NCBI RefSeq assembly: GCF_934924865.1
Contig: NZ_OW235315.1
Span: 62,001 to 126,000 of the forward strand
Direction: 5' to 3'
Origin: Tepidibacter aestuarii
GTDB lineage: Bacteria; Bacillota; Clostridia; Peptostreptococcales; Peptostreptococcaceae
DNA length: 64,000 nt
Part shown: piece by piece, positions 1-64,000 of the stretch
Layout of the letters: every line of letters starts with the position of its first letter
Position numbering within the stretch: the stretch's first letter is position 1
Position numbers and translations under genes: made by a program
Notes under the pieces: generated by a model
Seen by the model: only the letters and a program-made list of their open reading frames with translations
Databases searched by the model: none
Told to the model about the DNA's origin: nothing

Positions 1-1065
1 TTTGGTATGATTCTTACGAATTTACCTTTATCAGATATTATGAGTCATCCTCAGACTCTTTTGAATATACATCCTATAGATACTAAAGAGGCAGCAATAC
101 AGGCGCAACAGGGAATATGGGCTGTTGATATTAAGAATAAGTTTCCTGGAGGTCTTCTTCATTATCTATATCAAGGGGACGAACTTGGTATATTTCCACC
201 TTTAATATTTATGGGGGTTGGAGCTATGACTGACTTTGGTCCGTTAATAGCCAATCCTAAAAGTTTGCTTCTAGGAGCTGCTGCACAGTTTGGAATATTT
301 TTTACATTCATAGGAGCTATACTTTTTGGCTTTGATGCTCAAGCGGCATCATCAATAGGTATAATAGGAGGAGCAGATGGCCCAACTTCTATATATCTAG
401 CTACAAAGTTAAAGCCGGAATTACTAGGACCAATAGCAGTTGCTGCTTATTCTTATATGGCATTAGTTCCTATAATTCAGCCACCTATTATGAGGGCTTT
501 AACTAGTGAAGAAGAAAGAAATATCGTTATGGATCAGTTAAGACCAGTATCTAAAAAGGAAAAAATAATATTCCCTATAATGGTTACTATAATAGTTTCT
601 TTAATATTGCCATCTGCTTCTACGTTAATAGGTATGTTAATGCTTGGGAATCTATTTAAAGAATGTGGAGTTACTGATAGATTGTCAAAGACTGCATCGA
701 ATGAGCTTATGAATATAGTTACTATATTCTTAGGAATTTCAGTTGGGGCTACTGCAACTGGAGATGCTTTTTTAACTTGGCAGACATTTAAAATATTTGC
801 ACTTGGAGTTATAGCTTTTAGTATAGGAACTGCAAGTGGTGTTATCTTAGCTAAGATAATGAATAAATTCTCTAAAGACCCTATAAATCCACTTATAGGA
901 TCTGCTGGAGTGTCAGCAGTCCCTATGGCTGCAAGGGTTTCTAATAAGGTAGGACAACAAGAAAACCCAGGAAACTTCCTTTTGATGCACGCTATGGGAC
1001 CTAATGTTGCTGGAGTTATAGGTTCAGCTGTTGCAGCTGGGGTACTACTTAGTTTATTTGGTTAA
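1..1065 (+). CDS. Sodium ion-translocating decarboxylase beta subunit (OadB/GcdB family), 5' partial
   Basis: Integral membrane subunit of a biotin-dependent Na+-pumping decarboxylase (oxaloacetate, methylmalonyl-CoA or glutaconyl-CoA type), which uses decarboxylation of carboxybiotin to export Na+. The reading frame is open through base 1, so the ATG at base 7 lies inside the gene; about 354 codons are visible, and family members have roughly 375-400. The family motifs [10 protein letters not shown] (about residue 120) and [10 protein letters not shown] (about 250) and several hydrophobic helices are present. The subtype cannot be told without the upstream subunits. birA, which biotinylates such enzymes, lies just downstream. 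A terminator follows. Confidence 0.9.
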
Positions 1066-1072
1066 TTTAAAA

Positions 1073-1101
1073 GGCTACTAACTTTTGTTGGTAGTCTTTT
1101 T
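1073..1101 (+). terminator. Intrinsic terminator after the decarboxylase subunit
   Basis: A 10-bp stem (1073-1082 with 1087-1096, two G-U pairs), a TTTT loop and a following T-run, eight bases after the stop codon. Confidence 0.85.
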
Positions 1102-1175
1102 ATATGGGGCCTTTCTAAACTGAGTTTCTTTTGGTATAGTTTTGTTATACTATGTAAAATGAAAAGAGGGATTGT

Positions 1176-2150
1176 ATGAGAAGTGAGATAATAAAGATCC
1201 TATTAGAGAATAGAAATGAGTTTGTATCTGGAGAATATATATCTGAAAAGCTAGGTATAACAAGAAGTGCTGTAAGCAAACATATAAAGAATATAAAGAA
1301 TCAAGGTTATGAAATAGAGTCTATAACTAGAAAAGGACATAAGATAGTTGGGTGTCCTGATTTATTAAGCGGTGGTGTTATCAAGCATGATTTGAATACA
1401 AGGTTTATAGGCAAAGAAGTTATACACTTTGATACTATAGGATCAACTAATGATTATGCTAAAAAAGTTGCTTTAGAATCAAGTGATGGAACTATTATTG
1501 TTTCAGAAGAGCAGACAAGTGGAAGAGGAAGAAGGGGTAAAGAATGGCATTCTATTAAGGGTGATGGTATATGGGTAAGTATTATACTAAAGCCAGATAT
1601 ATACCCACATAATGCTCCTTTTATAACTCAAATAGCAGGAGCGAGTATTGTGAAAGCTCTTAGAAATCTCAAAATAGACGCGTCTATAAAGTGGCCTAAT
1701 GATATTATAGTAAATAATAAAAAAGTGAGTGGAATATTAACGGAACTTGGTGCAGAGATAGATAGAATAAATTATATAGTTCTTGGTATGGGAATGAATG
1801 TTAAAACTATGGATTTTCCTGGTGATATACAGAATATAGCAACTTCTATATTCAAAGAAGGTTACAATGTGAAAAGAATAGATATATTAAAGAATATATT
1901 AGAAGAATTTGAAAAATTATATTTAGATTATATACAAAAAAATGATAAGTCTAATTGTATAAAAATATGTAAAGAAAGTTCTGCTATATTAGGAAAGAAT
2001 ATATATATAATAAATGCTGATAAAAAAAGAAAGGTAAAGTGTATAGATCTAAATGAAGAAGGCAATCTTGTAATAATCAATGAAGATAATGATATTGAAG
2101 AATTAATATCTGGAGAAGTGTCTATAAGAGGAGAACATAATTATGTATAA
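1176..2150 (+). CDS. birA: Bifunctional biotin-protein ligase / biotin operon repressor
   Basis: Joins biotin to the acceptor lysine of biotin enzymes through biotinyl-AMP and, with its N-terminal winged helix, represses biotin genes. The 324-residue protein has an HTH domain at about residues 1-60, the ligase loop GRGRRGKEW (116-124) and KWPND (172-176), and a small C-terminal SH3-like domain. ATG at 1176 has an AGAGGG site five bases upstream. It overlaps the next gene by 8 bp, so the two are probably co-transcribed. The likely clients are biotin enzymes such as the decarboxylase whose beta subunit lies upstream. Confidence 0.95.
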   Translation: MRSEIIKILLENRNEFVSGEYISEKLGITRSAVSKHIKNIKNQGYEIESITRKGHKIVGCPDLLSGGVIKHDLNTRFIGKEVIHFDTIGSTNDYAKKVALESSDGTIIVSEEQTSGRGRRGKEWHSIKGDGIWVSIILKPDIYPHNAPFITQIAGASIVKALRNLKIDASIKWPNDIIVNNKKVSGILTELGAEIDRINYIVLGMGMNVKTMDFPGDIQNIATSIFKEGYNVKRIDILKNILEEFEKLYLDYIQKNDKSNCIKICKESSAILGKNIYIINADKKRKVKCIDLNEEGNLVIINEDNDIEELISGEVSIRGEHNYV

Positions 2151-3099
2151 CAATATATTGGACATTGATGGAATAAAAGTAGGACAAGTTGAAGATTTAA
2201 AAGGTATTACAGGATGTTCTGTCATTATATGTGAAAAAGGAGCTTGTTGTGGTGTCGATGTTAGAGGTTCGGCACCTGGAACGAGAGAAACTGATCTTTT
2301 AAATCCTATAAATATGGTAGATAAGGTTCATTCTATAGTACTGTCTGGAGGTTCTGCATTTGGACTTGAGTGCACTTGTGGAGTTGCAAAGTATTTGGAG
2401 GAAAAGAATGTTGGGTTTGATGTAGGTGTCACTAAGGTACCTATAGTAGTAGGGGCTGTATTGTTTGATCTCCATGTTGGAGACTATACTATAAGACCTG
2501 ATTATAATATGGGATATAGAGCTTGCGAAGCGGCTTCACGTACCAAGTTAAAGCAGGGGAATTATGGTGCGGGTTGTGGAGCTACTATTGGTAAGTTTAA
2601 AGGAATTGATTACGCAACAAAGGGTGGAATAGGAAGTCATTCTATAAAGCTTGATAATGGTTTGGTTGTAAGTGCTATAATTGCAGCTAATCCATTTGGA
2701 GATGTATATGAAGGTGATAATATAATTGCAGGTTGTCTTGATGATGATAAGAAAAAATTTGTGAATACTGTAGATCTTATGAAAGCTGGAGTTAATTCAA
2801 AAGATTTTTCTATGCAAAACACTACTATAGGAGCTGTTATTACTAACGCTAAGTTTAATAAGGCTGAATGTAGTAAATTAGCCCAAATGGCTCATAATGG
2901 CTATGCTAAGGCTATATCACCTATACATACTATGTATGATGGTGATACTATATTTGCCATGGCCACAGGAGAAATACAAGCAGATGTAAACTTAGTTGGA
3001 ACATTAGCAGCGCAAGTAGTTGAACAAAGTATAATAAATGCGGTAAAAAATGCAGATTCAATAAAAGGAATCCCTTCATTTAAAGATATGAATATATAA
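2143..3099 (+). CDS. P1 family (S58, DmpA/ThnT-like) self-processing peptidase
   Basis: Member of the N-terminal-nucleophile P1 hydrolases, which cleave themselves into two chains and act as aminopeptidases or amidases on small substrates. The 318-residue protein shows RGSAPGTRETDLL (about 41-53), the LSGGSAFGL segment (68-75) and GAGCGATIGK (142-151). The sequence NTTIGAVITNA begins at N226, so the predicted cleavage is N226/T227 with Thr as nucleophile, as in ThnT. There is no signal peptide, so it is cytoplasmic. Its start overlaps the end of birA and has a GAGGAG site. The physiological substrate is unknown. Confidence 0.88.
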   Translation: MYNNILDIDGIKVGQVEDLKGITGCSVIICEKGACCGVDVRGSAPGTRETDLLNPINMVDKVHSIVLSGGSAFGLECTCGVAKYLEEKNVGFDVGVTKVPIVVGAVLFDLHVGDYTIRPDYNMGYRACEAASRTKLKQGNYGAGCGATIGKFKGIDYATKGGIGSHSIKLDNGLVVSAIIAANPFGDVYEGDNIIAGCLDDDKKKFVNTVDLMKAGVNSKDFSMQNTTIGAVITNAKFNKAECSKLAQMAHNGYAKAISPIHTMYDGDTIFAMATGEIQADVNLVGTLAAQVVEQSIINAVKNADSIKGIPSFKDMNI

Positions 3100-3164
3100 A
3101 GATTAAATAATCAAAAATTCACTGTTGAAACTTGTATACAATATTGATAAAATTAAATAGTTAT

Positions 3165-3250
3165 GGCTGACATCTAAATAAGAGTCTGACCATATCAGTA
3201 TGAAATTAAATTAAATAAAAAAAAAGTCTGGCATCTATATGAGCTAGAAC
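3165..3250 (+). promoter_or_regulatory. Tandem pan-motif RNA upstream of panT
   Basis: Two consecutive hairpins (3165-3191 and 3226-3250), each with one bulged A on each side of a central 5-bp helix. In copy 2 the pairs are 3226-3227 with 3249-3250, bulge A3248, 3228-3232 with 3243-3247, bulge A3233, and 3234-3235 with 3241-3242. Copy 1 has the same pattern with one U-U mismatch. Two bulged adenosines and frequent tandem copies near pantothenate genes are the described hallmarks of the pan motif. The GGAGGT ribosome site starts two bases after copy 2. Confidence 0.72.
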
Positions 3251-3264
3251 CGGAGGTGTAGAAA

Positions 3265-3846
3265 TTGATTGCTACAAAAAGTTTAACAACAAAAAAAATG
3301 ACAGTTATAGGAATGCTAGGAGCTATTTCTATAGTACTGGGGATGACACCACTAGGATTTATACCTATAGGACCTACTAAGGCCACTATAATGCATATAC
3401 CAGTAATTATTGCAGCTATGATTGAGGGTCCTTTAGTTGGAGCTATTGTCGGCCTTATATTCGGTATATTTAGTATGATACAAAGTATAACAAGTCCAAC
3501 AGTAGTATCATTTGTATTTTGGAATCCATTAGTATCTGTAGTTCCAAGAGTGCTAATTGGTATAGTATCTTATTATTCTTATGCATCAATCAAAAAAATA
3601 ATAAAAAATGATACATTGGCAGTAGCTTTTACTGGAGCGATAGGGACATTAACCAATACTGTAGGAGTTCTTTCTATGATTTACTTACTTTATGGAGTAA
3701 GATTCGTTGAAGCTATAGGACAAGATATAAGTTCAGTAGGTAAAATAATCATGGGAATAGGAATAACTAATGGTACACCAGAGATGATAGTTGCTATTTT
3801 AATAGTAATAGGCGTAATGAGAGGACTTAAGTTCATATCAAAATAG
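3265..3846 (+). CDS. panT: ECF transporter S component, probable pantothenate importer PanT
   Basis: Substrate-binding membrane subunit of an energy-coupling-factor transporter; it would use the shared EcfAA'T module, which is not in this window. The 193-residue protein is very hydrophobic, with about six membrane segments and the S-component pattern at its N-terminus ([19 protein letters not shown]). The start is a TTG at 3265 with GGAGGT seven bases upstream; no ATG fits as well. Pantothenate is inferred from the neighbour coaX, 16 bp downstream, and from the tandem pan motif directly upstream. S components diverge strongly, so the substrate rests on context. Confidence 0.8.
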
Positions 3847-3862
3847 AAAGAAGGTAAGTAAT

Positions 3863-4633
3863 ATGCTACTTGTATTTGACGTAGGAAATACAAATACAGT
3901 ATTAGGGGTTTATGACGGAAAAAAATTAAAACATCACTGGAGAATAAGCACAGATAAGAATAAAACTTCAGATGAATATGGAATGCTTATAAATAATTTA
4001 TTTAACTATGAAAATATTAAATTTGATAATATAAAAGACGTTATAATATCGTCTGTAGTACCTAATGTAATGCATGCATTAGAAAATTTTTCAAAGAAAT
4101 ACTGTAAGAGAGAACCTTTAGTAGTTGGTCCTGGAGTAAAGAACGGTATAAATATAAAATATGATAATCCAAAGCAGGTAGGAGCAGATAGAATAGTTAA
4201 TGCTGTTGCAGGATATGAAAAATATAAAACAGCTCTTATATTAGTTGATTTCGGAACAGCTACGACATTTTGTGCAGTATCTGATAGAGGAGAATATCTA
4301 GGAGGAACTATATGTCCGGGAGTGAATATATCTAGTGAAGCTTTATTCCAAAAAGCATCAAAACTTCCTAGAGTAGAGCTTATAAAACCTGGAATGACTA
4401 TATGTAAAAATACTGTATCGGCTATGCAATCAGGTATAATATATGGATATGCAGGTCTTGTAGATAATATAGTTAAAAAGATGAAATCAGAGCTTAAGAG
4501 CGATAATGTAAAGGTGGTTGCAACAGGAGGGTTATCTACACTTATAGCTTCAGAATCTGATAGCATAGATTGTGTAGATAAGTTTTTGACATTAGAAGGT
4601 CTTAGAATAATATATGATAGAAATAAGGAATAG
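3863..4633 (+). CDS. coaX: Type III pantothenate kinase
   Basis: Phosphorylates pantothenate, the first step of CoA synthesis; type III enzymes are not feedback-inhibited by CoA. The 256-residue protein has the ASKHA phosphate-1 motif DVGNTNT (6-12), the GADRIVNA segment and the phosphate-2 motif DFGTATTF. It follows panT by 16 bp and is closed by a terminator, so panT and coaX appear to form an uptake-and-capture operon under the upstream pan motif. Confidence 0.96.
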
Positions 4634-4641
4634 CTATAATT

Positions 4642-4669
4642 GAATTGGGTCAAAAGCCCAATTCTTTTT
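4642..4669 (+). terminator. Terminator between coaX and dusB
   Basis: 8-bp stem GAATTGGG / CCCAATTC followed by TTTTT. It ends the panT-coaX unit and rules out the longer upstream start for dusB, whose first codons would lie in this hairpin. Confidence 0.85.
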
Positions 4670-4720
4670 GTCTATAAAGGAAACTATATTAATAAATTGC
4701 AAATGAATGAAGGTGATTTT

Positions 4721-5689
4721 ATGAAAATTGGAAATGTAGGCATAGATAATAAAGTATTCTTAGCTCCGATGGCTGGAGTTACAGACCTTCCATTTAGACT
4801 TTTATGTAAGGAAATGGATTGTGGTCTATTATATACAGAGATGATAAATGCCAAGGCTCTTTGCTATGATGATGATAATACAAAATTTATGCTTAAAATA
4901 AATCCTAAAGAACATCCTGTTAATGTTCAAATATTTGGATCAGAGGTTGAGTATATGGGAAAGGCTGCATATATATTAAATGAGTATCCAAATGAATTGC
5001 TTGATATAAATATGGGTTGCCCTGCTCCCAAAATAGTGAAAAACGGAGATGGATCAGCTCTTATGAAAAACCCAAAACTTGCATCAGATATACTAAAAGA
5101 AGTAGTTAAGAATTCTCAAAAGCCAGTTACGCTTAAGATAAGAAAAGGATGGGATGATAGAAGTATTAATGCTACTGAGATAGCAAAAATAGCAGAGGAT
5201 GCAGGTATTAGTGCTATAGCTGTTCATGGTAGAACAAGAGAAGAGTTCTATTCAGGAAAAGCAGACTGGGATATAATAAAGGATGTAAAAGAAGCTGTTA
5301 GTATACCTATAATAGGAAATGGGGATATATTTGAAGTTGAAGATGCTGTTAATATGATAAAAAAGACAAATTGTGATGCTGTAATGATAGGAAGAGGATC
5401 ACAGGGAAACCCGTGGATATTTAAGAGGGTTTCGCATTATATGAAAACAGGAGAATTACTTCCTGAGCCTACTAAACAGGAAAAACTAACTACAGCTATT
5501 AGACATTTAAATATGTCAATAGAGTTAAAAGGTGAGTATGTAGGTATAAGAGAAATGAGAAAGCATTTAGGGTGGTATTTGAAAGGTCTTAAAGGATCTG
5601 CTAAAGTCAGAGACGAAATTAATAGACTTGAAAGTTATGAAAAAGTTAAGGATAAATTAACATCTTATTTAGAAGAGTCCTTGACATAG
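4721..5689 (+). CDS. dusB: tRNA-dihydrouridine synthase (DusB family)
   Basis: FMN-dependent enzyme that reduces uridines in the tRNA D-loop. From ATG 4721 (GAAGGTG site upstream) it has 322 residues: a TIM barrel with APMAGVTDLPFR (15-26), the catalytic cysteine in NMGCPAPK (C100), VHGRTREEFYSG, and the FMN phosphate site IGNGDIF / MIGRGSQGNPWIF, then a helical C-terminal tRNA-binding domain. A start at 4640 is open but would lie within a terminator. In many Firmicutes dusB sits near greA and lysS, as here. Confidence 0.94.
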   Translation: MKIGNVGIDNKVFLAPMAGVTDLPFRLLCKEMDCGLLYTEMINAKALCYDDDNTKFMLKINPKEHPVNVQIFGSEVEYMGKAAYILNEYPNELLDINMGCPAPKIVKNGDGSALMKNPKLASDILKEVVKNSQKPVTLKIRKGWDDRSINATEIAKIAEDAGISAIAVHGRTREEFYSGKADWDIIKDVKEAVSIPIIGNGDIFEVEDAVNMIKKTNCDAVMIGRGSQGNPWIFKRVSHYMKTGELLPEPTKQEKLTTAIRHLNMSIELKGEYVGIREMRKHLGWYLKGLKGSAKVRDEINRLESYEKVKDKLTSYLEESLT

Positions 5690-5912
5690 CAAAAATAGTA
5701 ATTTATAATATTTCGCAAATGCTAAAATAATATTCAATTTAAATCAAACATTATTTATTTAACATAAAGCAAAACCTAATTCAGATGGAAGTTTTGATCC
5801 AACTGAATTTCTAGTTGTGTAAGTGACTTTTGAATAGAGTGAAACTTACTATTAATTAAATTTAAAATAAATCGGATTGTATAAATCTGAATAAAAAAGG
5901 AGATGTGGGGAA
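5690..5912 (+). other. AT-rich spacer before greA with two inverted repeats
   Basis: No ORF of note. Contains an imperfect hairpin at 5779-5808 (10-bp arms, one mismatch), followed by GTAAGT...ACTTAC arms around 5819-5850. There is no T-run after the first hairpin and no T-box consensus. It may be a leader of greA, but no known RNA class is recognised. Confidence 0.4.
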
Positions 5913-6392
5913 ATGGATACTAATAAAGAGGTATTATTAACTCAAGAAGGTTATAATAAAATAGAAGAAGAATTAGAGTTTTTAAAGGCGGTAAGAAGAA
6001 AAGAAGTAGCAGAAAGAATCAAGATAGCTATATCTTTTGGAGATATATCTGAGAACTCAGAGTATGATGAGGCTAAAAATGAACAAGCTCAACTTGAAGA
6101 GAGAATATTAAAGCTTGAAAATATGGTTAGAAAAGCTGTTATAATAGATGAAAGTAAAATAGATTTGAGTATAGTTACTATAGGTTCTGTAGTTAAAGTA
6201 AATGATATCGACTTTGATGAAGTTGTAGAGTACACTATAGTGGGTTCAGCAGAAGCAGATCCATATGAATTTAAGATTTCTAATGAATCTCCTGTTGGAA
6301 AAGCTCTTTTAGGAAGAAAAGTAGGAGAAGTAGTAGAAGTTCAAGTTCCTGACGGAATAGCTAAGTTCGAGATTTTAGAAATAAAAAGATAA
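5913..6392 (+). CDS. greA: Transcription elongation factor GreA
   Basis: Rescues backtracked RNA polymerase by stimulating transcript cleavage through the secondary channel. The length of 159 residues is standard. The N-terminal coiled coil ([17 protein letters not shown] onward) carries the acidic tip region [13 protein letters not shown] at about residues 46-58, and the C-terminal FKBP-like domain ends in [21 protein letters not shown] site precedes ATG 5913. It lies 17 bp before lysS, and the two are probably one operon. Confidence 0.97.
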
Positions 6393-6409
6393 ATATGGAG
6401 GGAAATTAA

Positions 6410-7906
6410 ATGGCTGAAGAATTAAATTTAAATGAAATGCTCAAAATAAGAAGAGAAAAGTTATCAAAACTTCAAGAAATGGATAAGGATCCTTTCAAAG
6501 TAGAAAAATACGACTTAACTCACCACAGTATAGATATAAAAGATAACTTTGAAGAATTAGAAGGAAAAGAAGTTTCAATAGCAGGACGTTTAATGAGCAA
6601 AAGAGTTCAAGGTAAAGCATCTTTTGTTGATATACAAGATCAAGATGGAAGAATCCAATGTTATGTTAGAAAAGATAGAATAGGTGAAGAGGATTATGAT
6701 CTATTTGTAACTTACGACATAGGAGACATAGTTGGAATAAAAGGTGAAGTTTTTAAAACTAAAAAAGAAGAAATATCTGTAAAGGCGAATGAAGTAAAGC
6801 TTTTAAGTAAGTCACTTCAAATACTTCCAGAAAAATTCCATGGACTTAAAGATCCAGATTTAAGATATAGACAAAGATATGTAGATTTAATAGTTAATCC
6901 TGAAGTTAAAAAAGCCTTCTTAATAAGAAATAAGGCTACAAAAGCTATTAAAGAATACTTAGACAATAGAGGGTATTTAGAAGTTGATACGCCAATACTT
7001 AACACTATAGCTGGTGGAGCATCTGCTAAGCCATTTATAACTCACCACAATACTTTAGACATAGATATGTACTTAAGAATAGCTAATGAGCTTTACCTAA
7101 AGAGATTAATAGTTGGTGGATTTGAGAAAGTATATGAAATGGGTAGAATGTTTAGAAATGAAGGAATGTCTATAAAGCACAACCCTGAGTATACTTGTAT
7201 AGAATTATATGAAGCTTATGCTGATTACAAAGATATGATGGAAATGACTGAAAATATAGTTGCATATGCTGCTCAAAATGCTCTTGGTACTACTAAAATT
7301 AATTACCAAGGTACTGAGATAGATTTTACTCCGCCATGGAATAGAATGACTATGCAAGAAGCCGTAAAGCAATATGCTGGTGTTGATTTTGATGAAATCA
7401 AGACAGATGAAGAAGCTGTGAAAATAGCAAAGGAAAAAGGATTAGAAATAAAGCCAGAAATGACAAGAGGACATGTTATAAATGATTTATTTGAAGAATA
7501 TGCAGAAAAGCATTTAATTCAACCTACATTTATAACTCATCATCCAGTAGAGGTATCTCCTCTTGCTAAGCGTAATCCAGAAGATCCATCTATAACTAAT
7601 AGATTTGAAGCATTTGTAAACACTTGGGAAATAGCTAATGCATTCTCTGAGCTTAATGATCCTATTGACCAAAGAGGAAGATTCATGGCTCAATTAAGAC
7701 AAAGAGAATTAGGAGACGACGAAGCTCATATGTTAGATGAAGATTTCTTAAATGCATTAGAAGTAGGTCTTCCGCCTACAGGTGGATTAGGAATAGGAAT
7801 AGATAGAGTTATGATGCTTTTAACTAACTCAAGCTCTATAAGAGACGTAATATTATTCCCAACTATGAAACCTATAGTAGATAAAGCTGAGAATACAGAA
7901 GAATAG
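6410..7906 (+). CDS. lysS: Class II lysyl-tRNA synthetase
   Basis: Charges tRNA-Lys. The 498-residue protein has the N-terminal OB-fold anticodon-binding domain (about residues 55-150) and the class II motifs: motif 2 with [15 protein letters not shown] (about 244-258) and motif 3 [12 protein letters not shown] near the C-terminus. The GGAGGG site lies a few bases before ATG 6410. It follows greA closely and ends at a strong terminator. No T-box is seen upstream. Confidence 0.98.
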
Positions 7907-7919
7907 GAATATATACACT

Positions 7920-7950
7920 CCCAGACTTTGATAAAGTCTGGGACTTTTTT
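7920..7950 (+). terminator. Terminator after lysS
   Basis: 10-bp perfect stem CCCAGACTTT / AAAGTCTGGG with a three-base loop, followed by ACTTTTTT. Confidence 0.92.
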
Positions 7951-8050
7951 ATCAAATGAAATAAATGGGGGAAAATGTTGAAATTTGAATATTAATTAAT
8001 AGAGGAAAGTATGATATTATAGAGAATGTAATAAGAATGTGAAAATTTAG

Positions 8051-8082
8051 ATTAAATATTTTATATATTAAATATTTTATAT
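8051..8082 (+). repeat. 16-bp tandem duplication, AT-only
   Basis: The unit ATTAAATATTTTATAT occurs twice back to back at 8051-8066 and 8067-8082, just before the ribosome site of the small ORF at 8107. Confidence 0.8.
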
Positions 8083-8106
8083 AATATTAAGAAAAGAGGG
8101 AGTGAG

Positions 8107-8289
8107 ATGTTAATAAATTGGATATGTCTAATATGTATAGTATCTCTTGTGGCCCAAGTAATGATTTTTCTTTACTTCAATGCTTTATCTGATGTAAAAG
8201 GAAATAAAACCGTTAAAAGAAAAAGGAGAGAATCTCATCAAAATCAATACTCTAAAACGTCAAGTTATACTGATAAAATAGCTAAATAA
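8107..8289 (+). CDS. Small single-span membrane protein, unknown function
   Basis: I do not recognise this gene. It encodes 60 residues: a hydrophobic helix at about residues 3-26 (INWICLICIVSLVAQVMIFL), then a strongly basic, polar tail containing VKRKRRESHQNQ. AGAGGGAG lies at the correct distance from ATG 8107, which supports translation. It sits alone between the lysS terminator and the rRNA promoter, whose -35 begins 33 bp after the stop. The short length makes it uncertain. Confidence 0.5.
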   Translation: MLINWICLICIVSLVAQVMIFLYFNALSDVKGNKTVKRKRRESHQNQYSKTSSYTDKIAK

Positions 8290-8321
8290 AAAATAAAATC
8301 AAAAAATATTTTAAAAAAGTG

Positions 8322-8350
8322 TTGACGGAAAGTTTTAAAGGTGATATATT
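8322..8350 (+). promoter_or_regulatory. rRNA operon 1 promoter
   Basis: TTGACG (8322-8327), a 17-bp spacer, TATATT (8345-8350), with an A/T-rich UP-like stretch upstream. The same arrangement precedes the second operon. Confidence 0.9.
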
Positions 8351-8480
8351 ATTACTTGTCCTCGACAACGAGGCGAACGAGAAATGAACTTTGAAAATTA
8401 AACAGTAGGTTATAAATAAATCACATCAGTGATTTTCGGAAAAACACATTAAGTCAGTTTACTGAGTACTGACAAACTTT

Positions 8481-10004
<1,524 letters not shown>

Positions 10005-10081
10005 ATAACCTACTGTTTAATTTTGAGGGTTTATTCCTCAAAATTAGTACTTTGAAAATTGAACAGATTTAAATAAATTTA

Positions 10082-13001
<2,920 letters not shown>

Positions 13002-13056
13002 ATTTTAAATCTGATCAATTTTGAAAGTATTAATCTTAATACTTAAAACTAAAAGA

Positions 13057-13179
<123 letters not shown>

Positions 13180-13222
13180 CTTTTTTTATGCGCTTTTTTA
13201 TTTATTGCATAGAGGTTAATCG

Positions 13223-13425
13223 AAAAAGATGGTTATTTAAATACCGTGAATGCATTAAATAGATTTATAAAACTAAATGTTCTATCTTATTAAATATACT
13301 AAAATCTCTTAAACTCGCTAAGGCTCAGACATAAGAAATTTTTTAACGTATATTTAAACGATACAACACAAGTTTTATTGAAATCTATTTAAAAGATTCA
13401 CTAACATTTAAATAACCATCTTTTT
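13223..13425 (+). repeat. Nested palindromic element, copy A1
   Basis: A 203-bp near-palindrome. Outer arms 13223-13242 and 13406-13425 are perfectly complementary (20 of 20). Inside are further helices (13278-13286 with 13360-13368; 13301-13310 with 13333-13342) around the apical loop AAACTCGCTAAGGCTCAGAC. An internal loop pairs TACCG on the left with CTAACA on the right. The same architecture recurs in copies A2 and A3 with different helix sequences. No ORF. Identity unknown; it may be a structured RNA or a non-autonomous mobile element. Confidence 0.85.
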
Positions 13426-13470
13426 AGTATGTAGATATACCAATAAAGCTAACGATTAAAGATAAAAGAT

Positions 13471-13482
13471 ATTACGTGGCTA
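13471..13482 (-). repeat. Inverted 12-base copy of the 5S rRNA 3' end
   Basis: ATTACGTGGCTA is the exact reverse complement of 13168-13179 (TAGCCACGTAAT) at the end of 5S. It lies between palindromes A1 and A2. It could be a relic of a 5S fragment or chance. Confidence 0.4.
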
Positions 13483-13582
13483 TTTGAAGAGATAAAATTT
13501 GTATAAAAAGATAAAAATATTTAGATTCCTTGGAGGAGCGTAAGCTTACTTTTTTTAATAGGAAATATAGATATAGAAAATA

Positions 13583-13630
13583 AGCTATCGCTTTAAGAAA
13601 TAACGGTTATCTATAGAAGTTGCGATAGCA
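13583..13630 (+). repeat. Hairpin between palindromes A1 and A2
   Basis: GCTATCGC (13584-13591) and GCGATAGC (13622-13629) form perfect 8-bp arms around about 30 bases. No T-run and no gene. Part of the about 700-bp gene-free stretch between 5S and the aminotransferase, which otherwise holds only palindromes A1 and A2. Confidence 0.55.
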
Positions 13631-13641
13631 GTATGAATATT

Positions 13642-13845
13642 AAAAAAATATACTTATTAAAATGTTAGCGAATTTACTAAATATTTTTCAATAAAACTTG
13701 CATTACAGTGTTTGAATATCCGTTAAGAAAGTTCGTTGTCTGAGCACAGCGAGTTTAGAACTTTTAGGATATTTAATAAGCTGTAATGATTAGTTTTATT
13801 TAAATATTTGATATATGAGCGGTATTTTAATAAGTATATTTTTTA
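13642..13845 (-). repeat. Nested palindromic element, copy A2 (opposite orientation)
   Basis: About 204 bp. Outer arms at 13642-13663 and 13824-13845 are complementary over about 21 bases. Read on the minus strand, its core aligns with A1: same apical loop (AAACTCGCTGTGCTCAGAC), same TACCG / CTAACA internal loop, same CTTATTAAAT and TTAACGGATATT segments. The helix at 13701-13708 with 13781-13788 (CATTACAG/CTGTAATG) replaces an unrelated sequence in A1 yet pairs perfectly. Confidence 0.85.
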
Positions 13846-13886
13846 GCTTATACACTATAGAAGTATATTATGATTGGGTTTATAGG

Positions 13887-15068
13887 TTAGATTATAGATT
13901 TAACGAATTCCTCAATACCTTTAATTCCATTAACTAAATTTTCTTCACTACAAGCATAAGAAATTCTTATATAATCATCCATTCCAAATGCTATTCCAGG
14001 AACTGCTGCTACATTATTATTAGATAAAAGCTTATCGCAGAATTCAACTGAAAAACTATCTTTATAATCAAGTTTAGACTTTAAATTAGAAATATCTATA
14101 AACATATAAAAAGCACCTTGTGGATGAATATAGTCTATATAGTCTATTTTAGAGAGCATATTTATGGCTAAATCTCTTTTTTGTTTATATATTTTAACCA
14201 TATCATCTATATCATTTAAACAGTATTTTAAGGCTCCATATGCGCACCATTGAGATATAGTAGATGGATGTGAAACTAGATGTCCTTGAACTGTAGAAAT
14301 GGCCTTAGAAATAGCTTTATTTGAAGCAGAATAACCAACTCTCATACCAGTCATGGCTGCAGATTTAGAAAAACCGTTTATAGTTATAGTTATATTTTTA
14401 GCTTCATTAGATAAAGATGCTATACTAACAAAATTATCTTCATAAGATATTTTTTCATAAATTTCATCTGATAGTATATATATATTGTTTTCAATACATA
14501 TATCAACTATATTCTCAAGCTCTTCTTTTGTATAAATAGCTCCAGTAGGATTTGATGGATTAGATATGAATAACATTTTTGTTTTAGATGTTATATGTCT
14601 TTTTATATCAGATACAGTTATCTTGAAATTATTTTTTTTATCAGTATCTACAAAAACCGGCACACCTGAACATAATTTTATCATTTCAGGATAACTAACC
14701 CAGTATGGTTTAGGAACCAAAACTTCATCACCTGGATTTAATATTGAAATCAAAGTATTAGTTATAGCGTGTTTTGCTCCGCTTGAAACAACTATTTCAT
14801 CTAAATTATAATCCACATTATTTTCGTGTTGTAACTTTTTTATAATTTCATGCTTTAATTCATTAAGACCCGAAACAATATCATACTTAGTCTTATTATT
14901 ATTTAAGGCATCAATAGCTACCTCTTTGGCTTTTGTAGGAACATTAAAATCGGGTTCCCCTATACTTAAATTAGATATATCAAAACCTTTTTCTTGAAGC
15001 TTAGCTACTTTTGAGCTTATACCTATAGTATAAGATGGTGTTATATTTTTCAATTTGTTAGAAATCAT
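13887..15068 (-). CDS. Class I/II PLP-dependent aminotransferase (aspartate aminotransferase type)
   Basis: Transfers amino groups between amino acids and 2-oxoacids using pyridoxal phosphate. The 393-residue protein shows the fold type I landmarks: SNPSNPTGAIY with N174, SDEIYEK with D201 and Y204, the PLP lysine in NGFSKSAAMTGMRVGY (K235, with R243), and RISYACSEENL near the C-terminus. The start has an AGGAGTGA site on the minus strand. It stands alone, divergent from cobQ. Subgroup I-gamma aspartate aminotransferase is the best guess; the exact amino donor is not readable. Confidence 0.9.
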   Translation of the reverse strand: MISNKLKNITPSYTIGISSKVAKLQEKGFDISNLSIGEPDFNVPTKAKEVAIDALNNNKTKYDIVSGLNELKHEIIKKLQHENNVDYNLDEIVVSSGAKHAITNTLISILNPGDEVLVPKPYWVSYPEMIKLCSGVPVFVDTDKKNNFKITVSDIKRHITSKTKMLFISNPSNPTGAIYTKEELENIVDICIENNIYILSDEIYEKISYEDNFVSIASLSNEAKNITITINGFSKSAAMTGMRVGYSASNKAISKAISTVQGHLVSHPSTISQWCAYGALKYCLNDIDDMVKIYKQKRDLAINMLSKIDYIDYIHPQGAFYMFIDISNLKSKLDYKDSFSVEFCDKLLSNNNVAAVPGIAFGMDDYIRISYACSEENLVNGIKGIEEFVKSII

Positions 15069-15296
15069 TTAATCACTCCTCGATTAGATTTAGTTTAATA
15101 AATTATAGCATACTAATATTGTTATATTAAATATAATATTATTTTTTATATGTAATCGAATTTTTTTATAATGAATATAAACTTATTAACCATATGAACA
15201 TATATAAGTTATAATATAATTGGATTAACTTAATTAAAAATGTTAATATTTATATATCAAATTTAAATAAATATAAAATACAAGGGGGATTAAATA

Positions 15297-16826
15297 ATGG
15301 GAAAATCTATAATGCTTCAAGGAACAGCTTCTAATGTAGGAAAGAGTTTACTTACAGCTGCATTTTGTAGAATATTTAAGCAAGATGGATTAAGCGTAGC
15401 ACCTTTTAAATCACAAAATATGGCTCTTAATTCATTTATAACAAAAGATGGAGATGAGATGGGACGAGCTCAAGTATTCCAAGCAGAAGCAGCAGGATTA
15501 GAGCCTGATGTTAGAATGAATCCTGTACTTTTAAAACCTACAACAGACAAAAAATCTCAAGTGATAATAAATGGAAAAGTATATGATAATATGGATGCTG
15601 TTACTTACCACAAATTTAAACCACAGCTTTCAAATATGATAAAAGATATATATGATCAGCTAGAAAATAAACATGATGTAGTTGTTCTAGAGGGAGCTGG
15701 AAGTCCCGCTGAAATAAATTTACGAGAAAATGATATAGTAAATATGGGAATGGCAGAACTATCAGACTCACCTGTTATAATAATTGGAGATATAGATAGA
15801 GGGGGAGTATTTGCATCATTAGCAGGTACTATGCTACTTTTAACAGAAGAAGAAAGAAAAAGAGTCAAGGGAGTCATAATAAATAAATTTAGAGGAGATG
15901 TAGAAATACTAAAGCCAGGAATAAAAATGATTGAAGATATAATAAAGGTTCCGGTTCTTGGTGTTATACCTTACAGCAATCTTAAAATAGAAGATGAAGA
16001 TAGTTTGACAGATAGATTTAGAAATAAAAAATCAAAGGAAAGTGGGGAAATTAATATAGAAGTTTTATATCTGCCTCACGTTTCTAACTTTACAGACCTA
16101 AACGTCTTTGAAACTCAAGAAGATGTTAACTTGAGATATGTTATGAAGGGTGAATCTATAGGTGATCCAGATATATTAATAATACCTGGAAGTAAGAATA
16201 CAATAGAGGATCTTATTTATTTAAGAGAAAGTGGGCTTGAAAGAGAAATAAAGGATTTACATAAAAAAGGGAAATTAATATTTGGTATCTGTGGAGGGTA
16301 TCAAATTTTAGGAAAGAAATTATACGATCCAGATGGAATAGAATGTGGAATAAAAGAAATAGATGGAATTGGACTTCTAGATATAGAAACTACATTTGAA
16401 GGAGAAAAAATAACTACACAAGTAGAGGCTGTTGTTCAAAATAATGTAAGAGGATTGCTATCTTCACTTGAAGGGATGAAAGTTGAAGGTTATGAAATAC
16501 ATATGGGAAGAAGTGTAGTAGGAAAAGAGTCTAGAAGTTTAAATAAAATGATTAAAAGAATGAACCAAAATATAGATGAGTTAGAAGGAGCTATAAATTT
16601 ACAAGGTAATGTGGCAGGAAGTTACATACATGGAATATTCGATAATATAAACTTTACAAGAGGGTTATTAAATAACATAAGAAAAGATAGAGGATTAGAT
16701 GAAATACAAAGTGAAGTTAAATCGTTTAAAGAATTTAAAGAGAAAGAATACGATAAATTGGCTAATATAGTTAGATCGAACCTTGATATGGACAAAATAT
16801 ACTCTATATTAAAGGGAGAGGAATAG
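15297..16826 (+). CDS. cobQ: Cobyric acid synthase (adenosylcobyrate amidation)
   Basis: Glutamine-dependent enzyme that amidates four side chains of the corrin ring in late cobalamin synthesis. The 509-residue protein has an N-terminal P-loop-like ATPase domain ([19 protein letters not shown], 8-25; [11 protein letters not shown]) and a C-terminal triad-type glutaminase with the nucleophile in [11 protein letters not shown] (C332) and the histidine of SYIHGIFDN. Its AAGGGGGA site is strong. No cobalamin riboswitch is seen in the 228-bp leader. Four bases separate it from the next gene, a probable alpha-ribazole kinase. No other cob/cbi genes are in the window. Confidence 0.95.
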
Positions 16827-16829
16827 TAG

Positions 16830-17558
16830 TTGAAAAACTATAGAGATTTGACATTTATAGATATAAATAAAGATGAATATATGGTTATATCATGTGATTC
16901 ATGTGCAGGTGTTGGGAATAAAGAACTAGATGAAATAAAAGTTCCACTAGGTATTGTATCTTATTTTACAACTAGAGTAGCTTTAATGGAAATAATGTCT
17001 GTTAAAGCAAAACCGATAGCTATAGTAGATAATTTAGGAGTATCTATGGACGATGGAGGAAAAGCAATAATCGATGGTATAAAAGGGTTTTTGAATGATA
17101 TCAATCTAGATATACCTATAAATGGGAGCACAGAAGAAAATTTTAAAACTCTTCAGACATTCTTAGGAACAACGGCAATTGGAATAATGAAAAAAGAAGA
17201 ATTAAACCATAGTGTGAAGAGTGGGAGTTTGGTACTTTCTATAGGTTTACCTAAGGTAGGAAATGAAATAGATATAAATAATGATCAAGAAATAATATCA
17301 TTTTATGAATTCAAAAAATTATTGGATTTAAACTATATAACTTCTATAATACCTGTAGGTTCTAAAGGAATAAAACATGAATGCTCTATTATAGAAAAAA
17401 TAACTAATATGAGTATAAATTACAATGATATTGAAATTGATTTGTATAAACCAGCTGGACCGTCTACATGTGTAATAACAACTATTTCAGAAGATTATAT
17501 AGACGAATTAAAAAGAAATATAAACTGCCCTATAAAAATTTTAGGAAAAATTTCATAA
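16830..17558 (+). CDS. cblS: AIR synthase-related kinase, probable alpha-ribazole kinase CblS
   Basis: PurM/AIR-synthase-like fold protein of 242 residues, with an N-terminal VISCDSCAGVGNKE segment and a C-terminal LYKPAGPSTCVITT segment. In Listeria and relatives CblS of this superfamily phosphorylates alpha-ribazole, supplying the lower ligand of cobalamin. The start is TTG 16830, preceded by GGGAGAGG and only four bases after cobQ, so the two form an operon. The kinase role is inferred from fold and from the cobQ neighbour; a ThiL- or SelD-like function is less likely because the context is cobalamin. Confidence 0.65.
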   Translation: MKNYRDLTFIDINKDEYMVISCDSCAGVGNKELDEIKVPLGIVSYFTTRVALMEIMSVKAKPIAIVDNLGVSMDDGGKAIIDGIKGFLNDINLDIPINGSTEENFKTLQTFLGTTAIGIMKKEELNHSVKSGSLVLSIGLPKVGNEIDINNDQEIISFYEFKKLLDLNYITSIIPVGSKGIKHECSIIEKITNMSINYNDIEIDLYKPAGPSTCVITTISEDYIDELKRNINCPIKILGKIS

Positions 17559-17677
17559 AAAAATAGACCCATTATAAATACTTGCTTTCAAAAAAATGAA
17601 CTTGTAATTTCAATACTTTGAGCATGTTTGACTAATTTGATTAATTTTGATAATCTAAATATAGCAAATATACGAAG

Positions 17678-17709
17678 ACCCTTTAACGAGGTTAAAGGGT
17701 ATTTTTTTT
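17678..17709 (+). terminator. Terminator after cobQ-cblS
   Basis: 10-bp stem ACCCTTTAAC / GTTAAAGGGT with GAG loop, then eight T. Confidence 0.93.
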
Positions 17710-17711
17710 GA

Positions 17712-17764
17712 TTGACGACACTATATATGGTATGGATAAAGTAAATATACACTACATAATGTAC
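17712..17764 (+). promoter_or_regulatory. nrdDG promoter with tandem NrdR boxes
   Basis: TTGACG (17712-17717), 17-bp spacer, GATAAA (17735-17740). NrdR-like 16-mers ACACTATATATGGTAT (17718-17733, filling the spacer) and ACACTACATAATGTAC (17749-17764, just before the ribosome site) are 31 bp apart, about three helical turns, which is the usual NrdR spacing. Predicts repression when dATP is high. Confidence 0.82.
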
Positions 17765-17778
17765 AAGGGGGCAGTAGT

Positions 17779-20133
17779 ATGATTGAAAATGTAAAAAAGA
17801 GGGACGGAAGAATAATTAGCTTTAGTAAAGACAAAATAGCGAGAGCTATATTTTTAGCTGCTAGTGAGGTTGCACAAAAAGAAGGAAAAACAGCAAACTA
17901 CGAAATGGCGGAAAAACTAGCAGAGAAGGTATTAAGTCTTTTAACTAAAAAATATATAGGACAAGTGCCAACTGTCGAAAATGTTCAGGATGCTGTTGTA
18001 AAAACTTTAATAAAAAATGGACATGCAAGAACTAGTGAAGCGTATATATTATACAGAGCTGAAAGAAGTAGAATAAGAAATTCAAAAACAAGACTGATAC
18101 AATCTATAAAAGAAATAACTTTTTCAGATGCAGATAATGCAGACATAAAAAGAGAAAATGCTAATATAGATGGAAATACTGCTATGGGAACTATGCTTCA
18201 ATATGGAAGTGCAGTATCTAAAGAATTTTGTAAAGAATTTGTCATAAAACCTAATCATTCAAAAGCACACGATGATGGAGATATACATATACATGATATG
18301 GATTTTTTAAATATGGGTACACTTACTTGCTGTCAAATAGATATAGCTGAATTGTTTAAAAATGGTTTTTCAACAGGTCATGGGCACCTAAGAGAGCCGC
18401 AAGATATATTAAGTTATTCTGCACTTGCAGCTATTGCTATTCAATCTAATCAAAATGATCAACATGGAGGTCAAAGTATACCATTTTTCGATTATGGAAT
18501 GGCAAACGGAGTTAAGAAAACATTTAAAAGAGCATATATAGAAAATATATATAAAGGTATAAGTATAGAAAAAGATATTGAAGATGATCAAATAAAAACT
18601 ATAACTGATATATTTAATGAAGTAGAAAAATCTTTAAGTAAAGAGATATCTTTAAGTATAGATAAAGAAATAAACGATAAAATTAAGCAAGAATTAATTA
18701 AAGAATATGGATTAGATGAAGAGAAGTGCTTAAAGATACAAAAATTTGCAAGTAAAGAAGCTTTAAGAGAGACTAATAGAAAAACTTATCAAGCTATGGA
18801 GGCTTTTATACACAATCTAAATACAATGCATTCAAGAGCTGGAGCTCAAGTTCCGTTTTCAAGCGTTAACTTCGGAACAGATACAAGTGAAGAAGGCAGA
18901 ATGGTAAGTAAAAACTTACTACTTTCTTTAGAAAAAGGACTTGGAAATGGAGAAACAGCTATATTCCCAATACTAATATTCAAAGTAAAAGAAGGGATAA
19001 ACTTAAATAAAGAAGATATAAACTATGATTTATTCAAATTAGCATGTAAAGTTTCATCAAAGAGATTATTCCCTAATTTCAGTTTCATAGATGCTCCATT
19101 TAATCTTCAGTACTATAAAGAAGGACGTCCTGAAACAGAAGCTACTTACATGGGGTGTAGAACAAGAGTCCTTGGAAATGTATGTGGAGAGGAAATAGTT
19201 ACCGGTAGAGGAAATCTTTCGTTTACGACTATCAATCTTCCAAGATTAGGAATAAAACATGGAGTATTAAAGAATAAAGAAACTGATATAAAAGGATTCT
19301 ATAAAGAACTTCAAGAAAAAATAGACTTAGTAATAGATCAATTAATAGAAAGATTTGAAATACAAGCAAATAAAAAAGCTAAAAACTTCCCTTTCTTAAT
19401 GGGACAAGGTGTATGGCTTGGATCTAAAGAATTATCTTGGGAAGATGATTTAAGAGACGTTATAAAGCAAGGAACATTAACAGTTGGATTTATAGGACTT
19501 GCTGAGTGCCTAAAAGCATTGATAGGGGAGCATCACGGAGAAAGTGATTCTGCTCAAGACTTAGGTGTTGAAATAATTAAATACATGAGAGATAAAATGG
19601 ATGAAGCAAGCGAAAAATATGGATTAAACTTCTCTTTAATAGCAACTCCAGCTGAAGGATTAAGTGGAAGATTCACTAAAATAGATAAAAAAGAGTTTGG
19701 AGAAATAGAAGGAGTTACAAGCAGAGATTATTATACAAACTCTTTCCATGTACCTGTTTATCATAAGTTATCTGCATTCAAAAAGATAGAAAAAGAAGCT
19801 AAATACCATGCGCTTACTAATGCAGGACATATAAGCTATATAGAACTTGATGGAAACCCATCTGATAATATAGAAGCATTTGAAAGTATAGTAAGAGCTA
19901 TGAAGGAAGCTGGAATTGGATATGGAAGTATAAATCATCCGCTTGATAGAGATCCAGTTTGTGGATTTAATGGAGTTATAGATGATACTTGTCCAGCTTG
20001 TGGAAGAAAAGATGGAGAAGATGGTATATACTTCGAAAGAATAAGAAGAATAACAGGATACTTAGTTGGTACTGTAGATAGATTTAACGATGCCAAAAGA
20101 GCTGAGGTTAAAGATAGAGTAAAACATAATTAA
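17779..20133 (+). CDS. nrdD: Anaerobic (class III) ribonucleoside-triphosphate reductase
   Basis: Glycyl-radical enzyme that reduces NTPs to dNTPs without oxygen. The 784-residue protein has an N-terminal ATP cone (about 1-95, starting IENVKKRDGRIISFSK) for allosteric control, a large barrel, a zinc site with CGFNGVIDDTCPACG, and the glycyl radical motif RITGYLVG with G760. A GGGGGC site precedes ATG 17779. The activase nrdG follows by 14 bp. The two NrdR boxes upstream indicate NrdR control. Confidence 0.98.
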   Translation: MIENVKKRDGRIISFSKDKIARAIFLAASEVAQKEGKTANYEMAEKLAEKVLSLLTKKYIGQVPTVENVQDAVVKTLIKNGHARTSEAYILYRAERSRIRNSKTRLIQSIKEITFSDADNADIKRENANIDGNTAMGTMLQYGSAVSKEFCKEFVIKPNHSKAHDDGDIHIHDMDFLNMGTLTCCQIDIAELFKNGFSTGHGHLREPQDILSYSALAAIAIQSNQNDQHGGQSIPFFDYGMANGVKKTFKRAYIENIYKGISIEKDIEDDQIKTITDIFNEVEKSLSKEISLSIDKEINDKIKQELIKEYGLDEEKCLKIQKFASKEALRETNRKTYQAMEAFIHNLNTMHSRAGAQVPFSSVNFGTDTSEEGRMVSKNLLLSLEKGLGNGETAIFPILIFKVKEGINLNKEDINYDLFKLACKVSSKRLFPNFSFIDAPFNLQYYKEGRPETEATYMGCRTRVLGNVCGEEIVTGRGNLSFTTINLPRLGIKHGVLKNKETDIKGFYKELQEKIDLVIDQLIERFEIQANKKAKNFPFLMGQGVWLGSKELSWEDDLRDVIKQGTLTVGFIGLAECLKALIGEHHGESDSAQDLGVEIIKYMRDKMDEASEKYGLNFSLIATPAEGLSGRFTKIDKKEFGEIEGVTSRDYYTNSFHVPVYHKLSAFKKIEKEAKYHALTNAGHISYIELDGNPSDNIEAFESIVRAMKEAGIGYGSINHPLDRDPVCGFNGVIDDTCPACGRKDGEDGIYFERIRRITGYLVGTVDRFNDAKRAEVKDRVKHN

Positions 20134-20147
20134 AAAGGGGTGATATT

Positions 20148-20684
20148 ATGAAATTAAGACTAGCATCTTCTGTGACATCAGACAGCATAGTTGATGGACC
20201 TGGACTTAGAACTGTAATATGGACCCAAGGTTGTAAGCATAACTGTAAGGGCTGCCACAATAAGCAAACTCATGATTTTAATGGGGGATTTGAGGTAGAA
20301 GTAGAATCTATAATAGATACTTTAAAAGAATTGAGGCTACAAAAGGGAATAACTCTTAGCGGAGGAGATCCGTTTGAACAACCAGATGCTCTTGTGAAGA
20401 TATGCAAAGAAGCAAGAAAACTTGGACTAGATGTTTGGGCTTATAGTGGATATACATTTGAACAGTTAACCGATATTAAAAATGAAAGATATTTCAAATG
20501 GAAGAATCTATTAAATGAGATAGATGTATTAATCGATGGCAAATTTGTAGAAGAAAAGAAGAGTATGCTCTTAAAGTACAGAGGATCATCAAATCAAAGA
20601 GTATTAGATGTTAAAAAGTCATTACAATTAAAAAGAGCTGTTCTTCATGTGGATTACAATGAAGATATGGATATAGCAAAATAA
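20148..20684 (+). CDS. nrdG: Anaerobic ribonucleotide reductase activating protein
   Basis: Radical-SAM activase that installs the glycyl radical in NrdD. It has 178 residues; the 4Fe-4S cysteines are C29, C33 and C36 in GCKHNCKGCHN, followed by the SAM-binding TLSGGDPFEQP. The AAGGGGTG site precedes ATG 20148. Co-transcribed with nrdD and closed by a terminator that overlaps its stop codon. Confidence 0.97.
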   Translation: MKLRLASSVTSDSIVDGPGLRTVIWTQGCKHNCKGCHNKQTHDFNGGFEVEVESIIDTLKELRLQKGITLSGGDPFEQPDALVKICKEARKLGLDVWAYSGYTFEQLTDIKNERYFKWKNLLNEIDVLIDGKFVEEKKSMLLKYRGSSNQRVLDVKKSLQLKRAVLHVDYNEDMDIAK

Positions 20685-20716
20685 AAGAGAGGCTTAAGCC
20701 TCTCTTTTATTTTTAT
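20684..20716 (+). terminator. Terminator after nrdG
   Basis: Perfect stem AAAAGAGAGGCTT / AAGCCTCTCTTTT followed by ATTTTTA. Confidence 0.92.
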
Positions 20717-20720
20717 ATAA

Positions 20721-20777
20721 TGACACTCGTTCAAATATTAACTAAAAGAAGATAATATTTAAATGAGTGCCATTTTT
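20721..20777 (+). repeat. 20-bp inverted repeat in the nrdG-rRNA gap
   Basis: Arms 20721-20740 and 20753-20772 pair with two mismatches and one G-U, and are followed by TTTTTG, so this could act as a second terminator. The rest of the gap (20778-21130) is plain AT-rich DNA with no ORF or RNA that I recognise. Confidence 0.6.
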
Positions 20778-21133
20778 GAACTTGCATTTTTAGTGTTTGC
20801 ATAGATTAAATAATAAATTATAGAGTTTTTTTCTCTTAAATAGGGAATGCTGTATTGAAAAATAGGATGTAAAACTAAAAATATCCAATTAATTCGTTGT
20901 TTTTATAAAAAAATTTTGTATACACGTCATAAAATCAAAGAAAATATACATGTTAATCTTTAAAATAAATGTTTTTAATGACTAATTTAGACTATTTCAT
21001 ATAAAATTATAATAATTTTTTTGAAAAATCGTATAATGTAAAAAAATCCGTTTGAATGTTTAAATATAAACGTTTTGCCGCTTAATTAAATATGCGAAAA
21101 TAATAGAACTTAAAATTTATTTCAAAAAAAGTG

Positions 21134-21162
21134 TTGACGAATTATTCAATAGCTGATATATT
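21134..21162 (+). promoter_or_regulatory. rRNA operon 2 promoter
   Basis: TTGACG (21134-21139), 17-bp spacer, TATATT (21157-21162), as in operon 1. The leader after it differs by an insertion of about 17 bases near 21197. Confidence 0.9.
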
Positions 21163-21310
21163 ATTACTTGTCCTCAACAACGAGGCAAACGAGAAACACA
21201 TGAACACAACGTATGAACTTTGAAAATTAAACAGTAGGTTATAAATAAATCACAACAGTGATTTTCGGAAACAACACATAAAGTCAGTTTACTGAGTACT
21301 GACAAACTTT

Positions 21311-22835
<1,525 letters not shown>

Positions 22836-22874
22836 ATAACCTACTGTTTAATTTTGAGAGTTTATAAAAAACTC

Positions 22875-22903
22875 TTGACGAATTTTAATAAATTTGTTAT
22901 TAT
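22875..22903 (+). promoter_or_regulatory. Internal promoter in the 16S-23S spacer, before tRNA-Ala
   Basis: TTGACG (22875-22880), a 17-bp spacer (22881-22897), TATTAT (22898-22903). It lies 26 bp before tRNA-Ala. It is bracketed by an 8-bp inverted repeat TTGACGAA (22875-22882) / TTCGTCAA (about 22907-22914). Operon 1 has no such sequence. Confidence 0.72.
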
Positions 22904-22928
22904 ATATTTCGTCAAAAAAATACAATAT

Positions 22929-23004
22929 GGGGGCGTAGCTCAGTTGGGAGAGCACTTGCCTTGCAAGCAAGGGGTCAGGAGTTCGACTCTCCTCGTCTCC
23001 ACCA
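22929..23004 (+). tRNA. tRNA-Ala (anticodon TGC)
   Basis: Cloverleaf with acceptor GGGGGCG / CGTCTCC, anticodon loop CTTGCAA, T-loop GTTCGACTC and encoded CCA. It lies in the 16S-23S spacer of operon 2. Confidence 0.97.
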
Positions 23005-23030
23005 TTTAGTATTTTATATACTATATTAGT

Positions 23031-23068
23031 ACTTTGAGCAACGGAATTTTTAATTCGTTGGCGACGTA
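23031..23068 (+). repeat. Small hairpin motif, copy B3
   Basis: ACTTTGAGCAACGG, a short AATT stem, then CGTTGGCGACGT. It matches the core of the intergenic copies at 36142 and 57881, with a different but still self-complementary stem between CAACG and CGTTG. It lies between tRNA-Ala and 23S, absent from operon 1. Confidence 0.65.
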
Positions 23069-23109
23069 CTTTAGTACTTTGAAAATTGAACAGATTTAAA
23101 TAAATTTAG

Positions 23110-26029
<2,920 letters not shown>

Positions 26030-26077
26030 ATTTTAAATCTGGTCAATTTTGAAAGTATTAATCTTAATACTTAATAT

Positions 26078-26151
26078 GCGGGTGTAGCTCAGTGGTAGAG
26101 TTCCGGCCTTCCAAGCCGGCTGCGAGGGTTCGACTCCCTTCACCCGCTCCA
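26078..26151 (+). tRNA. tRNA-Gly (anticodon TCC)
   Basis: Acceptor GCGGGTG / CACCCGC, anticodon loop CTTCCAA, discriminator T, encoded CCA. It is placed between 23S and 5S, which is an uncommon site. Confidence 0.96.
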
Positions 26152-26152
26152 A

Positions 26153-26273
<121 letters not shown>

Positions 26274-26275
26274 GT

Positions 26276-26350
26276 TCCAAGGTAGCTCAATGGTGGAGCA
26301 ATCGGCTGTTAACCGATAGGCTGTGGGTTCGAGCCCCACCCTTGGAGCCA
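26276..26350 (+). tRNA. tRNA-Asn (anticodon GTT)
   Basis: Acceptor TCCAAGG / CCTTGGA, anticodon loop CTGTTAA, encoded CCA. Confidence 0.96.
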
Positions 26351-26358
26351 AAAAAAAT

Positions 26359-26447
26359 GCCGAGGTGGCGGAACTGGCAGACGCACAGGACTTAAAATCC
26401 TGCGGTCCTTACAGATCGTACCGGTTCGATTCCGGTCCTCGGCACCA
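26359..26447 (+). tRNA. tRNA-Leu (anticodon TAA)
   Basis: Class II tRNA with long variable arm; acceptor GCCGAGG / CCTCGGC, anticodon loop with TAA, encoded CCA. Confidence 0.96.
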
Positions 26448-26453
26448 CAATAA

Positions 26454-26529
<76 letters not shown>

Positions 26530-26533
26530 GTAT

Positions 26534-26608
26534 GGCCCCTTGGTCAAGCGGTTAAGACACCGCCCTTTCACGGCGGTAACAGGGGTTCGATTCCCCTAGG
26601 GGTCACCA
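26534..26608 (+). tRNA. tRNA-Glu (anticodon TTC)
   Basis: Acceptor GGCCCCT / AGGGGTC, anticodon loop CTTTCAC, encoded CCA. Confidence 0.96.
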
Positions 26609-26617
26609 TTAATAATT

Positions 26618-26693
26618 GGGCTCATAGCTCAGCTGGGAGAGCACCTGCCTTACAAGCAGGGGGTCACAGGTTCGAGCCCTGTTGAGCCCACCA
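26618..26693 (+). tRNA. tRNA-Val (anticodon TAC)
   Basis: Acceptor GGGCTCA / TGAGCCC, anticodon loop CTTACAA, encoded CCA. Confidence 0.96.
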
Positions 26694-26700
26694 ATTATTT

Positions 26701-26777
26701 GGCCTGGTAGTTCAGTTGGTTAGAATGCCAGCCTGTCACGCTGGAGGTCGAGGGTTCGAGTCCCTTCCAGGTCGCCA
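26701..26777 (+). tRNA. tRNA-Asp (anticodon GTC)
   Basis: Acceptor GGCCTGG / CCAGGTC, anticodon loop CTGTCAC, discriminator G, encoded CCA. The next 67 bases hold no recognisable tRNA. Confidence 0.96.
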
Positions 26778-26844
26778 AATAATTTGAAGAACAAGCTCAC
26801 AGATGCTAAATATCTTTGGGTTTTTATTTTACAAAAAAATATAT

Positions 26845-26919
26845 GCTAGTGTGGCTCAACGGTAGAGCAGCTGACTTGTAATCAGCAGGTTGTAGGTTCG
26901 ATTCCTATCACTAGCTCCA
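26845..26919 (+). tRNA. tRNA-Thr (anticodon TGT)
   Basis: Acceptor GCTAGTG / CACTAGC, anticodon loop TTGTAAT, encoded CCA. Confidence 0.96.
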
Positions 26920-26924
26920 CACAT

Positions 26925-27008
26925 GCGGGTGTGGCGGAATTGGCAGACGCACTAGACTTAGGATCTAGCGCTTTTAGCGTGGGGGTTCAAGTCCCTCCAC
27001 CCGCACCA
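26925..27008 (+). tRNA. tRNA-Leu (anticodon TAG)
   Basis: Class II tRNA; acceptor GCGGGTG / CACCCGC, anticodon TAG in CTAGACTTAGGATCTAG, encoded CCA. Confidence 0.96.
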
Positions 27009-27021
27009 AAATATCATATGA

Positions 27022-27096
27022 GCGGAAATGGCTCAGTGGTAGAGCATCGCCTTGCCAAGGCGAGGGTCGCGAGTTCGAATCTCGTTTTCCGCTCCA
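27022..27096 (+). tRNA. tRNA-Gly (anticodon GCC)
   Basis: Acceptor GCGGAAA / TTTCCGC, anticodon loop TTGCCAA, encoded CCA. Second glycine tRNA of the cluster, complementing the TCC species. Confidence 0.96.
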
Positions 27097-27105
27097 ATTT
27101 AATAT

Positions 27106-27182
27106 GTACCTGTAGCTCAGTTGGATAGAGCAGTGGCCTTCTAAGCCACGTGTCCGGGGTTCGAATCCCTGCAGGTACGCCA
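27106..27182 (+). tRNA. tRNA-Arg (anticodon TCT)
   Basis: Acceptor GTACCTG / CAGGTAC, anticodon loop TTCTAAG, discriminator G, encoded CCA. Last of the cluster. Confidence 0.96.
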
Positions 27183-27186
27183 TTTC

Positions 27187-27221
27187 AAAAAGCTTAATCA
27201 TTTAAATGGTTAAGCTTTTTT
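27187..27221 (+). terminator. Terminator of rRNA operon 2 / tRNA cluster
   Basis: AAAAAGCTTAA arm with TTAAGCTTTTT arm and T-run, four bases after tRNA-Arg. Confidence 0.9.
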
Positions 27222-27419
27222 ATTTAAAAAATTACATGATTTCGATTTATGGAAAACATAGATAAACGGTCTGAAGTAGCAACTATTTTAAGCAAAAATA
27301 ATACTTTTTACTTATATTGCAAAATATATGTGCTTTGCTTATTGAATTATTTCTCAATGTATGAAATAATTAATCCGTAAAATAATATATAATAACAAAT
27401 ATTATAGGAGGTTACTAAA

Positions 27420-28238
27420 TTGTGGGATATAAAAGATATCATAATGAACATAACTATCTTAGATATAATAGATATAAGTATAGTAGCTTATGTGTTTTAT
27501 AAACTGTACATGTTAATAAAAGAAACTAGTGCAGAACAATTAATAAAAGGAATATTTGTACTTGTAGTAGCTACTAAATTAAGTGAACTTTTACAGTTGC
27601 ATGTTGTGCACTGGGTACTAGCGAACACTATATCGATAGGAGTAATAGCTATACTTATAGTATTTCAGCCTGAACTCAGAAGGGCACTTGAATACATTGG
27701 GCGAACGAAATTTATATCAAAGCCCATAGGTGAATTTGATGAAGAAAATATAGATGAAATAATAGAAGAGTTAGTGGAGGCTATATATTCTTTGTCGAGA
27801 CAAAAAATAGGAGCTTTAATAATAATAGAAAGAGAAACTGGTATAAATGATATAATTCAAACGGGAACAATTATAGATGCTAAAATAACAAGGCAACTTT
27901 TAATAAATTTGTTTATTCCGAATACTCCGCTTCATGATGGAGCTTTGGTAATAAAAAATAATAGAGCAAGAGCAGCGGGTTGTTTTTTACCTCTTACAGA
28001 TAGTAAGTATGTAAACAAAGAATTGGGAACTAGACATAGAGCGGGTATAGGTATAAGTGAAAGGTCAGACTGCATATCTATAATAGTATCAGAAGAAACT
28101 GGAACAATATCAATAGCAGAAAATGGTAAATTATACAAGTCTATATCAAAAGAATATATAAAAAACATACTGAATCAAAACTTTAAAAAACAGGGAGAAA
28201 ATAAAAGAATTTTTAAAAGAGGTGTATTTTTTAAATGA
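27420..28238 (+). CDS. cdaA: Diadenylate cyclase CdaA (c-di-AMP synthase)
   Basis: Makes cyclic di-AMP from two ATP at the membrane. The 272-residue protein has three N-terminal membrane helices (about residues 10-80) and the DAC domain with the catalytic DGALVI and GTRHRAGIG motifs (about 172-210). The start is TTG 27420 with AGGAGGT seven bases upstream. It overlaps cdaR by 4 bp. In many Firmicutes cdaA-cdaR are followed directly by glmM; here an energy-metabolism cluster intervenes. Confidence 0.95.
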   Translation: MWDIKDIIMNITILDIIDISIVAYVFYKLYMLIKETSAEQLIKGIFVLVVATKLSELLQLHVVHWVLANTISIGVIAILIVFQPELRRALEYIGRTKFISKPIGEFDEENIDEIIEELVEAIYSLSRQKIGALIIIERETGINDIIQTGTIIDAKITRQLLINLFIPNTPLHDGALVIKNNRARAAGCFLPLTDSKYVNKELGTRHRAGIGISERSDCISIIVSEETGTISIAENGKLYKSISKEYIKNILNQNFKKQGENKRIFKRGVFFK

Positions 28239-29431
28239 TAGATATTTTTAAAAGAAACTTAAAAATAAAGATAATATCTATATTTTTCGCCTTTTTCATG
28301 TGGATATATGTAATGGCAGAGGTAGATCCTATAATATTAAAAGATTATGATGAAGTACCTGTAAAAATCAATAATATAGATATACTACAAGAAAATGATA
28401 TGGTATTATATCCAGAACCTAATTTAAAGTCAAAAATAATACTAAGAGGTAGAAGGTCTTCAATAAAGGATATTCAGAAAAGTGATTTAGAGATAGATAC
28501 AAATTTAAAATCTCCGAAAATAGGCAAAAATAAATTAGACCTAGATATAGATGTACCTAGTAATATAAGTTATACAATTATTCCAAGTAGTATAGATTTA
28601 AATGTTGAAGAAAATATATATACTAAAAAACAAATAGTAATTAAAACTACAAATGGATCAAATGAAGATTTGAAAGTAGATAAGATATCATATTCTCCTA
28701 AAAGTACATTTATTGAGGGTCCTAAAAGCCTTGTCGAAAAGGTGGATAAACTAATATGTAAAGTTAATCTAAAAAATAAGAGTAAAGATTTTAATTCAAA
28801 AGCTCAAATTATACCTGTAGATAAGAATGGTAAAACAGTAGAAGGTATAAATATAAGGGATCAGTACACGTATGTTGATATAGGGTTTACTAAAACTAAA
28901 GAAGTACCTCTAGTTTTGAATTTAAAAGGAAAAATTGGGGAAGAATATAAGTTATTAGGCTATGATTTAAATTTAAAAACTATAAATATAACTGGTAAAA
29001 TAGAGCAAATAGATGCAATAAAGGACATATATACACAAGAAATAGACATATCTAATTTGAGAGAAAGCAGAAATATAAATTTAAATATAAATATTCCGCA
29101 AAATATAGATAGTGATATTAAAAGTGTAAATGTGAGTTTTGAAGTTGCTAAATTAGTAAGCAAAAATTTAACAATACCATCAAAAAGAATCGAATACAAA
29201 GACAACATACACAATTTAGATATTTCAAAAAATAACTTACCTGATGATATAAATGTGAAAGTTACATATATAGAAGAAATCGGGCGAGATGTGAGTGAAA
29301 AAGATGTACAAATATTTGTCAATATGAAAGAATTGAATTCTGATCCTGCAAAATTTAGAATAAAATACAATATACCGATTGAGGTCGAAAGTGTACAAAT
29401 TGACCCTGAATACGTTGTAATAGGTGAATAG
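28235..29431 (+). CDS. cdaR: CdaA regulator, YbbR-domain protein
   Basis: Membrane-anchored extracytoplasmic protein that modulates CdaA. Its 398 residues begin with an uncleaved anchor (about 9-30, IKIISIFFAFFMWIYVMAEV), followed by about four YbbR repeats recognised by recurrent V.......I..RG and EV.V.L..KG patterns. ATG overlaps the end of cdaA (ATGA), indicating translational coupling. A short terminator-like hairpin follows at 29470. Confidence 0.92.
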   Translation: MIDIFKRNLKIKIISIFFAFFMWIYVMAEVDPIILKDYDEVPVKINNIDILQENDMVLYPEPNLKSKIILRGRRSSIKDIQKSDLEIDTNLKSPKIGKNKLDLDIDVPSNISYTIIPSSIDLNVEENIYTKKQIVIKTTNGSNEDLKVDKISYSPKSTFIEGPKSLVEKVDKLICKVNLKNKSKDFNSKAQIIPVDKNGKTVEGINIRDQYTYVDIGFTKTKEVPLVLNLKGKIGEEYKLLGYDLNLKTINITGKIEQIDAIKDIYTQEIDISNLRESRNINLNINIPQNIDSDIKSVNVSFEVAKLVSKNLTIPSKRIEYKDNIHNLDISKNNLPDDINVKVTYIEEIGRDVSEKDVQIFVNMKELNSDPAKFRIKYNIPIEVESVQIDPEYVVIGE

Positions 29432-29469
29432 TTAATAAAAAAAAATGTAAAAAAATTGCGAAATGATAT

Positions 29470-29494
29470 TGCAATTCTTATTGCATTTTTTTTT
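29470..29494 (+). terminator. Terminator after cdaAR
   Basis: TGCAAT / ATTGCA stem with TCTT loop and nine T. The stem is short (6 bp), but the T-run is strong. It separates the c-di-AMP genes from buk. Confidence 0.65.
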
Positions 29495-29546
29495 ATTTCA
29501 ATATATCATAATATACGTAGAGAAAAATTTCTTATGGGGTGATACT

Positions 29547-30632
29547 GTGTCAAAGAATTATGTTCTTGTTATTAATCCAGGTTCAACTTCGACAAAAGTG
29601 GCTTTATTCAAAGAAAATGAAAACGTTATCCAAAAAAATCTAACTCATTCAACAGAAGAAATAGAAAAATATGATAAAATAGCAGACCAATTTGAAATGA
29701 GAAAAGACATTATAATAAATTGGTTAAAAGAAGAAGGCTATACATGTAAAGACCTTATAGCAGTAGTTGGTAGAGGTGGTTTGTTAAGACCTATGCCAGG
29801 TGGTACATATAAGGTTACGCCTAAGATGGTAGATGATTTAAAATTAGGGGTTCAAGGAGAACATGCATCAAATTTAGGTGGAATAATAGCAAAATCAATA
29901 GCTGATGAGCAAAACATACTAAGCTTTATAGTTGATCCAGTTGCAGTAGATGAATTTGAGGAAATTGCTAGAATATCTGGAATTCCTGAAATTAAAAGAA
30001 GATCTTTAGGACACGCTTTAAATATAAAAGCGGTTGGAAGAAGAGTTGCTACAAAACTAGGTGAAAACTTTGAAGGTATAAACATGATAGTAGCTCACCT
30101 TGGAGGGGGAATAAGTGTTGCTCCTTTAAAAAAAGGAAAGTCAGTAGATTATAATAATGCAAATGAGATGGGACCATTCTCGCCAGAAAGAACGGGCGGA
30201 CTTCCAATAGGAGATTTAGCTAAATTGTGTTTTTCAGGAAAATATACTTACAAAGAGATTAAAGCTAAGCTTAAAGGCAAGGGTGGACTTGTAGGATACC
30301 TTAACACAAATGATGCTAGAGAGGTTACAAAGAGGATAAATGAAGGTGATGAAAAAGCAAAACTTATATTCGAAGCTATGGGATATCAAATAGCAAAAGA
30401 AATAGGATCTATGGCAACAGTATTAAACGGAGATATAAAAGCAATAGTAATTACTGGAGGACTTGCGTACTCTGAGTATTTAATAGATTATATAAAAAAT
30501 ATGGTAGATTTTATTGCACCTGTAATAGTTGAGCCTGGTGAAGATGAAATGATGGCTTTAAATGAGGGAGCATTAAGAGTTATAAATGATGAAGAAAACG
30601 CTAAAATATACGAAGAAGAGGTGACATTCTAA
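29547..30632 (+). CDS. buk: Butyrate / branched-chain fatty acid kinase, copy 1
   Basis: ASKHA-fold acid kinase that converts acyl-phosphate plus ADP into free acid plus ATP. From GTG 29547 (GGGGTG site) it has 361 residues, with [15 protein letters not shown], the GRGGLLRP segment, AHLGGGISV and [14 protein letters not shown]. An upstream in-frame ATG at about 29463 lies in the terminator and has no ribosome site. It overlaps ptb by one base. Genomic context (Vor downstream) suggests isobutyrate, isovalerate or 2-methylbutyrate as products. Confidence 0.93.
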   Translation: MSKNYVLVINPGSTSTKVALFKENENVIQKNLTHSTEEIEKYDKIADQFEMRKDIIINWLKEEGYTCKDLIAVVGRGGLLRPMPGGTYKVTPKMVDDLKLGVQGEHASNLGGIIAKSIADEQNILSFIVDPVAVDEFEEIARISGIPEIKRRSLGHALNIKAVGRRVATKLGENFEGINMIVAHLGGGISVAPLKKGKSVDYNNANEMGPFSPERTGGLPIGDLAKLCFSGKYTYKEIKAKLKGKGGLVGYLNTNDAREVTKRINEGDEKAKLIFEAMGYQIAKEIGSMATVLNGDIKAIVITGGLAYSEYLIDYIKNMVDFIAPVIVEPGEDEMMALNEGALRVINDEENAKIYEEEVTF

Positions 30633-31537
30633 TGAGAGATTTTCAAGAAGTAATCAAATTTGCTAAAGAAAGAGGACCTAAAACTATATCTGTAGCTTGC
30701 TCTCAAGATAAAGAAGTTTTAATGGCTGTTGAGATGGCTAGAAAAGAAGGAATAGCTAATGCTATACTTGTTGGAGATATGGAAAAAACTAAAGAAATAG
30801 CACAAGAAATTAATATAGATCTAAATAATTATGAGCTAATAGAAGAAGCAGACTTAACATTAGCTTCTAGAAAAGCTGTAGAATTAGTTTCAAGTGGAAA
30901 AGCTCATATGGTTATGAAGGGACTAGTTGATACTTCAATAATATTAAAAGCTGTTTTAGATAAAGAAATAGGCCTTAGAGCAGGAAGCGTTTTAAGTCAT
31001 GTTGCAGTATTTGATTTAAAAGCTTATGATAGATTATTCTTCGTAACAGATGCAGCTATGAACTTAGCTCCAGACTTAAATACTAAGAAGCAAATAATAG
31101 AAAATGCTTGTCAAATAGCTCATGCATTAGATATAGATGAACCTAAGGTAGCTGTTCTTTGTGCAAAAGAAAAAGTTAACCCTAAGATGCCAGACACTGT
31201 AGATGCAAAAGAATTAGAAGAGATGAACAAAAGAGGAGAAATCACTGGATGTATAGTTGGAGGACCTTTTGCTCTTGATAATGCAGTATCTATAGAAGCT
31301 GCTAAGCATAAAGGAATAGATCATCCGGTAGCTGGAAAAGCTGATATCCTATTAGCTCCAGACATCGAAGCTGGTAATATACTTTATAAATCTATGGTAT
31401 TCTTTGGAGAATCTAAGAATGCAGGAGTTATAGTTGGTGCTAAGGCTCCGATAATATTAACTTCAAGAGCGGACAATGAAGAAACTAAATTAAACTCAAT
31501 AGCACTTGCTGTTTTAACAGCTGCTAAGATTGGGTAA
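30632..31537 (+). CDS. ptb: Phosphate butyryltransferase (acyl-CoA to acyl-phosphate)
   Basis: Exchanges CoA for phosphate on butyryl-CoA or branched acyl-CoA, the step before butyrate kinase. The 301-residue protein is of the PTA_PTB family, with [35 protein letters not shown] and [11 protein letters not shown]. Its ATG overlaps the stop of the first buk (TAATG), so they are translationally coupled; a second buk follows by 50 bp. Confidence 0.95.
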
Positions 31538-31587
31538 TTAATATAATAAATAAAAATAATATATTGACTAAGGAGAGAATAATTTCT

Positions 31588-32661
31588 ATGAGTAAAAATT
31601 TCAAAATTCTTGCTATAAACCCGGGTTCAACTTCTACTAAGATCGCTGTATATGCAGGTGAAGAATTAGTATTTGAAAAAACATTAAGACATTCTGCTGA
31701 AGAAATAGGTCAATATGAGAAAATATCAGACCAACTTGATTTTAGAAGAAATGTAATAGAAGAAGCTGTAAGTGAAAATGGAGTTAAAATAGAAGATTTA
31801 GATGCAATAGTTGGAAGAGGAGGACTTTTAAAGCCTATAGCTGGAGGAACTTATGCAGTTTCTGAAGGAATGATAGAAGACTTAAAAGTTGGAGTTTTAG
31901 GAGAGCATGCGTCAAACTTAGGTGGAATAATAGCAAAAGAAATAGCTGAAAAAATAGATGTTCCATCATTCATAGTAGATCCTGTTGTTGTTGATGAACT
32001 TCAAGACGTTGCTAGAATATCTGGTATGCCAGAACTTGAGAGAAAAAGTATATTCCATGCTCTAAATCAAAAAGCTACAGCTAGAAGAGCAGCTGATGAA
32101 TTAGGTAAAAAATATGAAGAAATAAACGTAATAGTAGCTCACCTTGGTGGTGGAGTATCTGTTGGAGCTCACGAAAATGGTAGAGTTATAGATGTTGCAA
32201 ATGCACTTGATGGAGAAGGTCCATTCTCTCCAGAAAGAACAGGCGGACTTCCAGTTGGAGATTTAGCTAAAATGTGTTTCTCTGGAAAATACACATTAGA
32301 TGATATAAAGAAAAAGATAAAAGGAAATGGTGGAATAGTAGCATACTTAGGAACTAACGATGCTAGAGAAGTTGAAGCCATGATAGAAGAAGGAAATGAA
32401 AAAGCTAAGCTTATATACCAAGCAATGGCTTACCAAGTAGCAAAAGAAATTGGAGCATGTTCTGCTGTTCTTAAGGGTAGGGTTGATGCTATAGTATTAA
32501 CTGGTGGTATAGCTTACTCAAAGATGATGGTAGAATGGATAAAAGAAAGAGTTTCTTTCATTGGAGATATCAAAGTATATGCTGGTGAAGATGAAATGAC
32601 AGCTTTAGCTCAAGGTGGACTTAGAGTTCTTAGAGGTGAAGAGGAAGCTAAAACTTACTAA
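31588..32661 (+). CDS. buk: Butyrate / branched-chain fatty acid kinase, copy 2
   Basis: Second acid kinase of the cluster, 357 residues from ATG 31588 (AAGGAGAG site ten bases upstream; the earlier TTG has no site). It has the same motifs as the first copy ([38 protein letters not shown]) but is clearly diverged in sequence, so it is not a recent duplicate. The two kinases may differ in chain preference. Confidence 0.93.
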
Positions 32662-32673
32662 GTAGGTGATCTC

Positions 32674-33351
32674 ATGATAAAAGATGACAAGAGAATAAGA
32701 ATCATAATAGGACATTATGGTAGTGGTAAAACTGAATTCTCTATGAATTATGTAATGAAGCTAAGACAAGAAGTAGAAGGTAATATAGCGATTTCAGACC
32801 TTGACATAGTAAACGTATACTTTAGAACAAGAGAAAAAAGAGATATGCTGCTTGAAAATAACATAAGACCTATAGACTCTTCTGTAAGAGCAGCTGCTGT
32901 AGATGTTCCTGCAGTATCAGCAGAAGTTATGTCACCTATTCAAGATGAAACTTATAACTATGTAATGGATGTAGGTGGAGACTTTATAGGAGCGAAGGTT
33001 GTAGGTAGATTTGCTCATATTCTTGAAGGTAAAGAATACGATATGTTCTGTGTTGTAAATGCTAATAGAGAAGAATCATGTACAGTTGAGAAAGTTATAG
33101 ATCATATAAGAAAAATAGAAGAAGCTTCTAAGTGCAGAGTTACTGGACTTATAAATAACACTCACTTAGTTAGAGAAACTACTGTAGATGATGTATTAAG
33201 AGGTCAAGAGCTTGTTAAAGCAGTTTCTAAAGAAACTAACATACCTATAAAGTATGTAGCTTGTATGGAGAAAATAGTAAAAGATTTACCAAAAGACATT
33301 GAAGGCGAGATATTCCCTATAAAAATGTACATGAGGGAATCTTGGATGTAG
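32674..33351 (+). CDS. P-loop ATPase of the vor/ptb cluster, unknown function
   Basis: The 225-residue soluble protein has a Walker A motif GHYGSGKTEF (about 12-21), a SDLDIVNVYFRTRE switch-like segment, a Walker B-like YVMDVGGDFIGA and VNANREESCTVEK. It resembles the SIMIBI (MinD/CobB-like) ATPases. Such a gene often accompanies 2-oxoacid:ferredoxin oxidoreductase clusters in clostridia, but I know of no assigned function. It is 12 bp after the second buk and before a terminator, so it belongs to the ptb-buk unit. A metal- or cofactor-insertion role is only a guess. Confidence 0.75.
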   Translation: MIKDDKRIRIIIGHYGSGKTEFSMNYVMKLRQEVEGNIAISDLDIVNVYFRTREKRDMLLENNIRPIDSSVRAAAVDVPAVSAEVMSPIQDETYNYVMDVGGDFIGAKVVGRFAHILEGKEYDMFCVVNANREESCTVEKVIDHIRKIEEASKCRVTGLINNTHLVRETTVDDVLRGQELVKAVSKETNIPIKYVACMEKIVKDLPKDIEGEIFPIKMYMRESWM

Positions 33352-33363
33352 TTTATTAGTCTA

Positions 33364-33386
33364 AAAGAGAGCTTTAGGCTCTCTTT
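33364..33386 (+). terminator. Hairpin between the ATPase gene and vorD
   Basis: AAAGAGAGC / GCTCTCTTT stem with five-base loop; only a short T tract, so termination may be partial. Confidence 0.65.
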
Positions 33387-33443
33387 ACAAAGACTTATAA
33401 TATATTGTTTTTAAATTAAAAAATATATTAAGGAGGGTTTGAA

Positions 33444-33656
33444 ATGGCTAAAGGTAGAGTGCATTTTGACCAAGATAGATGTAAAGGATGCGAACTTTGC
33501 ACAACAGTTTGTCCAGTTAAGATAGTTGTTATGGACAAAGAAAAGATAAACAAAAAAGGATACCATCCTGCAACAGTGAAAGAAGATAAATGTGTAGGTT
33601 GTGGAAACTGTGCAATGATGTGTCCAGATTCAGTAATAAGCGTAGAGAGAGACTAA
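33444..33656 (+). CDS. vorD: 2-oxoacid:ferredoxin oxidoreductase, ferredoxin-like delta subunit
   Basis: Electron-transfer subunit with two 4Fe-4S clusters. The 70-residue protein contains CKGCELCTTVCP (about 13-24) and CVGCGNCAMMCP (about 50-61). AGGAGGG precedes ATG 33444. First gene of vorDBAC; passes electrons from the thiamine-diphosphate subunit to ferredoxin. Confidence 0.93.
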   Translation: MAKGRVHFDQDRCKGCELCTTVCPVKIVVMDKEKINKKGYHPATVKEDKCVGCGNCAMMCPDSVISVERD

Positions 33657-33685
33657 TCAATATATAATTTAAGGAGGGAAAGAAC

Positions 33686-34744
33686 ATGGCTAAGGTTTTA
33701 ATGAAAGGAAACGAAGCTGTAGGTAAAGCAGCTATAGAAGCTGGATGTAAATACTTCTTCGGATACCCAATAACACCTCAAAATGAGATACCAGAATATA
33801 TGGCAAAAGAATTACCTAAAAATGATGGAGTATTCGTTCAAGCAGAATCAGAAGTATCTGCTATAAACATGATATACGGAGGAGCAGGTTGTGGCGCTAG
33901 AGTTATGACATCATCTTCTTCACCAGGAATCGCTTTAAAGCAAGAAGGAATCACATATATAGCAGGAGCTGAGCTTCCAGCTGTTATAGTAAACATGATG
34001 AGAGGAGGCCCAGGTCTTGGAGGAATTCAACCTTCACAAGCTGACTACTTCATGTCAACAAGAGGAGGAGGAAACGGAGATTACAGAACTCCAGTTTACG
34101 CACCAGCTACAGTTCAAGAAGCTGTTGATATGGTAATGGAAGCTTTCGAAGTTGCTGATTACTACAGAACACCAGTTATGGTAGTTGCTGATGGTATGAT
34201 AGGACAAATGATGGAGCCAGTAGAATTTAAAGCTCCTAAGAAGAGAGATTTACCTAAGAAGGATTGGGCTACAACAGGAACTAATGGAGAAAGAAAGCCA
34301 AACATAATAAACTCTTTATTCCTAGATCCTCAAGCTCTTGAAGATCACTGCTTCAAGCTAGATAGAAAGTATAAAGAAATAGAAGAAAATGAAGTTAAGT
34401 ACGAAATGTACAAGACAGAAGATGCTGAGCTTGTATTCGTAGCTTATGGAACAACTTCAAGAATAGTTAAGAACACTGTAGAAGCTTTAAGAGAGCAAGG
34501 AATAAAAGCTGGTCTTATAAGACCTATAACTTTATGGCCTTTCCCACACAAAGCTTTCAATGAAATCCCTGCTGCTAAGAACTTATTAGTAGTTGAGATG
34601 AGTACAGGTCAAATGATAGATGATGTTAAAATAGCTAATGAAGGAAGATTACCAGTTGATTTCTTCGGAAGAACAGGTGGAATGATACCTACTCCAGGTG
34701 AAATCATGAATAAAGCTATGGAAGTAATAGGAGGTGCAAAATAA
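33686..34744 (+). CDS. vorB: 2-oxoacid:ferredoxin oxidoreductase alpha subunit (VorB type)
   Basis: The 352-residue pyrimidine-binding subunit of a 2-ketoisovalerate-type oxidoreductase. It has [45 protein letters not shown] and [15 protein letters not shown]. It overlaps vorA by one base. The cluster with ptb and buk favours branched-chain 2-oxoacids from valine, leucine and isoleucine; 2-ketoglutarate (Kor) cannot be excluded by sequence alone. Confidence 0.9.
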
Positions 34745-35490
34745 TGGCAGTTGTATACAAAAAATCTGAAGGTTTAACAGATAAGCAAACTCACTACTGT
34801 CCTGGATGTACTCACGGTATAATCCATAAGTTAGTAGCAGAAGTATTAGAAGAATTAGATGTATTAGGAAAGTCTATAGGAGTTGCTCCAGTTGGTTGTT
34901 CAGTACTTGCATATGATTACTTCAATTGTGATATGCACGAAGCTTCTCACGGTAGAGCACCTGCTGTTGCAACAGGAATCAAGAGAGTTCAACCTGATAA
35001 AGTAGTTTTCACATACCAAGGAGACGGAGATCTTTGTTCAATTGGAGCTGCTGAAATAGTGCATGCTGCTGCAAGAGGAGAGAAGATAACAACTATATTC
35101 GTAAATAATGCTATATACGGTATGACTGGTGGACAAATGGCTCCAACAACTTTACCAGGACAAAAAGCTACAACTGCACCTCTTGGAAGAGATGTAGACC
35201 ACGCTGGTATGCCAATAAGAATGTCTGAGATGTTAGCTACTTTAGACGGAGCAGTATTCGTAGAAAGAGTATCAGTTCACAACCCAGCAAACATAAGAAA
35301 AGCTAAAAAAGCTATAAAGAGAGCTTTTGAAATACAATTAGAAGGAAAAGGATTTGGTATAGTAGAAGTACTATCAACTTGTCCAACTAACTGGGGATTA
35401 CATCCAGTAGATTCTCTTAAGTGGTTAGAAGAAAATATGATGCCTTACTACCAATTAGGCAACTTAAGAAACCCAGAGGAGGCGAAATAA
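34744..35490 (+). CDS. vorA: 2-oxoacid:ferredoxin oxidoreductase beta subunit (thiamine diphosphate)
   Basis: The 248-residue catalytic subunit binding thiamine diphosphate. It shows [10 protein letters not shown] (cluster/TPP region), [14 protein letters not shown], the TPP-Mg motif GDGDLCSIG...[11 protein letters not shown] and [14 protein letters not shown] near the end. Decarboxylates the 2-oxoacid and forms acyl-CoA with the other subunits. Coupled by overlap to vorB. Confidence 0.92.
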
Positions 35491-35491
35491 T

Positions 35492-36034
35492 ATGTCAACA
35501 GAAAGAATAATATGTGCAGGATTCGGTGGACAAGGTGTTATGTCTATGGGTATGTTAATGACTTACGCAGGAATGCTTGAGAATAAAGAAGTTTCTTGGC
35601 TTCCATCTTATGGACCAGAAATGCGTGGAGGTACAGCTAACTGTGCAGTTACAGTATCTTCTACTCCAGTAGGATCTCCTATTATAACAGATGATGCAAC
35701 TACTGCTATAGTTATGAACTTACCATCTCTTGTTAAATTTGAGCAAGATGTTGTTGAAGGTGGAAAAGTACTTGTAAACAGCTCTTTAATAGATCAAAAA
35801 GTAGAGAGAACTGATGTAGAAGCTTACTACATTCCAGCTAATGAAATAGCTGTAGAACTTGGTAATGCAAAAGTTGCTAACATGGTTATGCTTGGAGCTT
35901 ACCTTGAAATTACTAAAACTGTTGAGGTTGAATCTGTTCTTGAAGCATTCAAGAAAGTTTTCGGACCAAGCAAAGAAAAATTTGTACCACTTAATAAAGA
36001 GGCTCTTGAAAGAGGAGCAGCTGCTGTTAAGTAG
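35492..36034 (+). CDS. vorC: 2-oxoacid:ferredoxin oxidoreductase gamma subunit
   Basis: The 180-residue CoA-binding-type gamma subunit, with ICAGFGGQGVMSMGMLMTYAG at its N-terminus and SYGPEMRGGTANCAVTVSS. It lies one base after vorA and is followed by a strong terminator, closing the vorDBAC operon. Confidence 0.93.
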   Translation: MSTERIICAGFGGQGVMSMGMLMTYAGMLENKEVSWLPSYGPEMRGGTANCAVTVSSTPVGSPIITDDATTAIVMNLPSLVKFEQDVVEGGKVLVNSSLIDQKVERTDVEAYYIPANEIAVELGNAKVANMVMLGAYLEITKTVEVESVLEAFKKVFGPSKEKFVPLNKEALERGAAAVK

Positions 36035-36041
36035 TTTACAT

Positions 36042-36076
36042 AAAAAGATTGCTAATTTTATTAGCAATCTTTTTTT
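36042..36076 (+). terminator. Terminator after vorDBAC
   Basis: AAAAAGATTGCTAA / TTAGCAATCTTTTT stem with T-run. Confidence 0.93.
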
Positions 36077-36141
36077 ATGCCTAAAAGATTATAAAATTTC
36101 CGTTCTATGTGTGAATAACATTGATGAAAGAAATATACTTG

Positions 36142-36211
36142 CAACTATTTTGAGCAACGGAGCACGTAGGGATCGTTGTCGACATGAGTCAGTGCGTAGC
36201 AACTAGACGAA
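36142..36211 (+). repeat. Small hairpin repeat, copy B1
   Basis: Contains CAACTATTTTGAGCAACGG, then CGTTGTCGACATGAG and TGCGTAGCAACTA. It aligns with the copy at 57881 over about 70 bases. CAACG and CGTTG close a variable stem-loop. Lies in the gene-poor stretch between vorC and yitT (36077-36486), followed by seven T. Confidence 0.7.
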
Positions 36212-36305
36212 TTTTTTTATAAAAATATATGATGTTACTTTCAAATATCCTTCAATTTTCATAAAAGAATCATATTTAAGGTAAAATATTACAAAACGCT
36301 GAGAG

Positions 36306-36419
36306 GTAAGCTATTTCAATAACCAAGAAGATATAAAAAATATGATGAAATATTTAAATGAATCCAAAGTTGCAAAATATGAAGTGGAAGAAAAAAATCA
36401 TGCATATAAGATAAAATAG
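36306..36419 (+). pseudogene. Short remnant resembling a biotin carboxyl carrier N-terminus
   Basis: An open stretch ending at TAG 36419 reads, near its end, NNQEDIKNMMKYLNESKVAK and then YEVEEKNHAYKIK. The pattern E.I...M..LNES.V...E.E....YKIK is like the AccB N-terminus. There is no carrier domain (no AMKM) and no ribosome site. It may be a decayed fragment or chance; the assignment is weak. Confidence 0.25.
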
Positions 36420-36486
36420 ATTGTATAATGAAAAAGCAGGGTGTATAATCTAAGTGAAATTATATAAAGTTTAAGGAGATGAAAAC

Positions 36487-37326
36487 ATGTATCCCTTGTA
36501 TAGGATATTAAGCTTATCATTAGGAAGTCTATTTTGTGCAGTAGCGATTAACGGTTTTTTAGCACCAAATCACCTTTTAAGTGGAGGCGTAGGAGGAATA
36601 GCTATAATACTTAACTATATATTTAACTTAAATATAGGTTTGATTGTTTTACTTGTTAACATACCACTATTTTTAATGGCTTATAAAAAGCTAGATAAAG
36701 ACTTTATTGTGTATAGCCTTGTGAATATGTTGATATATTCACTCTTTATAGGTATAACTCATGATATAAGTTCATACATTGCTGTGGATGACTTAATACT
36801 TTCATGTATATTTGGTGGATTATTAAATGGAGTAGGAATGGCAATAACATTTAGAAATAGAGGATCTCAAGGTGGTACAGATATAATAGCCGCTCTTGCT
36901 AAGAAAAAGTGGAACATAAATTTAGGAACAGCTCTTATGGGCGCTAATCTAATTATTGTATGTACAGGAGGAGCTGTATTTGGAATACAAAAGGCTATGT
37001 ATACTCTTATAAATATGTATATAGGATATCAGGTTGTGGATAAGATACAGATGATGCTGGATGTTAAAAAATCAGCTATGGTTATATCCGATAAATCTGA
37101 AGACATATCAAAAGAGATAATGAAGGACCTAGGAAGAGGAGTAACTTTTTTAAATGGAGAAGGAGCTTACTCAAAGAATAGCAAAAAGGTTATCTATACT
37201 ATAATAAATCCAGTCGAGATACCAAGACTTAAAGAAATAGTTGAAAAATACGATAAAAACGCTTTTATAACTATAAATGAAACCCAAGAGGTAAAGGGTA
37301 GAGGTTTTAAGGAAAGCATTATATAA
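36487..37326 (+). CDS. YitT family membrane protein (DUF161/DUF2179)
   Basis: The 279-residue protein has about five membrane helices over residues 1-175 (containing NGFLAPNHLLSGGVGGIAII and FRNRGSQGGTDIIAA, both family signatures) and a cytoplasmic C-terminal DUF2179 domain (about 190-270, with GRGVTFLNGEGAYSK). Function in bacteria is not established. AAGGAGATG lies before ATG 36487. It sits alone between vorC and glmM and has its own terminator. Confidence 0.9.
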   Translation: MYPLYRILSLSLGSLFCAVAINGFLAPNHLLSGGVGGIAIILNYIFNLNIGLIVLLVNIPLFLMAYKKLDKDFIVYSLVNMLIYSLFIGITHDISSYIAVDDLILSCIFGGLLNGVGMAITFRNRGSQGGTDIIAALAKKKWNINLGTALMGANLIIVCTGGAVFGIQKAMYTLINMYIGYQVVDKIQMMLDVKKSAMVISDKSEDISKEIMKDLGRGVTFLNGEGAYSKNSKKVIYTIINPVEIPRLKEIVEKYDKNAFITINETQEVKGRGFKESII

Positions 37327-37371
37327 ATAAAACATTATATTGAAAATTCAATATATGATATGATAATATAA

Positions 37372-37400
37372 TAAGGGTATTTATACCCTTATTTTTTTTA
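37372..37400 (+). terminator. Terminator after the YitT gene
   Basis: AAGGGTAT / ATACCCTT stem followed by eight T. Confidence 0.88.
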
Positions 37401-37496
37401 TAAATAGGATATATGAACAACACGAGCCATGAATTAGCATGAAGTGAAATTTTAAATATATTATGGATGGTTTAAAAAGTTATGGGGAGGCTTTTG

Positions 37497-38843
37497 ATGA
37501 GAAAATATTTCGGAACAGATGGTGTAAGAGGAGTAGCTAATACTGAACTTACGAATGATCTTGCATATAAATTAGGAAGAGCAGGTGCATATGTTCTTGC
37601 TGAGGGAAAAGAAAATGTAAAAGTTGTAATAGGAAAAGACACTAGAATATCAGGAGATATGTTAGAGTCGTCTTTAATATCTGGGATGATGTCTGTTGGT
37701 GCAAATGTTGTATGTGTGGGAGTGGTTCCAACTCCAGCTGTTGCATATTTAACAAAGCTTTACAATGCTGATTGTGGAGTTGTAATATCTGCATCTCACA
37801 ACCCAGTTGAATACAATGGAATAAAGTTCTTTAATAAAGATGGATATAAGCTAGATGATAGTATTGAGATAAAAATAGAACAATTAATAGAAGACATGAA
37901 TAAGATACAATATAATCCTACAGGCGAAAATGTAGGTACTAAAGTAGATAAAAAAGATTCTATAAGGGATTATATAGACTATTTAAAGACAATAGTTAAT
38001 GTTGATTTTAATAATTTAAAGGTAGTACTTGATTGTGCTAATGGAGCAGCATATGAAGCAGCACCTATAGTGTTTGAAGAACTTGGAGCTAATGTTATAA
38101 CTATTAATAATAATCCTGATGGATGCAACATAAACTTAGATTGTGGATCAACTCATCCTAAATCTCTTCAAGAAGAAGTAGTTAAAAATGGTGCAGATAT
38201 AGGTCTTGCATACGATGGAGATGCAGACAGACTTATCGCAGTTGATGAAAAAGGAAATACAGTTGATGGGGATTATATACTTGCTATATGTGCTAAGTTT
38301 TTAAAAGAACAAGGTAAGTTGAAAAACGATACTCTTGTAGTTACAGTTATGAGTAATATAGGACTTCACATAGCTTCAAAGGAGAATAATATAAATACTA
38401 TATCTACTAAAGTAGGAGATAGATACGTATTAGAAGAGATGATAAAAGAAGGATATAATCTAGGGGGAGAACAATCAGGTCATATGATATTCTTAGATTA
38501 TATAACTACTGGAGATGGAATACTTAGCTCATTATTCTTATCGAATGTCTTAGTTAGTGAAGAAAAGACATTATCAGACATTTGTGGTATAATGAACAAG
38601 TATCCTCAGGTACTAATAAATGCTAAAGTAAAAAATGAAAACAAAGATATGTATTTAAAAGATGAACAAATAATAGAAGAAATTAATAAAATAGAACAAA
38701 TACTAGATGGAGAAGGTAGAGTTTTAATAAGACCATCTGGTACTGAGCCACTTGTTAGAGTTATGCTTGAGGGTAAAGAGGAAGGTCAATTACACAGATT
38801 GGCGAGTGAACTTGCTAATCTTATAGAATCAAAATTATCATAA
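37497..38843 (+). CDS. glmM: Phosphoglucosamine mutase
   Basis: Interconverts glucosamine-6-phosphate and glucosamine-1-phosphate for UDP-GlcNAc synthesis. From ATG 37497 (GGGGAGG six bases upstream) it has 448 residues, the family length. It has [12 protein letters not shown] at the start, the phosphoserine loop ISASHNP with S100, the metal site DGDADR and the sugar-phosphate loop RPSGTEP. glmS is the next gene, behind a ribozyme. In many Firmicutes it follows cdaAR directly. Confidence 0.97.
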
Positions 38844-38857
38844 GTAAAGTTTAATAT

Positions 38858-38890
38858 AAGGAGGCTGTAAAAATATAAGCCTCCTTTAAA
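38858..38890 (+). terminator. Hairpin between glmM and the glmS ribozyme
   Basis: AAGGAGGCT / AGCCTCCTT stem with an 11-base loop and a weak T tract, inside a longer inverted repeat (GTAAAGTTTAAT... / ...TTAAAACTTTAC). May terminate glmM or attenuate into glmS. Confidence 0.6.
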
Positions 38891-38910
38891 GATAATTAAA
38901 ACTTTACAAA

Positions 38911-39062
38911 AAAAGCGCTAGGGCTAAATATTATTTAGTTGACGAGGCCAGGGAGTATCGATTATCGGCGGGTGCCCTGCGGTGATTTTGCCATCGTTAG
39001 AGCTTAACAAAGCATATGAGTGATTGTATGTACAAAAAAGGCTTGAGCAAAAAGACCTTTCT
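38911..39062 (+). ncRNA. glmS ribozyme (GlcN6P-responsive, self-cleaving)
   Basis: Directly upstream of glmS. It has the conserved GCGCTAGGGCT start, AGTTGACGAGG, TATCGA...TCGGCGGGTGCCC and the GAGCTTAACAAAGCA pseudoknot region. Cleavage is predicted between A38914 and G38915, just 5' of GCGC. The known class uses glucosamine-6-phosphate as cofactor, so that product accumulation destroys the glmS message. Confidence 0.93.
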
Positions 39063-39109
39063 CCTTAAATAAATTAAATTTTTAAAAATTTTAAGGAGGT
39101 TTATTTGTT

Positions 39110-40936
39110 ATGTGTGGAATCGTAGGTTATATTGGAAATAGGCAAGCAACAGAGGTATTAATAGAAGGGCTTTCAAAGCTTGAGTACAGAGGTTATGATT
39201 CAGCAGGTTGTGCTGTAAACTCAGGAGATAATTTATCTGTTAGAAAATTTAAAGGAAGACTTTCTGTTTTAGCAGATGATTTAAAGGAAAATCCTTTAGT
39301 ATCTAATATAGGTATAGGACATACAAGATGGGCAACTCATGGAGCACCATCAGATGTTAATTCACATCCTCATTTAAATATGGATTCAACTATAGCTGTA
39401 GTTCATAATGGTATAATAGAGAACTACATGCAGTTAAAAGAATGGTTAATATCGGAGGGGAAAGTATTTAAATCAGAGACAGATACTGAGGTTGTAGCTC
39501 ACTTAGTAGACTACTACTATGAAGGAGACCTATTAGACGCTGTTTATAAGGCTATGGCTAAGTTAAGAGGGGCATATGCATTAGGGGTAATATCTAAGGA
39601 TAATCCAGATGAATTAGTAGCGGTTAGAAATGAGAGTCCACTAGTTGTAGGTATTGGAGAAAATGAAAACTTCATAGCATCAGATATACCTGCACTTTTA
39701 AAATATACAAGAGACGTTTACTTCTTAGAAAATGGAGAAGTTGTATACTTAACTAAAGATGGGGTTAAGATATTTAATCAAGATAGAGAAGAAGTAAAAA
39801 GAGAAGTATATAACGTTAAGTGGGATATAGAAGCTGCATCAAAGGGCGGATTTGAACATTTTATGATAAAAGAGATAAATGAGCAACCAAACGGAATAAA
39901 AGAAACTTTAAATAGAAGACTTGATGAAAATGGTAACATAAAGTTAGATGATATAAAGCTTACTAAAGCTGAACTTGATAAGATAAATAAGGTATATATA
40001 GTTGCTTGTGGAACGGCTTATTATGCTGGACTTGTTGGAAAGCATTCTATAGAAAAATTCGCAAAAATTCCAGTAGAAACTGATATAGCTTCTGAGTTTA
40101 GATATAGAGATGCATTCGTTGATGAAAATACATTATTAATAGTTGTAAGTCAATCAGGAGAAACAGCAGATACTTTAGCAGCTCTTAAGGAAGCTAAGTC
40201 TAAGGGAGCTAGAATTTTAGCTATAACAAATGTTGTAGGATCATCTGTAGCAAGAGAAGCTGATGATGTATTCTATACTTGGGCAGGACCTGAGATAGCT
40301 GTTGCATCTACTAAGGCTTATACAACTCAACTTGTTTCTTTATACATGATAGCACTTGATTTTGCAATCAAAAAAGGAACTATAACTAATGAGCAATATA
40401 AAGATATGATAAACAAATTAGGTGAAACATCAGATAAGGTACAGCAGATAATAGATAATTCTGATGAGATAGAGAAGATAGCAGATAAAATAAAGGATTC
40501 TAAGGATGCTTTCTATTTAGGAAGAGGTCTTGATTATTATCTTGCTATGGAGGGAGCTCTTAAGTTAAAAGAGATATCTTATATACATGCAGAGGCTTTT
40601 CCAGCAGGAGAGTTAAAGCATGGACCTATAGCGTTAATAGAGGAAGGTACTCCAGTTATATCGCTTGCTACTCAAGATAGATTATTTGAGAAGATGGTTT
40701 CTAATATGAAGGAAGTTAAGGCAAGAGGTGCTCATGTAATAGCCCTTGCTAAGGAAGGAAATAAAGAGGTAGAAAAGGCAGCAGATAATGTTATATATAT
40801 ACCAGATGTTGATGATGTATTATCTAGTATATTAACTGTTGTTCCACTTCAAATACTTTCTTATCATGTTGCAACTAAGAGAGGATGCGATGTAGATAAG
40901 CCGAGAAATTTAGCTAAGTCTGTTACAGTTGAATAA
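39110..40936 (+). CDS. glmS: Glutamine-fructose-6-phosphate aminotransferase (isomerizing)
   Basis: Makes glucosamine-6-phosphate from fructose-6-phosphate and glutamine. The 608-residue protein has an N-terminal glutaminase with Cys2 nucleophile (MCGIVGYIG), HTRWATHGAPS, VHNGIIENY, and two SIS domains with VACGTAYYAG, VSQSGETADT and ELKHGPIALIE; it ends in the conserved KSVTVE. GGAGGT is nine bases before ATG. Controlled by the upstream ribozyme. Confidence 0.98.
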   Translation: MCGIVGYIGNRQATEVLIEGLSKLEYRGYDSAGCAVNSGDNLSVRKFKGRLSVLADDLKENPLVSNIGIGHTRWATHGAPSDVNSHPHLNMDSTIAVVHNGIIENYMQLKEWLISEGKVFKSETDTEVVAHLVDYYYEGDLLDAVYKAMAKLRGAYALGVISKDNPDELVAVRNESPLVVGIGENENFIASDIPALLKYTRDVYFLENGEVVYLTKDGVKIFNQDREEVKREVYNVKWDIEAASKGGFEHFMIKEINEQPNGIKETLNRRLDENGNIKLDDIKLTKAELDKINKVYIVACGTAYYAGLVGKHSIEKFAKIPVETDIASEFRYRDAFVDENTLLIVVSQSGETADTLAALKEAKSKGARILAITNVVGSSVAREADDVFYTWAGPEIAVASTKAYTTQLVSLYMIALDFAIKKGTITNEQYKDMINKLGETSDKVQQIIDNSDEIEKIADKIKDSKDAFYLGRGLDYYLAMEGALKLKEISYIHAEAFPAGELKHGPIALIEEGTPVISLATQDRLFEKMVSNMKEVKARGAHVIALAKEGNKEVEKAADNVIYIPDVDDVLSSILTVVPLQILSYHVATKRGCDVDKPRNLAKSVTVE

Positions 40937-40971
40937 TAGATACTTAAATAGAAATTTTTTATAAAGTCATA

Positions 40972-41017
40972 AATAGACCTATTATTGCTTATTTGCAATA
41001 ATAGGTCTATTTATTTT
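40972..41017 (+). terminator. Terminator after glmS
   Basis: Perfect 17-bp stem AATAGACCTATTATTGC with its complement, then TATTTTT. Confidence 0.94.
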
Positions 41018-41080
41018 TAACACTCCAAGTCTATATAACATAATATAGAGTATATTAATTACAAAAATGGAGTGAATTAG

Positions 41081-41584
41081 ATGAGAAAGAAATATATATG
41101 TAGGAGTGCAGTTTCTTATATAAAAGGTGGACCTTTAGCCCCTGAAATTACAGGAGTTGTATTATTTCAAGATGTACCTGGCGGAACTGTAGTATATGTA
41201 AATATTACAGGTCTTCCAGATTACCAACCTGCAAAAGGAGAAAAGGCACCTATTGGACCACATGGATTTCATATTCATGAATTTGGAAATTGTAATGTAG
41301 GTTTATCTGAAGAACCATTTAAAGATGCAGGTGGACACTGGAATCCTACAAATCAACCACATGGGAATCATGCAGGAGACTTTCCAGTGTTGTTTTCAAA
41401 TGATGGAAAATCTATCATATGGTTTTTTACTAATAAATTCAAAATTTCAGATATTATTGGAAAGTCTATAATTATTCATGAAAATCCAGATGACTACAGA
41501 TCACAACCATCTGGAAATGCTGGTAGACGACTTGCATGTGGAATAATAAATACTTACAATTCTTGCATACCATATTTATGGTAA
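41081..41584 (+). CDS. Cu/Zn superoxide dismutase family protein, apparently cytoplasmic
   Basis: The 167-residue protein of the SodC fold. Copper ligands are visible as H64 and H66 (GFHIHEFGNC), bridging H86 (GGHWNP) and H133 (IIIHENPDD); zinc ligands H94, H97 and D100 (QPHGNHAGDFP). Cysteines C71 and C153 can form the family disulfide and R149/R150 is in the active-site loop. There is no signal peptide or lipobox, unlike most bacterial SodC. An 11-residue tail NTYNSCIPYLW follows the fold. Monocistronic. All ligands are intact, so activity is plausible. Confidence 0.9.
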   Translation: MRKKYICRSAVSYIKGGPLAPEITGVVLFQDVPGGTVVYVNITGLPDYQPAKGEKAPIGPHGFHIHEFGNCNVGLSEEPFKDAGGHWNPTNQPHGNHAGDFPVLFSNDGKSIIWFFTNKFKISDIIGKSIIIHENPDDYRSQPSGNAGRRLACGIINTYNSCIPYLW

Positions 41585-41874
41585 AAGAGCTTTGTGCATA
41601 TGAGAACGTTAATATCAAATATACAAATGATAAAATTTTTTACAATTTAACATATATAATTAATATATACTTTAATACAAATAACAAGATATAAACTATA
41701 TTTAACAAGAAATTTATAATAAAAAGGATTCAATATCATAAAATAAAAGTAGATAAAAGAATAATGTTTTTAAATATAAAAAACTTAATAAATAATAGCT
41801 GTACTCATCTTCAATCTGAAAAATTTAATATATAAGCTTAGCTTATTATAAAAAAATTGAAAGGAATGAGTAGT

Positions 41875-42186
41875 ATGTTCAGTAAAGTTTATGAAAAGAA
41901 AGAGTTTATAATATTTCCTATAAAGAAAGGATATGTTGTTTATAATTTAAAAAAAGATTTTAGTAATGGACATACTCATTTGAGAAATTTTAACTCAGCA
42001 AAGATGGCTATTGATTTAGTAGTAAATAAAAAGATACCAAAGAGTACAAATTTTTATTATCTAACAAGTTTAATAAGAATCTCACAAGATGAAGATTATA
42101 TTAATAAGATAGAAGAGCTAATTGAAACAAGAAAAAGTAAAGGAAAAAAGAAAAGTTACTATAATAATAGTTATTGTTGTAGATGA
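41875..42186 (+). CDS. Conserved hypothetical small basic protein
   Basis: I do not recognise a named family. From ATG 41875 (AAAGGA nine bases upstream; earlier ATG 41866 abuts that site) it has 103 residues. It is soluble, with YVVYNLKKDFSNGHTHLRNFNSAKMAIDLV, a KIPKSTNFYYLTSLIRIS stretch, and a basic, tyrosine-rich tail (RKSKGKKKSYYNNSYCCR). A short terminator follows. The gap before it (41585-41874) is AT-rich DNA holding only a 15-bp palindrome at 41832-41846. Confidence 0.7.
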   Translation: MFSKVYEKKEFIIFPIKKGYVVYNLKKDFSNGHTHLRNFNSAKMAIDLVVNKKIPKSTNFYYLTSLIRISQDEDYINKIEELIETRKSKGKKKSYYNNSYCCR

Positions 42187-42190
42187 TATA

Positions 42191-42214
42191 AGGAGGCTGG
42201 AAGCCTCTTTTTTT
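42191..42214 (+). terminator. Terminator after the small ORF
   Basis: AGGAGGCT / AGCCTCTT stem with GA loop followed by seven T. Confidence 0.8.
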
Positions 42215-42314
42215 GTGCAACATTAGAAATGAGAAATAATATTTAACAAAATATAACATATATGAAAAATTATATTATAATAATAGAGAAGTATTTAATT
42301 GAGAGGGGTTATAT

Positions 42315-43577
42315 ATGGTTAATAAAAAAACAGTTATTTTATTTATAATTATACTAACTCTGATATCTTTATCTGCATACGCTTATAAAAGAACTTGGTA
42401 TTTAGACTCTGTTATATCTAAGATAGATTTTAATAGAGTGTATGCTGTAGATGATAAAGGGGTACAGATGGCTATTGGATCTGGCTTTATACAAGATGTT
42501 AAAAAATCTCAAGAACAAGATGGATTAGAGTTTACAGTAGATAATATTATAGTTGATAAAAAAAGAATTGTAGTTTTTTATACTATAAAAAATAAATTAG
42601 ATCATAGGTATATTAAAAGAATATACTATAGCTTATATGATGAAAATAAAGAACCTATAGAAGGATCTACAAGCCCTAATATATCTTATGAAGATACAGA
42701 TCTTAATAAGGTGAAAAGAGTACATGATAGCTTCGAGATAATACTTTCTGAAGAAATAAAAACTCCATCAAAAATCAAGATGGATATAACGTTAAATGAA
42801 TCTAAGTATACTTCACAAGAATATGATGAAATAATGAACTCTAATAAAATGAACGACTCAGATAATTCGAGTTATATGTATACTCTGTATATACCTATAG
42901 ATAAGAAGATATTTGAAGCTAAAGAAAAGATATATAATATAAATGAAACTATAGATATTCAAAATCAAAATATATTTATAGATAATATTGTTGTTTATCC
43001 AACTGTTGCAACTCTTGATATAAGATATGATGAAGATAATACTATGGAAGTATTTGAAATCAAAGATTTGAAATTATCAACTTTGGATAAAGAATATAAC
43101 TTGGGGATAAATAGCATTATAAGTTCTAATAAAGATGAATTTACTAGATCTTTATATTTTGAAAGTCCATATTTTGAGGATAGAGAAGAACTTTATATAA
43201 ATGGTAGTGGTATAAAGGCTCTTGAAAAAGATAAACTTGAGGTAGTAGTTGATATAGAAAATAAAAAATTAATTAAATTATTAGTATCTAATTTGAAACT
43301 TAAAAAAGTAAGTGATGAAAAAGATTCTTTTTTAGAAAATAAAAATCATTATGAGTTAAAATTTGAATGTGATAGAGATATATCTTTTAGCTTTGAATTT
43401 AAAGATAAAGATAATGCTTCTTTTCGTGCTTACAGTGTAGGTTACTCAGAAGAAGATGACTATAAAGAAATATATTATGTGATAGATAAGGATGTAAAGT
43501 ACAAAAATCCTATAACACTAACTATAAGCGATTATGATAATTTGATAAATAAACCTTTTAAGATAGAGGTTAAATAA
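42315..43577 (+). CDS. DUF4179/DUF5643-like membrane-anchored extracellular protein
   Basis: The 420-residue protein has an N-terminal membrane anchor (about 5-23) and an all-beta, charged outer region. The segment QMAIGSGFIQDVKKSQEQDG and DNIIVDKKRIVVFYTIKN matches the DUF4179 pattern found in anti-sigma-factor-like proteins; a second domain resembles DUF5643. In known cases such proteins pair with an ECF sigma factor gene, but none is adjacent. AGAGGGG precedes ATG 42315. Role unknown. Confidence 0.72.
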   Translation: MVNKKTVILFIIILTLISLSAYAYKRTWYLDSVISKIDFNRVYAVDDKGVQMAIGSGFIQDVKKSQEQDGLEFTVDNIIVDKKRIVVFYTIKNKLDHRYIKRIYYSLYDENKEPIEGSTSPNISYEDTDLNKVKRVHDSFEIILSEEIKTPSKIKMDITLNESKYTSQEYDEIMNSNKMNDSDNSSYMYTLYIPIDKKIFEAKEKIYNINETIDIQNQNIFIDNIVVYPTVATLDIRYDEDNTMEVFEIKDLKLSTLDKEYNLGINSIISSNKDEFTRSLYFESPYFEDREELYINGSGIKALEKDKLEVVVDIENKKLIKLLVSNLKLKKVSDEKDSFLENKNHYELKFECDRDISFSFEFKDKDNASFRAYSVGYSEEDDYKEIYYVIDKDVKYKNPITLTISDYDNLINKPFKIEVK

Positions 43578-43584
43578 AAAAATT

Positions 43585-43633
43585 ATAATAAAACTCATGT
43601 GATTTCAAACTAAAATTATATGGGTTTTATTAT
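43585..43633 (+). terminator. Hairpin after the DUF4179-like gene
   Basis: AATAAAACTCAT / ATGGGTTTTATT arms with one G-U and a long AT loop; likely a weak terminator. Confidence 0.5.
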
Positions 43634-43694
43634 ATACAATTATTTATAAACAACATATATGATACTATTCTAATATTATAATAGGAGGTTATAT

Positions 43695-43805
43695 ATGACT
43701 GAAATTGAAATGATTTTATTATCACTCTTGTATGATAAGGACTATTATGGATATCAAATGGAGTCTATAGTTGAAAAAAGAAATATGAGAGAGTGGACAA
43801 ATTAA
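43695..43805 (+). pseudogene. Truncated PadR family regulator (N-terminal 36 residues)
   Basis: Behind a perfect AGGAGGT, ATG 43695 opens an ORF reading MTEIEMILLSLLYDKDYYGY, then QMESIVEKRNMREWTN and stop. This is the start of the PadR winged helix, which should continue for about 70-140 more residues. Truncation coincides with the beginning of YjdF-like coding sequence in another frame, which indicates a deletion between two neighbouring genes. Confidence 0.8.
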
Positions 43806-43955
43806 TATAAAGTTTAGTGATCTAATAAATGCAGATAAGAAAAAGGATAAAAGAATAAATCCAAAAAGGCTTCAAAGAAAAATAAAAAAAAAGAAAAAAG
43901 AAGAAAATTTGAACTAAAACAGAAGAAAAAGAGAGAAAAGCACAAAGGACATTAA
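43804..43955 (+). pseudogene. 3' remnant of a YjdF (DUF2992) gene, frameshifted
   Basis: The frame starting at 43804 reads IKFSDLINADKKKDKRINPK and then RLQRKIKK. The frame at 43899 then reads RRKFELKQKKKREKHKGH and stops at 43955. Both segments match the conserved C-terminal parts of YjdF proteins (RxNPKRLQR and RKFELKQ..KREKHKGH), but the middle is lost and the two are out of frame. The N-terminal half is missing, replaced by the PadR fragment. Confidence 0.78.
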
Positions 43956-43960
43956 TAAAT

Positions 43961-44013
43961 AAAACATGGCTTTGCAAAAACAGAATTGTATGCAAAGCCA
44001 TGTTTTATTTTTT
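43961..44013 (+). terminator. Strong terminator after the PadR/YjdF remnant
   Basis: AAAACATGGCTTTGCA and its perfect complement flank a 14-base loop, followed by ATTTTTT. Probably the original terminator of the lost yjdF gene. Confidence 0.88.
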
Positions 44014-44036
44014 GCCTAAAAGAAAATTACTGGCAT

Positions 44037-44065
44037 TTGACAACAAAAAAATATTGGGGTACACT
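44037..44065 (+). promoter_or_regulatory. Promoter of the Fur-family gene
   Basis: TTGACA (44037-44042), 17-bp spacer, TACACT (44060-44065); a near-consensus housekeeping promoter about 75 bp before ATG 44142. Confidence 0.75.
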
Positions 44066-44141
44066 GAAAATAGCATATGCCAAAAATGAAGTAGACAAGG
44101 AATGAAAAGTATATTTAAAAACTTAAAAAGGAGATTATTTA

Positions 44142-44591
44142 ATGAAGAAAGAATTTTTATCAATAAAAAAGTTAATAGAGAAGAATGGATATAAATTCAC
44201 TATTCAAAAGAGAATAATATTAGAGGAACTATTCAATGCAGATATTCATCTTACTGCAAAAGAAATATATAGCAAGGTAAAGAATAACAATATAGGTCTT
44301 GCAACGGTATATAGAACTATGAATTTATTTACAACAATAGGCATAATTAAAGAAATTCATGTAGATGGAATTAGTTATTATGAACTAAAAATGTATAGTA
44401 AAAAACCCCTACATATACATTTCAAATGTTATAAATGTAATAGTATAATAGATGTTGATAATTCTAGCGTAGAGATTAAATATTTGAAATTAAATAGAGA
44501 AATAGGAGAAAATGAAAAGTTGCAAATACATGATGCGAATATAATGCTTATAGGGTTGTGTGATAAATGCAGTGAGGATAAAAAGTTGTAA
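44142..44591 (+). CDS. Fur family transcriptional regulator
   Basis: Metal-responsive DNA-binding repressor of 149 residues. The N-terminal winged helix includes HLTAKEIYSKV and IGLATVYRTMNLFTTIGI (about 36-70). The dimerisation domain has HIHFKCYKCN and GLCDKCSED, supplying the CxxC...CxxC structural zinc site and a regulatory metal site. PerR, Zur and Fur cannot be told apart safely here; the HIH rather than HHH motif leaves the metal uncertain. AAGGAG lies before ATG. Confidence 0.9.
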   Translation: MKKEFLSIKKLIEKNGYKFTIQKRIILEELFNADIHLTAKEIYSKVKNNNIGLATVYRTMNLFTTIGIIKEIHVDGISYYELKMYSKKPLHIHFKCYKCNSIIDVDNSSVEIKYLKLNREIGENEKLQIHDANIMLIGLCDKCSEDKKL

Positions 44592-44687
44592 AATTAATAA
44601 AATAAAGAGTGGAATAAAGGAAAAAGTAATTAAAAAAAGACATGTAAATTTAGTTATTTATAATATAAATTAACATGTCCTCTATTA

Positions 44688-45002
44688 TTAACCAAAAAAT
44701 TCGGGTTTTTGTATATGATCTGAGCGAATCGCTCTTTGAAGTATAGTAAAATCTATTTTTTCATGATCGTGTTCAAGATCACATTTATATCTAGCTTTGC
44801 AGCTTTCACATTCTATATACTGATTAGAGTCAGTTTTGTCCCTTGTATCAAATAAAAAAGGGACATGAGAAGACTTATTTATAGATTCAACATTATTCAT
44901 ATCTACTTTATAAACATATACATACTTTGCCTCATATTTTAATGAAAAATCTTTGCCATTACAATTTGGGCATGATATAGATGTATCTATATTCAAAAAC
45001 AT
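44688..45002 (-). CDS. Hypothetical zinc-ribbon-like protein
   Basis: I do not recognise it. From ATG 45002 (AAGGTGGTG site on the minus strand) it has 104 residues, with two CxxC pairs, CPNC near the start and CESC at about residue 75, that could bind one zinc. The middle is rich in aromatic and polar residues; the end is EKIDFTILQRAIRSDHIQKP. No signal peptide or membrane segment. It is convergent with the Fur-family gene. Confidence 0.6.
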   Translation of the reverse strand: MFLNIDTSISCPNCNGKDFSLKYEAKYVYVYKVDMNNVESINKSSHVPFLFDTRDKTDSNQYIECESCKARYKCDLEHDHEKIDFTILQRAIRSDHIQKPEFFG

Positions 45003-45160
45003 CACCACCTTTTCTTGTAGTATTCCCATAAGCAATAGTATTATTAAAAATAATATTTTAGATAATCCATATATTAAATTAGTAAATTTGTACTTATATA
45101 AATAAAATGATACTATATCATATATACTAAATTAATAACAATTAGAAAGAGGATAATATT

Positions 45161-46336
45161 ATGAATGCTAATGATTTAATCAAAGATACTATAGATAAGA
45201 AAGAATTAATTCAATTAGTTCTTAGCAATAAAAGAAATAAAGAGTTAGAGTACAACAAAATAAATATAAGACCTATAGAAATAAAAAATGACTTTATGTA
45301 TCAGTTTACCTATATATATGCTAATAAAGAAATACACAAAAACTTATCACCTAAAGAATGCACTGATGAAATAATAGATAATATAAACGGAAACTTTAAG
45401 CAAGCTCAGATGTATTGTGTCAACAATGACTATCAAATACTTATAAGCAAAAAATTAAAGGCCACTGTGTTAAAGAAGAAAGCAACTAAAAAGCCTGTTG
45501 ATACATCTCATAATAGAAAGAAAAAATATATACTAGAAGAGGATGTTCCGTGTGATTTTCTTCAGTATCTAGGAGTTATGAATGAAAATGGAAATGTCAA
45601 AAAACAAAAGAGAGATAAGTTTAGACAGCTAAATAGATTTTTAGAGATGGTCAAGGATGTAGAATTGAATTTTGATAAAAATAAGAAAATAAAGATTATA
45701 GACTTTGGATGTGGAAAGTCTTATCTTACGTTTGCTATGTACTATTACCTTGTGAAGATAGCTAAATTCAACGTTGAAATAGTAGGACTTGATCTTAAAA
45801 AAGATGTTATAGAGTATTGTAATAAGGTTGCTAGGGAATTAAATTATGAGAATTTGAGCTTCCAAATAGGTAATATATCTGATTTTAATGAATTTACAGA
45901 GGTTGATATGGTAGTAACTCTTCATGCTTGTGATATAGCTACTGATATGGCATTATTTAAAGCTATTTGCTGGAATAGTAAAGTTATATTATCAGTTCCG
46001 TGCTGTCAGCATGAGTTAAATTCACAGATAAAAAATGATTTGTTAAGTCCCATGTTAAAGCATGGGATAATAAAAGAAAGATTTTCATCTCTTGCGACAG
46101 ATTCAATAAGAGCTAATCTTCTTGAGATACTTGGATATAATACTCAGATATTAGAATTTATAGAGACTGAGCATACTCCTAAGAACCTTTTAATAAGAGG
46201 TGTTAAATCTAGAGACAAAGTAAATAAATCTCTTGTCGATGAATATAAACAATTTAAGAAATTCTTAAATGCAAGTCCTTATTTAGAAAAGTTACTTTTA
46301 GAGAATAACATTATATCAAAAGAACAGCTAATATAG
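45161..46336 (+). CDS. Class I SAM-dependent methyltransferase (Methyltransf_32 type)
   Basis: The 391-residue protein. The SAM site is KIIDFGCGKSYLTFAMYYYL (motif I) and VEIVGLDLKK (motif II), then MVVTLHACDIATD (motif IV) and VPCCQHELNSQ, the conserved cysteine segment of this family. The N-terminal 130 residues are a lysine-rich domain of unknown role that may bind RNA. Substrate unknown. Monocistronic; its terminator overlaps the stop codon. Confidence 0.82.
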   Translation: MNANDLIKDTIDKKELIQLVLSNKRNKELEYNKINIRPIEIKNDFMYQFTYIYANKEIHKNLSPKECTDEIIDNINGNFKQAQMYCVNNDYQILISKKLKATVLKKKATKKPVDTSHNRKKKYILEEDVPCDFLQYLGVMNENGNVKKQKRDKFRQLNRFLEMVKDVELNFDKNKKIKIIDFGCGKSYLTFAMYYYLVKIAKFNVEIVGLDLKKDVIEYCNKVARELNYENLSFQIGNISDFNEFTEVDMVVTLHACDIATDMALFKAICWNSKVILSVPCCQHELNSQIKNDLLSPMLKHGIIKERFSSLATDSIRANLLEILGYNTQILEFIETEHTPKNLLIRGVKSRDKVNKSLVDEYKQFKKFLNASPYLEKLLLENNIISKEQLI

Positions 46337-46347
46337 CTGTTCTTTTA
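46321..46347 (+). terminator. Terminator overlapping the methyltransferase stop
   Basis: AGAACAGCTA / TAGCTGTTCT stem followed by TTTAG. Confidence 0.82.
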
Positions 46348-46485
46348 GATTGCTTGAAGGATTCAAAAAGAGATTATTATTGAATAAAATGAATTTAATC
46401 ATCAAAAAAAGATATATATAGTTTAAAAATAGCTCTAATTAAGTTATAATATAGTGGATTACATAGGTTAATAAGGGGGATATTG

Positions 46486-48057
46486 ATGAGAAAACTATCT
46501 TTATATGCAATTATATTTATTTTTATATTTAGCATTAATATAAAGGCAACATACGCTGTAGAGTATGGACAAGATAATGCAGTAAACATACTAAATGGAC
46601 AGATATCTGATACTAATGTATTTAATGAATGGGATGACTTTCATCAAGTAGTTAAAATAAATGAATATACTAATGAGTACATAAATTATCCAAAGGGATA
46701 TTCAATACAGTTTGCAAATTATATGAATTTGGATACAAGTGAGTCTTTGTATAAGAGTAGCTTTACAGATGGGAATAGTATAATGGAAGTATATTATGAT
46801 AAGGTGAATTTTAATGTTTACACTAATTACAGCAATAAATTTTTATACAACAGAGAGTATCACAATCTAGAGACTGACAAAAGAGTTAATATTAATGGTC
46901 ATAATGTTAGAATTATAAAATGGAGTAGAAAGAAGCTTGAAAGAATTGATAAAGATTATAATTACTATGCAAGTGCTGAGATAAAGAAAAATAACAATGA
47001 AGTTTATACAGTGATTTTAAAGTCTCAACAGCCTATAGAATATTTTGAATCTCTTATTGGAACTATGAAGTTCTTTGAGCCAAAGGGGACTGCTAGAATA
47101 AACAAGATGTACGATAATATGGCCAAAAAGTGGAATTATTCTACTAAAGAGTTTTATAAAAATTATTTAACTAGTTCTGATAAAGTAAGTTTTGGAATAT
47201 TTGAGCCTACAGCTCCAACAGATATGAATTATTTACATAGTTTAGAGAGTAGATTAGATTATGATTTTTCTGTTTTAGTAAAATATCAGTCTCTAGATTC
47301 AGAACTAGATATAGAAGAGCTTAAAAGAGCTTATAATGATAAAAAAATAGTTGAGCTTACACTTCAAACATCAAAAGCAGATTTAAGCCTTCCGGTGAAT
47401 AAAAATATTAGCTACGACATATTGGATGGAGAGTATGACCATTGGCTGAAAAATTATGCTAAAAAAATTAAAAAGTTTGGAAAGCCAGTTTTATTTAGAT
47501 TAAACAATGAGATGAATGGAGATTGGTGTACTTATTCTAGCTATTATTATTCAAAGGATACATTAATATTTAATGAACTTTGGAAATATATATATAAGAT
47601 ATTTGAAGATGAGGGCTTGGATAATGTAATTTGGGTATGGAATCCTAATGATAAGTCTTTTCCTAACTTTTCTTGGAATCATTATCTAAACTACTATCCT
47701 GGAGATGAGTATGTAGATGTTATAGGGCTTACAGGTTATAATACAGGTAACTACTATAAAGGAGAGGTTTGGAGAGAGTTTGATAGTATATATACTCCTG
47801 TATATGATGAATACACTAAACTATTTAAACAACCTCTTATGATAACTGAATTTGGATCTAATGATGTCGGTGGAGATAAGATAAATTGGGTAAACAATAT
47901 GTTCAATACAATACAAAATTATCCAAGGATTAAAATAGCTATATGGTGGAATGGAATAGATTGGGATAGAAATGGTAACCCAGCTAGAACATATAGACTA
48001 GATACGAATGAAGATTTAATGAATGCATTCAAAAATGGATTTCAAAAAATAAAATAA
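46486..48057 (+). CDS. Secreted glycoside hydrolase, GH26-like
   Basis: The 523-residue protein has a signal peptide (about 1-25, cleavage near ATYA/VE), a N-terminal domain of about 180 residues that I do not recognise, and a TIM-barrel domain (about 225-520). The barrel carries FRLNNEMNGDW with E342 as likely acid/base and LMITEFGS with E455 as likely nucleophile. GH26 enzymes usually read HEMNG; here Asn replaces His. Substrate could be beta-mannan or another beta-glycan. ATG 46486 follows AAGGGGGA. It precedes ywmB, with a hairpin between. Confidence 0.78.
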   Translation: MRKLSLYAIIFIFIFSINIKATYAVEYGQDNAVNILNGQISDTNVFNEWDDFHQVVKINEYTNEYINYPKGYSIQFANYMNLDTSESLYKSSFTDGNSIMEVYYDKVNFNVYTNYSNKFLYNREYHNLETDKRVNINGHNVRIIKWSRKKLERIDKDYNYYASAEIKKNNNEVYTVILKSQQPIEYFESLIGTMKFFEPKGTARINKMYDNMAKKWNYSTKEFYKNYLTSSDKVSFGIFEPTAPTDMNYLHSLESRLDYDFSVLVKYQSLDSELDIEELKRAYNDKKIVELTLQTSKADLSLPVNKNISYDILDGEYDHWLKNYAKKIKKFGKPVLFRLNNEMNGDWCTYSSYYYSKDTLIFNELWKYIYKIFEDEGLDNVIWVWNPNDKSFPNFSWNHYLNYYPGDEYVDVIGLTGYNTGNYYKGEVWREFDSIYTPVYDEYTKLFKQPLMITEFGSNDVGGDKINWVNNMFNTIQNYPRIKIAIWWNGIDWDRNGNPARTYRLDTNEDLMNAFKNGFQKIK

Positions 48058-48068
48058 TACATGTATAA

Positions 48069-48115
48069 CCCCCTTTAAATTGTCAATAATCAAAATAGAT
48101 ACAATTTAAAGGGGG
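48069..48115 (+). promoter_or_regulatory. 15-bp hairpin containing the ywmB ribosome site
   Basis: 48069-48083 (CCCCCTTTAAATTGT) and 48101-48115 are perfectly complementary with a 17-base loop. The 3' arm ends in AAAGGGGG, which is the ribosome site of ywmB, seven bases before ATG 48123. It may end transcription from the upstream gene or mask the ribosome site; there is no T-run. Confidence 0.7.
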
Positions 48116-48122
48116 ATTTATT

Positions 48123-48896
48123 ATGAAAAGAATATTTGGATTTATAATAATATTAGTTTTATTTTTCAGTATGGCATCATCAGCTGAGCAAGTTAATGTA
48201 GAAGACAATCAAAAGGATAAGAAAGATTATGAACTTATAATAGACTCTTTTGAAAAGACTAATTCTACTTTTGATAATTACAATATAAATGGCCATGCTA
48301 TGATGGATAACAAATTTTTAAGCTTTGAAGAAATGGATAAAATAGTTGACGAACTTGTAACTAAATTTGATATTGATAAACAAAATATCGAATATACAAG
48401 AAGTGAACAAACAGATTTTAGACAAATATACGTATATGACAAAAATAGACAAAATAAAGCAGAACGAGGTATATCTATTATAATTGATAGCGAAAGATGT
48501 CAAAGTATGGAACAAACTCACATTATAGTTGACATTAACACGAATCAAGTGTATAAAGGTATAGTAGAGGATTATATTAAACTTAAAAATAATTTAAAAA
48601 AATATTCAAAAGATATAGATATATATTCTTGTATATCAGGATTTTTTGAAGGAAAAATAGATGAAAAATGTTATAATAATATAGTGGACAATATATTATC
48701 CAATTTAGATGCGCAAAAAAAAGATGAAATTCAAGATGTTAATATATTGTCAACAACAGGATATACTAAAAAATTAAGTGATTGTATAAAGTACGGTGAA
48801 GATAAGATAAATGTAAATGCTTCTATCAGATATAGTGAATACGATGATAAGACTTTTATTTACATAGGTACACCTCTTATAACATTAGAATATTAG
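48123..48896 (+). CDS. ywmB: YwmB family protein (TATA-box-binding-protein-like fold)
   Basis: The 257-residue secreted or membrane-tethered protein with a signal peptide (about 1-21, ending SMASSA). YwmB proteins have a TBP-like fold and are encoded next to murA and spoIID in Bacillus, as here. Recognisable pattern: [18 protein letters not shown] and the late FEGKID and [13 protein letters not shown]. Function unknown, probably sporulation-linked. Followed by murA after 16 bp. Confidence 0.85.
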
Positions 48897-48912
48897 GAAA
48901 GGACTGAAACGA

Positions 48913-50166
48913 GTGTCGAAGATAGTAGTTAGAAAAAGCCAACCTTTAAAAGGAACAGTAAAAATAAATGGAGCGAAGAACGCAGTACTCCCAGTTATAG
49001 CAGCAACACTTCTTGCAAAAGGACAATCAGTATTAAAAGGAGTACCAAACTTAAGAGATGTACATGTTATATCGGATCTTTTAAGACATTTAGGTGCTAA
49101 AGTAGAATTCAATGAAGATGTACTTACGGTAGATGCAACTAATATAGATACATGTGAAGCTCCTTATGAGCTTGTAAAAAAGATGAGAGCATCATTTTTA
49201 GTAATGGGACCGTTACTTGCTAGATTTAAAAGCTCTAAAATATCAATGCCAGGAGGTTGTGCTATAGGAACAAGACCTATAGACCTTCATCTTAAAGGAT
49301 TCAAATCTTTAGGAGCAGAAATTGAAATGGATCATGGATTTATAGAAGCTAAGGCTGATAAGTTAATAGGAACTAAATTATATCTAGATTTTCCATCTGT
49401 TGGAGCTACTGAAAACATTATGATGGCAGCTGTATTTGCAGAGGGAACTACTATCATAGAAAATGTTGCTGAAGAACCTGAAATAGTTGACTTAGCTAAT
49501 TTCTTAAATGAAATGGGAGCAAATGTTAAAGGTGCAGGAACTAACACTATCAAAATTAAGGGTGTAAAGGAGCTTAAAGGAGCTACTCATACTGTAATAC
49601 CTGATAGAATAGAAGCGGGAACTTATATGGTAGCAGCAGCTATAACTAAGGGCGATGTATTAGTAGATAATGTATTAATAGACCATCTAAAACCTACTAT
49701 TGCAAAACTTAGAGAGGTTGGATGTGAAGTTCACGAAATGGATAATGCTGTAAGAGTTATAGGTCCAGATGAAATAAAACCTACTGATATAAAGACTCTT
49801 CCTCATCCAGGTTTTCCAACTGATATGCAGTCTCAGTTTATGGCACTTTTAAGTGTCGCAAAAGGAACTGGTGTAGTTATAGAGACTGTGTTTGAAAATA
49901 GATTTATGAATGTATCAGAGCTTAATAGAATGGGTGCGAATATAAAGATAGAAGGAAGAAGTGCAGTAGTTCAAGGAGTGGAACAGCTTCAAGGGTCTAC
50001 TGTAAATGCAACTGATTTAAGAGCAGGAGCTGCCTTAATACTTGCAGGACTTGTATCTGAGGGTGAAACTGTTATAGGAGATACATATCATATATTTAGA
50101 GGTTATGTAGACATAGATAAGAAGTTCAATAGTTTAGGTGCTAATATAGAAATTATAGAGGAATAA
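48913..50166 (+). CDS. murA: UDP-N-acetylglucosamine 1-carboxyvinyltransferase
   Basis: First committed step of peptidoglycan synthesis: adds enolpyruvate from PEP to UDP-GlcNAc. The 417-residue protein shows [16 protein letters not shown] with the conserved K and N, the catalytic cysteine in [14 protein letters not shown] (C116, the fosfomycin target), and [15 protein letters not shown]. The start is GTG 48913 behind AGGAAAGG. It lies 16 bp after ywmB; the terminator after it overlaps the spoIID start. Confidence 0.97.
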
Positions 50167-50189
50167 TAATATGAGGGTTTTCATAGACT
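50161..50189 (+). promoter_or_regulatory. Sigma-E-like promoter for spoIID
   Basis: GAATAAT (50161-50167, on the murA stop codon), 14-base spacer, CATAGACT (50182-50189). This fits the sigma-E pattern KMATATT-N14-CATACAHT in 6 of 7 and 7 of 8 positions. spoIID is a known sigma-E gene. Predicted start about 50196. Confidence 0.65.
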
Positions 50190-50239
50190 TTATTGATAGA
50201 GATAATCAAAGGAGGAAAGTCTATGAAAAACCCTTTTTT
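50174..50239 (+). terminator. Terminator hairpin overlapping the spoIID start codon
   Basis: Left arm 50174-50191, right arm 50216-50234 (18 bp, one bulged A), then six T. The right arm contains ATG 50223; the ribosome site GGAGG (50211-50215) is at the loop edge; the left arm contains the sigma-E-like -10. Confidence 0.82.
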
Positions 50240-51200
50240 AGTTGTTGTGTATACTTTTTTAGTTATAGTAGTTTTACCTGTGATATTGACCATTGGAATA
50301 TATAAGGATGATATATTTCAGGAAAAAATTGTACAAACTAAAATAACTGAATCCATCAATATAAAAGTTTACAATACAAAAACAGATAAGGTAGAAGATA
50401 TGGATATAGAGCAGTATTTATATAATGTAGTTGCATCTGAAATGCCAGCAAGCTTTGATGAAGAAGCTTTAAAGGCACAGGCTATAGCGGCAAGATCCTA
50501 TGTTTTTCATAAAATAGAAAATGGAGGAGATAAAATACCTCAGCATAAGGGAGCTGTAGTTTGTACGGATCATAGACATTGTCAGGAATACTTAGATACT
50601 AATACTCTTGAGAAACTACATGATGAAAAATGGATGAGTAAGTCTTGGCCTAAGATAAAGAAAGCCGTAGATGATACTAGGGGAATGGTATTGACGTATG
50701 AAGAAAGAACTATACAGCCTTTATATCATTCAACTAGTGGAGGTAAAACGGAAAATTCTGAAGAAGTATTTAGCTCAAGTCTTCCTTACTTAAGATCTGT
50801 TGAAAGTCCATATGAAGAAGAATCACCAAAATTTAGAGCAAATATGAAGATAAGTAAGAGTGATTTTGTAAACAAATTTAAGGGCGTTGGAATTGTAGTA
50901 TCTGATAATATTGACAAAGATATAGAGATTATGTCTAGAAGCGAAGGCGGTTCTGTAAAAGAAATAAGAGTAGGTAATAATGTTATAAAAGGAAGTAAAG
51001 TTAGGAGCATACTGGGTCTTAATTCGTCGGATTTCGATATAAAAGTAGATGGCGACTTTATAAATATATTGACGAAGGGGTATGGCCATGGAGTAGGAAT
51101 GAGTCAATGGGGAGCAAATGGGATGGCTCACAAAGGCTATAAATGCGATGAAATATTAAAGCATTATTTTAAAGGAGTAAGTATAGAGAATAAGTATTGA
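50223..51200 (+). CDS. spoIID: Stage II sporulation protein D (peptidoglycan lytic transglycosylase)
   Basis: Mother-cell membrane enzyme that degrades septal peptidoglycan during engulfment, working with SpoIIP and SpoIIM. From ATG 50223 (AGGAGG upstream) it has 325 residues: an N-terminal membrane helix (about 5-25), the SpoIID domain with IEQYLYNVVASEMPASFDEEALKAQAIAARSY, STSGGKTENSEEVF and the C-terminal GYGHGVGMSQWGANGMAHKG. A longer start upstream would lie in the terminator loop. spoIIQ follows as a separate unit. Confidence 0.97.
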   Translation: MKNPFLVVVYTFLVIVVLPVILTIGIYKDDIFQEKIVQTKITESINIKVYNTKTDKVEDMDIEQYLYNVVASEMPASFDEEALKAQAIAARSYVFHKIENGGDKIPQHKGAVVCTDHRHCQEYLDTNTLEKLHDEKWMSKSWPKIKKAVDDTRGMVLTYEERTIQPLYHSTSGGKTENSEEVFSSSLPYLRSVESPYEEESPKFRANMKISKSDFVNKFKGVGIVVSDNIDKDIEIMSRSEGGSVKEIRVGNNVIKGSKVRSILGLNSSDFDIKVDGDFINILTKGYGHGVGMSQWGANGMAHKGYKCDEILKHYFKGVSIENKY

Positions 51201-51226
51201 AGGGCTAAATAAGTCCTTCTTTTTTT
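51199..51226 (+). terminator. Terminator after spoIID
   Basis: GAAGGGCT / AGTCCTTC stem (one G-U) with AAATA loop and seven T. Confidence 0.87.
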
Positions 51227-51238
51227 ATGTAGTAAAAA

Positions 51239-51266
51239 GTATATAATTTAAAAATTCGGTAAGAAT
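51239..51266 (+). promoter_or_regulatory. Sigma-F-like promoter for spoIIQ
   Basis: GTATA (51239-51243), 14-base spacer, GGTAAGAAT (51258-51266), fitting the forespore pattern GYATA ... GGNNANANT. Spacer is slightly short. spoIIQ is a classic sigma-F gene. Confidence 0.5.
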
Positions 51267-51285
51267 ATAGATGGAGGTGAAATTA

Positions 51286-52053
51286 ATGGATAACAAAAAA
51301 AATAAATTTAAAAAATTATTAGAGAAAGATGGGTTTTATTTAGTACTATTTGTCTGCGTGTGTTTAGTAGCTTTAACTGCTGTATGGGTTACTAAAAACA
51401 GTATAGATAATATAGCATCTCAGAATGGATTTGTTAACTACGAACAAGGAGAGTTAATAGATGACGATAAAATAGCTAGCAATGAGGAGGATGAAATTCA
51501 TCTTATAAAAGAAGACGATCAAGCTATACCTACAGCAACCGATTCTAAACAAAACTTGGCTAATGCAAAGGAAAAATTAAGACAGGAAAATGAAGCTAAA
51601 AAAGACCCTGACACAGAAGTTGCAAAAACAACAACTAAACAAATAAAAGCTATTATGCCAGTTCAAGGAAAATTAGGAAGAGATTATTCTGATAATACAC
51701 CGACTTATTCTGTTACATTAGAACAATGGGAGTTACATAAGGGAATAGATATACAAGCTAAAGAAGGAACTCCTGTAAGTGCTTTTATGGATGGAGAAGT
51801 ATTAGAGGTATTAAAAGATAGTGTACAAGGTATAACAGTTAAATTAAAACATCAAGACAATATAGTGAGTGTCTATAGCAATTTATCTTTAGAAACTAAA
51901 GTTCAAAAAGGCCAAATGATAAAGTGTAAAGATATTATAGGTAATGTAGGAAATACATCTATAATAGAGAGTAAAGAAGGACCTCACTTACATTTTGAAG
52001 TTCTAAAAGATAATAAAAATATAGATCCTTTATCTATAATAAATTCTAATTAA
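51286..52053 (+). CDS. spoIIQ: Stage II sporulation protein Q (M23/LytM peptidase fold)
   Basis: Forespore membrane protein that binds SpoIIIAH across the intermembrane space to form the feeding-tube channel. From ATG 51286 (GGAGGT site) it has 255 residues: one membrane helix (about 18-40) and a LytM domain (about 135-250). The zinc motifs LHKGIDIQ and PHLHFEV are complete, unlike the degenerate Bacillus protein, so a zinc-binding or lytic role remains possible. Known clostridial SpoIIQ keeps this site. Confidence 0.93.
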   Translation: MDNKKNKFKKLLEKDGFYLVLFVCVCLVALTAVWVTKNSIDNIASQNGFVNYEQGELIDDDKIASNEEDEIHLIKEDDQAIPTATDSKQNLANAKEKLRQENEAKKDPDTEVAKTTTKQIKAIMPVQGKLGRDYSDNTPTYSVTLEQWELHKGIDIQAKEGTPVSAFMDGEVLEVLKDSVQGITVKLKHQDNIVSVYSNLSLETKVQKGQMIKCKDIIGNVGNTSIIESKEGPHLHFEVLKDNKNIDPLSIINSN

Positions 52054-52094
52054 CAGGCTTAACCTTTAAATAAGGTTAAGCCTGTTCTATTTTT
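52052..52094 (+). terminator. Terminator after spoIIQ
   Basis: Perfect 14-bp stem ACAGGCTTAACCTT with its complement, then TCTATTTTT. Confidence 0.93.
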
Positions 52095-52147
52095 CGTACA
52101 AAACACATATATATGATTAAAGACTATTCCTTTAAGGAGGGGGACCG

Positions 52148-52411
52148 TTGAAGGCATATATAGAAGAAAGAACAGTAACTATAGCTAAATACATAATAGA
52201 GAAAAGGACTACAGTAAGAGAAACTGCAAAGAAATTTGGAGTTAGTAAAAGTACAGTACATAAAGATATAACCGAAAGGTTAGAATCTATAAATCCAGTG
52301 CTTGCCGAAGAAGTAAAAAATGTATTAGATAAAAACAAATCAGAAAGGCACATAAGGGGAGGAATGGCTACAAAATTAAAATATGAAAGCACTAGTAAAA
52401 ATACAGGATAA
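52148..52411 (+). CDS. spoIIID: Sporulation transcription factor SpoIIID
   Basis: Small mother-cell DNA-binding protein that switches sigma-E genes on and off. The 87-residue protein has the HTH RETAKKFGVSKSTVHKDITERL (about 24-45) and the basic C-terminal ERHIRGGMATKLKY. The start is TTG 52148 behind AAGGAGGGGG. Terminator overlaps its stop. mbl follows as in Bacillus. Confidence 0.97.
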   Translation: MKAYIEERTVTIAKYIIEKRTTVRETAKKFGVSKSTVHKDITERLESINPVLAEEVKNVLDKNKSERHIRGGMATKLKYESTSKNTG

Positions 52412-52429
52412 ATATACCTGTATTTTTTT
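52397..52429 (+). terminator. Terminator after spoIIID
   Basis: AAAAATACAGG / CCTGTATTTTT arms and T-run; overlaps the last codons. Confidence 0.85.
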
Positions 52430-52430
52430 C

Positions 52431-52459
52431 TTGACGAAATCCAAAATTTTGTATATTTT
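52431..52459 (+). promoter_or_regulatory. Candidate promoter of mbl
   Basis: TTGACG (52431-52436), 17-base spacer, TATTTT (52454-52459); a TATATT two bases earlier is an alternative -10 with a short spacer. Confidence 0.45.
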
Positions 52460-52512
52460 TGTAGAAGGAAGAAATGTAGAATAATTCAAACGAAAGGTAG
52501 GAGACATGCTTA

Positions 52513-53517
52513 ATGGTTAATCCGAATATAGGAATAGATTTGGGTACAGCAACGGTACTTGTTTATGTAAAAGGTAAGGGAATAGTCTTAAAAGAACCGT
52601 CTGTAGTTGCTATAGAAAAAAGAACAAAAAAGGTTTTAGCGGTTGGAGAAGAAGCTAGAAAAATGATTGGAAGAACACCTGGAAATATAATTGCTATAAG
52701 ACCTCTTAGAGATGGAGTAATATCTGATTATGATGTTACAGAAAAAATGCTTAAATATTTCATAGATAAGGTTATCGGGAAAAGAGGGTTTTTCAAATTC
52801 TTTAAGCCAGAAATAGTTGTATGTGTTCCATCAGGAGTTACGGAAGTTGAAAAAAGAGCTGTTGAAGAAGCAACGAAGGAAGCAGGAGCAAGAGACGTGG
52901 ATTTAATAGAAGAACCAATAGCTGCAGCAATAGGTGCTGGACTTGATATATCGCAAGCTGAAGGTAATATGGTTATAGATATAGGTGGAGGAACAACTGA
53001 TGTAGCTGTAATATCATATGGTGGAAATGTTGTAAGTACTTCTATAAAGGTAGCGGGAGATAAATTTGATGAAGCTATAATAAAATATATGAAAAAAAAA
53101 CATAGCTTACTTATAGGGGAAAGAACTGCTGAACAGATTAAAATAAATATAGGGATAGCATATCCTAAAGAGGTTGAAGAGACTATGTCGGTAAGAGGTA
53201 GAAATTTAGTATCAGGACTACCTACTACTATAGAAATAACTTCTAGCGAAATGTTAGAGGCCTTAAATGAGTGTATAGCACAAATCGCAGATGCAGTACA
53301 TAGCGTATTAGAAAAAACACCTCCAGAATTATCTGCTGATATAAGTGATAAGGGGATAGTAATGACAGGTGGAGGATCTTTACTTTGGGGACTTGATAAA
53401 TTAATATCTCAAAGAACGGGTATAGATGTATATATAGCAGATGATGCGGTATCTTGCGTTGCTAAGGGAACAGGAGCATATGTGAATTCTGGTATATTAA
53501 AAAATATTAGAAAATAG
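52513..53517 (+). CDS. mbl: Actin-like rod-shape protein Mbl (MreB family)
   Basis: Bacterial actin that guides lateral wall synthesis. The 334-residue protein has IGIDLGTATVLVYVKGKGI (phosphate-1), the IEEPIAAAIGAGLD segment and DIGGGTTDVAVIS (phosphate-2), and MTGGGSLLWGLD (adenosine). The gene order spoIIID-mbl-flhO-flhP-fabZ matches Bacillus subtilis, so Mbl rather than MreB is chosen from context. Confidence 0.93.
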   Translation: MVNPNIGIDLGTATVLVYVKGKGIVLKEPSVVAIEKRTKKVLAVGEEARKMIGRTPGNIIAIRPLRDGVISDYDVTEKMLKYFIDKVIGKRGFFKFFKPEIVVCVPSGVTEVEKRAVEEATKEAGARDVDLIEEPIAAAIGAGLDISQAEGNMVIDIGGGTTDVAVISYGGNVVSTSIKVAGDKFDEAIIKYMKKKHSLLIGERTAEQIKINIGIAYPKEVEETMSVRGRNLVSGLPTTIEITSSEMLEALNECIAQIADAVHSVLEKTPPELSADISDKGIVMTGGGSLLWGLDKLISQRTGIDVYIADDAVSCVAKGTGAYVNSGILKNIRK

Positions 53518-53563
53518 CATAACAAATAAGTCTAAAGTATTATATAGTTTAATCAAATTTAAT

Positions 53564-53591
53564 TAAACTTTTCTACTATTTATGCCGAAAT
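53564..53591 (+). promoter_or_regulatory. Sigma-28 (SigD)-type flagellar promoter
   Basis: TAAA (53564-53567), 16-base spacer, GCCGAAAT (53584-53591), close to the flagellar consensus TAAA-N15-GCCGATAT, 32 bp before the first rod gene. Confidence 0.75.
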
Positions 53592-53623
53592 ATAGTTAGC
53601 AAAAACTTTTTTGGAGTGATATT

Positions 53624-54724
53624 ATGTTTAGAGGCCTTTACACTGTGACATCAGGTATGCAGACTAATCAAAAAAAATTAGATGTTATTAGTAATAACAT
53701 AGCAAATGCTAATACATCTGGATTTAAAAAAGATGTAGTAATTTCAGAAGCTTTTCCTGAAATGCTGATAAGTAAGATAAATGGGAAATTGGAAAATGAT
53801 ATAAACAATACAAATGGTAAATTGAAATTAGATATTCAAAGAGATGGACAAGGATTTTATCTTAAATCTAATAAAGGTTTTTTTACTGTAGATAGCCCTA
53901 TGGGGACAAGCTATAATAAATCAGTAAGATTTAGTGTAGATGAAGAAGGATATTTAAAAACATATACTAGAGATATAGATAAAGGAATAGACACCAGTAC
54001 AGGATTCTATTTATTAGATTCTGAACAAAACAAAATAAAAGTTGATAATAATGATATTCAAGTTGATGATAAAAGTGGAAATATTATATCTAATGGAAAT
54101 GTAGTAGCAAATCTTATTTATACTCCGTCTAAAAATGTTATAGGAACTATAAATGGAGGGCTAAGACTTGATAGAATTCAAACTAACTTTATTTCAGGAC
54201 AGATGAAGCAAACTGATAATAAATTAGATTTTGCTATAAAAGGTAAAGGATTCTTTAAGATTCAAACTGAGGATGGAATTAGATATACAAGAGACGGTTC
54301 TTTTTTACTAAACGATAAAGGAGAACTAGTTAATGCAGATGGAAATTATGTACTTGGAAAAGAAGGCATAATAACTATGGACAAAGGCTTTAAGATAAAT
54401 AAAAATGGAGACATATATATAAAAGATGAATACTATGGTACAGATGAATACTATGACACAATAGATGTAGTAAATGTACTAAATGTCAATGCCCTTAGAA
54501 AAGAAGGAAACAATTTATATAAGGTAGAAGAGGGAATAGACCCAAATGAACAAAAATTTGATGCAGATCTGCTTCAAGGATTTATCGAAACTTCTAATGT
54601 GAATTCAGTAAATGAGATGGTGGATATGATTACTGTGTTCAGAGAGTATGAAAGTAATCAAAAAGTGGTAAAAGCTTATGATGAAATGTTAGGAAAGGCA
54701 GTAAATGAAATAGGAAAAGTTTAA
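53624..54724 (+). CDS. flhO: Flagellar hook-basal body rod protein FlhO (FlgF-like)
   Basis: Rod component of the flagellar axial structure. Its 366 residues start with the conserved axial motif MFRGLYTVTSGMQTNQKKLD and ISNNIANANTSGFKKD, have the FlgE/F/G central core with LDFAIKGKGFFKI and YTRDGSFLLNDKGELV, and end with the helical FIETSNVNSVNEMVDMITVFREYE. Longer than Bacillus FlhO by about 95 residues, mainly in the region at about 60-200. Fifteen bases before flgG. Confidence 0.9.
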   Translation: MFRGLYTVTSGMQTNQKKLDVISNNIANANTSGFKKDVVISEAFPEMLISKINGKLENDINNTNGKLKLDIQRDGQGFYLKSNKGFFTVDSPMGTSYNKSVRFSVDEEGYLKTYTRDIDKGIDTSTGFYLLDSEQNKIKVDNNDIQVDDKSGNIISNGNVVANLIYTPSKNVIGTINGGLRLDRIQTNFISGQMKQTDNKLDFAIKGKGFFKIQTEDGIRYTRDGSFLLNDKGELVNADGNYVLGKEGIITMDKGFKINKNGDIYIKDEYYGTDEYYDTIDVVNVLNVNALRKEGNNLYKVEEGIDPNEQKFDADLLQGFIETSNVNSVNEMVDMITVFREYESNQKVVKAYDEMLGKAVNEIGKV

Positions 54725-54739
54725 TTGGGGGTGTAGATT

Positions 54740-55534
54740 ATGAGAGCACTGTGGACTGCTGCTAGTGGAATGAAAGCACAGCAACTTAATATGGATAATG
54801 TTTCTAATAACTTAGCAAATGTTAATACTACAGGTTATAAAAAACAAAGAATAGAGTTCAAGGATTTATTATACGAAAATATAAAAAAATCTAATTTGGT
54901 AGAAGGACAAGGTAGTCCATCTAATCTACAAATAGGACATGGTGTTATGACATCTGCTACTAGTAGAATATTTGAAAATGGAAACCTTGAAAGAACAGAG
55001 AACCCGACCGATTTAGCTCTTGATGGAAAAGGATTCTTTGCAATACAAAGCCCAAATGGTCAAAATCTATATACAAGAGATGGGTCATTTAAATTAAGTG
55101 TAGATGAGGACACTAAAAAACTTGTTACAACAGAAGGCTATACAGTTTTATCTGCAGACGATGATGAAATAATAATAGAGGATGGTCAGACGGATTTTAA
55201 TGTAGATGCAGCTGGTTATATTACTGTCAAGAATGCGGATGGAGAAACTGAAGAACTAGGTCAAATTAAGATTGTTCAGTTCTTAAATCCATCAGGTCTT
55301 GAAGCTACAGGTAAAAATCTCTATAAGGCTACAGGTGCGTCTGGAGAAGAAATAATTCTTGATGAAGAAGATTCTGAAACTAGTGTGTATCAAGGTTTTT
55401 TAGAGACTTCAAATGTACAAGTAGTAGATGAGATGATAAAGATGATAACAGCTCAAAGAGCATATGAGATGAATTCAAAGTCTATACAAACAGCTGACGA
55501 TATGATGCAGATGGCTAATAACCTTAGAAGATAG
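54740..55534 (+). CDS. flgG: Flagellar distal rod protein FlgG (FlhP-like)
   Basis: Distal rod protein. The 264 residues show MRALWTAASGMKAQQLNMDN and VSNNLANVNTTGYKKQRIEF at the N-terminus, LALDGKGFFAIQ, LYTRDGSFKLS and the C-terminal ETSNVQVVDEMIKMITAQRAYE with MNSKSIQTADDMMQMANNLRR. It is about the standard FlgG length of 260. Named flhP in Bacillus at the same position. Confidence 0.94.
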   Translation: MRALWTAASGMKAQQLNMDNVSNNLANVNTTGYKKQRIEFKDLLYENIKKSNLVEGQGSPSNLQIGHGVMTSATSRIFENGNLERTENPTDLALDGKGFFAIQSPNGQNLYTRDGSFKLSVDEDTKKLVTTEGYTVLSADDDEIIIEDGQTDFNVDAAGYITVKNADGETEELGQIKIVQFLNPSGLEATGKNLYKATGASGEEIILDEEDSETSVYQGFLETSNVQVVDEMIKMITAQRAYEMNSKSIQTADDMMQMANNLRR

Positions 55535-55547
55535 GTTGGTGATTTAA

Positions 55548-55850
55548 GTGAATATAACAAATAATTATACAAACTTAGATACATTAAAGAGTAAGGTTAA
55601 AAATACCAAAGAAGATGATAAGAAGCTTATGAAAGCTTGTGAAGATATAGAAGCAGAGTTTTTAAAAATAATGCTAAAAGAAATGAAAAAGACTATTCCT
55701 AAGGATTCTTTGTTTGAGAAATCTCAAGGAAGAGAGATTTTTGAAGATTTATATGCAGAAGAACTTGCAGTTAAGTCTTCAAAATGTTCATCTTTAGGAT
55801 TAGCTAAAAGTATATACGATCAATTTAATAAAACATATATTAAAAAATAG
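55548..55850 (+). CDS. FlgJ N-terminal-like rod-binding protein
   Basis: The 100-residue protein matches the rod-cap domain of FlgJ (ACEDIEAEFLKIMLKEMKKTIP and EKSQGREIFEDLYAEELA), without the muramidase domain found in proteobacterial FlgJ. Start GTG 55548 with a weak GGTTGGTGAT site. Thirteen bases after flgG, so part of the same sigma-28 transcript. Likely scaffolds rod assembly. Confidence 0.88.
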   Translation: MNITNNYTNLDTLKSKVKNTKEDDKKLMKACEDIEAEFLKIMLKEMKKTIPKDSLFEKSQGREIFEDLYAEELAVKSSKCSSLGLAKSIYDQFNKTYIKK

Positions 55851-55882
55851 CCATTATCTAATAGATATAGGCTGTTTTTTTG
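55846..55882 (+). terminator. Terminator after the flagellar rod genes
   Basis: AATAGCC / GGCTGTT plus an inner TATCT / AGATA helix, followed by seven T; overlaps the stop codon. Confidence 0.85.
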
Positions 55883-55945
55883 TATATTTTTTATGGTATA
55901 CTAATTATAAAATTAGTACTAGATACTATAAGGAGGTTTTAAAAT

Positions 55946-56377
55946 ATGCTTAATGTAGATGAAATAAAAAAGATAATACCACATAGATACCCTTTTCTAC
56001 TAGTGGATAAAGTAGTTGAATTAGAAGAAGGTAAAAGAGCAGTTGGTATAAAGAATGTAACTGTAAATGAGCCTTTCTTCCAAGGTCATTTCCCGGATTA
56101 TCCTTTAATGCCAGGTGTTTTAATTGTTGAAGCTATGGCTCAAGTGGGAGCAGTTGCTATGATGACAGTAGAAGAAAACAAGGGAAAATTAGGAGTTTTC
56201 ACAGGAATAGATAAAGTTAGATTTAGAAAAGAAGTAAGACCAGGAGATACTCTTAAAATGGAAGTTGAAATGATAGCTATGAGAAGAGGAATAGGAAAAG
56301 CAGAAGCTAAGGCTTATGTTGGAGAAGAATTAGCTTGTAGTGGAACTTTAATGTTTGCATTGGTAGATAAAAACTAA
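55946..56377 (+). CDS. fabZ: 3-hydroxyacyl-ACP dehydratase FabZ
   Basis: Hot-dog-fold dehydratase of type II fatty acid synthesis. The 143-residue protein has [13 protein letters not shown] and the catalytic H48 and E62 in [30 protein letters not shown] precedes ATG 55946. It stands apart from other fab genes, next to flagellar genes, as in Bacillus subtilis. Confidence 0.97.
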
Positions 56378-56404
56378 AATTTCAAAAGTGTTAGTACTTA
56401 AGAG

Positions 56405-56607
56405 AAAAATGAAGCCCATTAAAATAACGATACTTAATTAATATTTTTATAAAACTAAAGACAGCGTCTTATTAAATGCCCTAAAACTTCATAAACTCAC
56501 TATGTCCAAACAATGAAGTTTTTTAACGGGTATTTAAACGACGCAGTCTAAGTTTTATAGAAAAATATTAATCAAAAGTATCTAACATTTTAATGAGCTT
56601 CATTTTT
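56405..56607 (+). repeat. Nested palindromic element, copy A3
   Basis: 203 bp, the same length as A1. Outer arms 56405-56425 and 56587-56607 pair with one G-U. Helix 56459-56468 pairs with 56540-56549, and 56483-56492 pairs perfectly with 56513-56522. Loop AAACTCACTATGTCCAAAC resembles A1 and A2. Internal loop TAACG / CTAACA. Occupies the fabZ-AEC gap with A4. Confidence 0.85.
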
Positions 56608-56662
56608 AATATTTATACTTAAATGTTTAAGTATGTTCATAAAAGTTTTTTATATATTGAGG

Positions 56663-56821
56663 AAAATCTTATTCAATAATAGTTATTAAAATTAAAAATA
56701 TGTCTATGAAAATGTTAGCTAATCTTTTATATATTTCTCTTAACGACTTAGAGAAATATATAGTATATTAGCGGTATTTTTATAGACATATTTTAATAAC
56801 TTACATATAATAAAGATTTTT
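56663..56821 (-). repeat. Palindromic element, copy A4 (shortened, opposite orientation)
   Basis: About 159 bp. Read on the minus strand, it keeps the outer arms and the TACCG / CTAACA internal loop, but the distal half is replaced by one simple hairpin around 56732-56762 (TATATTTCTCT / AGAGAAATATA). Same + then - pairing with A3 as A1 with A2. Confidence 0.75.
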
Positions 56822-56898
56822 TATTATGGATGAATTTATAGACAAATTTTCTTTAAATAGTATATTATAGTAGGATAATAAACTTTGGGGGTATAATT

Positions 56899-57837
56899 AT
56901 GAATTTTATGTCTACATTTAATCAGGTATTTATGTTATTTGCACTAATATTAATAGGCTATACAGCAAATAAGAAAGAACTTATAACTCAAAATCTAAAT
57001 AAAGAGCTTAGTAACATAGTTTTATATATAACTCTTCCAGCGTTAATAATAAAATCTATGCAGTATGATTTTTCGAAAGAAATGTTAAAAAGTAGTATAG
57101 GAATAATAATAATATCTATATCGATGTATTTAATGTCAATATTAATATCTTTTTTTGTTATAAAAAACTTGGATGTAAAGGGAAAGATTAAAGATATAAT
57201 ACAATATTTAATTATATTTCCTAATGTAGGTTTTATGGGGTATCCAGTTATAAGTTCTATTTATGGAGATTCTGGTGTTTTTTATACAGCACTATTTAAT
57301 ATGCCGTTTAATATATTAGTATGGAGTTTAGGTGTTATGATAATGTCTAGACATTCTGATAAAGATAATAGTGTAAATATAAAACAAATAGTGTTTAATC
57401 CGGGTATGTTTGCAATAATAACAGGATATACTTTGTTTTTATTATCTATAAAGATACCAACTCCTATATATAATATATTAAATGTGCTTGCAAATACAAC
57501 GACACCTATGTCTATGATACTGGTTGGGTCAATACTAGCTCAATCTAGTATAAAAGAAGCAATTAGAAATAAGTATTTACTTATAGTTTCTTGTTTAAGA
57601 CTTTTGATTATTCCGTTTATAGTATATCTTACTTTAAAGAATGTATTTCATCTAAATGGTTTATTATTAGGTATACCATCTATCGTATCTGGAATGCCAA
57701 GTGCTGCAAATTGTGCTATATTTGCAACTAAATACGATAATGACCATATATTAGCGTCTCAAGGGATATTTATAACAACGTTATTATCCGTAATAACAAT
57801 ACCGTTAATCGTCTTCATGATGAATAGTAACTTATAA
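56899..57837 (+). CDS. AEC (auxin efflux carrier) family transporter
   Basis: The 312-residue membrane protein has about ten helices. N-terminal ALILIGYTANKKELIT, ITLPALIIKSMQ and a central IFPNVGFMGYPVISSIYG are typical of the family, which moves malate, lactate or other organic acids in bacteria. GGGGG precedes ATG 56899. Monocistronic; substrate unknown. Confidence 0.9.
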   Translation: MNFMSTFNQVFMLFALILIGYTANKKELITQNLNKELSNIVLYITLPALIIKSMQYDFSKEMLKSSIGIIIISISMYLMSILISFFVIKNLDVKGKIKDIIQYLIIFPNVGFMGYPVISSIYGDSGVFYTALFNMPFNILVWSLGVMIMSRHSDKDNSVNIKQIVFNPGMFAIITGYTLFLLSIKIPTPIYNILNVLANTTTPMSMILVGSILAQSSIKEAIRNKYLLIVSCLRLLIIPFIVYLTLKNVFHLNGLLLGIPSIVSGMPSAANCAIFATKYDNDHILASQGIFITTLLSVITIPLIVFMMNSNL

Positions 57838-57880
57838 AACTCTGGCATTATACATAACATAGCTTAGAGTACTAAAACAT

Positions 57881-57952
57881 CAACTATTCTAAGCAACGGG
57901 GTCTGTGAAGAGTCGTTGGCGACATGAGCATATGCGTTAGCATAATGCGAAC
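57881..57952 (+). repeat. Small hairpin repeat, copy B2
   Basis: CAACTATTCTAAGCAACGG, a variable stem-loop closed by CAACG / CGTTG, then CGTTGGCGACATGAG and TGCGTTAGCA. Aligns with B1. Fills the gap between the converging AEC and yyaC genes. Confidence 0.7.
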
Positions 57953-57953
57953 C

Positions 57954-58463
57954 TTATGATGAGAGTATGATAGACGTTGCTATTAACTCTGACATCTGAA
58001 CGATAAAACTAAGACGTATGTTATTAAATGCAAATTTACTATTTTCATCAATTTCATCAACTATGGCAACTATTGAATAATCGCCTATTTGAGGAAGTGT
58101 TTTTCCAACTCCTTTTCCAGGAAGAATAGGGCCTTCTCTGATTTGAATATTGCCTATATTATTAACTTCTCCTAAACAAGCATCTATAGCTACGAAATTA
58201 GCTTCTGGATGTTTGTTTTTTATATAATCTAGTGATTCATGAATATTCAAGGCATGAATAGGATCATCCAAAGTTCCATAAATAGGATATTTATAATCAC
58301 TGTTCTTTAGCATAGTTCCAACTAGGGGACCTAGAGAATCGCCTATGCATCTATCTGTTCCTATACAAATTATAACCGTGTTATCGTTGATTATAGTTGT
58401 TAAAATTTCTTTCAAAACACAAATGACGTTTTCTTCTTTATAATTTGCCTTAGCTAAATACAC
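57954..58463 (-). CDS. yyaC: Putative sporulation protein YyaC (DUF1256)
   Basis: The 169-residue protein has VIICIGTDRCIGDSLGPLVGTML, GTLDDPIHALNIHESL, FVAIDACLG and REGPILPGKGVGKTLP. The fold is related to germination/hydrogenase-maturation proteases. Start chosen as GTG 58463, seven bases after AGGAGGT; a GTG nine bases earlier overlaps that site. YyaC is a sigma-F gene in Bacillus; function unproven. Confidence 0.88.
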   Translation of the reverse strand: MYLAKANYKEENVICVLKEILTTIINDNTVIICIGTDRCIGDSLGPLVGTMLKNSDYKYPIYGTLDDPIHALNIHESLDYIKNKHPEANFVAIDACLGEVNNIGNIQIREGPILPGKGVGKTLPQIGDYSIVAIVDEIDENSKFAFNNIRLSFIVQMSELIATSIILSS

Positions 58464-58496
58464 AGATAGCACCTCCTAATTAATTATATGGAGAAA

Positions 58497-58541
58497 ATAA
58501 AAAAATATGAGAAAGTTTAAATCTAAACTTCCTCATATTAC
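58497..58541 (-). terminator. Terminator of the minus-strand NAGPA gene
   Basis: On the minus strand, AATATGAGGAAGTTTA pairs with TTAAACTTTCTCATATT, followed by a T-run. About 137 bases after the gene's stop. The gap before it (58542-58677) shows nothing else. Confidence 0.82.
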
Positions 58542-58677
58542 ATGGTATGCTTAAAACTATGATATGGTTCTTGAAAAGCGTATAAAATTTTATGTTATAG
58601 TTTTTTTCGAGAACTTACGATGACAGTACTTATTAATAAAATTTAAATTTTTAATCAGACAAGCTTTTATAAAATCT

Positions 58678-60705
58678 TTAGTTAAAGAGCTTTCTATAAG
58701 TATATTCTATATCTGTTCCGTCTATATTAATTAGAAGATATCTATAATCATTTAAGAAGTCGTTTTTATATACATCTTTGTAGTCTGGGATGCTTATAAA
58801 CCTTACATTATCTTCTACTGTTTGATTAAAATCATTTCCTCTATAAACAACGTAGACATTCTTATCTTTTGAAGCTTCGTGTAGAGTTCTTTTGAATTCA
58901 TAAGCTTCATCTTTTATTTTTAAGGATTCTTTAGAATTAAGCACTATGAATATATTATCAAGTGTAGTATCTAGTGAATTTCTAAAAAAGTCCCATTGAC
59001 CCTCTGATTTAAAGAAACCTCCATTTGAGCTGTTAAGATTTATTATAAGGTTGTTGTCTACAACTTGACTTGAATAAGATCCATTAAAGTTGTAGTAAGG
59101 TTTATTTAGTTTTTCTTCAAATGCTGCATTTGAATTAGATAATAATAATAAATTATCTGCATTTTTTTCTATATCTTGTCTATATTTTATATGAATTAGA
59201 TTATCAAGTAGTGTGTTAACTTTATTCATATCGCTTAAAAAAGCTATATTTATACCTTTCTCTCCCAATTCATCCACTAAATTAGGGTCTGTATTTGATT
59301 TTCCAACTATAGTTATAGGTATAGAGACATCTTCACCTTCATATTCTACATGGATAATACCTTCTCCTGAACTAGTTGGAGTAAATACATTTTTATCAAA
59401 TGTACCATCTATTCCTGATACACTAAAATCTATATTTTCAACAGGTATATTAAGTGGGTCAAGGTCTGAATCGAATGTATTTACAGTAAGCTTGAACCTT
59501 TCATCAACATATCCAAAATCTTTGTCTATGAATGCTTCTATAGAATCAAACTCATCTTTTTCACCTGTTGATTTAATGGCTAAAGAATCAACTATCCTTC
59601 TTTCGGCCCCACCTACTAATGTGTTTACTATAGTATCTTTTACTATAAGATCGGTAGATCCTCCTCCATCGAAAAGCATAGCATCCTTGCAACCTAAAGA
59701 TTTCATGTAATTAGCAACATCTTCTTCTTGCATACCTATAACATTAGGAAGTCTTCCATCTGTTGTAAATAGGATAAGTTGATTGTCGTAAGTCAAACCT
59801 ACTGCAGATCTTTGGCTTTTACCAGAGACTTTTTGTGTTGGGGGGTATATCTCTCCGTCTTTTAATATTAAGCTTCCGCCTCCTAAAGCAAGATCTATAT
59901 TATTTTCATAATCAAGGCTGAATGTAGAATTTAGTTTTAGCTCATCACCCAGACTGAAAGAATCTCTAAGTGTTATGCCGTTATTTCCAGCAGCTAACAA
60001 TACATATCCATTGTCTGGTATTTCAATTGAAGGTTGTCCATATCTTATATCTGTAACGACATCATCTACAACAACTACTTCACAAAGGTCGTAGTAAGTA
60101 TCATTAGCTCCTGGTGAGTTTTTGAAATATTCACTTGTATACATAACTATGTTTCCGTAATATGTACTAGGTTTATTTACAGCTGCTATCGGAAGTTGTG
60201 TATTTTTTGTTATATCAGTTATACTTACATCTGGTTTTAAGTAACTAAAGAAAACATTTTTATCTTTATCAACTAAGAACGATGAGTACTTATTTATTTG
60301 ATAATGAGGATTTGATAAGACTTTACCATCCTTAACCATAGGCCCTAATGAAAATGCAGGACTTGACATACTAAAGAAGTCTCCGTTTATAGCGGCTAGT
60401 ATATCGCCATTATCTTTATTTAGAGAATCATTTTTTACCATATCACTGACTTTTTGAGTCTTACTAAACCCGTCTTTGTTGAATAATAAATCTAATTTTA
60501 TGTCAGGATTATCTAAGTCTACATAAACTAGATTTATATTTTGTATACCGCTTTCTGTGAAAGAGTAAACATTTTTATATGTTACGCCCTTTGCAAGCAT
60601 TATTTCTTTTTGACTTTCTCTTATAACTGAGTTTGCAAATATACTAGTTGAAGATGAAAGTATAAAGAAACCTGCTAACATAAAGCTTATAAGTTTTTTA
60701 TTCAT
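58678..60705 (-). CDS. Phosphodiester glycosidase (NAGPA) domain secreted protein
   Basis: The 675-residue protein from ATG 60705 (AGGAGTGA site). It has a signal peptide (about 1-24), the NAGPA/DUF2233 domain (about 85-385) with AAINGDFFSMSSPAFSLGPM, GYVLLAAGNN, SAVGLTYDNQLILFTTDGR and MLFDGGGSTDLIV, and then an Ig-like segment and a C-terminal metallophosphatase-like region without clear metal motifs. Such enzymes cleave sugar phosphodiesters, perhaps in wall polymers. Start is five bases after the stop of the TtcA-like gene. Confidence 0.85.
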   Translation of the reverse strand: MNKKLISFMLAGFFILSSSTSIFANSVIRESQKEIMLAKGVTYKNVYSFTESGIQNINLVYVDLDNPDIKLDLLFNKDGFSKTQKVSDMVKNDSLNKDNGDILAAINGDFFSMSSPAFSLGPMVKDGKVLSNPHYQINKYSSFLVDKDKNVFFSYLKPDVSITDITKNTQLPIAAVNKPSTYYGNIVMYTSEYFKNSPGANDTYYDLCEVVVVDDVVTDIRYGQPSIEIPDNGYVLLAAGNNGITLRDSFSLGDELKLNSTFSLDYENNIDLALGGGSLILKDGEIYPPTQKVSGKSQRSAVGLTYDNQLILFTTDGRLPNVIGMQEEDVANYMKSLGCKDAMLFDGGGSTDLIVKDTIVNTLVGGAERRIVDSLAIKSTGEKDEFDSIEAFIDKDFGYVDERFKLTVNTFDSDLDPLNIPVENIDFSVSGIDGTFDKNVFTPTSSGEGIIHVEYEGEDVSIPITIVGKSNTDPNLVDELGEKGINIAFLSDMNKVNTLLDNLIHIKYRQDIEKNADNLLLLSNSNAAFEEKLNKPYYNFNGSYSSQVVDNNLIINLNSSNGGFFKSEGQWDFFRNSLDTTLDNIFIVLNSKESLKIKDEAYEFKRTLHEASKDKNVYVVYRGNDFNQTVEDNVRFISIPDYKDVYKNDFLNDYRYLLINIDGTDIEYTYRKLFN

Positions 60706-60710
60706 AAAAA

Positions 60711-61445
60711 TCACTCCTTTTCTAATGACTCAGGTTTAAACCATAATTGAGTTTGTTCTTTATTTTGCATAGCTTTAAGCATTTTCTTTTTAAAATCGGG
60801 AACCTTACCTCCTAGGTCTCGTACAATTTCATTTGCAAATTCTCTTTTTGTCTTGCCGTCAACAGGGCAAGGGCTTTTGAGAACTGGTAGACTATTTCGT
60901 TCAACTGATTCTATTATGCTTTTCTCTGATATATATATTAAGGGTCTAATAGTAGTTATATCTGTTCTATCAAGGTATGTAACTGGCTTGAATGTATTAA
61001 TTCTTCCTTCGTAGAACATGCTTAAAAATAAAGTTGATATTCCATCGTCAAGGTGGTGTCCTAGTGCTATTTTATTTATTCCTCTTTTTTTTGCTTCGTC
61101 ATTTAAAGCTCCTCTTCTCATTTTAGAGCATAATGAACAGGGGTTAGACTCTTTTCTTTCATCGAATACTATTTTAGATATTTCGGTTTTGATTATAGTA
61201 TAGGGAACATCTATTTCCTTTAAAAATTTTTTAGCAGCATCCAAATTCATATTTTCAAACCCAGGGTCTACTGTTATAGCTTCTAGCTCGAATTTATTAG
61301 GAGAGAATCTTTGAAATAATTTAAGTGCGTATATAAGAGATATACTATCTTTTCCTCCAGAGAATCCTACTGCTATTTTATCGTTATCCTGTATCATAGT
61401 GTAATCATCACAGGCACGCCTTATTTTTCCAAGTATTTTTTTCAT
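60711..61445 (-). CDS. TtcA-like PP-loop tRNA 2-thiolation enzyme
   Basis: The 244-residue protein from ATG 61445 (AAGGAGTG upstream). It has the PP-loop FSGGKDS (28-34), the cluster cysteines in SNPCSLCSKMRRG and a third in SPCPVDG, matching TtcA-family tRNA 2-thiocytidine synthases that use a 4Fe-4S cluster. Other TtcA-like proteins have different targets, so the cytidine-32 role is inferred. Co-transcribed with the downstream NAGPA gene. Confidence 0.83.
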   Translation of the reverse strand: MKKILGKIRRACDDYTMIQDNDKIAVGFSGGKDSISLIYALKLFQRFSPNKFELEAITVDPGFENMNLDAAKKFLKEIDVPYTIIKTEISKIVFDERKESNPCSLCSKMRRGALNDEAKKRGINKIALGHHLDDGISTLFLSMFYEGRINTFKPVTYLDRTDITTIRPLIYISEKSIIESVERNSLPVLKSPCPVDGKTKREFANEIVRDLGGKVPDFKKKMLKAMQNKEQTQLWFKPESLEKE

Positions 61446-61649
61446 TTTGCCACTCCTTGTTATGTAGTTGCAATTCAAATATTTACCTTACAAAGAATAT
61501 AATGTAAGTGGAAAACTTTAGTATGTATACAATATTTGAATCTATACAATGAGTTTATATTAAAAATAATATAAATTCAATTACAATAAGATTAAATTTT
61601 AATATATAATAGAGGTATTGAATTTTGAAAATGAGGAGTGACAATATCA

Positions 61650-62093
61650 ATGATTTCAGAATATATACATTTGATTCTTATATCTATGGTTCCTATAATT
61701 GAACTTAGAGGGGCTATACCTGTAGGTATAATTCAAAATTTAAATCCTATATATGTCTACATATCGTGTGTTATAGGAGCTATAATTCCAGCTCCGTTTT
61801 TGATAATGTTTTTTAAGGATTTACTTAAGTGGTTAAAAAAGAATAAATATTTTAAATGGTTTGGAGATTTCTTAGATAATAAGGTAAATAAGAACAGTGA
61901 TAAGATAATGAAAAGAAAATTATTGGGCATAATACTATTTGTTGGAATACCTCTTCCTACTACGGGAACATGGACGGCAGCCATGGTTGCCTCTGTTTTC
62001 AACATGAGGATTAAAGATGCTGTACTAGGAATTGTTATTGGTAATATATTAGCTGGAATGATAGTTTCGTTTATTACATTAAATTTTACTTAA
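61650..62093 (+). CDS. Small multidrug export protein family (COG2426, PF06695)
   Basis: The 147-residue membrane protein has IELRGAIPVGIIQNLNPIYVY (the family signature), four or so helices and PLPTTGTWTAAMVASVFNMR. ATG 61650 is 11 bases after GAGGAG; an upstream GTG overlaps that site. True function not established despite the family name. Confidence 0.83.
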   Translation: MISEYIHLILISMVPIIELRGAIPVGIIQNLNPIYVYISCVIGAIIPAPFLIMFFKDLLKWLKKNKYFKWFGDFLDNKVNKNSDKIMKRKLLGIILFVGIPLPTTGTWTAAMVASVFNMRIKDAVLGIVIGNILAGMIVSFITLNFT

Positions 62094-62100
62094 ATACTGA

Positions 62101-62129
62101 TTGACAAATGAATTTTAAAATAGTATTAT
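62101..62129 (+). promoter_or_regulatory. Promoter of the metK leader
   Basis: TTGACA (62101-62106), 17-base spacer, TATTAT (62124-62129), just before the S-box. Start expected near 62137. Confidence 0.85.
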
Positions 62130-62163
62130 AGACTGAGTCAGTTAATTGAATACAATCTTAATA

Positions 62164-62317
62164 CCTTATTAAGAGAGGTGGAGGGAATAGGCCCGATGAA
62201 ACCCAGCAACCATCCAGTAATGGAGAATGGTGCTAATTCCTACAAAGCTAAGCTTTGGAAGATGAGGTCTAATTTAAGTTCGAATTAGTCTCTTCTTTTG
62301 CGGAAGAGATTTTTTTA
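62164..62317 (+). promoter_or_regulatory. SAM-I riboswitch (S-box) with expression-platform terminator
   Basis: Aptamer 62164-62267: P1 arms CCTTATT / GATGAGG, the conserved AGAGAGGTGGAGGGA, CCCGATGAAACCCAGCAACC and GGTGCTAATTCCTAC. A terminator at 62288-62317 (TCTCTTC / GGAAGAGA then T-run) gives the off state at high SAM. Controls metK, the SAM synthase. Confidence 0.96.
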
Positions 62318-62381
62318 TGTATAAAATAAAAAATTATATTGAAAATACAATATAGATAAATAAAAATAGGGAGGTACTAAA

Positions 62382-63566
62382 ATGGCTAAAAGATTATTTA
62401 CTTCAGAATCAGTTACGGAGGGGCATCCAGATAAAATATGTGACCAAATATCGGATTCAATATTAGATGCATTACTTGAGCAAGATCCTAACTCAAGAGT
62501 TGCTTGTGAGACATCAGTTACTACAGGACTTGTTTTAATATCAGGTGAAATATCTACTAGTGCTTACGTAGATATTCAAAAGGTTGTTAGAAATAGAATT
62601 AAAGAAATAGGATATGATAGAGCTAAGTATGGCTTTGATGGAGATACTTGTGCAGTACTTCTTGCTATAGATGAGCAGTCTTCTGATATCGCCATGGGAG
62701 TTGATGAAGCATTAGAGAGTAAAGAAGGAAAGATGGATGATGAGGTTGAAGCAGTAGGAGCAGGAGACCAAGGTATAATGTTTGGATTTGCTTGTGATGA
62801 GACAGAAGAGTTAATGCCTATGCCTATATCTTTATCTCACAAATTATCTAGAAAATTATCAGAAGTTAGAAAAAATGGTACTTTAAATTACTTAAGACCA
62901 GATGGTAAGACTCAGGTTACAGTTGAGTATGATGGAGATAAGGTTGTAAGAGTAGATACTGTTTTAATATCAACTCAACACAGTCCAGAAGTAACTAGAG
63001 AACAAATAGAGAAAGATTTAATAGAGCATGTTATAAATCCTGTTATACCAGAAGAATTATTAGTTGATACTAGAATATTAGTTAATCCAACAGGAAGATT
63101 CGTTATAGGAGGACCTTGTGGAGATGCAGGTCTTACAGGAAGAAAGATAATAGTAGATACTTACGGTGGATACTCAAGACACGGTGGTGGAGCTTTCTCA
63201 GGAAAAGATGCTACTAAGGTTGATAGATCAGCAGCTTATGCAGCAAGATATGTTGCTAAGAACATAGTTGCAGCAGGACTTGCTAAGAAATGTGAACTAG
63301 AGTTAGCTTATGCAATAGGTGTTGCAGAGCCTGTATCTATAATGGTTGAGACATTTGGAACTGGTAAAGTTTCAGAAGAAAAACTAGTAGAGCTTGTTAA
63401 GAAGCACTTTGATTTAAGACCAGGAGCTATAATAAGAGATCTAGATCTTAAAAAGCCTGTATTCAGACATACAGCAGCTTATGGACACTTTGGAAGAACT
63501 GATTTTGATTTTGCTTGGGAGAGAACTGATAAGGCTGAAATACTTAAAAAAGAAGCATTACAATAA
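62382..63566 (+). CDS. metK: S-adenosylmethionine synthetase
   Basis: Makes SAM from methionine and ATP. The 394-residue protein has [33 protein letters not shown], the [20 protein letters not shown] and [19 protein letters not shown] loops, all family signatures. GGGAGGT precedes ATG. Product feedback is through the upstream SAM-I riboswitch. Confidence 0.98.
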
Positions 63567-63576
63567 TATATTTTTT

Positions 63577-63609
63577 ATAAAAGAGGCTTGAATAAGCCTC
63601 TTTTATTTT
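63577..63609 (+). terminator. Terminator after metK
   Basis: AAAAGAGGCTT / AAGCCTCTTTT arms with GAAT loop, then ATTTT. Confidence 0.9.
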
Positions 63610-63745
63610 GCTTAAAAGTATATATAAATACAAGATTATAGAATTCAAAATTTATGGACAATATCATAAATAAAAGAAAGTAAAATATTACAGCATCAAT
63701 TATTTGATATAATAGTAGTATTATAATTATTTAGGAGAAGATATT

Positions 63746-64000
63746 ATGGAAAAAATAAAGGGAATGGTAGTTGAGATTGTATTTAAAAACGATGATAATG
63801 GATATACAGTAGCCGCCCTTGAACACTCAAATGATGAAGTTACTATAGTAGGATGTATGCCAACTATAACAGTAGGTGAAACTATTGAAGTTGATGGCAA
63901 ATGGATAAATCATAAGATGTATGGACCTCAATTTGAAGTGAGTTCATTTATTCCTTGCACACCTGAATCTGAGGAAGGAATATATATATATTTATCATCT
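63746..64000 (+). CDS. recD2: RecD2-like ATP-dependent DNA helicase, 3' partial
   Basis: The first 85 codons up to the window end. MEKIKGMVVEIVFKNDDNGY followed by TVAALEHSNDEVTIVGCMPT and ...VGETIEVDGKWINHKMYGPQFEV is the OB-fold N-terminus of SF1B RecD2 helicases, which act in DNA repair without RecBC. AGGAGA lies before ATG 63746. The helicase motifs lie beyond the window. Confidence 0.88.
   Translation, partial: MEKIKGMVVEIVFKNDDNGYTVAALEHSNDEVTIVGCMPTITVGETIEVDGKWINHKMYGPQFEVSSFIPCTPESEEGIYIYLSS

Follow-up and report, generated by a model that had tools for sequence, protein, structure and literature searches.

A dispersed, probably MITE-like family of intergenic palindromes in Tepidibacter in which folding of one strand is under selection

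What kind of genetic element is a long hairpin that recurs within one stretch of DNA, with helices that differ in sequence from copy to copy and remain paired? The question arose from a first-pass annotation of a 64,000-nt stretch of the genome of Tepidibacter aestuarii (hereafter, the window), which is part of a 3.63-Mb contig. Three elements (A1–A3) had been described there as long multi-helix hairpins, and none of 200 dinucleotide shuffles of each folded as well as the original: A1 reached −58.8 kcal/mol (z −11.7; on the strand read in that annotation, hereafter the read strand), A2 −49.4 kcal/mol (z −9.2), and A3 −70.4 kcal/mol (z −15.0). The helix triplets and loop sequences that had been quoted are present in the DNA. 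The three elements are thus real, but their count overlooked a fourth, shorter copy (A4; z about −8.3) lying ∼80 bp beyond A3, and a decayed 65-nt remnant (Table 1). A1 is located after a 5S rRNA gene (plus strand), and A3 directly past an ORF that stops at 56377, which we take to be fabZ (this name and the pur gene names were assumed from the translations). The members of each pair, A1/A2 and A3/A4, share a single intergenic region with their 5′ ends facing each other, as do others in the same genome (G000) and in the congener G003, and those at two loci of G006. Consistent with the earlier statement that no described family was recognised, Rfam covariance models gave no match up to an E-value of 1 in 13180–13900 and 56380–56880. 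Elsewhere in the window, Rfam-type matches include a pan motif at 3164–3255 (barely above the cut-off); a glmS ribozyme lies at 38903–39054 and a SAM riboswitch at 62163–62268. The ORFs 29463–30632 and 31564–32661 form a tandem paralogue pair, with stretches of 77–84% identical DNA between 29826–30407 and 31870–32454.

Table 1. Elements in the window, sites that differ between species, and insertion sequences (IS) at terminator-like stems.
Feature	Position	Structured strand	Remarks
A1, full-length element	13221..13428 (first-pass annotation: 13223–13425)	−	nested rod of ∼203 nt
A2, full-length element	13641..13845 (first-pass annotation: 13642–13845)	+	nested rod of ∼203 nt
A3, full-length element	56404..56609 (first-pass annotation: 56405–56607)	−	nested rod of ∼203 nt
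A4, shortened element	56691..56797	+	outer helix, first internal loop and simple stem
Decayed 65-nt mini-hairpin of the family	20715..20779	−	29.9 bits with model R2, E 2.3e-4
G003 copy missing from G000	near window 1107–1152		no element recognised in G000
G003 full-length copy	window 20715–20733		mini remnant in G000 (20715–20779, alignment with G003)
G003 copy missing from G000	window 46306–46359		terminator-like hairpin there in G000 and G001
IS-at-stem loci	L154, L162, L163, L167–L169, L171, L172, L174, L175, L182, L184, L186, L187		upstream of transposase
IS-at-stem locus	L149, about 11880–11915		

Covariation around kept loops had been taken as a mark of selection on a folded single strand, and this was borne out far above background once many copies were aligned. 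When 39 copies were aligned on the read strand, two-sided changes were found at 36 of 58 consensus pairs; when 56 copies were aligned on the complementary strand, two-sided compensatory changes were found at 46 of 72. In the latter alignment, 96.2% of the pair cells were paired, compared with 81.1% in shuffles and 41–50% in slid controls, a measure that is favoured by the consensus structure having been derived from the same alignment. Cells with two-sided changes numbered 560, compared with 147 in shuffles, and none of 500 shuffles attained any of five covariation measures. Such an excess of compensatory changes over controls is what characterizes a structured RNA. The unpaired stretches that are kept comprise the apical loop (UGUYUGASC-n3/4-GSGAGUU on the structured strand) and internal loops with recurrent CGUUA- and UUUAG-like strands. 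The apical loop is conserved as a motif, as had been claimed, but A3 deviates from it at three positions. The outer 20-bp arms, said to differ completely between copies, in fact vary at positions within a common AT-rich frame. An element measures ∼200 nt (∼205 nt), to which an outer helix adds some 20 nt per side, and the outer stem is bordered by A5 and T5, which makes it terminator-like on both strands.

Selection on the read strand would be expected to tolerate G.U and to avoid A.C at paired positions. The opposite was observed, with 152 A.C versus 47 G.U mismatches in 87 distinct copies (p 4e-14), or 34 versus 13 when counted by pair. As RNA, the complement was more stable in 87 of 87 copies of the genus (mean difference 15.1 kcal/mol), in all 39 distinct distant members (12.6 kcal/mol), and in 25 of 25 phylum-level loci whose nested pairs numbered 35 or more (7.9 kcal/mol; 15 genomes including G000). 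For these counts, identical copies were considered once, which reduced 90 genus copies to 87 and 41 distant rows to 39; the phylum-level set represents 25 of 39 loci, as 14 with fewer than 35 nested pairs were excluded, and so was L276, which holds N. Since the copies are related, 87 of 87 does not correspond to 87 independent events, and the argument is carried by the count made per pair and by the range of genera involved. Covariance model R2, built on the structured strand, scored A1 with 161.5 bits on the minus versus 33 on the plus strand, A2 with 168.9 on the plus versus 34.2 on the minus strand, A3 with 195.5 on the minus versus 48.7 on the plus strand, and A4 with 58 on the plus versus 25.3 bits on the minus strand. 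The mismatch bias was present irrespective of whether the neighbouring gene was convergent (111 A.C, 38 G.U; 72 copies) or co-directional (37 A.C, 9 G.U; 14 copies), the two classes being alike (p 0.55). The bias is therefore intrinsic to the element, and an origin of the A.C excess in the replication strand or in transcript avoidance was rejected. Thus, structural selection acts on the complement of the strand that had been read. Judged from sequence, the folded form is likelier to be RNA; ssDNA is a less likely candidate, to be considered because G.T beats A.C in DNA as well.

Selection is not only specific to one strand; that strand is also antisense to the neighbouring gene. Read along this strand, 72 of 86 genus copies end towards the 3′ end of a convergent gene, at a distance of 3–69 bp in 58 cases, and the same tail-to-tail placement was found in 32 of 40 distant rows (32 of 38 distinct ones, as two G006 places were counted twice). 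Some distant copies are situated between co-directional genes resembling one operon. Targeting of intrinsic terminators was not evident: a terminator was found within 90 nt upstream (on the read strand) in 20 of 86 copies, compared with 18 of 102 stops of long ORFs.

With model R1, at least 49 copies of full length were detected in the genome of the window, along with a tail of shorter ones. With A1 as the query, BLASTN yielded 51 matches (some places being matched on both strands) in this genome. Each of three congeners gave 97–150 matches, opposite-strand echoes included, as is the case for all counts at loose E-values. Copy numbers are lower bounds because at most 150, 59, or 6 candidates were scored per genome (in the window's own genome, in 41 close genomes, and in the order, respectively). 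Short, dispersed, non-coding, intergenic palindromes of ∼205 nt in at least 49 copies correspond to what is termed a MITE. Of the shortened copies, 20 were read, and many are ∼62-nt basal pieces made up of the outer helix together with some of the first internal loop. Target-primed reverse transcription was set aside since shortening has left symmetric remnants, either basal or apical, rather than 5′-truncated ones.

At the A3 site, an element is present in all four genomes of the genus, which indicates that much is inherited. In G003, flanks and outer arms at this site are as in G001, with an interior from another subfamily, and G002 carries two tandem copies. A4 is found in G000 only, with no counterpart at the orthologous place in G001–G003. 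Synteny comparison also revealed three copies of G003 for which G000 has no full-length equivalent (Table 1), the third of these sites having been compared without G002, whose slice ended short of it. Between species, copies thus differ by gain or loss, by exchange of their interiors, and by internal deletion. Target duplication was not detected in the genus, as direct flank similarity within copies did not exceed that between copies (p 0.75, n = 87), and the genus copies have no fixed terminal inverted repeat (TIR). Inverted copies of host sequence occur in the flanks of some elements. Among the loci concerned (window at about 13466–13484, L002, L003, L004, L006, and L040), the rRNA-linked copies are followed by the 5S 3′ end in inverted form, and at L006, 35 nt that include the tail of the upstream gene recur inverted on the downstream side. 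Template switching at the hairpin could be the source of such copies. In one G001 element (L149 11988–12194), the inner part is inverted relative to the outer part, and the model scores of the two strands are nearly equal (109.5 versus 96 bits).

Outside the genus, relatives were detected with R1 in 11 of 41 close genomes. With R2, and with no more than 6 candidates scored in each genome, they were detected in at least 31 of 393 genomes of the order, representing 21 of 158 genera. The apical motif was found in 32 of 398 genomes of the phylum, of which 20 contained two or more matches (up to 38). The reversed motif, used as a control, matched 5 genomes, once each, so that chance accounts for some of the 12 single matches, for example, two that resemble coding sequence. 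In G398, G421, and G664, motif pairs 274–441 bp apart are oriented as in pairs of the A1/A2 type. At E up to 0.01, R2 matches were obtained at 15 of the 39 phylum-level loci retrieved, in the case of L260 at a place other than the motif, and at no locus from G723 or G765; these two genomes are linked to the family only via apical motif and strand bias, and the phylum-wide motif could be partly convergent. The seven motif copies fetched from G599 (L262–L268) have near-identical cores and slightly differing outer arms and lie at or near contig ends, as is expected of near-identical repeats; the pattern is as expected for recent amplification. A blastn search of plasmids and phages with one genus copy, and a search of viral contigs with two exact patterns, both sensitive to close relatives only, gave no match. 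The sole match of a pattern scan of genome contigs (L118) was dismissed as chance because its fold is unlike the element.

Mobility was demonstrated in one distant genome, G723, which is tied to the family at the level of the motif. There, the motif resides inside elements of 222–424 bp with ends (TIR) GAGACYRCTGA, and duplications of 8–12 bp were present at 12 of 18 TIR-bounded intervals (9 exact, 3 with one mismatch; counted with no shuffled control), identical elements and those with less than 14 nt of flank being excluded. Among distinct motif-bearing places, five of six showed a duplication. No transposase ORF was evident between adjacent facing ends in 30 fetched G723 loci, and no partner transposase was found for the family. 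For the genus of the window, mobility is inferred from copy number and site differences, and these, together with the duplications in G723, agree with the mobile system that the annotation had suggested.

A second connection to mobile DNA was found in G009, where three IS copies carry the hairpin at a position flanked by the IS end and the transposase gene, and a solo IS end (L098) carries it as well. Judging from translations, these IS copies and a decayed transposase relic in G001, directly downstream of the L149 element, presumably belong to the IS1182 family. At 15 loci, an IS1182-like IS, with an end of the CAGACTG/CAGAGCG type, starts immediately at the 3′ base of a palindromic stem that resembles a terminator (Table 1), which suggests that IS1182-like insertion sequences target such stems.

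Taken together, A1–A4 probably represent, and we hold this with moderate confidence, an undescribed, widespread, non-autonomous MITE-like intergenic family of which a folded strand, probably RNA, is selected. Copy number, covariation, strand asymmetry, site differences, spread, the G723 duplications, and the IS copies of G009 support this reading; it is weakened by the lack of target duplication in the genus, the failure to find a transposase, inheritance at the A3 site, the fact that G723 and G765 are tied to the family only by motif and strand bias, the possible convergence of part of the phylum-wide motif, and the lack of close relatives in plasmids, phages, and the viral contigs searched. 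The elements would be moved as DNA by a transposase supplied in trans and differing by lineage, while selection would preserve the folded strand, most likely as an RNA transcribed from part of the copies. Sites just past the 3′ ends of genes would be those where insertions are tolerated, and the copies in the window would be either old or moved by a route that leaves no duplication. A rather unlikely competitor is a structured element with a function for the host, multiplied by duplication and gene conversion. It could be a small antisense RNA or, at 3′ ends, could terminate transcription, stabilise mRNA, or bind a protein. The tail-to-tail placement, the terminator-like outer stem, and the retention of A3 at orthologous sites would fit such a function, as would promoter-like scores upstream that marginally exceed those of Markov shuffles (8.58 versus 8.47 ± 0.05). 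However, the best promoter-like sites are scattered, with no conserved promoter at a fixed distance in the genus, conservation ends ∼10 nt beyond the element, the distribution is patchy, copies occur inside apparent operons, and sites were lost or shrunk to mini-hairpins in sister species.

Descent of the family from IS1182-type insertion sequences, with the hairpin formerly in the IS 5′ region, would explain the G009 copies, the solo end, and the position before the G001 relic; it is improbable, as IS1182-like loci of 17 other genomes gave no full-length hairpin match (some of these loci cover part of the IS only), the IS end is confined to the G009 copies, the genus copies having other flanks, and the transposase has no match at E 1e-20 in G000, G002, and G003. 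Still less credence is given to an old palindrome free of structural selection, whose arms would be kept complementary by template switching during replication. The inverted host flanks beside L006, L040, and the rRNA-linked copies, and inverted flank similarity within copies (p 0.016), point in this direction, but correction of the arms would close the conserved internal loops as well, and it fails to predict that A.C outnumbers G.U on one strand regardless of orientation. Movement as ssDNA by a Y1 (RAYT/IS200-like) transposase, as for REP/REPIN elements, is the least plausible explanation and a highly improbable one, despite the nested imperfect palindrome and the strand-specific folding. 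Y1 genes are present in the element-bearing genomes G003, G006, G021, G024, G030, and G034, and in G002 (C29:86303–86497), only 3 bp separate an element from what is left of a broken IS200-like Y1 transposase gene. On the other hand, no Y1 transposase was found in G001, G009, and G026, that of G000 is a short fragment only, and many of the 28 of 41 genomes with a match have no elements.

A bolder reading, which we consider doubtful, is that of a phylum-wide module with selected folding of one strand, which may spread in unrelated vehicles (free-standing, IS1182-type, and TIR-bearing MITEs) and whose loops, in RNA or ssDNA, may be read by a protein, leaving the helices free in sequence. If true, this would amount to a structure-recognising route of mobilisation or regulation that is undescribed for bacterial repeats; should the link to TIR elements and IS1182 hold, one structural module would be common to different mobile elements across the phylum. 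Irrespective of this, the family is large, easily modelled, absent from Rfam, and, in one genus, present with dozens of copies in each genome. Retention of G.U with shedding of A.C offers a way to tell, from sequence only, which of the two strands of a palindromic repeat adopts the fold in vivo, and may be applicable to ERIC, bcr1, BOX, and other repeats whose nature as RNA or DNA is disputed.

Literature searches, which included sequence strings of the element, returned no matching description, although one may exist outside the literature searched. Provisionally, the family works like ERIC-type repeats. In the available parts of the sources, ERIC/IRU elements are intergenic, ∼100–200 bp long, and multi-copy, and ERIC is named in E. 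coli, Yersinia, and Vibrio (PMC2267715, PMC2229807). These traits of the enterobacterial and Vibrio repeats are shared by the window's family, which differs, as far as those parts describe ERIC/IRU, in helices that covary around kept internal and apical loops, in a constraint antisense to the adjacent gene, and in relatives that span an order and, by motif, a phylum. bcr1 and other stem-loop repeats of Firmicutes, compared here by description only and from part of the source, are likewise dispersed in chromosomes with a common predicted secondary structure; the bcr1 model has 167 nt, and the clostridial stem-loop families, at 31–93 nt (PMC2267715), are shorter than the ∼205 nt of the family described here. 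MITEs are, like this family, non-autonomous and palindromic, and the G723 elements have both TIR and 8–12-bp duplications; in contrast, the genus copies have neither duplication nor fixed TIR, and covariation with kept loops is not predicted by recognition of terminal repeats alone. In integron attC sites, the fold is conserved, the sequence is variable, and a single strand folds. The family resembles them in keeping fold over sequence and in having one folding strand, but is dispersed, whereas attC sites occur in arrays.
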